Assembly (NCBI GenBank): GCA_014381585.1
Contig: JACNLH010000079.1
Location: 1 to 41,133, forward strand
Direction of reading: 5' to 3'
Length of the DNA stretch: 41,133 bases
Origin: Candidatus Sulfurimonas ponti
GTDB lineage: Bacteria > Campylobacterota > Campylobacteria > Campylobacterales > Sulfurimonadaceae
The notes under the pieces are model-generated. The model made no database searches. It was not told the DNA's origin and saw nothing but the letters and a program-made list of their open reading frames with translations. A program made the translations under genes and the position numbers. Shown in pieces: positions 1-41,133 of this stretch (position 1 is its first letter; each line of letters starts with the position of its first letter).

Positions 1-463
1 TGTCTTCAATAATCTCTTTTCTACAATAAACTCTAACTCGACAATTTGTAACAAAAATATCCACACTGTTATAAAAAGTGATTATCAGCTTATTGCTATC
101 CTCTAGATAGTTACATTTTTTCTTGAACTCAAAAAAAACAGGAAGATAAAAAAACTTCAATACTATTGCTGCTGTAAAAATAGTTGATAAAATCAAAGCA
201 CTGATTTTATGTAAAAAATTGGCTATAAAAAAATAATCACTTCCGGTGATTTCTTTATCAATACTAAAATTAAATGATGAAAGAATAGAAAACTTAAATA
301 TTGAGAGTATCGAAATAGATGCCGAATCAACTAAAAAAAAGTAAACTAGCGAAAACAATAAAGAGATTAAAAAATAGAGAATTAAGAAACCTATAAAAAT
401 CATCAATATTGAACGTTTAAATATAAATGCTTTAAAAGCACTTGTATTATCTTTAGGGTGCAT
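1..463 (-). CDS. Hypothetical membrane protein, N-terminal part, runs off left edge (MHPKDNTSAFKAFIFKRSILMIFIGFLILYFLISLLF...)
   Basis: Open minus-strand frame from ATG at 463 to the window edge with no stop; two hydrophobic stretches. Not in the ORF track because it is truncated. Confidence 0.6.
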   Translation of the reverse strand, partial: MHPKDNTSAFKAFIFKRSILMIFIGFLILYFLISLLFSLVYFFLVDSASISILSIFKFSILSSFNFSIDKEITGSDYFFIANFLHKISALILSTIFTAAIVLKFFYLPVFFEFKKKCNYLEDSNKLIITFYNSVDIFVTNCRVRVYCRKEIIED

Positions 464-472
464 AATCTTCCT

Positions 473-1090
473 TTACTCTATGATTATTTTACTGAAATAT
501 TGATTGATATTCTCACTCAACATGATGTCAATTCTGTATGCATCCGGCTGGTGAATATGTGGAGCTCTTGGGAAGATTCGATCATTGACCCAACTTGGAG
601 ACCATTGCTTTGTTGTTTTTATAAAATCAATCGCAAAATTCTCTAAGTTGAATTCTTCTTCCAATTGCATAGCTCCAGATAAACATACATCCACATATGA
701 TTGAATAATGGGGAATTCTTTGGATGCCAAGGAAGGCTTATCTGTAATATATATCCAAATATTGTCATCTGTATTTATTTCAAATTGATTACTTGTAAAT
801 TCAATATCATTTAGATTAACTTGCTCTCTATGGTATAAAAACTCTCTTTTATCTATAACCGGCAAGAAGGATTCTTCTATTTCGAAAATGATACAATTAA
901 TTCGACTATGTTCAGACTTACTGACACCTAAAAAAGTGGAAGAAAAGGTGGGAGTGATATTTTCATTAGCGTGCCAATATCTGCAATATTGATTTAAGTA
1001 AATCGGTTCTATTTTTTTTACTTGAGGCAAGGTGCGGTTTAAAGAGCTTCGATTTAAAAGTGATCCATAACCTATAATATATGTTTTCAT
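473..1090 (-). CDS. Gamma-glutamylcyclotransferase-like family protein
   Basis: N-terminal YIIGYGSLL motif typical of GGCT-fold proteins; 205 aa ORF. Confidence 0.6.
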   Translation of the reverse strand: MKTYIIGYGSLLNRSSLNRTLPQVKKIEPIYLNQYCRYWHANENITPTFSSTFLGVSKSEHSRINCIIFEIEESFLPVIDKREFLYHREQVNLNDIEFTSNQFEINTDDNIWIYITDKPSLASKEFPIIQSYVDVCLSGAMQLEEEFNLENFAIDFIKTTKQWSPSWVNDRIFPRAPHIHQPDAYRIDIMLSENINQYFSKIIIE

Positions 1091-1202
1091 ATGCTGACCT
1101 TATTCAAGAATTCAAATTTTTGTATTATATCTAAAGATTTAGTTGAAAGAAAAAGTAAAAGAAGATCTAAAAGGGTGGAGTTTAAAAGTGGAGCTTAGAA
1201 GA

Positions 1203-1562
1203 TTATTTTCTTCTAAGTTCTTTAATACGAGCTTTTTTACCTGCAAGTTCACGAAGGTAAAATAGTTTAGCACGACGAACACGACCACGGCGTACAACTT
1301 TGATTTCATTGATTGAATCAGAATAAATTGGGAATATTCTCTCAATCCCAATACCATTTGCTCCAATTTTACGAACTGTGATAGTTTGTCCAGTTCCTTG
1401 TCCACGTTTTGCTATACATACACCTTCGTATGCTTGAACACGAGTTTTCTCGCCTTCTTTAATTGTTACAGCTAATTTCACTGTATCGCCAGCACGGAAG
1501 TCTGGAAGAGTTTTCTCAGCCACTTGTGCTTTTTCAAAGTTTTCTATGTATTTATTTCTCAT
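1203..1562 (-). CDS. rplS: 50S ribosomal protein L19
   Basis: Sequence [13 protein letters not shown]...[30 protein letters not shown]...; follows trmD. Confidence 0.97.
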
Positions 1563-2256
1563 AAGGTTTCCTTGTAATATGCTTTAAAAGCTGCTCTGGC
1601 CTGAAAAATTTGGTCTTACATTCGGACAGGGCTATTTTTAGTGTGCGAATTTTACTATGATTTCCCTTTAAATATTCTTTAGGTACCACAAGATTTCTAT
1701 ATTCTTTTGGTTTAGAGAATGATGGTGCTTCTAGTAACTCACTTTCAAAACTCTCTATACTTAGAGATTCACTATTTCCTAGAACACCTTCGACATTTCT
1801 GCTTATTGCATCACAAAGTACAAGTGATGCCAACTCACCACCTGTCAATATATAATCCCCAATACTGAACACTTCATCAGCAAATTCTTCTATGACTCTC
1901 TCATCAATTCCTTCATATCTACCACTCACGAAAGCAACATGAGATTTTTTTGCCAATCTTTTTGCATCATTTTGCTTAAAAGGCTTTGCCACAGGAGTTA
2001 AAAATATAATGTGAATGTCAGGGTTATTTGTTTTCAAACTATCAAGCGCATCACAAAGAGGTTGCGGATTCATAACCATACCGGCACCGCCACCAACGGC
2101 AGTATCATCCACTTTAGAATGCTTATTTAAAGAAAAATCTCTTGGATTGAGATAATCCACACTAAATAACTCTTTATCAATAGCACGTTTTAAAATAGAA
2201 TCTTGGAAATAACCTTCAATGAGGTTAGGAAAAAGTGTTACGAAAGTAAATCTCAT
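1552..2256 (-). CDS. trmD: tRNA (guanine-N1)-methyltransferase TrmD
   Basis: [17 protein letters not shown]..., [20 protein letters not shown] motifs. Confidence 0.97.
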
Positions 2257-2258
2257 AT

Positions 2259-2801
2259 CTAAGAAGCTTCTAAAATATCCATACCACCATTAACAATGAT
2301 GATTTTTTTCTCTATATCCACACTTACACGGAATGGTTCATGAAATGGGATTAAAAACTTTTTAGGAAGTCCTTTTTCCACTAACTTCTCATCCGTAATC
2401 ATTGCCAAATAGTTTGTAATTGCAATTCTTTCAACTTCATGCACATGGCCTAAACGCACACCATCTTCATATACTTCACAATCATCAATATCAAACCAAA
2501 AAAATTCGCCTTCTTCTAGATGGCAATTTTTTCTCGTTTCATCCCGTGTTGTAAAAAGTTTTGCATTGGTGAATTTTTTAGCCTCTTCAACAGTGTTAAC
2601 ACCCTTGATTCTAATCAGGCCTCTATCTAAATCCACATCATCTAAGGTGATCTCTTTTTTTAGATTTGTAAAAAAAGTTGCACCATCAAAAAATTGTTCT
2701 GGAAAGTCTGATTTATCGTGGAATTTCATATCGCCATGAATACCGACAGTTTTGCCGATAGTTGCGATATGAAGGAGTTGTTCTTTTTTTTGCGGTTTCA
2801 T
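2259..2801 (-). CDS. rimM: 16S rRNA processing protein RimM
   Basis: [15 protein letters not shown]-terminus, [15 protein letters not shown]-barrel; between khpA and trmD. Confidence 0.93.
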
Positions 2802-2816
2802 CTAAACTGCTTCCGA

Positions 2817-2879
2817 GTAAACTTTAATCCATTCCGGCTAAATTTTACTTTGTAAAATTTGCTCGTCATGGAAGTTTAC
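2817..2879. repeat. Nested intergenic palindrome (outer GTAAACTT/AAGTTTAC, CCAT/ATGG, inner AAATTTTAC-TTT-GTAAAATTT)
   Basis: Exact inverted arms 2817-2824/2872-2879, 2829-2832/2868-2871 and 2840-2848/2852-2860; touches the khpA stop codon. Confidence 0.75.
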
Positions 2880-3112
2880 ACGGCCTCGACATTAATACGG
2901 TAACTCACACCATCTTTAGCTTTACAGCCGGAGATGACAGTTTTTATCGCACCGATCATCTTGCCCTCTTTACCTATGAGCTTACCAATGTCCGCTTGAT
3001 TAGCAAAAAGCACTATCTCTGTCACTTCACCACCTTCTTTAACTTCAACTCTTATATCTTCAGGATTAGAAGCTATAAGTCTTGCAAATTGGGCAACGAA
3101 ATCACAAATCAT
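2876..3112 (-). CDS. khpA: KH-domain RNA-binding protein (KhpA-type)
   Basis: 78 aa, IGKLIGKEGKMIGAIKTVI KH GxxG motif; downstream of rpsP. Confidence 0.9.
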   Translation of the reverse strand: MICDFVAQFARLIASNPEDIRVEVKEGGEVTEIVLFANQADIGKLIGKEGKMIGAIKTVISGCKAKDGVSYRINVEAV

Positions 3113-3114
3113 AA

Positions 3115-3342
3115 TTAACGGCCAGTTATCTTTTTAACACGGTCACTCATTTGAGCACCAGTGCTTAACCAATAATCAAGTCTTTCATTATCAATCACTA
3201 AAACTTTTTCAACTGGCATTGGGTTATAATGTCCAATTAGTTCAATCCAACCGCCATCTCTACGTTTACGGCTATCTGTTACAGCGATTCTGTAAAAAGG
3301 TTGTTTTTTTCTTCCCATACGAGTAAGTCTGATTACTGTCAT
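3115..3342 (-). CDS. rpsP: 30S ribosomal protein S16
   Basis: [34 protein letters not shown]. Confidence 0.98.
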
Positions 3343-3572
3343 ATTATGTTCCTAAGTATTATTTAAACGATATATGAACAAAGTCCATCTATCTATGCTA
3401 GCCGCTATGGCACTAAAGATATTTCTTTCGAAATATTGATACATTTTCGGGGTGTTTTGCAGAATAAAATACGAATAGTTTATTGTGCCTCTTACCGCCT
3501 TTTGGCGTCTTATATCTTGGTTTACAAGATACCTTCTAATCACAGAGGGATTATTTCAGAAGTTATTACGAT
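3343..3572 (-). ncRNA. Putative structured 5' leader of the rpsP operon
   Basis: Begins downstream of a near-consensus promoter. Contains hairpins at 3533-3562 (bulged), 3513-3531 (TATCTTG/CAAGATA), 3496-3507 (CGCC/GGCG) and 3419-3436 (ATATTTC-GAAA-GAAATAT on the minus strand). The 5' end is inferred from the -10 position. Confidence 0.5.
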
Positions 3573-3578
3573 GGCGGA

Positions 3579-3607
3579 ATTATAGCTAAGTGTTTCTTAA
3601 AAGTAAA
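3579..3607 (-). promoter_or_regulatory. Sigma70-type promoter for rpsP operon: TTTACT - 17 nt - TATAAT
   Basis: Minus strand TTTACT TTTAAGAAACACTTAGC TATAAT; consensus -10, 17-nt spacer. Confidence 0.7.
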
Positions 3608-3649
3608 GAAGTAAATAGTTATATAATATTCCATACGCTCAAGCCCAAT

Positions 3650-3759
3650 AGTAAAAGGTAAAAGAGTGATGTATATTCAAGGCGCATAGTGAGGAAGTGC
3701 ACTATTGTGCATGACGAACGCAGCAACGCAGAAGATGCATTGCTATTTTGCATTTTACT
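3650..3759 (+). repeat. Long imperfect inverted-repeat element (28-nt arms, central TGCAC-TATT-GTGCA hairpin, CAAGGCG and GCAACGCAG boxes)
   Basis: Arms 3650-3677 and 3732-3759: 21/28 Watson-Crick, most other positions G.T on the + strand; overlaps ffh stop codon. Confidence 0.65.
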
Positions 3760-5104
3760 AGCGAGGAAGAGCTCCGGCTCCACCCATCTGTCCCATCATG
3801 GCTTGAAGATCTTTCATTCCCTTGGGACCGGAGAATTTTTTCGCCATTTTTCCTGCATTTTTAAACTGTTTAATCATACGGTTGATTTCAACCTGCGTTA
3901 AACCGCAACCTTTTGCTATTCTAATCTTACGAGAGTTGTTTAAAAGATCAGGATTTTCTCTCTCTTTCACCGTCATAGAAGAAACCATAGCCTTGATATT
4001 TTTTAATTCACCAGAATTCTCAAAATCAAAATCTTTAATAGCTTTGGACATATTTCCCATTCCTGGAATCATTCCCATGATAGAACTCATTGAACCCATT
4101 TTTTTCATAGATTCCATCTGCTCAAGGAAGTCATTAAAATTAAATTTCCCTTTTTTGATTTTTTGAGTAAGCCTTTTTGCATCTTTTTCATCTATAACAG
4201 AAGCGGTTTTCTCAGCAAGTCCTTCAATGTCTCCAAAGCCCATAAGACGGTTTACAACACGCTCAGGTATGAAAACTTCTAAATCTTCCATTTTCTCGCC
4301 ACTTCCGATGAAGCGAAGTGGAACTTGAACTTGCGAAGATAATCCTAGTGCCACACCGCCTTTTGAATCACCGTCATACTTTGAAAGAATAACACCGTCT
4401 ATTCCGATTTGTTCCTTAAATGAGGTGGCAGTTCGAATAGCATCCTGACCAGTCAATGAATCAGCCACATAATAAATCTCATGAGGGTTTGCCACTTTTT
4501 TAACTTCACTTAATTCACCCATAAGTGCATCATCGATTGCCAAACGACCGGCTGTATCTATTAAAACCACATCATAAAGTTTAGAGTTTGCATACTTCAT
4601 TGCAGCAGATACAACCTCCACAGGGTTGGTGGAATCTGTTTCTTCAAATAGTTCCACATCAATCTGTGCAGTGATTTGGCGAAGTTGTTCAACCGCAGCT
4701 AAACGTTGTAAATCGGCTGCAACAATAAGAACTTTCTTTTGTTTATTTTTTAAATATACCGCTAACTTACCGGTGGTGGTTGTTTTACCTGAACCTTGCA
4801 AACCTGTCATCAAAATAACTGTAGGAGGATTCGGCGAGAAAGTGAAACCTTTGCTTCCGCCGATTTCTAAAAGATCATAAAGTGCTGTACGCATCGCTTC
4901 AAGAAACTGATCTTTTCCAATCCCTTTTTCTTTCGTGCCAGCTTCAACTTTCACTATTAACTCTTTAACAACCTTGTGATTCACATCTGCTTTGAGTAAG
5001 TTTTTCTTTAACTCATTAAGCGCTTTTGTAAGCGCCTTGTCATCATCACGAAAACGAATCTTTTTTATTGCACTTGTAAACGAGTCTGTTAATGTATCAA
5101 ACAT
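3758..5104 (-). CDS. ffh: Signal recognition particle protein Ffh
   Basis: GLQGSGKTTTTGKLA, DTAGR, C-terminal Met-rich M domain; upstream of rpsP. Confidence 0.98.
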   Translation of the reverse strand: MFDTLTDSFTSAIKKIRFRDDDKALTKALNELKKNLLKADVNHKVVKELIVKVEAGTKEKGIGKDQFLEAMRTALYDLLEIGGSKGFTFSPNPPTVILMTGLQGSGKTTTTGKLAVYLKNKQKKVLIVAADLQRLAAVEQLRQITAQIDVELFEETDSTNPVEVVSAAMKYANSKLYDVVLIDTAGRLAIDDALMGELSEVKKVANPHEIYYVADSLTGQDAIRTATSFKEQIGIDGVILSKYDGDSKGGVALGLSSQVQVPLRFIGSGEKMEDLEVFIPERVVNRLMGFGDIEGLAEKTASVIDEKDAKRLTQKIKKGKFNFNDFLEQMESMKKMGSMSSIMGMIPGMGNMSKAIKDFDFENSGELKNIKAMVSSMTVKERENPDLLNNSRKIRIAKGCGLTQVEINRMIKQFKNAGKMAKKFSGPKGMKDLQAMMGQMGGAGALPR

Positions 5105-5123
5105 AAAATACCTTATAAAATTA

Positions 5124-5585
5124 TTATTTTTGAATTATAGCTAATTTAGATAAAAATGCATTGAGTTGGTTTGCAAACATCTCAGCATCTTTTTGTCCAA
5201 AAGGTTTAGGACCTTTAGTTATTTCACCGCTTTCACGGATTTTTTCCATTAAGTTGCGCATCGCCAAATACTGTTTTATATTATCCACACTGTAAAGCTC
5301 ACCTCTATGGTCTATCGCATGAGCATTTTTGCTTATCGTTCTGTCTGCTAAAGGTATGTCTGCGGTTATCACCAAGTCACCCTCTTCTAGCATAGCAACA
5401 ATCTCATTATCTGCTTCATCAGCACCGGCTTCGACAATCATGTACTCTATTAAGCTTGATTTTCCGATACTCACTTTTTTATTTGCCACCACTATCGTTT
5501 GGATATTTAAACGTTGGATTTGTTTAAGCAGTATAGGTTTTAAGATATTTGGAAATGCATCTCCATCCACATATAATTTAAACAT
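5124..5585 (-). CDS. UPF0178 / YaiI-YqxD family protein (DUF188)
   Basis: MFKLYVDGDAFPN...VITADIPLADR...AHAIDHRGELY; ATG at 5585 preferred over the ORF-track start at 5630, which lies inside the upstream hairpin element. Confidence 0.88.
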   Translation of the reverse strand: MFKLYVDGDAFPNILKPILLKQIQRLNIQTIVVANKKVSIGKSSLIEYMIVEAGADEADNEIVAMLEEGDLVITADIPLADRTISKNAHAIDHRGELYSVDNIKQYLAMRNLMEKIRESGEITKGPKPFGQKDAEMFANQLNAFLSKLAIIQK

Positions 5586-5619
5586 ATTAAGTACCTCTCC
5601 ATAAATAACCCAAATTTCA

Positions 5620-5717
5620 GCGAAAAGCAAATAGTTCTAGTGCTAGGCAGATTTCTGCAGGACTAGCTTGCTAATCCAAAGGAATCTAACGACGCAATAG
5701 GGCTATTTGCTTTTCGC
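5620..5717 (+). repeat. Hairpin element A (98 nt; arms GCGAAAAGCAAATAG...CTATTTGCTTTTCGC)
   Basis: Perfect 15-nt arms extendable to ~24 with G.T pairs; 50-nt core matched in spacing to element B. Confidence 0.75.
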
Positions 5718-5724
5718 CCGAAGG

Positions 5725-5822
5725 GAAGTTTAAAAAGAGGGCTACTGCTTCGTTGAAAATCCTTGAAGCTACTAGTAGCTCCTACGAATCTTCGCCTTAC
5801 ATTAGCCCTCTTTTTAAGCTTC
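5725..5822 (-). repeat. Hairpin element B (98 nt; arms GAAG(T/C)TTAAAAAGAGGGCTA; central palindrome AGCTACTAGTAGCT)
   Basis: 20-nt arms 5725-5744/5803-5822 with one mismatch; 14-nt perfect palindrome at 5767-5780; core on minus strand resembles element A core on plus strand. Confidence 0.8.
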
Positions 5823-5837
5823 TGAAAATGGGATTAT

Positions 5838-6791
5838 TTATGGAGATGTACTTATTAGCTCCAGTTTTTCTTTTCTTGAGAGTTGTTTTATTGCGTACTC
5901 TCTTTGCATCGCGTGAACTTTACCATCCGCATTTTCAAAATATACCAACTTCACCGGTCTTCGCACTTTTGTGTATTTTGCACCTACATTAGAAGTGTTG
6001 TGTTCTTGCACTCTTCTTTGTAAGTTTGTTGTCACTCCTGTGTAAAGTGTATCATCGGAACATTGAAGCATGTAGACCTTCCAAGAACTTACAGGCGTTA
6101 CAAAGGTGTCGTTGCCCTCCACTTGATAAAATCTAGCCTCATTAAAGCGGCAATGGTACATACTGTATCCACATACCAATGAATCAAGCGTATCTTCATA
6201 GTCTTTTAATTTCTGCCCTTTACACTCTCTTATATCAACTTTTAAAAGAGGGTGCGCAGAAACAACTTTAGATAAATACTTTTTATATATATCCAGCTGT
6301 TCTCTGATAAACTCAGTATTACGCCCTTTTTTTCTTTTATAGGGAAGAATTTTATGATTGTTAAAAAGCATCGCAATAGTTGCGTTGGGGTACACTTCAA
6401 AAAGCACTTTGTCGTTTTTAAAATCTCTTTTAAATCCAGATGCTACAAGTTTTTTATACAACTCTTCACTTCTAATATTCGGGGAATGTTTTTTCAGGAT
6501 TTTTCTATTTGCAGGAAGCATAGAGATTTTATATTTTGCAAAATCTTTGTTGAAGTTTTTTTCTATTTCACGGTTGCCACTTTCATTTGGAACAACTAAA
6601 GGTGCATCCACACCAACATAAACCTTATGCTCTTCATATTTTTGTATCTCTTTAACTATTTCATCTATCGATTTCAGAAGTTGAATATCAAGAATTTTCA
6701 AACTTTTAGATTTTGGATGAGAGATTAAGACACAAAAGCCTGAGAGATTTTTCTCTCCCCAAGCCAAGTCTATGCCTATGTAAATATCCAA
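5838..6791 (-). CDS. DUF429 domain protein fused to C-terminal GIY-YIG endonuclease domain
   Basis: N-term MDIYIGIDLAWGEKN...VGVDAPLVVPN...FEVYPNA; C-term VYMLQCSDDTLYTGVTTNLQRRVQEHN...AMQREYAIKQLSRKEKLELI. Confidence 0.85.
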   Translation of the reverse strand: MDIYIGIDLAWGEKNLSGFCVLISHPKSKSLKILDIQLLKSIDEIVKEIQKYEEHKVYVGVDAPLVVPNESGNREIEKNFNKDFAKYKISMLPANRKILKKHSPNIRSEELYKKLVASGFKRDFKNDKVLFEVYPNATIAMLFNNHKILPYKRKKGRNTEFIREQLDIYKKYLSKVVSAHPLLKVDIRECKGQKLKDYEDTLDSLVCGYSMYHCRFNEARFYQVEGNDTFVTPVSSWKVYMLQCSDDTLYTGVTTNLQRRVQEHNTSNVGAKYTKVRRPVKLVYFENADGKVHAMQREYAIKQLSRKEKLELISTSP

Positions 6792-6802
6792 AAAAAGAAA
6801 CC

Positions 6803-7537
6803 TTACTGAAAATCAGTGAACATCTTTGGCTCTTTTGCTACAAACTCCATCCCTAAAAGTCTCACTTTCACAGCATGAAGCATAACACGTTTCGCACGTC
6901 TTCCGCCATACTGCTCATCTCCGACTATAGGATGATCTATATAACGTAAATGTGTACGGATCTGATGTGTGCGGCCATGGTGAATAATACACTTGATTTT
7001 TGTTTTATTTGCACTCACTATATCCGGGAAAAACTCTGTTCTTGCAGGCTTTCCTTTTGCTGATACATTAGAGTATGCTTTGTTGTTTTTCTTTTGCGTG
7101 AGAATAGGTTTATCCACTTCAACGGGTTCAGAGATAATCCCCTCCACCCATGCAACATACTCTTTATACACATTGTCTTTTTGAAATTCTTTAATAGCTT
7201 TCTCGCGAAACTCTTCATTTTTAACAAGCATCAAAACACCGCTTGTTTCACGGTCTAAACGGTGAAGTAACACAGCCGGCTTAAACTGTCTCTCAATCTC
7301 GTCTGAATTCACATAAGCAGGTTTATCCACCACTACAATATCATCATTTTCAAAGATTGGTTTTGCCGGTTCTATTTTTATTACACGGAAAATTGTTTTT
7401 GCATCTATTTCACCGCGTGCAATCATCACCTTTTTATTCCCAACATAGACTAAACCTCTATCTATCATTGATTTTGCTTGAGAGTTTGAAACTCCCGTTT
7501 GCATTGCTAATATTTTATACGCTTTTTCTGTAGCCAT
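6803..7537 (-). CDS. RluA-family 23S/tRNA pseudouridine synthase
   Basis: VLLHRLDRETSGVLMLVKN catalytic motif, GRTHQIRTHLRYIDHPIVGDEQYGG. Confidence 0.95.
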   Translation of the reverse strand: MATEKAYKILAMQTGVSNSQAKSMIDRGLVYVGNKKVMIARGEIDAKTIFRVIKIEPAKPIFENDDIVVVDKPAYVNSDEIERQFKPAVLLHRLDRETSGVLMLVKNEEFREKAIKEFQKDNVYKEYVAWVEGIISEPVEVDKPILTQKKNNKAYSNVSAKGKPARTEFFPDIVSANKTKIKCIIHHGRTHQIRTHLRYIDHPIVGDEQYGGRRAKRVMLHAVKVRLLGMEFVAKEPKMFTDFQ

Positions 7538-7541
7538 TATC

Positions 7542-8705
7542 TTATGACTCCTTAATTTTATTTATTACTGTTTCTAAATTTATTGTCTCTTCAACCATAG
7601 ACGGGGGTAAAACTTCACTTGCTAAAAGAGCTTTATGTATCTCGTCTCTTTCAACATACTGTACATGATGAACATATTTATACAACTCTCTTTGGTCATG
7701 AAAATGTTTTCCCGTAATTATCTTACAGCCAAAGTGTGCCGGTTCCAGCGGATTATGTCCGCCAACCTTCTCTTTAAATGCTCCGCCGACTATTGCAATA
7801 TCACTTATTGCGTAAATATTGTTTAGCTCACCCATTGCATCTATTAGAATCATATCTGCTTCAAAGTTTTCATTTTGCGAAAATCTTGATAATGACAACT
7901 TATGTATAGAAGCATATTGTTTCATAAGTTCATACACACTATTAAATCTCTCGGGATGCCTTGGAACAATAATAAGCTTTGCATCCACTTGTTTTCTGTA
8001 CTCTACAAAAGCTTTTAAAACTGATTCTTCTTCAGTATCATGTGTGCTTCCGGCTACAATCACTTCACACTCAGGCTTTGTATACTCTTTTGTTCTAATA
8101 ATTTCACCGGCGAGTTTAATGTTTCCCACCACTTCAATATTTTTCGCACCCAGAGCTAAAAACCTATTTTTATCTTCCTCACTTTGCGCATATATTATCT
8201 CAACGTGTTGCAACATCTTTTTATAAAACCATGCGAACTGAAGATACTTTTGAGCACTTTTTTCTGAGATACGGGCATTTAGCAGAATCACTCTCGCACC
8301 CTTTGCACGCATCACAGAAAAAAGCATATACCAAAACTCTGCTTCTAAAACCACAAGCACTCTTTGTTTTTTAACCCAAAAAGGGATAAACATCTCATAA
8401 GGCAGATATCTTACATCTGCATCATACTTTTTAGCCACAGCTTGACCTGTATGCGTCACTGTAGTTATTTTAATATCTTCACCCTCTAGTGCTTTTAAAA
8501 TCGGTTTTAATGCACCTGCTTCACCGAAGGAGCAGACATGAAACCATACACCATTGTCAGTCTTAAAACGTGGATTATTAAAAAGAAAAAAACGGGCAGG
8601 AATTGATTCTTTGTATTTTGGTTTGAATGATAAAAAAACCAAAAGCGGCAATGCTATAATATACAGCAAAACACTTATGGTGAAGTAGAAAATGCTAAAA
8701 GGCAT
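7542..8705 (-). CDS. waaA: 3-deoxy-D-manno-octulosonic acid (Kdo) transferase
   Basis: VWFHVCSFGEAGALKPIL, ILLNARISEKS, VVGNIKLA, IVGGAFKEKVGGHNPLEPA. Confidence 0.95.
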   Translation of the reverse strand: MPFSIFYFTISVLLYIIALPLLVFLSFKPKYKESIPARFFLFNNPRFKTDNGVWFHVCSFGEAGALKPILKALEGEDIKITTVTHTGQAVAKKYDADVRYLPYEMFIPFWVKKQRVLVVLEAEFWYMLFSVMRAKGARVILLNARISEKSAQKYLQFAWFYKKMLQHVEIIYAQSEEDKNRFLALGAKNIEVVGNIKLAGEIIRTKEYTKPECEVIVAGSTHDTEEESVLKAFVEYRKQVDAKLIIVPRHPERFNSVYELMKQYASIHKLSLSRFSQNENFEADMILIDAMGELNNIYAISDIAIVGGAFKEKVGGHNPLEPAHFGCKIITGKHFHDQRELYKYVHHVQYVERDEIHKALLASEVLPPSMVEETINLETVINKIKES

Positions 8706-8711
8706 TTCTAG

Positions 8712-9425
8712 TTATTCTTGTGATGCTTCCACATGAAGGATACGACCACAGTGTGGACATGTTGTAATATCTTCTGCTTTAATCACATCTGCATAAATCT
8801 TGTCATTAATAATCATATGACAACCCATACAAGCCTGATCTTCAACTGGTACAACAGTTGTATTTTTAGCCCAACGACGGATTTTTTGATAAAATGCCAA
8901 ACCTTTTTGATTCACATTGCTTAAAAGCTTTTCTTTAGCAACAAACACTTCTTGTCTTTCTTTATTGATAACCGCAAGCTTCGCATCAACATCAGCTTTT
9001 ACGGATTCTAAATTCGACTGAAGTTCAGCTAAAGTCACTTTTGCAGCTTCAGTCTGTTCTTTTTTAGCTTCGATGATTTTATCTAATCTTTCAATCTCTT
9101 CGTTTGCAAAAGTCACTTGCTCTTTAGCAATCTCTTCTTCAAGCTGCAGTGATTTCATTTCACGTTCAGTTTTTATATCAGCACTTTTTTTAGAGTTTTC
9201 TTCAAGCTTCTTAGAAAGTTCTGCTAAGTGCAATTCATTTTTAGATCTTTTAAGCTCTTCTTCTTTAATCTCAGTTGTCAAATTTTCAATGTCTGATTCA
9301 ATACTTTTAGTTTTTGCTAAAGCTGCTTCATAATTATAATTTGCTTCTTCAATCTGAGGTTCAAACGCATCAATCTCTTTATCTACTTTAGAGAGGTCAA
9401 TTAACTGTTTAAGATGTTGGTTCAT
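8712..9425 (-). CDS. Coiled-coil plus C4 zinc-ribbon protein (H. pylori HP0958-like)
   Basis: Long coiled coil followed by CMGCHMIIN...CPHCGRILH. Confidence 0.85.
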   Translation of the reverse strand: MNQHLKQLIDLSKVDKEIDAFEPQIEEANYNYEAALAKTKSIESDIENLTTEIKEEELKRSKNELHLAELSKKLEENSKKSADIKTEREMKSLQLEEEIAKEQVTFANEEIERLDKIIEAKKEQTEAAKVTLAELQSNLESVKADVDAKLAVINKERQEVFVAKEKLLSNVNQKGLAFYQKIRRWAKNTTVVPVEDQACMGCHMIINDKIYADVIKAEDITTCPHCGRILHVEASQE

Positions 9426-9440
9426 TCGGTTCCTTTTGGA

Positions 9441-10163
9441 TTATATATATGTGAACGGATTCTTTGATGATGCAATTATAACTTCTAAACCTAAATTTTT
9501 CAAATGTTTTAACAAAATTTCAGCAAAAAAGTGCTCACTCTCATAATGACCTATATCAATTAGAGATAAATTTATACTTTTTGCCTCCATCGCATCATGG
9601 TATTTCACATCTCCGGTCAAGAAACAATCTGCATCGATTGACTTCATAAGAGAACAGCCTGAACCTGTCGTGAGTGCGGCTATCTTCACCATATCATGAC
9701 ACTTCACACATCTAACATGCGGCAAGTCAAAAGCCTTAGAAATCTTCTTGGAGAATGTCAGAAAATCTTCATTTATTTCCAGGTATGCGACAAAGCCCTC
9801 TTTTTTTATAACTTTATAGCCTAAAACATCTTCTGCTACAAAATTATTGAGGTGGGTTTGATCAAAATTTGTGTGCATTGCAATATTTGAAATATTTTTT
9901 CGTATCATTTTTTGGATTAAATTAGCAGGATATTTGCTAAATTCCAACTGCTTTAATCCACCGAATATTATAGGATGATGCGTGATTAAAAGTGTGTCAT
10001 TTTCGAGTGAATCTATCAAAGCTTCATCCACATCAATACTCAGAGCAATCGTTTTAATATCTTGAGAAAATTCACCAACCAAAAGACCCGAGTTGTCCCA
10101 AGATTCTTGTAAATCAAATGGTGAAAGATTGTCCAGAAACTGATATATCTCTAAAATTTTCAT
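9441..10163 (-). CDS. Nif3-like dinuclear metal center protein
   Basis: ESWDNSGLLVG, LITHHPIIFGG, HTNFDQ, SGCSLM, TGDVKYHDA motifs. Confidence 0.92.
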   Translation of the reverse strand: MKILEIYQFLDNLSPFDLQESWDNSGLLVGEFSQDIKTIALSIDVDEALIDSLENDTLLITHHPIIFGGLKQLEFSKYPANLIQKMIRKNISNIAMHTNFDQTHLNNFVAEDVLGYKVIKKEGFVAYLEINEDFLTFSKKISKAFDLPHVRCVKCHDMVKIAALTTGSGCSLMKSIDADCFLTGDVKYHDAMEAKSINLSLIDIGHYESEHFFAEILLKHLKNLGLEVIIASSKNPFTYI

Positions 10164-10165
10164 TT

Positions 10166-10783
10166 TTAAGACTCTTGCAACTTATCTAGTTCTTTTTGAG
10201 CTTCACTAAACTCAGGATTTAGCTCAAGTGCTTTTTCATACATCTGCATCGCCTCTTCTTTAGATTCCATATCCACTAAAAGATTTCCATAATTATAGTA
10301 TGTTATAGGATTATCAGGATCAATATCCAAAGAAGCTTTGAGGTGAATCTTTGCAGATGTATATTCAGCGTTTGCACGGTAAAGCGATGCCATTGCATTG
10401 TGCACAACTTCATTCTTTTTATCAAGCGAAAGCGCATCTTTATAGTACTTTAATGCTTCATTGTTATCTCCGCTTTGCTGTAAGATATATGCGATTTTAA
10501 AAAGAATCTCTTCATTGTTTTCATCTTTTGCATTCGCTTCATTTAACAAAGCTAAAGCTTTTTGATTATCACCCTCTTCAAAGGCCATATCTGCTTTTTC
10601 AACTAAATCATCCGCAGAAAACGGTGAAAAAGTGTCTGCTGTTTTTTCTTCTTCATCCAAATCATAATTGTTATCGCTATTATAATTGGGTTCTTCCGGG
10701 TCTTGCAGTGTTTGTATATGTTCGTAAATTTTAAATGCGAAAAAAGCCGAAGCCCCAAGCATTAGTATTTGAAATAAACTCAT
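10166..10783 (-). CDS. Tetratricopeptide repeat protein, N-terminal membrane anchor
   Basis: Repeated TPR units (NEALKYYKDALSLDKKNEVVHNAMASLY, ITYYNYGNLLVDMESKEEAMQMYEKALELNPE). Confidence 0.88.
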   Translation of the reverse strand: MSLFQILMLGASAFFAFKIYEHIQTLQDPEEPNYNSDNNYDLDEEEKTADTFSPFSADDLVEKADMAFEEGDNQKALALLNEANAKDENNEEILFKIAYILQQSGDNNEALKYYKDALSLDKKNEVVHNAMASLYRANAEYTSAKIHLKASLDIDPDNPITYYNYGNLLVDMESKEEAMQMYEKALELNPEFSEAQKELDKLQES

Positions 10784-10785
10784 GT

Positions 10786-11658
10786 TTAAATCTCCTTTGT
10801 CAAAATATTTTTGTTCATTAGTTTCACAAACTGAAGAGGATCAACTTGCACACCGCCAACTCTTACTGAAAAATGTAAATGGGGGCCAGTCACACGTCCG
10901 CTTGCACCTGATAGTCCAAGTTCTTCACCCTTATAAATTTTCTGTCCCAGTGTAACCGAAAATGCACTCATATGATAATAACAGGTATAAATTCCCTGCC
11001 CATGATCGACAATAACAGTACCACCCGAATAAAATCTGTCTTTTGCTAAAACTACAACGCCATCATTACTTGAAATAATCGGAGTGCCCACTTTAGCTCG
11101 AAAGTCTGTCCCGCTATGATACCCTTTTAGTGTATCATTATACACTCTTGCTTTTCCAAAATCACTTGTTATAAAACTATCCATTGGCAATATAAACTCT
11201 GAAGAAAGATAGTTTTTCTTTGTAGATGTGGCATAAATGTTCATCGCTTCATGGTACTCTTTGTTAATTCTTTCATTAACCTCTTCACCTTTGGGATTCA
11301 CCTTTGACTTTGTCACCTGAATACTCTCTTTTTTATAGTTCCCATCTTTAATCTCAATAACAATATTTTTAGTTTTCGTTTTAGAGTTTTGCACATAGAT
11401 GATTTTTAAAGTTTCATTTTTAGGCTTTTCATAATAACTAACAGGTAAAAGCGCATACATCTTTGAATTATCTAATGGATTATCATATACATTAAAACTT
11501 TTTTTTCCAAGTTTTAGTTTTTTATACTCTAAACCCTTTTCTTTTTTAAATTCAAATAATGAAGTTCTTCCATTTTCAATGCTCGTATCTGAGACTTCAA
11601 AGTTTAAAGAAAAAAGTAAAGAGCTGAGTAAAATTAAAAAAGCTAAGAATCTCATCAA
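10786..11658 (-). CDS. M23 family peptidase (LytM-type)
   Basis: [16 protein letters not shown]...[14 protein letters not shown]...[20 protein letters not shown]. Confidence 0.95.
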
Positions 11659-12107
11659 TAATCCTTCATAGAGCGTTCAACATCACGCTTTTGGTCTTTT
11701 TCTTTTAAATCATTTCGTTTATCGTGCAATTGTTTCCCTTTTGCGATGGCAATCTGCAATTTCACCAGATTTCTATCGTTGAAGTAGAGTTGTAAGGCCA
11801 CTATTGTATACCCGTCACGCGTGACGGCTTTGAGCATCTTCTCCAACTGTTTCTTATGTAAAAGAAGTTTTCTGCTTCCTCTTTCTTCATGTCCGTAAAA
11901 TCGATGTGTCGTCTCCAGTCTTCCGATATGAGCATTAAAAAGATATGCTTCACCCTTTACAAAACGGATAAAACTGTCTTTGAGATTAACCCGGTGCGCA
12001 CGAATCCCCTTAACCTCACTCCCAGTCAAAACCATCCCGGCTTCAAACTTCTCTTCTATAAAATAATCATGATAGGCTTTTTTATTTTTAGCTACTGTTT
12101 CACCCAT
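11655..12107 (-). CDS. smpB: SsrA-binding protein SmpB
   Basis: [32 protein letters not shown]...[16 protein letters not shown]. Confidence 0.97.
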
Positions 12108-12118
12108 TGTTTTCCAAC

Positions 12119-12388
12119 TTAATATATATTTTTTCTTGAGCCAACTCTTAAAATAAGTAGTATAATCTCATCTTCTTCTATTCTAAAGAGTACTCGTATT
12201 TTCTTCGCTACAACAAACCTATACACAGAGTCAAATTCACTTCCCTTTAACTCAGTTACTTTTTTGCTACTTTGAAGTAATTCAAAATTTTCTGCTAGAT
12301 AATGAATCTTTTTTACAATCAAGATTCTATCTGGATGCGAAAAAGATTTTAAATCCTTAACAGATTTATCTGAATACTTTATATTCAA
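12119..12388 (-). CDS. RelE/ParE-family toxin
   Basis: 89 aa, [16 protein letters not shown]...[43 protein letters not shown]; directly downstream of antitoxin-like ORF with ATG overlap. Confidence 0.85.
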
Positions 12389-12618
12389 ATCTCTATGCCC
12401 AACTCTGCATAGACATTCTCACTAGAGTAAACTTCCATGCTACCATTTTTTATCTCTTTAATTACGCTATCCGCTACAACACTATCCGTATAGTCAAAAT
12501 AAAAATCTAAGGCAGTTTCAACAACCTCTTTTTGACTTTTATGCAAAGCCAAAGAAACAGTCTCTAACTCTTTTGCAATCGATTCGTCTAATGATAATAA
12601 TTTTTTTACTGTTGCCAT
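12385..12618 (-). CDS. Antitoxin of RelE-type TA module (RHH/RelB-like)
   Basis: ATVKKLLSLDESIAKELETVSLALHKSQKEVVETALDFYFDYTD; overlaps toxin start. Confidence 0.75.
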   Translation of the reverse strand: MATVKKLLSLDESIAKELETVSLALHKSQKEVVETALDFYFDYTDSVVADSVIKEIKNGSMEVYSSENVYAELGIEI

Positions 12619-12650
12619 ACTAAACAACCTTTTAATTTAGATATACAATT

Positions 12651-12670
12651 ATATATCTTTATAGATATAT
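12651..12670. promoter_or_regulatory. TA operator palindrome ATATATCT-TTAT-AGATATAT
   Basis: Perfect 8-bp inverted repeat 33 nt upstream of the antitoxin ATG; half-site GATATA also at 12640-12645. Confidence 0.6.
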
Positions 12671-12676
12671 TGTCAA

Positions 12677-12817
12677 TCATTTTTTTCCTAAATACTCCTC
12701 ATACAACTCAAACAAAAATTCTATGCGTTCTTTGTCGTTTTTGAAGTTTTTGTTTGTGTAGCATTTATCTACTGCCTTGTCTAAGTCTTGGTGGGCTTTT
12801 CTTAAGCGTGGCGGCAT
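12677..12817 (-). pseudogene. C-terminal remnant of an MmeI-like class I SAM-dependent DNA methyltransferase / restriction enzyme
   Basis: Reads MPPRLRKAHQDLDKAVDKCYTNKNFKNDKERIEFLFELYEEYLGKK*, resembling the C-terminal signature of this family (MPPxLRKAHQxLDxAVDxxY...ER..FLFELY); in-frame stop immediately upstream. Confidence 0.7.
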
Positions 12818-12860
12818 TTATTTTAAATCATTCGGTAATAAGTTCTCTAGCTACGTGCCA

Positions 12861-13649
12861 TTAGCTTTCTATCACCCTAAAAAAGCTACTCCCGCTTCCG
12901 CTGAAGTGCCAGCCTTGTTTGTAATAATTTTTCAACTCTTTATATTCTTGCAACGCAGGAGCGAACAAGTCATTTGCTTCTTTAACATCCATAGTTTCTA
13001 AAATCTTTTTAGAACTTGTCTGCTTGAGTCTTTCTCTCTCAAATCCGTCTATAGGTGCATAAAAATCTTCTCTGTATGTCTGATAGACTTTGGGTGTGCT
13101 GATCTTGACATCGGGAGTGAACACTTCTATATCAAGTGTCTCTTCTTTAAATTCTTCCACCACTTCACCGATACCGCTTACATTTGCACTTGCGTATCCA
13201 TAGATGAAAAATGGCACATCTGCTCCGACCTGCAAACCTACAAGTGCCAATTCATTTGTGCTAAGCCCAAGGTGAAGCACTTCATTACACATTTTTAAAT
13301 AGGTTGCCGCGTCACTGCTGCCACCGCCTAAACCTGCAAAGGCAGGGATGGATTTTTTCACTGAAACACCATATGTGTGCATGAGTTGCTCTAAGGCTTC
13401 AGACTGTGTGGCCTTTTTGAGGGCGAAATACGCTTTATAAATTGTATTTTGTTCCACTTCACAAGTAAAGTCTCCATTTATACAAAAATTTTGAGACTTA
13501 CCGCCAAGTTCATCTTTAGGAATAAAAGAGAGTTCATCATACAAAGAATCAACTCTCATAAATCTGCTTATAATTTCATGATAATTATCTCGAAGTCCCG
13601 TGATTTTTAAAAAAATATTCACCTTTGCGTATGCTTTATAAACTTTCAT
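12861..13649 (-). CDS. ispE: 4-diphosphocytidyl-2-C-methyl-D-erythritol kinase
   Basis: AYAKVNIFLKITGLRDNYHEI, IPAFAGLGGGSSDAATYL, WHFSGSGSSFF. Confidence 0.96.
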   Translation of the reverse strand: MKVYKAYAKVNIFLKITGLRDNYHEIISRFMRVDSLYDELSFIPKDELGGKSQNFCINGDFTCEVEQNTIYKAYFALKKATQSEALEQLMHTYGVSVKKSIPAFAGLGGGSSDAATYLKMCNEVLHLGLSTNELALVGLQVGADVPFFIYGYASANVSGIGEVVEEFKEETLDIEVFTPDVKISTPKVYQTYREDFYAPIDGFERERLKQTSSKKILETMDVKEANDLFAPALQEYKELKNYYKQGWHFSGSGSSFFRVIES

Positions 13650-13653
13650 ATTA

Positions 13654-13884
13654 TCACTTTGCGATAAGTTTACTTAAGATGTTAAGCGTATCTGCATCCA
13701 CCTCTTTTGAGGCTGCGATATTAGACTCTTTCACATCTTCAAGGAGTTCACTCCGCACAATCGAGATAGACCTCGGAGCATCGATTCCAAACTTCACCAC
13801 ACCCTTGTCGATAGATATGACTTTGATAACAATATCATCGCCGATCACAATAGATTCGTCTTCTTTTCTAGCTAATACTAACAT
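13654..13884 (-). CDS. csrA: Carbon storage regulator CsrA
   Basis: [44 protein letters not shown]. Confidence 0.98.
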
Positions 13885-14702
13885 GTGTATATCCTGCCAA
13901 GTTCATATTTTACAGTTTCATTTTCTACAGTTACAATAGAGATACTATCTCCGTTATCGAACCAGTATGTCCCCGTTTCTTGTATCTCTAAATCTTCAAT
14001 AGCAAGAACTCTTCCATATTTGAGATTTTCCTTATCGCCTATATATATATTTTTTGGGATATTCAAACATTTTTTAATATCAAGGGCTTTTTCATTTTCA
14101 TAGGTGAAAGAACCTTCATTTAATCTTTCCAAAGCACTTAAACTTCCATGATCTTCACCTAATCTTTGTGCAATGATTCTCCCAAGAGAACGAATATATG
14201 TGCCCTCTGAAACTGTCGCTTCAAATGTTACAAATGGATGTCTGTAATGAATCAATTTTGATTCATAAATAGTTGAATTAATTTTGTTGAGAACAACTTC
14301 CTTACCTGCACGCGCCAAATCATAAGCACGCACTCCACCTATCTTTTTAGCTGAAAAAATTGGAGGATCGTATGTGAGAGCACCTTCTAAAGACTTCACC
14401 GTTTCTTCCACTTTTACATAAGCGTGTTCTTCGAGAGTGTCCACTTGAGTTATGAGTTCTGTATCCAAACTCTCAGAGTGTGCCCCCAACCAAAGTGTGG
14501 CTCTGTATGTTTTAGGTGTTTTATCTAAAAAACGGAATAATTTTGTATGCGAACCCATACCGATAATTAGGACACCTTTTGCAAAAGGGTCAAGTGTGCC
14601 TGTGAAACCGGCTTTTTTTTCACCATACTTTCTTTTTAATTTAGACAAAAATAAATTTGATCCGATTCCCGATGGTTTATAGGCGACAAAAAGTCTGTTC
14701 AT
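13878..14702 (-). CDS. truB: tRNA pseudouridine(55) synthase TruB
   Basis: [57 protein letters not shown]. Confidence 0.97.
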
Positions 14703-14713
14703 TATAAAAAAAC

Positions 14714-16762
14714 CTAGAGTCTTTCTATAAATGAAGCTAGAATATCTTTTTTATTTCCAGCAAAGTTGATGCTCAGTTTAAACTCGCGCCCGGATTTACT
14801 CACACCGGTAACACGCCCTGTTCCAAAAATCTTATGACGGACTAAATCACCTTTTTTAAAAGATGTGTTTTTCTCCACTATAAGCGATCCTGCACATAAT
14901 CCTGCCTCGTTGAAAAAGCGGCTTTTTTGCAAATCACTTCTGCGCCCTTTATAAAAACGGCTTGCCGCATGAGAGAGGGTCAAGGTCTCTTTTGCTCTAG
15001 TGAACGAAACATAGCCTAAACGGCGCTCCTCTTCTAAATCACTTCCATCTCCGACAAGCGGTAAAAAGCCTTCTTCTATCCCTATGACAAAAACATGTTC
15101 AAACTCTAAACCTTTTGAAGCATGTATACTCATCATGTAGATACTCTCGCCTTCAACCTGGTCTTGCTCACTTTGAAGTGTGAGTTCATTTAAAAACTCA
15201 TCAAGTCCCTGGGCTGGATCTTTTTTAACAAAATCACGGAAGAGTCCATAAAACTCATCCATATTTAAAACTCTGTCTGATTCATCCTGCATGCCCTTGT
15301 AGATATCTTTAAGATGGAAAGTCTCTTCTAGCACATCTATAAAATCGTATGTGGATTCTTTAGAGATTTGTGCAACTGTTTCTATATTTTTAATGAAACT
15401 CTTAAGTGTCGCTGCATTTTTCTTTCTGACAAGTAATTCCAGATCAGCTTTTGAAGTGTTTTTTATATACTGGTAAATAGAAAGTTCTTGAGAAAGGGCT
15501 GCCAATTCAAGTTTATCTATGCTTGCTTTTCCAAGTCCGCGTTTAGGTTTGTTGACAATTCTTTTAAAAGAAAAATCATCATGAAAGTTTGTAATGACTC
15601 TTATATAAGAGATTAAGTCTTTAATCTCCGCTCTGTCATAAAATCGAAGTCCGCCAACAAGTTTATACGCGATTCCTGCACGGTTAAGCCCTTCTTCAAT
15701 AGAACGCGAAAGCACATTCACCCTATATAAAATTGCTATGTCATTTGCAGATACGCCCGAATCTAAAAGCTTGTTGATATTTGCAGCTATTTTTCTTGCT
15801 TCTTCATTTTCATCATTTGAATTTAAAATGCTGACATCTTCGCCGCCGCCGCGGGTTGGTATAAGTTTTTTTCCAAGACGTGAACGATTATGTTCGATAA
15901 GAGCATTGGCCACTTTAAGAATTGGAGATTTCGAGCGGTAATTCTCTTCTAATTTAAAGACTTCAGCATTTTTAAAATCTTGATCAAACTCCATAATATT
16001 TCGTATATGTGCCCCGCGCCATCCATAAATACTTTGGTCATCATCCCCCACAACACAGATGTTTGTATGCGCTGAACAAAGTTTTTGAATCAGTTTGAGT
16101 TGCAGTTCATTCGTATCTTGGTACTCATCAATCATAATATACTGATACTTCTGACTTGTCGCCATCGCCAAATCTTTGTTTTCAGATAAGAGTTTATAGG
16201 TGAGTGCGATTAAATCATCAAAGTCCACAAGATTGTTTTCCACAAGATATTTTTCATATTCCTCATACACTTTGGCAATTTGCTGATAATTATAAAGCTC
16301 TGCCTGCTTGTACGCTTCATCCGGACTTATTAAAGAGTTTTTATATCTTGAGATTTCACTAGCCACAAGCGGCACTGGGAGTTCTGAGTTGATTTTTTTA
16401 ATGATTCTTTTTTTATCATCTGTATCTATCACCACAAAATTATTTTTACGGTTTAAAAGATGGATATGAAACTTTAAAAAAAGCAAGCCAAACTTATGAA
16501 AGGTGCAAAGAAGCGGCGGATATGCCACATTTTCTATCATCGCAAGAGAACGCTCACGCATCTCCTTTGCTGCTTTATTCGTAAAGGTGAGTGTGAGTGT
16601 GTTTGAGGCTGGGATACCAATCACTTCTATAAGATACGCCAGGCGGGAGATGATAGTCGTAGTTTTACCGCTTCCCGCTCCAGCTAAAATGAGCACAGGA
16701 CCCTCAGTTTTTTTTACAGCATTTGATTGTGATTCGTTTAAATTTTTAAATATTTTTTCCAT
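14714..16762 (-). CDS. UvrD/Rep/PcrA superfamily I DNA helicase
   Basis: LNESQSNAVKKTEGPVLILAGAGSGKTTTI, MIDEYQDTN, VVGDDDQSIYGWRGA, MSIHASKGLEFEHVFV. Confidence 0.96.
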   Translation of the reverse strand: MEKIFKNLNESQSNAVKKTEGPVLILAGAGSGKTTTIISRLAYLIEVIGIPASNTLTLTFTNKAAKEMRERSLAMIENVAYPPLLCTFHKFGLLFLKFHIHLLNRKNNFVVIDTDDKKRIIKKINSELPVPLVASEISRYKNSLISPDEAYKQAELYNYQQIAKVYEEYEKYLVENNLVDFDDLIALTYKLLSENKDLAMATSQKYQYIMIDEYQDTNELQLKLIQKLCSAHTNICVVGDDDQSIYGWRGAHIRNIMEFDQDFKNAEVFKLEENYRSKSPILKVANALIEHNRSRLGKKLIPTRGGGEDVSILNSNDENEEARKIAANINKLLDSGVSANDIAILYRVNVLSRSIEEGLNRAGIAYKLVGGLRFYDRAEIKDLISYIRVITNFHDDFSFKRIVNKPKRGLGKASIDKLELAALSQELSIYQYIKNTSKADLELLVRKKNAATLKSFIKNIETVAQISKESTYDFIDVLEETFHLKDIYKGMQDESDRVLNMDEFYGLFRDFVKKDPAQGLDEFLNELTLQSEQDQVEGESIYMMSIHASKGLEFEHVFVIGIEEGFLPLVGDGSDLEEERRLGYVSFTRAKETLTLSHAASRFYKGRRSDLQKSRFFNEAGLCAGSLIVEKNTSFKKGDLVRHKIFGTGRVTGVSKSGREFKLSINFAGNKKDILASFIERL

Positions 16763-16847
16763 TGCTTCCCACTAGTTCATTACAAAATTTCTCTATTAGT
16801 CTTATTATAACTTAAATTTACTAAATTATTACAAAACTATTGCTTTA

Positions 16848-16870
16848 ATTATAATACTGCGTTATAATTT
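16848..16870. promoter_or_regulatory. Perfect inverted repeat AATTATAA-TACTGCG-TTATAATT containing opposed TATAAT hexamers
   Basis: Lies between divergent uvrD-type and LysR genes; each arm contains a -10-like TATAAT. Confidence 0.55.
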
Positions 16871-16900
16871 CACTTATCAATTATACTTATAGGAATTATT

Positions 16901-17809
16901 ATGTTAAAAGATTTTGCTAAACTACAGACCTTTTTGATGGTGATAAAAGAGAAGAGTTTCTCTAAAGCATCAGCAAAATTAGGTATCTCACAGCCCGCTG
17001 TGACGCAACAGATTAAATTTATTGAAGACTATCTAGACACGAAAATAGTTGAAAGAAAAAAGAACGGAATTCTGCTTACAAAAGAAGGTGAAGACCTTTA
17101 TAGAATCGCTCTAAAACTAGACAAGGCTATTGCAAACAGTGAAAAAGAGATTTTAAAAATTATGAGTAAAGAGTTCACTTTCGTAATGGGGGCTTCAACA
17201 ACTATTGGAAACTATATCTTACCGAGCTATTTATCCGCTATCAAAGATAAGATTAATAATGAAGTGTTTTTAAATGTCGGTTTATCCGATGAAATTATCG
17301 AGCAACTTGAAGATAAGAAAATTGATATTGCCTTGATTGAATCACCGGTCTTTAAAGACAATATTATTTACAGAGAATGGGTTGAAGATGAGCTTGTGGT
17401 GTTTTCCAATCAACCGCTTCCGAAACAACTGAAATCTGAAGAGCTTTTTGCAATGGATTGGATTTGTAGAGAAGAGAATTCACATACAAGAATCCTTACT
17501 ACAGAAGCCTTTGATGATGTGAATGTGCCATGTGAAGATTTCTGTGTAATGGGTGTGTTATCAAGTCCCACAGCGATTAAAGAAACGATTCTTAACGCTC
17601 CAAAAGACTCTCCTAGACCTATAGCATCTGTAATGTCCCGTCATGTTATTAAGGCTGATATTGAAGCTGGAAGACTATACGAGTCAAGAATCAAAGGGCA
17701 TAAAATTGAGAGAAAATTTTATATAGCTTACTTAAAAGAAAGAAAGCATGATGCATTTGTTGATAATGTTGTAAGTTTCTTACTTTCTATCAACAAAGTG
17801 AATGTTTAA
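16901..17809 (+). CDS. LysR-family transcriptional regulator
   Basis: FAKLQTFLMVIKEKSFSKASAKLGISQPAVTQQIKFIEDYLDTKIVER HTH; substrate-binding domain follows. Confidence 0.95.
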   Translation: MLKDFAKLQTFLMVIKEKSFSKASAKLGISQPAVTQQIKFIEDYLDTKIVERKKNGILLTKEGEDLYRIALKLDKAIANSEKEILKIMSKEFTFVMGASTTIGNYILPSYLSAIKDKINNEVFLNVGLSDEIIEQLEDKKIDIALIESPVFKDNIIYREWVEDELVVFSNQPLPKQLKSEELFAMDWICREENSHTRILTTEAFDDVNVPCEDFCVMGVLSSPTAIKETILNAPKDSPRPIASVMSRHVIKADIEAGRLYESRIKGHKIERKFYIAYLKERKHDAFVDNVVSFLLSINKVNV

Positions 17810-17815
17810 AGGCGT

Positions 17816-18277
17816 TTATTTTTTTAAAAACTTAGAATTTTCGGGGTTATTCAAAAAAGAAGCCATCGAATTTTCTACCCCTCCTTCGTCTATCTCTTCT
17901 TTTTGAACTTCAACTGCTATTTCAGAATTTGCAAGGTTGATTAAAACCGGTGTTTCATCAATAATTATTTGCATGATACTCAGTAATGGCACACTCACAA
18001 CACTTCCAAAGTTTTCACTGCCAAAACCCGCTTCAAAGATAAGCACATCCGATTCAACTCTTGCGGTCTCAAAAGTGTAGCCAGCAAGAAAAAAGAGAGT
18101 TAAGGGTCTAAACTCAGAATTTATATCTGCAGGGAGAGGCGGGTCAAAATGTATATTTTCTATTTTACATAAAATCCCAAAATTTTGTTCTTTTTCAAAA
18201 AAATGGATAATCATCTCTTGTATATTTTTTTGCATTAAGTGAGCAAATTTTTTGTCGTTAAGCACTTTATCTAACAC
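17816..18277 (-). CDS. Conserved hypothetical protein; candidate SspB-like fold
   Basis: 153 aa; central LTLFFLAGYTFETARVESDVLIFEAGFGSENFGSVVSVPLLSIMQI resembles SspB pattern; linker and basic C-terminal tail. Confidence 0.5.
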   Translation of the reverse strand: MLDKVLNDKKFAHLMQKNIQEMIIHFFEKEQNFGILCKIENIHFDPPLPADINSEFRPLTLFFLAGYTFETARVESDVLIFEAGFGSENFGSVVSVPLLSIMQIIIDETPVLINLANSEIAVEVQKEEIDEGGVENSMASFLNNPENSKFLKK

Positions 18278-18290
18278 TCTCTATCCTTCC

Positions 18291-18872
18291 TTATTCAAAA
18301 CTTATATCCGTAATTATATCAAAATCTATCATAGCATTGAGTAAGGCGGCTTTTGTGTAGTATTTGAGCATATCCACTCTTATATCTTGAGGGACTAAAA
18401 GGCCTTCATCTATATATCTTTGTCTTGTTGTTCCCCTTAAAAGCGGTGAAGCCGGAGTATACCAAGTCCCCTCTTTATACAAAGCTATATTTGCTATACT
18501 CGTATCGCATATAAGAGCATTTTTAACTATAAGAATATCATCACAGTTTTCTTTTTTTTCATAGAGGCTGTCTATAGCTTTACGGTCTGTTGATTTTTTT
18601 GAGTATTCAATGAGATTATCATGAACTATCTTAAGTGAACGTATCTCTTTTTTTGTATACGCATGATAAGTCACATCTATACTAGCCGGTGTATACACCA
18701 GTCTGCATCTATAAAGGCCATTTGGAGGAGGAGTTATGTATTCTATGAGGTTTTTACAGTTTACACTGCCTAAAGAGCGTAAAACACTCTCATAACGCTG
18801 TTGATGGTGAAGGATGTTAAACACTTCGCCATCAAGAATTTTGATGGTTTCTAAAAAGCTATTCTTGATCAA
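18291..18872 (-). CDS. Aminotransferase class IV family protein (PabC-like)
   Basis: HHQQRYESVLRSLG, YRCRLVYT, DRKAIDSLYEKKENCDDILIVKNALICDTSIANIALYKEGTWYTPASPLLRGTTRQRYI. Confidence 0.85.
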   Translation of the reverse strand: MIKNSFLETIKILDGEVFNILHHQQRYESVLRSLGSVNCKNLIEYITPPPNGLYRCRLVYTPASIDVTYHAYTKKEIRSLKIVHDNLIEYSKKSTDRKAIDSLYEKKENCDDILIVKNALICDTSIANIALYKEGTWYTPASPLLRGTTRQRYIDEGLLVPQDIRVDMLKYYTKAALLNAMIDFDIITDISFE

Positions 18873-19785
18873 AAAGTGCAGTGCTTAAATATCTTTCACC
18901 TGTGTCACATAAAATTGTCACAAGTGTTTTACCTTGAAATTCAGGACGAGATGCAACTTGCATAGTTGCCCAAACATTCGCACCCGCTGAGATTCCCACT
19001 AATAAACCCTCTTTTTTCGCCAACATTCTTGCTGTCTCAAAAGCATCTTCATTGGAAACTTTAATAACTTCACCATAGATTTGAGTATCGAGTATCCCTG
19101 GAATAAAGCCTGCACCGATCCCTTGAATTTTATGCGGACTCGCTGCTTCGCCGGAAAGTATAGCTGAAGCCTCAGGCTCCACTGCAAAAATTGCAATATC
19201 TGCAATATGCTCTTTAAGCACTTTTGAAGTCCCTGTGATAGTTCCACCGGTTCCAACTGCCGCTACAAAAGCATCTAATTGTTTGTCAGTGTCTTCTAAA
19301 ATCTCTACAGCTGTTGTAAGCGTATGAATCTCAGGGTTTGAAGGGTTTTCAAACTGTTGTAAAATAACACTGTCATGCGTTAACACTTGTAACTCTTCAG
19401 CCTTAGTAATCGCACCTGCCATACCTTTCGCTGCCGGCGTTAAAACAAGCTCAGCACCTAAAGCTTTAAGAAGGTTTCTTCTTTCAATACTCATAGAATC
19501 AGGCATAGTCAACACAAGTTTTAAGTTTTGTGCTGCACAAATAGATGCAAGTGCAATTCCTGTATTTCCACTTGTTGGCTCAATAATAGTAGTGCTTTGA
19601 GTAACCTTACCAGATTCCATTGCACGACGAATCATATTAAAACCTATTCTGTCTTTAACCGAAGATGTAGGATTCATGAACTCACATTTTCCTAAAATCG
19701 TAGCTCCAGTTAATTCGGATGGAGTGTTAAGTCGAACTAAGGGAGTATTTCCAATTAGTTCTGTTATATTCTTCGCTATTTTCAT
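18859..19785 (-). CDS. cysK: Cysteine synthase A
   Basis: ITELIGNTPLVRLN, NPTSSVKDRIGFNMI, EPTSGNTGIALA, GTGGTITG, CDTGERYLST. Confidence 0.96.
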   Translation of the reverse strand: MKIAKNITELIGNTPLVRLNTPSELTGATILGKCEFMNPTSSVKDRIGFNMIRRAMESGKVTQSTTIIEPTSGNTGIALASICAAQNLKLVLTMPDSMSIERRNLLKALGAELVLTPAAKGMAGAITKAEELQVLTHDSVILQQFENPSNPEIHTLTTAVEILEDTDKQLDAFVAAVGTGGTITGTSKVLKEHIADIAIFAVEPEASAILSGEAASPHKIQGIGAGFIPGILDTQIYGEVIKVSNEDAFETARMLAKKEGLLVGISAGANVWATMQVASRPEFQGKTLVTILCDTGERYLSTALFDQE

Positions 19786-19817
19786 TTCTTTGCCTTATGT
19801 ATCTCTGTTTTTGTATT

Positions 19818-20666
19818 CTATCCAATTATTGGTAAAAATGCTTTTGTTCCCACTTTTACTTTTTGACCGACACTCATTTCTTTACGTTCGCCTGCACTCA
19901 AAACGACTTCAACAAGTTGTTGCCCAATTGCGATTATAGCTATCCAGATAACATCCACTTGCACTATATCTATCACTTCACCCTCAAAAGAAAATTTTTG
20001 TGAACCTGTGCGTTGAATGAGTGCATCTTGCGGTTGAGCATCGCTTATAATTTTTCCATTCTCTAAAACTATCACTCTTTGTGCAAGCTTGTATATCTCA
20101 GCGGGGTCATGAGAAACCATAATGGTTGTGGTGCCAAACTCTTTATGTAAAGCTAAAATCTCATTTTGAAGCTTTCTTCTCATTGCAGGATCGAGTGCAG
20201 ATAAAGGCTCATCCATCAAAAGTAATTTCGGTCGATTCATCATAGCACGGCATAAACTCACTCTTTGTTTTTGTCCGCCGCTTAGTGTGCTTGGTTTTCT
20301 TTTTTTAAGTTCTGTTAAATCTGTAAGTTCTAACAACTTTTGAGCAAGTTTTTTATCTTTGTTCACATAAAGAAGGTTTTTCTCAACACTCATATTTTCA
20401 AAAAGTGCATACTCTTGAAATACAAAACCGATTCCACGCTCTTGAACTCTTAGCATAGTCTCTTTGTCTTGCCAAATCTCTTCACCTACTTTAATAGTGC
20501 CAGAAGACTCCTCTAGACCTGCAAAGATTCTTAACAACGTTGTTTTTCCACTTCCGCTTAAACCACTTAATGCAAGAAACTGGCCATCTTCGATTTCAAA
20601 ATTCACATCCAAGTCCATAAGACCTTTCGCACCATGGAGTTTTTTCTTTATATCTATAGAAATCAT
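19818..20666 (-). CDS. modC: Molybdate ABC transporter ATP-binding protein
   Basis: GLSGSGKTTLLRIFAG, LSGGQKQRVSLCRAMM, LLMDEPLSALD; C-terminal TOBE; adjacent to modB. Confidence 0.92.
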   Translation of the reverse strand: MISIDIKKKLHGAKGLMDLDVNFEIEDGQFLALSGLSGSGKTTLLRIFAGLEESSGTIKVGEEIWQDKETMLRVQERGIGFVFQEYALFENMSVEKNLLYVNKDKKLAQKLLELTDLTELKKRKPSTLSGGQKQRVSLCRAMMNRPKLLLMDEPLSALDPAMRRKLQNEILALHKEFGTTTIMVSHDPAEIYKLAQRVIVLENGKIISDAQPQDALIQRTGSQKFSFEGEVIDIVQVDVIWIAIIAIGQQLVEVVLSAGERKEMSVGQKVKVGTKAFLPIIG

Positions 20667-21361
20667 TTAGAAAATCCTCCTATACGCTTAGAACTGTTAA
20701 AGGTGTAAACCGCTAAAAGTATGATAAAACTCATTAAAACCATAAGTGCGCTGTATATATGTGCACCCTTATAGTCCATCATCTCCACCATCTCATAGAT
20801 GGCGACAGAAGCAACTTTTGTCTCAGACTCTATACTTCCGCCCACCATTAAAACAACACCGAATTCACCGACAGTATGTGCAAATGTAATGATGATCGCA
20901 GTCAAAACAGCAGGCTTCATGTTTGGTAAGACCACTTGTAAAACTGTTTGCACTTGACTCTTTCCTGCAATATATGAAGCTTCAATCATGTTTTTGTTGA
21001 TAGACTCAAATCCGCCTTGAAGAGGCTGCACCATAAAAGGCAAAGAGTAAAAACAGCTGGCAATCACTAAAGAGGTGAAGTTGAAAACTAAAGACACCCC
21101 GAACACATTTTCAAAAAAAGCACCAAGGGGTGAATTGTGAGAGAGTGAAACAAGTATATAAAAGCCTAAGACTGAGGGAGGTAAAACTATCGGCAAAGCC
21201 GTGACCGCTTCAAGAATAGGCTTGGCTTTTGAACGCGTCTGGGATAAAAACCAAGCAAGAGGTAAAGAGATGACAAAGAGTATAAGAGTGGTTAACCCGG
21301 CAAGTTTAAAAGATAAGATAAAAGGGGTGTAATCAAGTGAAGCAAAAAATTCCATCATCAA
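20663..21361 (-). CDS. modB: Molybdate ABC transporter permease
   Basis: LPLAWFLSQTRSKAKPILEAVTALPIVLPPSVLGFYILV...HTVGEFGVVLMVGGSI. Confidence 0.95.
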   Translation of the reverse strand: MMMEFFASLDYTPFILSFKLAGLTTLILFVISLPLAWFLSQTRSKAKPILEAVTALPIVLPPSVLGFYILVSLSHNSPLGAFFENVFGVSLVFNFTSLVIASCFYSLPFMVQPLQGGFESINKNMIEASYIAGKSQVQTVLQVVLPNMKPAVLTAIIITFAHTVGEFGVVLMVGGSIESETKVASVAIYEMVEMMDYKGAHIYSALMVLMSFIILLAVYTFNSSKRIGGFSK

Positions 21362-21753
21362 ATAATCTCCGATATAGACAACTCACTCGCTTGAAGCAAT
21401 GCTACAACCACATCCCCAACAGCTAAGTCCATTTTTTTGGATACTTCAAGAGTGATCAAAGACTCAAACTCATTTCCATTTGCTTGAAGTGTGACACTGC
21501 TGAGCAGTTCACCATTATTCACTGCAACAATGCTTGCATGAATTTTATTTGCATAACTTATGGAGCCGGAGAACTCTTTTGCAATAGCCACAGAACTCGG
21601 TTTTATAGATAAGGCAGCTTTTTTTCCGACTTGCACCTCATCATGCAGACCTAAGCTCATCATCTTTAAATCAATCCCGTTAAAGTCAAATGTAACTATA
21701 TTTAAGTTGTCTATGCTTTGTATTTTTTTTATTCTTGCAAGAAGTGTGCTCAT
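21358..21753 (-). CDS. TOBE-domain (molybdopterin-binding/Mop-like) protein
   Basis: 131 aa with KKAALSIKPSSVAIAKEF and GNEFESLITLEVSKKMDLAVGDVVVALLQASELSI; between modA and modB. Confidence 0.82.
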   Translation of the reverse strand: MSTLLARIKKIQSIDNLNIVTFDFNGIDLKMMSLGLHDEVQVGKKAALSIKPSSVAIAKEFSGSISYANKIHASIVAVNNGELLSSVTLQANGNEFESLITLEVSKKMDLAVGDVVVALLQASELSISEII

Positions 21754-22505
21754 TTTATTTTATATCCGTAACTGACAAATATCTCTTGTGCTTTTTCACT
21801 CAAGATAAATTCATAAAATGCTTGTGCATCTTGATTTCCTTTTGCATGAGAGAGCAGCACTATGCCCTGCTTTATAGGAGTGTAGAGTTTTGCATCCACC
21901 TCAGACCAATTTTCACCTTCTTTAAATTGTTTCAACTTCGGTGAATAGAGTGAAGATTTGGCTATAAAACCTATATCAACAGCTGAGATGGTGTACGAGA
22001 GCGTTTGCGCAGCAGATTCGCCATAAACTATCTTTTCTTTCACTTTATCCAAGACACCGGCATTTCTCAAAGCTTCAAAACTTGCTTTTCCATAAGGTGC
22101 CGTTTTAGGGTTTGCTATGGCTATTTTAGAGATTTCATCATTTTCAAGCATATATAAAGCTTTTGAAAAATCACGCTTTTTGACACTTAAATACGCTAAA
22201 GAACCCTCTGTATACACCAAAGGTTTTGTGATTGCCATAGAATCTGCATATAAGGCCTCTGGATACTTCATATTTGCAGACATAAAGATATCGTATGGAG
22301 CCCCATTTTTGATTTGTGCCGTAAGTTTTCCACTGCTTCCAACAATTACTTTCACCTTAACATCAGGATGGAGTTTGTTAAACTCTTTTGTAAGCGTAGC
22401 TATTGCATAAGAAACATTTGCCGAGAGTGCGAGATTTATTGTCTCCGCCATAAGAGAGAGATTAAAGGGATTAATAAGTAAAAGCAAGAGTAATTTTTTT
22501 ATCAT
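21750..22505 (-). CDS. modA: Molybdate ABC transporter substrate-binding protein
   Basis: Signal peptide then INLALSANVSYAIATLTKEFNKLHPDVKVKVIVGSSGKLTAQIKNGAPYDIFMSANMKYPEAL. Confidence 0.95.
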   Translation of the reverse strand: MIKKLLLLLLINPFNLSLMAETINLALSANVSYAIATLTKEFNKLHPDVKVKVIVGSSGKLTAQIKNGAPYDIFMSANMKYPEALYADSMAITKPLVYTEGSLAYLSVKKRDFSKALYMLENDEISKIAIANPKTAPYGKASFEALRNAGVLDKVKEKIVYGESAAQTLSYTISAVDIGFIAKSSLYSPKLKQFKEGENWSEVDAKLYTPIKQGIVLLSHAKGNQDAQAFYEFILSEKAQEIFVSYGYKIK

Positions 22506-22623
22506 AAAGCTATTTTACAATAAATAAGCAAACTTTTTCCCCACTTTTTTAAAAGAATATAATAGTATAAGTACAAATGATTAAAATATATACAAAAAAT
22601 TGCTTACTAAATATATAATAAAT

Positions 22624-22639
22624 ACTATACTTAGATAGT
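22624..22639. promoter_or_regulatory. Short inverted repeat ACTAT-N6-ATAGT upstream of globin
   Basis: Perfect 5-bp dyad 25 nt before the globin ATG. Confidence 0.35.
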
Positions 22640-22663
22640 GTATTAATATAAAAGGAAATTGAC

Positions 22664-23089
22664 ATGAGTTTATCAGAGAAAACAATCGAAATAGTAAAAG
22701 CAACCGCTGCACCTGTGGCTGCTAATGCAGAAGCAATCACAACACGTATGTATGAGATTTTATTTCAATCACATCCTCAAATAAAAGAGCTTTTTAAAGA
22801 TGCCGATTCAGAGCAACATAAAAAGCTTGCCGGGGCTATTTCTGCTTATGCAGCAAATATCGATAATCTTGGAGTTCTCTCAAAGGCTGTTGAAAAAATG
22901 GCTCAAACACATATACGTGCTAAAGTGCAAGCTGAGCATTACCCTATAGTGGGTGTGTCATTACTTCAAGCAGTTAAGGATGTACTCGGTGATGCTGCAA
23001 CGGACGAGGTTCTCGAAGCTTGGAAGGAAGCATACTTTTTCTTAGCTGATATTTTAATTGCACGTGAAAAAGAGCTTTATAAACTATAG
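22664..23089 (+). CDS. Single-domain globin (Cgb/Vgb-like)
   Basis: MSLSEKTIEIVKATAAPVAANAEAITTRMYEILFQSHPQIKELF...AQTHIRAKVQAEHYPIVG...EAWKEAYFFLADILIAREKELY. Confidence 0.94.
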   Translation: MSLSEKTIEIVKATAAPVAANAEAITTRMYEILFQSHPQIKELFKDADSEQHKKLAGAISAYAANIDNLGVLSKAVEKMAQTHIRAKVQAEHYPIVGVSLLQAVKDVLGDAATDEVLEAWKEAYFFLADILIAREKELYKL

Positions 23090-23145
23090 ACTTCATATTT
23101 TCTCTTATGCGATATAATTAAGAGAATACTTTTAAGGAAATATTA

Positions 23146-24480
23146 ATGAGACTCTATGCACCTTGGGAAAAAGCTTTCGAGAGAATTGCCACTCCGTTTG
23201 AACATTTTATCCATGCGCAGACCACCACCGGTATAATCCTCATGTTCATGACAGTTGTGGCTTTAATCTTAGCAAACACTCCGCTGACTGAAGCCTATGT
23301 CCACTTTTTTCATACAAATGTCGATTTATCCGTTGGTTCTTGGCATCTTAAGTACACTATTCATCATTGGATAAATGACGGCCTCATGGCTATCTTTTTC
23401 TTCATCATAGGTTTAGAGATTAAACGTGAGATTCTTGTCGGGGAACTCTCAGATATTAAAATTGCGATGTTGCCCATCCTCTCTGCCATAGGCGGCATGC
23501 TTTTACCTGCACTTATTTATTTAAGTATAAACAGCGGTGAAGATGGTGCCAATGGCTGGGGCATCCCTATGGCCACAGATATAGCTTTTGCCATCTCTGC
23601 TCTTGTTTTGTTGCGTAAGCGTGTTTCACCTGCTTTAGTGACCTTTTTAGTGGCCCTTGCAATCGTGGATGACCTTGGTGCTGTAATAGTGATTGCTGTA
23701 TTTTACACAGATACGATTCAATTTGTTCCTCTTGCTTTATCTGCACTTAGCTTTTTAGTGATGGTGGTGTTTAACCGTGTTGGAATTCATATGATTCTTC
23801 CTTATTTTATCGCCGGATTATTTCTATGGTTTTTTATGCTTGAATCGGGTGTGCATGCAACTATAGCAGGTGTGATTGCTGCTATGTCCATCCCCTCAAG
23901 ACCCAGACAGACTCCAATTGACTTCACCAATCATACAAGAAATCTACTCGATGAGTATGACAATTATCCTGTTGCCACAGACCATGTGATGCACGAAAAA
24001 CAAAAAGCGATTCTTCTTAATATCAACGACAGGATAGATGCAGTCGGGACCCCTGCTTCAAGGCTGGAGCATGATTTACACCTTCCTGTATCTTTGATTG
24101 TCATCCCTCTGTTTGCATTGGCAAATGCCGGAATCTCGATTAACTTTTCTTCTATCGGTAACACTGTTGCGACTCCGGTGTCTCTTGGAATTATCTGCGG
24201 CCTTGTTTTTGGAAAGGTCATTGGAATCGCCGGAGTCGCTTGGGTTTCTGTAAAGCTTGGCATTGCAAAACTGCCGGAGTCGAGCAATATGAGTCAAATT
24301 TTCGGTGTTGCTTTTCTTGGAGGTATCGGCTTCACCATGTCTATATTTGTAGCTGATTTGGCATTTATAGAAAATCCGGCTTTACTCTTTCAGGCAAAGG
24401 TTGGAATTTTAGCCGCTTCTTTATTTTCAGGATTATTCGGTTATTTTTGGCTCAGGTTTATTGCTGCGCCAAAACATTAA
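23146..24480 (+). CDS. nhaA: Na+/H+ antiporter NhaA
   Basis: INDGLMAIFFFIIGLEIKREILVGELS, PMATDIAFAISALVLL, ALAIVDDLGAVIVIAVFYT. Confidence 0.97.
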   Translation: MRLYAPWEKAFERIATPFEHFIHAQTTTGIILMFMTVVALILANTPLTEAYVHFFHTNVDLSVGSWHLKYTIHHWINDGLMAIFFFIIGLEIKREILVGELSDIKIAMLPILSAIGGMLLPALIYLSINSGEDGANGWGIPMATDIAFAISALVLLRKRVSPALVTFLVALAIVDDLGAVIVIAVFYTDTIQFVPLALSALSFLVMVVFNRVGIHMILPYFIAGLFLWFFMLESGVHATIAGVIAAMSIPSRPRQTPIDFTNHTRNLLDEYDNYPVATDHVMHEKQKAILLNINDRIDAVGTPASRLEHDLHLPVSLIVIPLFALANAGISINFSSIGNTVATPVSLGIICGLVFGKVIGIAGVAWVSVKLGIAKLPESSNMSQIFGVAFLGGIGFTMSIFVADLAFIENPALLFQAKVGILAASLFSGLFGYFWLRFIAAPKH

Positions 24481-24491
24481 AGATTTTAAAT

Positions 24492-25937
24492 CTATTTAAG
24501 CGATTTAAAAAACTCCATCTCATGTTCACGTAAAATACGAATCATATTTGTAGACCCTGAGACTCCAACCGGATCGCCGGCTGTGAGTATATAGCTTTTA
24601 TCCAGGTGAAGCACCCCTCTCTCAAAGCCTTGATGCATAACTTCACTCATCATCTGTCCAAGTGAATCTTCTTTCACCAAAAATGCCGGCACCACTCCCC
24701 AGCAAATTGTTAAAAATTTTGCAACTTTTTCGTTGTGAACAACTGCATAAATATCTCTATTTGGTCTATAGCGCGCTAATTTCTTCACCGAAGATCCTGA
24801 AGCACTCACAACAATAATCCCCCAAGCATCCGTGTCTTCACAAAGGCGCACTGCTGCTTCATTGATACTGTCTGTTGCATCTCGTATTGTATATTTTGAG
24901 TATTTGTTATATGGATAGATTTTCTCAGCACCTTGGATTGTTTGCATCATTGTCTCGACCACAAGCACAGGGTTTTTCCCAACCGCACTCTCTTCTGAGA
25001 GCATTACAGCATCCGTGCCGTCTAAAACTGCATTTGCAACATCACTGATCTCAGCCCGGGTGGCTGTTTCATTGAGAGTCATAGAAAGAAGCATCTGTGT
25101 GGCTGTGATTACTGGTTTGGATGCCTCATTTGCTTTTTTTATCAACATCTTTTGCAATCCAGGAACTTCATGAAAAGGCACTTCTATGCCTAAATCTCCA
25201 CGTGCCACCATAATTCCGTCACTATGCTCTAAGATAGCATCAATATTTTCCACTGCATCAAATTTCTCTATCTTTGCAAAGAGTTGTATATTGGCATTGT
25301 ATTGTTTAATAATCTCTCGTGCATTTATCATATCTTGTGCATCTTGCACAAAAGAAATAGCCATAAAATCGACATTGTTTTTTACACCCCAAAGCATATC
25401 TTCTTTATCTTTGGCTGTTAATACGTCTATGCCTAAATGAGTGTTTGGAAAATTCACACCTTTTTTGGAGCTCAAAACTCCTGCATTCTCCACTCGCACT
25501 TTTACGCTCTCGTGAGTGACTTCTGTGACTTTTGTTTTTATAATCCCATCATAAAGATAGACTAATTCACCCAGCTTAAGTTGAGAAAGAACACTTGGCT
25601 GATTTATACAGGTTTTATAATAATTTGAAAACACCTCATGTCCTAAAATCTCTTCTTTGACAAATTCTATCGTGTCCCCTGCATTTAGCTTAAAAGGTTC
25701 CCTAAGTTTTCCAACACGGATTTTTGGTCCGCTTATATCTTGGAGCACTCCTATAAAAAGGCCCGTACTCTTTTCAACTGCACGAATACGCTGCAACACT
25801 TCATAATGCTGTTCATGCGTGCCATGAGAAAAATTAAGGCGAAAAACATTGACTCCGGCACGTACGAGTTTTTCTATCATCTCTTGGCTGTCTGAAGCCG
25901 GACCGATGGTTGCTAAAATTTTTGTTCTTTTTTTCAT
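24492..25937 (-). CDS. pyk: Pyruvate kinase
   Basis: RTKILATIGPASDSQEMIEKLVRAGVNVFRLNFSHGTHEQH, MVARGDLGIEVPFHEVP, TATQMLLSM. Confidence 0.97.
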   Translation of the reverse strand: MKKRTKILATIGPASDSQEMIEKLVRAGVNVFRLNFSHGTHEQHYEVLQRIRAVEKSTGLFIGVLQDISGPKIRVGKLREPFKLNAGDTIEFVKEEILGHEVFSNYYKTCINQPSVLSQLKLGELVYLYDGIIKTKVTEVTHESVKVRVENAGVLSSKKGVNFPNTHLGIDVLTAKDKEDMLWGVKNNVDFMAISFVQDAQDMINAREIIKQYNANIQLFAKIEKFDAVENIDAILEHSDGIMVARGDLGIEVPFHEVPGLQKMLIKKANEASKPVITATQMLLSMTLNETATRAEISDVANAVLDGTDAVMLSEESAVGKNPVLVVETMMQTIQGAEKIYPYNKYSKYTIRDATDSINEAAVRLCEDTDAWGIIVVSASGSSVKKLARYRPNRDIYAVVHNEKVAKFLTICWGVVPAFLVKEDSLGQMMSEVMHQGFERGVLHLDKSYILTAGDPVGVSGSTNMIRILREHEMEFFKSLK

Positions 25938-26983
25938 TGAAAAACCCCTTTGTTGTCCCTAGTTACAAATGAAATTTCATTCTCAAAAAAACTAAACTCC
26001 AGTTCATCTGATAAATCTTTATAAAGAAGCGGACTGTCTAAATCTATATACTTTATAGTTTGAGGATAGGCCATTGCCAAATGCAAGGCTGCATTTATAG
26101 AGTATGGACCTTCGAGCATTGAGCCTAACATACACTTTACACTCTTGCTCTTTGCATATTCTATAATCTCGACAGCCTTTGTTAGTCCACCGCATTTCAT
26201 GAGTTTTATATTTATCATATCTGCTGCGTTTGATTCTATCACTTTTTTTGCATCTTCTAAGGTGAACACCGCCTCATCTGCCAAGATAGGGATATGCGAC
26301 TTTTGAGTGATGACTTTGAGTGAAGCAATATCTTCAGCCGCAACAGGTTGCTCTATAAGTTCAATCTTTATATCCTTTAGCGCATCAATATACTTTAGAG
26401 AATCTTCTAAACTCCAAGCCTGATTCGCATCGATAATCAACTTTGCATCTGGCAAACGTTTAGCTATCTCTTTACTCACTTCAATAGCATGGGAAATATC
26501 TGAGCCAAGTTTAACTTTTAGAATTTTCATACCCGATTCAAAATAAGAGATAGAATCTTGGAGCATTGAATCTTTGTCTTTGAAACTCACTGTTATATCT
26601 GTTTGTAAAACAGAACTTGTATTTCCACCGAGATACTGATATAAATCTTGCTTTTTCTCTTGCGCAAGTAAAGAAACAAAGGCCATATCCAAGGCTGCTT
26701 TAGCACTGCTTCCTATGGTGCTTTTGTGCAGTGTTTGCAAAGCTTCTTGAGGATTTAATGAGAGTAAATCATTTTTTACACCCTCTATAAAGTGTAGTAT
26801 ATCTTCTAAATCTTCACCAGTTATTGCTTTAGTCGCAGGTGCTTCACCGATTGCTGTGAATCCATTGTCTGTACGTACGCAAACTCTTACAAACTCTACA
26901 TTTTCAACCCGTCTAAGAGCGGTTATGAATGGTGTTTTTAGAGGAATGGTTTTGAGCCCAGTTTCTATACTGATTATTTTCAT
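25934..26983 (-). CDS. Enolase-superfamily dipeptide epimerase (L-Ala-D/L-Glu epimerase-like)
   Basis: TVSFKDKDSM, LKVKLGSD, LIDANQAWS, IELIEQPV, ILADEAVFT, INIKLMKCGG. Confidence 0.9.
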   Translation of the reverse strand: MKIISIETGLKTIPLKTPFITALRRVENVEFVRVCVRTDNGFTAIGEAPATKAITGEDLEDILHFIEGVKNDLLSLNPQEALQTLHKSTIGSSAKAALDMAFVSLLAQEKKQDLYQYLGGNTSSVLQTDITVSFKDKDSMLQDSISYFESGMKILKVKLGSDISHAIEVSKEIAKRLPDAKLIIDANQAWSLEDSLKYIDALKDIKIELIEQPVAAEDIASLKVITQKSHIPILADEAVFTLEDAKKVIESNAADMINIKLMKCGGLTKAVEIIEYAKSKSVKCMLGSMLEGPYSINAALHLAMAYPQTIKYIDLDSPLLYKDLSDELEFSFFENEISFVTRDNKGVFQ

Positions 26984-28110
26984 CTTGCAATCTCTATTAA
27001 AATATTTCCAACCGCCAGTCCGCCGAAAGTACCTATGAGGTAACCCATGATTGCCATTAAAACTCCCACGCTTACAAGTGATTTATTATAGGCTGCTGCT
27101 AGAATCGGTGCTGATGCCACTCCGCCGATATTTGATAAAGATGCCACGGCGATGGAGAACAAATCAAGTTTGAATACTTTTGCTCCGATGAGCATTAAAA
27201 GTGCGTGGATGAGTAAAACACTAAAACCTGCAAGAACATATACACCTATATCCGCAAAAGAGTCAAAGACAGCTTTAGAACCGATAAGAGCAATGATGAT
27301 ATACAGCATTGTGCTGGCCACTTCACTTGAACCCTTGAGCTCTTTTAGTTTTGTAAAAGAGCCTAAAACTCCCAAAAGTGAAGCTATCAAAACAATAGTT
27401 GTAGTCTTGTTTAAAAGCACAAAATACTCAGCTAAAGCTTGAGCAATGAATGAAGCTGCTATCGCTAAAAGAATAAGAAGCCAATACCTTTTAGTTCCTA
27501 TCGTGCAGGCACAGCCAATTTCACCTAAATAGGCGAGTTTTTCATGACTTCCGGTGAAGTGATTGAAGATATTTGCAAAAGGAACTAAAAAAAGTAAAAG
27601 CATAACCCATAAAGTGTAATTCACACTGTCTACGATAAGCGCATATCCAAAAGCCTCTTGAGAAACTTCAAGTGCTGAACCGACTGCTATCATATTTGCA
27701 GTGCCACCCATCCAGCTCCCCGCCAAAGCTCCAAAAGCTGAAGCCATATCTTTGTTAAAATCAAATACTATCGCTACAACTATAAATCCAACCGTTAAAG
27801 AAAAAAGAGCCAAAATATAAGAAATGAGTAAAGAGTTTCCCAGTTTTAAAAAGTGTGTGAAATCGATTTGCAGAAGCATCAGAAAAAGCATTGCCGGAAG
27901 AAGGTTTGTTTTTGTAAGTTTATAGATATTGTCAATAGCATCATTGTACTCAAAAGTGCCGATAGAAGCTAAAAACATGCTAAAAGCATAAATCATCACA
28001 ACTGCTGGAATAAACTTAAAAATTTTAAATGAAGTTTTGTTTTCTAGAGTGCTAAAACCTGTAGCTACAAAGGCTAAAATAAAAAGATAAACCAGCGGTG
28101 AACTAATCAC
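26980..28110 (-). CDS. DUF819 family integral membrane protein (YjcL-like)
   Basis: Polytopic membrane protein with FGALAGSWMGGTANMIAVGSAL and GGVASAPILAAAYNKSLVSVGVLMAIMGYLIGTFGG. Confidence 0.88.
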   Translation of the reverse strand: MISSPLVYLFILAFVATGFSTLENKTSFKIFKFIPAVVMIYAFSMFLASIGTFEYNDAIDNIYKLTKTNLLPAMLFLMLLQIDFTHFLKLGNSLLISYILALFSLTVGFIVVAIVFDFNKDMASAFGALAGSWMGGTANMIAVGSALEVSQEAFGYALIVDSVNYTLWVMLLLFLVPFANIFNHFTGSHEKLAYLGEIGCACTIGTKRYWLLILLAIAASFIAQALAEYFVLLNKTTTIVLIASLLGVLGSFTKLKELKGSSEVASTMLYIIIALIGSKAVFDSFADIGVYVLAGFSVLLIHALLMLIGAKVFKLDLFSIAVASLSNIGGVASAPILAAAYNKSLVSVGVLMAIMGYLIGTFGGLAVGNILIEIAR

Positions 28111-28753
28111 ACGGTGCTGCTTTAAAAGCTGTTATATTGGCACGTAAATCACGCATAAAGTTTTCGCCGGGATCATACTTCTTTGTTCTGTATCCATCAT
28201 CTTTTTCAAGCCATAGTTCAGTGTTTTCAAAACATCTGTATTCGTGATGCCCCACTACGTACTCAATACTGGGAAATTTCTTTTTAAGATACTTCACTAT
28301 AAATATATTTGCTAAAAGCTGTTCCACCGTAAGGTCTTGCACATACCCTTCGCCGCCAACATTTTCTATACCTATAGAGTTGAAATTCAGTCCAATCACA
28401 TGACGTGCCATAAAATCAAGCGGCATAAGCTGGTGAATTGTTCCATCGCGTTCCACCATAAAGTGTGTTGAGACATTTAAAGCACTTGCATTAGCAATCT
28501 CAGGTCTATCATTTGGTAGCGTCTCTTGTGTAAATCTTGCAAGCGACTTCTCAAATCCTTCTATTGCTGTATAATGCACAAGTACAATTTTAGGAACTAT
28601 CTTTATATCTTTAACATCCAAAGCATAGTGATTTTTGATGTACTCTTTTGTCAGTTTAATTCTTTCTTCACCAAAGTTTATCGGTGTTTGCTGTATCTCA
28701 TAAGCCAAGAGTGAAAAAGAGAAAGTGATAAGAAGTAAAAAATTTGTCAACAT
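28103..28753 (-). CDS. N-acetylmuramoyl-L-alanine amidase (amidase_2/AmpD-like), exported
   Basis: Signal-like MLTNFLLLITFSFSLLAYE; VLVHYTAIEG, VSTHFMVERDGTIHQLMPLDFMARHV, SIGIENVG, EYVVGHHEY. Confidence 0.88.
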   Translation of the reverse strand: MLTNFLLLITFSFSLLAYEIQQTPINFGEERIKLTKEYIKNHYALDVKDIKIVPKIVLVHYTAIEGFEKSLARFTQETLPNDRPEIANASALNVSTHFMVERDGTIHQLMPLDFMARHVIGLNFNSIGIENVGGEGYVQDLTVEQLLANIFIVKYLKKKFPSIEYVVGHHEYRCFENTELWLEKDDGYRTKKYDPGENFMRDLRANITAFKAAPCD

Positions 28754-28812
28754 ATGATGAGTTACCCTGTATTTTTTTTGATAGTGTACCATATCTTTTA
28801 CAAGGAATTTAT

Positions 28813-30174
28813 ATGAAGAATATCTCTCTAACATTTATTGCTTTAGTATTTTTATCATCACATCTTGCGGGTGTGACACTCAGTCCAAGCACAAAAGACA
28901 ATTCGCTCATTATCTATAATTCAAATATAGGTTTGGTGCATGAATCACGGGATTTAAAACTTCAAAAAGATGATACACAAATCATCTATGAAGATGTGGC
29001 ATCAAGCATCAACACCGATTCTGTCAATGTTTCTTTACCTAAAGGAATTTCACTTTTCTCACAGCAGTACCGTTATGACAAACTAACACAAAACAAACTT
29101 CTCGATGCTCATATAGGTAAAAAAGTATCCGTCAATGTTCTCAAAGATGCTAAAGACTTCAAAACAATACAAGCCACTCTTTTATCCAATGATGGTGCAA
29201 GTTGTATCGTAGAAAATACAAACAAGATTATCATTGTTGAGAGTAAAAATATCATCTTTGATAGTATCCCTGATGAACTTATAACAAAACCATCTTTAGT
29301 TTGGAATGTCACTAACAAACAAGATACTAAAGCTGGCATGAGTATAGATTATCTCATAAATCAAATCACATGGAAAAGCAACTATATTCTGAATCTTGAT
29401 GAAGACAAAGCAGACTTAGTCGGATGGATCACCATAAACAACCGTTCAGGAAAAGCTTTTAAAAATACTGAACTTCACGTTCTTGCAGGTGAGATCAACC
29501 GTGCAAGACAAGCAAGGGTGAATTATCAAGTGATGAAATCCATGGCAAGAATGGAAGATTCCCAAGCAGTGCAACATCAAGCACATGAGGGCTACCATTT
29601 TTACACAATTCCCTTCAAGGTTAATCTTGCAAATAATGAAAACACTCAAATAAAATTCATTTCTCAAAATGCTATAGATATAAAAAGAAAGTACACTGCA
29701 CACATGAGTAATCCAAACTATTTTAGCGGTGAAGTGAAGCATGATGTCACGCAAGAAATCACTATAAAGGGTTTAGAACTTCCTCTTCCAAAAGGGATAG
29801 TCAGAAGCTACTCCAAACTTAAAAATACAAATATTCTTTTAGGTGAAAGCAATATTCAACACACTCCAAAAGACACTCCTGTCTCACTTACACTTGGGAA
29901 AAACTTTGATATTAAGGTGAAAGAAACTCTCACAAACAGAGACAGGGGTTCTTGGTACCATGACAATGATGTTGCATACAGCATTAAAAACAGTTCTGAT
30001 GAGACTAAAACGGTGGAAATTCTAGTGCCTTTCACCAACAATGATTCAGATGAAATCACCTCCAAAGAGAAATATATTTTCACACAGGGAAATCTTGTGA
30101 CATTCAAGATAGAGGTGAAAGCACAAAGCACAAAAAAATTCGATGTGCATTATAGAAGTAAAATTCAAAAATAA
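28813..30174 (+). CDS. DUF4139 domain-containing exported protein
   Basis: Signal peptide MKNISLTFIALVFLSSHLAG; YLINQITWKSNYILNLDEDKADLVGWITINNRSGKAFKNTELHVLAGEINR. Confidence 0.82.
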   Translation: MKNISLTFIALVFLSSHLAGVTLSPSTKDNSLIIYNSNIGLVHESRDLKLQKDDTQIIYEDVASSINTDSVNVSLPKGISLFSQQYRYDKLTQNKLLDAHIGKKVSVNVLKDAKDFKTIQATLLSNDGASCIVENTNKIIIVESKNIIFDSIPDELITKPSLVWNVTNKQDTKAGMSIDYLINQITWKSNYILNLDEDKADLVGWITINNRSGKAFKNTELHVLAGEINRARQARVNYQVMKSMARMEDSQAVQHQAHEGYHFYTIPFKVNLANNENTQIKFISQNAIDIKRKYTAHMSNPNYFSGEVKHDVTQEITIKGLELPLPKGIVRSYSKLKNTNILLGESNIQHTPKDTPVSLTLGKNFDIKVKETLTNRDRGSWYHDNDVAYSIKNSSDETKTVEILVPFTNNDSDEITSKEKYIFTQGNLVTFKIEVKAQSTKKFDVHYRSKIQK

Positions 30175-30186
30175 AGGTGAAAAGAC

Positions 30187-30930
30187 TTGGCAAAAAAATA
30201 TATTATTCTCGATACAGAAACAACTGGAACGGGTGAAGCAGACAGAGTTATACAACTGGGATATCTTGTTTTAGGTTCTAAAGATATAGAGGTGCATAAT
30301 GAATTTTGCAGCTCCCAGACTCCGATCAGTTTTGGAGCGATGGAAGTTCATGGAATCACTCCTGAGATGATTGAGGGAAAACCTCCATGCACTGATATGC
30401 CTGCATATAAAAGACTGCTTGAATTAAATACAAATGATAACTATATGATTATCCATAATGCACCATTTGATTTAGAGATGCTTGAAAAAGAGGGTTTCAA
30501 CACGCAAATGAAAGTGATAGACACACTTCGTGTGGCAAAACATGTACTTCCTGATGAAGATGCGCATAGACTGCAATACTTCCGTTATAAATTTGAGCTT
30601 TACAAACAAGAACAAAAAGAAGCTGATGCCTTGGGTGTGGTTGTTAAAGCCCACGATGCAATCGGTGATGTTTTAGTTTTAAAACTTTTACTTTCTAAGT
30701 TAAAAGATATAGTGCAAGAGTTGTATCCAAGTGAGAATCCGGTGGAGAAGATGGTCGATTTGACAAACACTCCCATCTTGGTGAAAACATTCAGGTTTGG
30801 AAAACATAAAGGCAAAACTTTGAAAGAAGTTGCAAGTTCTGATGCTGGATATATGCGATGGATGCTAAGCTCTATGGATAATTTAGATGAAGACTTACGT
30901 TACTCTATAAACTCTGTTTTAGGCAACTAA
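30187..30930 (+). CDS. 3'-5' exonuclease, DnaQ/ExoX-like with C-terminal DUF3820-like tail
   Basis: YIILDTETTGTGEADRVIQLGYL, HNAPFDLEML, AHDAIGDVLVLKLLL; FRFGKHKGKTLKEVASSDAGYMRWMLSSM; TTG start. Confidence 0.9.
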   Translation: MAKKYIILDTETTGTGEADRVIQLGYLVLGSKDIEVHNEFCSSQTPISFGAMEVHGITPEMIEGKPPCTDMPAYKRLLELNTNDNYMIIHNAPFDLEMLEKEGFNTQMKVIDTLRVAKHVLPDEDAHRLQYFRYKFELYKQEQKEADALGVVVKAHDAIGDVLVLKLLLSKLKDIVQELYPSENPVEKMVDLTNTPILVKTFRFGKHKGKTLKEVASSDAGYMRWMLSSMDNLDEDLRYSINSVLGN

Positions 30931-30991
30931 TCACACTCTAAGAGTTATTCCAATATAATTTTTTACAATACATAATTACAAGGAAATTTTA

Positions 30992-32209
30992 ATGAGTCCA
31001 TCATATTTAGAGTCCACCCCGGATGAAAATGGTTATTTTGGAAAGTATGGGGGATCATATATTCCTCCAGTATTAGAAAAACCATTCGCTGACATAACAA
31101 AAGCGTATAAAGAGTTGAAAAACTCACCCAAATTCATAGAAGAGCTCAAGTATGTGCGAAAACACTACCAAGGAAGACCCACTCCCATCTCCTATGCGAA
31201 AAACTTAACTGAGCTTTGCGGCGGTGCAAGAATATATCTAAAACGTGAAGATTTAAACCATACGGGTGCGCATAAGCTTAACCATTGCATGGCTGAAGTA
31301 ATTTTAGCTAAACATTTAGGTAAGAAAAAAGTTATTGCAGAAACTGGTGCAGGTCAACATGGGGTTGCACTTGCAACTGCTGCTGCATACTTTGGTTTAG
31401 AGTGTGAGATTCATATGGGTGAAGTAGATATTGAAAAAGAGCACCCTAATGTTGTTCGTATGAGAATTCTTGGTGCAAATGTAATCCCAGCAACTCATGG
31501 ACTTCGTACTTTAAAAGAAGCTGTTGACTCTGCTTTTGATAGTTATGTTCCTCAAGCAGAGACAGCGATTTACTGTATTGGTTCAGTTGTTGGACCACAC
31601 CCATTTCCAATGATGGTGAGAGACTTTCAATCTATCATAGGGCACGAATCAAAAGAGCAATTCAGTGAGCATGAAGAGAACTTGCCCGACGCTGTTGTCG
31701 CCTGTGTTGGCGGTGGCTCAAATGCAATGGGGATCTTTGCTGGTTTTATTGACGATAAAGAAGTGCAACTCCACGGTGTTGAACCTATGGGCAGAGGTGA
31801 AAAGCTCGGTGATCATGCTGCGACGCTTAGCTATGGTGAAGAAGGTGTTATGCATGGGTTTAACTCTATTATGCTTAAAGATGAAAAAGGTGAACCTGCT
31901 CCTGTTTACTCTGTCGGCTCGGGTATAGACTACCCATCTGTTGGACCTGAACATGCATATCTAAAAGAGATAGGAAGAACTAAAGTCGGTCTTTGTAATG
32001 ATGAAGAAGCTATAGATGCTTTTTATAAGCTCTCACAGCTTGAAGGAATCATACCGGCTTTGGAATCTGCTCACGCTGTTGCATATGCTATGAAGTTGGC
32101 AAAAACTCTTGGAAAAGATAAAACCATATTGGTGAATTTAAGTGGCAGAGGCGATAAAGATATCGATTTTGTGGTTGATAACTATCCTATCCCCCACGCA
32201 AAGTTTTAA
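30992..32209 (+). CDS. trpB: Tryptophan synthase beta chain
   Basis: [75 protein letters not shown]. Confidence 0.94.
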
Positions 32210-32231
32210 ATTCTAAACAATACTTAGAATT
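32209..32231. terminator. Candidate bidirectional hairpin AATTCTAA-N7-TTAGAATT between convergent genes
   Basis: Perfect 8-bp inverted repeat spanning the ends of trpB (+) and the NhaC gene (-). Confidence 0.45.
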
Positions 32232-33559
32232 ATAAATAAGACTAAAGCGATAACTCCGCTTATAAGTGCATAAGGGAGTTGTGTCTGCACGTGCTCAATA
32301 ACTTCACAATCTGCTGCCATTGATGATATGATGGTGGTGTCTGAGATCGGTGAACAATGGTCTCCAAACACTCCCCCTGAAATCACAGCCCCTATACATA
32401 AGGCAACATCAGCATCCATTGCCACAGCCATTGGAACTGCAACTGGAATCATAATGCTGAATGTTCCCCAAGAAGTTCCGGTTGAAAAGGCAATGACTGA
32501 ACTTAGTAAAAATATCACACCCCCCAAGAGATACACACTTAAAGTTTCACTGGCAAGTGATGCTAAATACAAACCTGTTTTAAGCTCCCCTGTAATCTTT
32601 CCAATAGCAAATGCAAACAAAAGTATAAGCGCTATCGGGAAAAGCTTTTTAGCACCGCTTACAGCCGTTTTAGCCCACACTCCCAATCTCATGTTTTTAG
32701 TTGGAACATAATACAAAAGCATCAGAGTGAGCGTGACTATCATGGTGTAAAAAATAGAACTCGACCCACTCCCCTTTAAGATATCCCCATCTCCTGTCAA
32801 ATATAAAAATATAAATGCAAAAGCTATCATAGAAAATATCGGAAGTAGCATATAATACATACTTGATGCTTCTTGTATTGTATCACTCTTAGGACTTGGA
32901 ACATATTTAGCATCTTTCATAGCCCCGATATCAACGCTGAAATAAATGGATAAAAAAGTCACTATCAAAGCACTCATAGCATAAAAGTTATACATAACAG
33001 CATCTATCAAAATGGCGACACTCTCCCCCTCTATCATGCCAGATGAGATTTGTGTGGCTATTAAGCCAAGAAGCAGTGCACCCCAGCCATTTAAAACAAT
33101 AAGTGAGCTGATAGGCGCAGAAGTCGAATCACAAACAAAAGCCAATTTTGCATGGGAAACTTTATACTTATCACACAGCGGTCTGCCAACAGCACCGGAG
33201 ATTAAAGCTGTTATAGAAGATTCAATAAAAATCACAACACCGATAATGTAACTTAATATCAAAGAGGAACGCTCAGATGAAACAAAAGATTTTTGTTCAA
33301 CAATATACGCAACAAAACCCTCTATCCCTCCAGATTTTTCAATAAGCGCCATCACGCTGCCGACCAAAATAGCAAATCCTAATGTTTTAAGTATCCAGGG
33401 TGTGCTTAAAAGAGATATAAAAAGCTCATAAGTGTTTTGCAGTGTTGCCATAAAGGTGAAATCATTTAAAATGAAAAGGCCCAATAATATTCCAGAAAAA
33501 AGTGAAAGAATTACATTTTTAGTATAAAGTGCAAAGAAAATTGCAAGAAGTGACGGCAA
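32213..33559 (-). CDS. NhaC-family Na+/H+ antiporter
   Basis: Polytopic; SVMALIEKSGGIEGFV, GTSWGTFSIMIPVAVPMA, GAVISGGVFGDHCSPISDTTIISSMAADCEVIEHVQTQLPYAL. Confidence 0.93.
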   Translation of the reverse strand: MPSLLAIFFALYTKNVILSLFSGILLGLFILNDFTFMATLQNTYELFISLLSTPWILKTLGFAILVGSVMALIEKSGGIEGFVAYIVEQKSFVSSERSSLILSYIIGVVIFIESSITALISGAVGRPLCDKYKVSHAKLAFVCDSTSAPISSLIVLNGWGALLLGLIATQISSGMIEGESVAILIDAVMYNFYAMSALIVTFLSIYFSVDIGAMKDAKYVPSPKSDTIQEASSMYYMLLPIFSMIAFAFIFLYLTGDGDILKGSGSSSIFYTMIVTLTLMLLYYVPTKNMRLGVWAKTAVSGAKKLFPIALILLFAFAIGKITGELKTGLYLASLASETLSVYLLGGVIFLLSSVIAFSTGTSWGTFSIMIPVAVPMAVAMDADVALCIGAVISGGVFGDHCSPISDTTIISSMAADCEVIEHVQTQLPYALISGVIALVLFIILSIV

Positions 33560-33592
33560 GAGAGAGAGATAAGAAAGTTCTATAGTCCTATC

Positions 33593-34231
33593 CTAAAATT
33601 CAATTTCTAAAAGAACTTGTCCTGCACGCCCAAATTTTTCTTTATATAATTCACATTCTTTTTCTTGGACTTGTTTAAAGCCAAGTTTTTTATAAAAAAG
33701 AATAGTCTCTAATGAACCTATCTCTACAAGAGCTTGACCGATTCTATAACCTTTAAGTCTTGCAGTTAAGAGTGATTTAGTCATTAATGTCTTTAAAACG
33801 CCAACATCTATAAAGCCTTCAAGTTCTTCCATAAAGTCAAACATAAGTGTTCTCTTGTTCAGGGCGAAGTCACAGCATGACATCACATCTAAGGCTTCTA
33901 CGCAATTTTCGCCACAGCCAACCTCTTGTAAAGCATCTATAAAAGCTTCTTTTGTTGCAATGCGAGGCTCGTAACTACATAAGGTGCCTACACTTTTTCC
34001 ATCTAACTCTGCAATCAAAAAATTGTTAAAGTTACAATGCGCTTTTGCAGTTGTTTTTGTCAATGCTTCAAGTTTTGGTAAAATCTTACTATCATCATTT
34101 GTATTAAAAATCAAATCAAAGATTCCATCTTTTTTTCCAGCACGCGAACTTTGCAACATCATCTTTGCTAAAAACGGAGAATCATTTTCAGTCGCTTTTC
34201 TTATATTAATAGCCATAAATTTTTCCAACAT
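33593..34231 (-). CDS. GNAT family N-acetyltransferase-like protein
   Basis: INIRKATENDSPFLAKMM... LKGYRIGQALVEIGSLETILFYKKLGFKQV. Confidence 0.75.
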   Translation of the reverse strand: MLEKFMAINIRKATENDSPFLAKMMLQSSRAGKKDGIFDLIFNTNDDSKILPKLEALTKTTAKAHCNFNNFLIAELDGKSVGTLCSYEPRIATKEAFIDALQEVGCGENCVEALDVMSCCDFALNKRTLMFDFMEELEGFIDVGVLKTLMTKSLLTARLKGYRIGQALVEIGSLETILFYKKLGFKQVQEKECELYKEKFGRAGQVLLEIEF

Positions 34232-34269
34232 TTAATTTAAATCGTATAAGAGATATAGTACCATACATT

Positions 34270-34971
34270 ATGATAAAATCTTTCTTAATCCTTATAATCT
34301 TTTCAACTTTTTTATCTGCCGCTCAGCAGATTATTCTCGTGGTCTCTAAGGACTTCAATACTTCAAGTGCAAAAATGGAATGTTTTGAAGGCGCTGATAT
34401 TATATGTGAAAGCTTCGACGTAAACATCGGACAGAAGGGTTTAGGATGGGGTTTAGGAGAGATTCAACTAAAGAAAAATGCTGGTGATGCAATCAAATAT
34501 GAAGGAGATAAAAAAGCTCCTATCGGCGTGTTTAAACTTTCATCGGTTTTTGCTTATTCAAAAAGTAACAATTTCAACATGCCTTACCTTCATGCATCAA
34601 AAAAATTAATATGTGTGGATGATAGTAACTCAAAAAAATATAATAAAATAATACCTATGCCGAAAAAGAAACCACAGAGCTTTGAATACATGAAAAGAGA
34701 TGATTTACAGTATGAACTGGGGATTGTGGTGGAACATAATCAAAATGCTATTGCCGGAAGAGGTTCTTGTATATTCATACATGTGCAAAAGGCTGAAAGT
34801 GCAGGGACAGCCGGCTGCACTTCGATGAAACTGGATCATTTAAAAAAGATTGTGTCATGGTTGGATGAGAAAAAGAATCCCATCTTAATACAAATCCCAG
34901 AATCATCCTCTGCTGAAGTTTTAGAATTGTACCCTGAGTTGAAAAACTCCACACTTTTAAAAAATCAATAG
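34270..34971 (+). CDS. L,D-transpeptidase (YkuD)-like exported protein
   Basis: Signal peptide; KAPIGVFKLSSVF, GRGSCIFIHVQKAESAGTAGCTSMKLDHLKKIVSWLDEKKNPILIQIP. Confidence 0.82.
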   Translation: MIKSFLILIIFSTFLSAAQQIILVVSKDFNTSSAKMECFEGADIICESFDVNIGQKGLGWGLGEIQLKKNAGDAIKYEGDKKAPIGVFKLSSVFAYSKSNNFNMPYLHASKKLICVDDSNSKKYNKIIPMPKKKPQSFEYMKRDDLQYELGIVVEHNQNAIAGRGSCIFIHVQKAESAGTAGCTSMKLDHLKKIVSWLDEKKNPILIQIPESSSAEVLELYPELKNSTLLKNQ

Positions 34972-34974
34972 TGC

Positions 34975-35277
34975 CTAATCTTCGTCTTCATCATCAAAGT
35001 CAAACTCTATGACTCTTGGCTCTTCTTTTATCACTTCTAAATCACTAAACTGTTCAGGGGATGCATCAACGGCCATGGCTACAAATGTTATAAGCGCATT
35101 ATCATCTATGATTTCTTGGCACTTTTGAGATGTATTGTAGATGCTCAAAACACCATTGCTAAAAAGTACATCTCTAGTCCCTACACCTACGTCAGCAGCT
35201 ATCTCATGTAAGTCAGGACGATTCAACTGCAATCCTTCCACTTTCATGGAGAAGCCCTCTCTTAGCTTACCAAACAT
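34975..35277 (-). CDS. Conserved hypothetical protein with acidic C-terminus
   Basis: MFGKLREGFSMKVEGLQLNRPDLHEIAADVGVGTRDVLFSNGVLSIYN...FDFDDEDED; adjacent to argS, start chosen at 35277. Confidence 0.6.
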   Translation of the reverse strand: MFGKLREGFSMKVEGLQLNRPDLHEIAADVGVGTRDVLFSNGVLSIYNTSQKCQEIIDDNALITFVAMAVDASPEQFSDLEVIKEEPRVIEFDFDDEDED

Positions 35278-35278
35278 T

Positions 35279-36880
35279 TTATATCTCTTCTTCTCTGGAC
35301 ATTTTTTCAACTGCCTCAATACCTAAAATGCTTAAACCTGTTTTGAGTGAAAGCGCCACAAGCATAAACATTTTAAGAAGCTTAGCCTCATCTTCACTTC
35401 CTATGATTCTGCAATCATAATAAAACTTGTGTAAAGAAGCGGCAAGCGACTTAAGATAGTCTGTAAGTTTTTGCACTTGACGTGAATTAAATGCATCTTC
35501 TATAACTTCAGGCAATAACAAAGCATCAAAAAGCAAGCTATCCGCATTCTCATCAAGACCTTTGAGTTTTGAAGCTAAAATCTCTTCTTTAGGTATCGTT
35601 GATTTGGAAAGTATCGTATTAATTCTTGCATGTGCGTACTGGATATAAAAGATAGGGTTTGAGCTGTCTTGTTTTTTAAACTCTGATATATCAAATTCAA
35701 GAGCCGTGTCACTCTTTTTGGAAGCAAAAATAAAACGAAGCGCATCCGCCCCGATCTCTTCAACTATATCACTCATCAAGATGACATTTCCTGCACGTTT
35801 ACTCATTTTGTATGGTTCACCATCTTTAAGAAGTGAAACCATTTGAGAAAGTAAAGTTTCGAGTTTTTTTGAATCATAGCCAAGGTATTCAATTGCTGCA
35901 TTCACACGGGGAATATACCCATGATGATCGGCACCCCAAATATTGATATAGTGATCATATCCGCGTTCAAACTTTTGATTATGGTATACAATATCACCTG
36001 CTAAATACGTGGCTCTTCCATCTTCACGAACGACGACTCTATCGTTATCATCACCTTTAGCTTCAGAAGCTATCCACATTTTGTCTTCTTTTTTATAAAT
36101 ACCTTCACCCATCTTTTTCATCACTCTTTCCCAATCAGAATAAAGAGAAGATTCATTTACAAAGGTGTCAAAGTGTATGTTCAATGCAGCTAAAGAGTCA
36201 ACAACTATCTCCATCACACCGTCTTTAGCCCAAAGTGCAAGTTCTTTGTAACGAGACTCATCAGAAAAAATCTCTTTTCCGAATTTCTCTAAAGCGGCAT
36301 TTGCAAGACCTTCTAAATATTCACCGCGATAGTAAGCTTCTGGATATTCCACACTTTCGTTTAAAATATTTTCACGTGCATATAAAGCGATTGAAAGCCC
36401 AAGTAAGTCTATTTGATTTCCAGCGTCATTGACATAATACTCAGCAGTTATATCATATCCAAGATGTTTTGCAAGTCTGTAAAGAGTGTCTCCATACACA
36501 GCACCACGTGCATGTCCTATATGAAGAGGTCCGGTGGGGTTTGCACTCACAAATTCTAAAAGCACTTTTTGCTTATTTTCTTGTTTTGCAAAACCTGATG
36601 GATTAGTTAAAGCCCAATCAGCATATTCACTTAAAAAATTTTCACTCAAACGAAAGTTTATATACCCTTTTACAGATTCGACACTTGAAAACACTTCTGA
36701 ATCAGTGCTAAAAGAAGATGCAAGATCTTCGGCAATTATCATAGGGGATTTTCTTAATTCTTTTGCAAGAGAAAAAGCAACCGGAGTGGCGAAGTGACCA
36801 AAAGAGCGATCTTTTGGTTTTTCTAAAACAACTTCGTAACCAAATTTGTCACGCAATAGCGCCGATACTCGTTGTTTCAA
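35279..36880 (-). CDS. argS: Arginyl-tRNA synthetase
   Basis: VSANPTGPLHIGHARGAVYGDTL, KMSKRAGNVILMSDIVEEIGADALRFIF. Confidence 0.97.
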   Translation of the reverse strand: MKQRVSALLRDKFGYEVVLEKPKDRSFGHFATPVAFSLAKELRKSPMIIAEDLASSFSTDSEVFSSVESVKGYINFRLSENFLSEYADWALTNPSGFAKQENKQKVLLEFVSANPTGPLHIGHARGAVYGDTLYRLAKHLGYDITAEYYVNDAGNQIDLLGLSIALYARENILNESVEYPEAYYRGEYLEGLANAALEKFGKEIFSDESRYKELALWAKDGVMEIVVDSLAALNIHFDTFVNESSLYSDWERVMKKMGEGIYKKEDKMWIASEAKGDDNDRVVVREDGRATYLAGDIVYHNQKFERGYDHYINIWGADHHGYIPRVNAAIEYLGYDSKKLETLLSQMVSLLKDGEPYKMSKRAGNVILMSDIVEEIGADALRFIFASKKSDTALEFDISEFKKQDSSNPIFYIQYAHARINTILSKSTIPKEEILASKLKGLDENADSLLFDALLLPEVIEDAFNSRQVQKLTDYLKSLAASLHKFYYDCRIIGSEDEAKLLKMFMLVALSLKTGLSILGIEAVEKMSREEEI

Positions 36881-36883
36881 GAT

Positions 36884-37126
36884 TTACGCTTGAGTATTTG
36901 TAGTTGTAGTTTTTGGAGCTTCTGTTGATGCAACTTCATCAGTTGATTCAACTTTTTTCACTTCATCTGCAGATACAACATCAGGAGTTTCATCCTTCAT
37001 TTCTGCTTTAAAGTTCTTGATACCTTTACCGATACCTTTTGCTAAGTCTGGTATTTTTTTTGCACCAAACATAAGTACGATGATTCCAAATATTATTAGT
37101 AGTTCTGTTCCACTAGGCATTCCCAT
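36884..37126 (-). CDS. tatA: Sec-independent protein translocase TatA
   Basis: [43 protein letters not shown]. Confidence 0.96.
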
Positions 37127-37157
37127 AGTTTATTTCCTTATAAAAAATTAATCCAAG

Positions 37158-37163
37158 ATTATA
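37158..37163 (-). promoter_or_regulatory. Candidate -10 (TATAAT) for tatA
   Basis: TATAAT on minus strand 32 nt upstream of the tatA ATG in the tatA-gmk gap. Confidence 0.4.
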
Positions 37164-37179
37164 ACTAATTAAAATTAAT

Positions 37180-37803
37180 TTAGTCTATATCTTCCCATTT
37201 TTGCGTAAATTCATTTATCTCATTTCCAGGGATTTTCAACCTAGCTGCTTTTGCTATAGTTTTTAAAATCCCGGCAGCTTCTTCTAAATCATCATTTATA
37301 ATGAGGTAATCATACTCCGAGATTCGCTGTATTTCTCTTTTAGCCATCTCTAATCGGCCGTTTATCACCTCTTGAGTGTCTGTTTTACGCCCTTGGAGTC
37401 TTTCCTTTAATGCCGAAAGTGTCGGTGGTGAAATAAAAACAGATGTTGTGATATCCCCCAGTCTGTTTGTCACAACCGTGTTTCCTTGCACGTCTATATC
37501 AAAAATAACAAGCTTTGCATCTTTTAAAGCTTGCTTCACCGGTCTGATAGAAGTGCCATAATAATTACCATGCACATTAGCATATTCCAAAAACATATCA
37601 TCTTCTATATCTTTTTTAAACTCTTCTTTTGTTACAAAATGGTAATCAACACCATCCACTTCACCAGTGCGGATTGAACGGGTTGTTGTTGATATCGAAA
37701 AGTGACACTCACCTATATCATCTATAATTTCTTTTAAAATGGTGCTTTTACCGGCTCCGCTAGGACCGGAAAGCACTAGGATGGCCCCGGTGTTATGATT
37801 CAC
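37180..37803 (-). CDS. gmk: Guanylate kinase
   Basis: ILVLSGPSGAGKSTILKEI, SISTTTRSIRTGEVDGVDYHFVTKEEF. Confidence 0.97.
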   Translation of the reverse strand: MNHNTGAILVLSGPSGAGKSTILKEIIDDIGECHFSISTTTRSIRTGEVDGVDYHFVTKEEFKKDIEDDMFLEYANVHGNYYGTSIRPVKQALKDAKLVIFDIDVQGNTVVTNRLGDITTSVFISPPTLSALKERLQGRKTDTQEVINGRLEMAKREIQRISEYDYLIINDDLEEAAGILKTIAKAARLKIPGNEINEFTQKWEDID

Positions 37804-39566
37804 TATTCACTGTCTCCCAGTTCTATATTGATACTGATCTTCATGCCCTTCATTGAAGCGGCTATATCCTCGTTAGATAAGGCTGCAAGAAGTTTTTTTA
37901 AAGACTCAACACCTTTGTTGCTTGATTGGAGCTCTAGGTTTTCTAACCCTGTATCACTGTTTAAGCTGAGATCTTCGATCTCATTAACTTCTGAACTTTC
38001 GCTAGATTCATTCAAACTGTCTAAATTTACTTCTGGAACTTCACCAGATTCACTTGGAGATTCTGCACTTACTTCTCCAATGGCAAGTTGTAAATCTCTT
38101 GCATTTAAGGAATCTAAATCATCTATATCACTTGCAACCATATCCAGCAGTGTCTCTTCATCAAGCTCACTATCCAAATCTTCTTGACTTAGTTTTCCCA
38201 CTGCATTTTCTATTTCAGCTTCCAGGCTTAGTTCTTCACCTAAATCCAATTCATCTAAGTCAAGATCCAAGTCATTGTCCAAGTTGAAGTCTTCAAGTTC
38301 ATCAAGTTCATCAACTTTGTCAGTTTCAAGGGATTCGTTTGGAGTCTCTTCTAATGACAGCTCTTCCTCTGAAAAATCTAGTTCTTCTTCTAGGTCTGTG
38401 TCATTATCTAAGCTGAACTCTTCGAGTTCATCGACTTCTGGAACTTCACTGGATTCACTTGAACTATCTGAATTTACTTCTTCTAGGTCTGTGTCATTAT
38501 CTAAGCTGAACTCTTCGAGTTCATCGACTTCTGGAACTTCACTGGATTCACTTGAACTATCTGAATTTACTTCTTCTAGGTCTGTGTCATTATCTAAGCT
38601 GAACTCTTCGAGTTCATCGACTTCTGGAACTTCACTGGATTCACTTGAACTATCTGAATTTACTTCTTCTAGGTCTGTGTCATTATCTAAGCTGAACTCT
38701 TCGAGTTCATCGACTTCTGGAACTTCACTGGATTCACTTGAAGTTTCTTCAGTCATTTCGCCGAAATCCAGTTCTTCGATTTCATCAAGGTCTGCGACTT
38801 CCATAGCATCATCTAGGCCATCTTCGCTCACCTCATTCACTTCATCAAGTAAGTCTTGCACTTCTTGCAACTCATCTTTATCTAATACACCTTCTGATTC
38901 TTCTTGCAAAAATTCATCAAGGTCTGAGACTTCCATAGATTCATCCGAATCATCTTCGCCCACGTCCAACAAGAGTTCGTCATCAAGGGAAACATCTTCT
39001 ATATCAGACAACTCTTCTAATTCACCAAGATCTTCCATATCCAAGTCATCACCTAAATCAATGTCATCAAGATTTAAATCATCTAATTCATCATCTAGAT
39101 TCAATTCATCATTCGCATCTAAGTCTTCTAAATCTAAATCATTGTCTAAACTGAACTCTTCAAGTTCATCAGCTTCTAAAGTTTCATTTGGCTCATCTGG
39201 AATCTTCTCAATCACTTCTTCTGCATCTGAGGATAAGTCAATTTCATTTGCTTCTCTTCCCAGGCTGGAAAACAGTTCTACAAGATCCGTTGGTAAAAAC
39301 GGTTTCTTTATCACTCTTGTAAAATTATTGTCTTCTTCAGCATTACGAGAACAAATATAAAGGGATTTTGAAAAAGTTATTCTATCTTGAAGTTCACTTA
39401 AAAGTTCAGGTGTGTAAACAGTGTCATCAATTACAACAAGGTCATAAGAACTTTCGCTAACAGCGTCTATACCCCCAACAACCTCTAACTCATCTGAAGT
39501 TTTTTGTGCACTTAATGTAACTAATTTATTAACGACCGGGTTGTCATTTAAAAGTAATATTTTCAA
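37803..39566 (-). CDS. Highly acidic repeat protein with N-terminal receiver-like domain (C. jejuni Cj1178c-like position)
   Basis: N-term MKILLLNDNPVVNKLV...YDLVVIDDTVY...RVIKKPFLPTDLVELF; long Asp/Glu/Leu-rich middle; conserved-looking C-term SLKKLLAALSNEDIAASMKGMKISINIELGD; between gmk and fliR. Confidence 0.85.
   Translation of the reverse strand: MKILLLNDNPVVNKLVTLSAQKTSDELEVVGGIDAVSESSYDLVVIDDTVYTPELLSELQDRITFSKSLYICSRNAEEDNNFTRVIKKPFLPTDLVELFSSLGREANEIDLSSDAEEVIEKIPDEPNETLEADELEEFSLDNDLDLEDLDANDELNLDDELDDLNLDDIDLGDDLDMEDLGELEELSDIEDVSLDDELLLDVGEDDSDESMEVSDLDEFLQEESEGVLDKDELQEVQDLLDEVNEVSEDGLDDAMEVADLDEIEELDFGEMTEETSSESSEVPEVDELEEFSLDNDTDLEEVNSDSSSESSEVPEVDELEEFSLDNDTDLEEVNSDSSSESSEVPEVDELEEFSLDNDTDLEEVNSDSSSESSEVPEVDELEEFSLDNDTDLEEELDFSEEELSLEETPNESLETDKVDELDELEDFNLDNDLDLDLDELDLGEELSLEAEIENAVGKLSQEDLDSELDEETLLDMVASDIDDLDSLNARDLQLAIGEVSAESPSESGEVPEVNLDSLNESSESSEVNEIEDLSLNSDTGLENLELQSSNKGVESLKKLLAALSNEDIAASMKGMKISINIELGDSE
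38385..38742. repeat. Perfect 93-nt tandem repeat, 3.85 copies, in-frame (31 aa unit)
   Basis: Unit ttcttctaggtctgtgtcatt... starts at 38385, 38478, 38571, 38664 with no differences seen between copies. Confidence 0.95.
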
Positions 39567-39625
39567 GGCTGATTCCTTATATTTGAACGAATAATTATAT
39601 ATCTTTATATTGTATCAAAAAAAAA

Positions 39626-40390
39626 TTAAAAAAATATTTCCAAGACATTGAATGCTTCCAACATTTCTTCTTTTAAGATGAGCATAATAGCTGTGAGTGT
39701 GGCAATCAAAACCCCAAAAGAAACCATAATCTTAATAGGAAACCCAATAACTAAAAGATTAAACTGCGGCATTGTTTTCATAAGCATACCAAAAATAATA
39801 TCTGCAAGCCAGGATAAAGCAATAATAGGAAAAGCGATCATAAAGCCCACTAAAAACATTCTAGAAGTTGCATGGATTACATAATTAAACAGATCCTCAG
39901 TCATCATGAATCCGCCTAAAGGAATGGACTTAAGAGAGGCATCCACGTAAAGCAGCACCCAATGATGTAAATCCAAGGCCAGCAAAACCATAAGACCCAT
40001 TAAGGATAAAAATTGAGAGATTATCGGCATAGAGATACCTGATTGCGGGTCAATCGCGCTTGCCATAGAAAAACCCATCATAAAAGATATCTGTCCACCC
40101 GCAAAAGTTATAACATTGTATGCGAGCAATAAAACAATTCCCACAACCAAACCAAACATAAATTCGCTAAGTATTGCTATCAATATGCTTGGCACATTAA
40201 TCGCGATTGTCAATTCAGGCATAGAGGAATAAAAAACAATAGTGAAGAAAAAAGCCATAGCCGCTTTAATATTCATGGGAATATTTGCATGTGAAAAAAT
40301 GGGCACAGCTAAAAACATCGCTGCAAATCGAAAAAACAAAAGCATAAAACCGACAATATTCGCTTCTTTAAATACTTCTGTCCACTCCAT
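39626..40390 (-). CDS. fliR: Flagellar biosynthesis protein FliR
   Basis: Polytopic; RFAAMFLAVPIFSHANIPMNIKAAMAFFFTI..., GGQISFMMGFSMASAIDPQSGISMPIISQFLSLMGLMVLLALDLHHW. Confidence 0.96.
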   Translation of the reverse strand: MEWTEVFKEANIVGFMLLFFRFAAMFLAVPIFSHANIPMNIKAAMAFFFTIVFYSSMPELTIAINVPSILIAILSEFMFGLVVGIVLLLAYNVITFAGGQISFMMGFSMASAIDPQSGISMPIISQFLSLMGLMVLLALDLHHWVLLYVDASLKSIPLGGFMMTEDLFNYVIHATSRMFLVGFMIAFPIIALSWLADIIFGMLMKTMPQFNLLVIGFPIKIMVSFGVLIATLTAIMLILKEEMLEAFNVLEIFF

Positions 40391-40410
40391 CTATTTATAT
40401 CCGGGCGAAA

Positions 40411-41055
40411 TCACTTAAGAGCCTTTAGAGCTTTATTTTCTAATTTGTACACGCGGTCACACAAATGGGCTAAATTTTCGTCATGTGTCACTAAAATCAT
40501 ACCTGCATTTTCATTTTTACAATACTCAAAAAAAAGATTCATCACTTCATTTGCTGTTATCTTATCAAGGTTTCCAGTCGGTTCATCAGCAAAAATAAGG
40601 CGTGGTTTTTTCGTCAACACTCTTGCTATAGAAATACGCTGTTGTTGACCGCCTGAGAGTTCTGTCACTTTTTGCTGTATACATTCTTCTATGTTTAAAC
40701 GTCTAAGTAATTCTGTGTCTATATTTTGTGAGCTAAGGATTGCTGCCACTTCTAAATTTTCATATGCACTAAAACCTTTAAATAGATAATGAGACTGAAA
40801 GACCAAGCCTATATCATCTCTTTTCATTTGTGAAAGTTTTGCTTCTTTCATCTCGTAAATATTTTTACCAAACAAAGAGACTTCACCTTCATCAGGCTTT
40901 AGCAAGGAGGACAGTATATGCAATAAGGTCGACTTCCCACTGCCACTCATACCAATAATTGCTATTGTTTCTTGAGAGTCCAACTCCAAAGATACATCTG
41001 AAAAAAGCTCATATTCAAAAGTGTGCGAAAGGTTTTTAGCGGATAATAAATTCAT
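40411..41055 (-). CDS. ABC transporter ATP-binding protein (LolD/MacB-type)
   Basis: IIGMSGSGKSTLLHILSSLLKPDEGEVSLFG, LSGGQQQRISIARVL, IFADEPTGNLD. Confidence 0.93.
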   Translation of the reverse strand: MNLLSAKNLSHTFEYELFSDVSLELDSQETIAIIGMSGSGKSTLLHILSSLLKPDEGEVSLFGKNIYEMKEAKLSQMKRDDIGLVFQSHYLFKGFSAYENLEVAAILSSQNIDTELLRRLNIEECIQQKVTELSGGQQQRISIARVLTKKPRLIFADEPTGNLDKITANEVMNLFFEYCKNENAGMILVTHDENLAHLCDRVYKLENKALKALK

Positions 41056-41133
41056 AAGAGGATTATATCTAATGTAACTAACGATTTTAAAATATTTTAT
41101 CAGAAATTTATTTTTTTGTAGATTGAGAGGGTT

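Follow-up and report, generated by a model that had tools for sequence, protein, structure and literature searches.

The window, a stretch of 41,133 nt from a Candidatus Sulfurimonas ponti contig (JACNLH010000079.1), carries between a YaiI/YqxD-family gene and a DUF429 and GIY-YIG gene a single 263-bp element (5590-5852), flanked by TA on both sides, of which two long hairpins, A and B, form the halves (Table 1). In the original prediction these hairpins, of 98 nt each, 7 nt apart and with their cores on opposite strands, had been taken for two separate elements; their dimensions and orientation were confirmed, and it is the delimitation that changes, the real unit being the hairpin pair bounded by terminal repeats. 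Those repeats, of ~30 nt and 86% identical over 36 nt, enclose both hairpins, so that hairpin A follows the left repeat, CCCGAAGGG joins it to the oppositely oriented hairpin B, and the right repeat closes the element. With its 263 bp, its terminal inverted repeats and no plausible gene inside, the element has the build of a MITE. No Rfam family scored above its gathering threshold in the window or in the elements of 40 further loci, where the only matches were to flanking or host RNA genes, and a tRNA/tmRNA search of the window returned none.

Table 1. Parts of the element and its neighbouring genes, in window coordinates
Feature	Position	Strand	Remark
YaiI/YqxD-family gene (DUF188)	5124..5585	-	downstream of insertion
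Left TA of target site	5588..5589	.	from sequence; class consensus TA/AGTNCC...GGNACT/TA
Left terminal inverted repeat AGTACCTCTCCATAAATAACCCAAATTTCA	5590..5619	+	
Hairpin A	5620..5717	+	core strand +; covariance-model score 98 bits
AGGC in the conserved AAGGC / AACG internal loop, hairpin A	5645..5648	+	
Central CCCGAAGGG between the hairpins	5717..5725	.	outermost bases also belong to the adjoining hairpins
Hairpin B	5725..5822	-	core strand -; covariance-model score 100 bits
Right terminal inverted repeat	5823..5852	-	
DUF429 and GIY-YIG gene	5838..6791	-	upstream of insertion; stop codon inside right terminal repeat
Right TA of target site	5853..5854	.	

Both hairpins fold far better than expected from their composition when read on the core strand. 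Hairpin A reaches -46.6 kcal/mol (z -7.7) and hairpin B -44.2 kcal/mol (z -7.2), with 0 of 200 shuffles as good in either case; the bracket patterns of the two core strands are almost alike and the opposite strands give weaker folds. As one strand, the whole 263-bp element folds to -114.3 kcal/mol (z -12.0), with a stem closing three hairpins. The 50-nt core that the hairpins had been proposed to share is real, given that A and B have 25 of 50 letters in common compared to 12.9 in shuffles (0 of 20,000 as high), and the arms are, as had also been observed, entirely different.

The junction occupied by the element is empty in many relatives, where YaiI-family and GIY-YIG-ending genes adjoin and TTTAAACAT is directly followed by TTATTAGCTCC or a similar sequence. 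One further genome (G098, locus L031) has a copy at the same junction that is 92% identical to that of the window. An alignment of the two copies by eye revealed three double-sided changes, in the outer, second and third stem of A, along with one pair that is lost and one change in the terminal repeat by which a pair is regained; compensatory change in an orthologous copy, which the original prediction had named as a check, is therefore present. The adjacent YaiI gene shares only 72% identity between the two genomes, which would reflect either strong constraint on the element or two insertions at one site. At the window's own junction, the left terminal repeat read outward gives GGAGAGGTACTTAATATG on the minus strand (5583-5600), placing a Shine-Dalgarno-like sequence immediately ahead of the YaiI-family start codon. 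At the other end, the stop codon of the GIY-YIG gene falls within the right terminal repeat (5838-5852), so that the insertion altered the last residues of this gene relative to the empty sites.

Full copies were found by BLAST at unrelated sites in genomes of the same genus, and a covariance model of the hairpin (R1), used for the family scans, matched 81 of 135 genomes of the genus. Across Campylobacterales it matched 105 of 399 genomes and 31 of the 87 genera sampled, with up to 30 or more matches per genome. Among the matches listed from a phylum-wide sample every one was in Campylobacterales, and strict single-pattern matches in named records came nearly all from metagenome bins of Sulfurimonas or of other Campylobacterota. 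No match was obtained in viral contigs, plasmids or phages, the viral scan being a weak one that used a single exact B-type pattern. When neighbouring hairpins bounded by matching ends were sought without recourse to the core sequence, 96 distinct elements emerged. Their hairpins mostly measure 94-106 nt, and the layout is almost fixed, with two ~98-nt hairpins in inverted orientation on either side of CCCNNNGGG and a terminal repeat at each end. The many copies in related genomes, the matches across the genus and the order, and the empty site bear out the suggestion that the family is dispersed and mobile. The original prediction had named a lack of additional copies as a ground for its refutation, and many such copies exist.

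The fold of these hairpins is conserved to a degree that strongly supports the earlier proposal of selection on structure rather than on arm sequence. Across 142 distinct hairpins, standard pairs occupy 94.7% of pair cells, a proportion that falls to 40-48% when the pairing is slid by one column, and 36 of 39 pairs display double-sided compensatory change (covariation of 0.785 compared to 0.230 in shuffles). In the 78 non-redundant hairpins the arms vary almost freely, and the internal loop AAGGC/AACG and a second loop are nearly invariant. Wobble pairs furthermore distinguish the strands: G.T exceeds A.C by 491 to 79 on the core, inward-reading strand. The same direction is seen among nine sequences less than 65% identical (24 to 3), and at stem positions 13-18, under wobble-blind pairing (153 G.T and 4 A.C, with stem positions 1-2, the junction bases, left out of this count). 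The exact ratio is not to be relied on, because many copies are related and hence not independent, and because positions were located with a covariance model that accepts G.T. The stem formed by the terminal repeats has no G.T/A.C strand preference under wobble-blind pairing, in a set that came from a finder accepting G.T on one strand. Together, the counts show that the fold of each hairpin is preserved in single-stranded form, and on the inward-reading strand; with the core of A on the plus and that of B on the minus strand, this is for each hairpin the strand running from its own end towards the middle of the element. Wobble polarity alone cannot tell RNA from single-stranded DNA.

The transposase type of the autonomous elements in these genomes is NCBIfam IS5_4. 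Ends of the GGGCACCTCTAAAAAC type are carried by an autonomous IS5-family element in the window's own genome (L181) and by others, and TTGAACCCTCTGAACAA ends by autonomous IS5-family elements in three genomes (G144, G116 and G013), in both cases the same as those of another repeat class; the GAGACCNCTG class has an approximate terminal-repeat match to autonomous elements in two genomes (G152 and G153). The GGGCACC and GAACCC classes thus share ends with autonomous IS5-family elements and the GAGACC class does so only approximately, while for the window's class (AGTACCTCTCC, AGTACC) no autonomous IS was found in the genomes searched. Target duplications are TA-rich and 2-4 bp long, again as in MITEs: TWA in 13 of 14 cases for the TACC class, 4 bp in 5 of 10 for the GGGC class, and TA in 34 of 52 for the window's class, where the evidence is weaker since TA is palindromic. 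Short TA-rich target duplications are expected for IS5-family subgroups. IS5-family DDE transposases acting in trans probably mobilise the element; they would recognise the terminal repeats and insert it at TA-rich sites. From the relatedness of the ends we infer that the class found in the window is likewise mobilised by an IS5 relative. An autonomous element carrying the hairpins was also sought; all 27 autonomous IS loci examined lack them, which makes the interior of the element an addition and not an IS remnant.

We conclude that the element is not a terminator but a MITE-like, non-autonomous transposon that carries two arms of conserved structure, and it is probable that the A-B pair and its terminal repeats form a mobile element whose single-strand structure is under selection. 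Like IS5-family MITEs, the copies are short, gene-free, intergenic and numerous, with target duplications of the kind just described and, in two classes, terminal repeats that match a resident IS5-family element; unlike them, they enclose two covarying hairpins not found in the autonomous IS, and the window's repeat class is without a matching autonomous IS among those found. In the Bacillus cereus group, bcr1-3 are MITE-like and bcr10 and bcr18 have conserved secondary structure, and the bcr repeats are likewise dispersed and intergenic (PMC3446304). They occur in another phylum, and the comparison is by description. We know of no terminal-repeat-bounded inverted hairpin pair among the bcr repeats.

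Insertions are almost all intergenic, and at the 76 classifiable sites the flanking genes run in tandem in 40 cases, diverge in 32 and converge in 4. In one complete genome (G207), all three 16S rRNA genes carry a full member of the element family, of ~270 nt, in an early-helix loop (L328, L360 and L362; 16S rRNA at 152-1957 on the minus strand). No further hairpin matches occur in this genome outside the three genes, and members of its family with readable 16S genes have no such insertion. Lying inside an rRNA gene, with ends that pair into a stem, the G207 relative is placed and built as an rRNA intervening sequence (IVS), whereas the window copy, being intergenic, is not so located. In the 16S IVSs of Campylobacter and Helicobacter the ends pair to form a stem, and RNase III may remove these sequences; that of H. 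fennelliae, of 355 bp with a 24-bp end stem, partly resembles a 23S IVS in opposite polarity (PMC3335488). The origin and use of rRNA IVSs have been described as unclear, one hypothesis being that they are remnants of transposition (PMC4990558). The G207 insertion, in an early 16S helix loop of three genes, resembles these by their published description, and the family differs from them in that most of its members are intergenic mobile copies.

The IVS-like 16S copy is the strongest hint of an RNA role and leads us to favour RNA processing of an entering transcript, with a role of the hairpins as DNA in transposition as a close rival; it strengthens the RNA-processing reading of the original prediction, which stays one option among others. 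A transcript entering from either side would meet a correctly oriented double-stranded stem, and most likely a host ribonuclease of the RNase III type would process this stem, rendering insertions tolerable even in rRNA. That the hairpins act at the RNA level has, in our judgement, slightly less than an even chance, and it is weakened by the 32 divergent sites, where no gene transcript enters the element. The same sites are in keeping with a reading in which the hairpins of the same mobile element act, at each of its ends, as single-stranded or cruciform DNA that recruits the transposase or a host factor, RNA being irrelevant, and so is the orientation of the hairpins to their own transposon end and not to flanking genes, the inward strands being equivalent by symmetry. 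Against such a role stand the lack of strand preference in the terminal-repeat stem, the residence of one copy in rRNA genes and the autonomous IS5 copies without hairpins, which indicate that transposition as such does not need them. DDE transposases, moreover, normally work on double-stranded ends, which we also count against a DNA role; it is nonetheless a serious, if somewhat improbable, alternative.

Less can be said for readings without a transposon of this kind or without selection on its fold. Slippage or template switching could correct quasi-palindromes and keep the arms complementary with no selection at all, and arms and terminal repeats do both keep matching while they drift. Such correction should, however, also close the internal loops, whose mismatched letters are nearly invariant in the non-redundant set, and it predicts no strand preference, whereas G.T is far above A.C on one strand; the open loops and the strand polarity make pure palindrome correction insufficient, and we regard it as very unlikely. 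Even slimmer is the case for bidirectional transcription terminators, one of the functions originally suggested, or 3' UTR structures: T runs do end some arms, but other subfamilies have no GC-rich stems with U tracts, and the distribution over tandem, divergent and the few convergent sites excludes a general terminator role. Least credible is a REPIN/BIME-like element that depends on a Y1 (RAYT) transposase for its movement, for all that REP, BIME and REPIN elements likewise comprise inverted hairpin pairs between genes in many copies. REPs are much shorter than the ~98-nt hairpins seen here, terminal repeats and short target duplications accompany the element, and Y1 transposases are not consistently present: of 18 genomes with the element 7 have none, and that of the window is among them. 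An integron attC site was ruled out by inspection, as conservation is internal here and it is the outer arms that vary.

As far as our searches show, what is new is a MITE family in which two inward-facing hairpins keep their structure across an order and occur with several classes of terminal repeat, and which has one member residing in 16S rRNA as an intervening sequence. The literature on Sulfurimonas MITEs yielded nothing relevant and no description of the family, which is weak evidence given that the search was partial. It is conceivable, though we advance it with some doubt, that this is an undescribed order-wide class of mobile structured element whose paired hairpins serve a single-strand function of their own, most likely the processing of RNA so that insertions do no harm, and that it is the source of the Campylobacter and Helicobacter rRNA IVSs. 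A mobile family with one IVS-type member makes the question of the origin of rRNA intervening sequences testable. The interiors of MITEs are usually taken as passive filler, whereas here the folds persist in many genera and in several classes of terminal repeat. In addition, hundreds of so far unannotated repeats in Campylobacterales can be annotated with the covariance model.

Some loci depart from the usual layout. In elements of the GGGCACC and GAGACC classes (L042, L043, L065, L112 and similar), one hairpin is of an unrelated type (GAGATTGTGCAAAACTTTTTTTGAGTCATAGC...), of about the same length and partnered with a B-type hairpin. Solo hairpins without terminal repeats and with near-identical flanks occur in four genomes of three genera in one family (f9; L343, L345, L347 and L350), apparently as an old, retained copy. 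Two Sulfurimonas genomes have a single diverged hairpin beside the gene for the small SRP RNA (L355 and L357), and another single hairpin is found directly upstream of a tRNA gene within a tRNA cluster (L349, 1501-1597).
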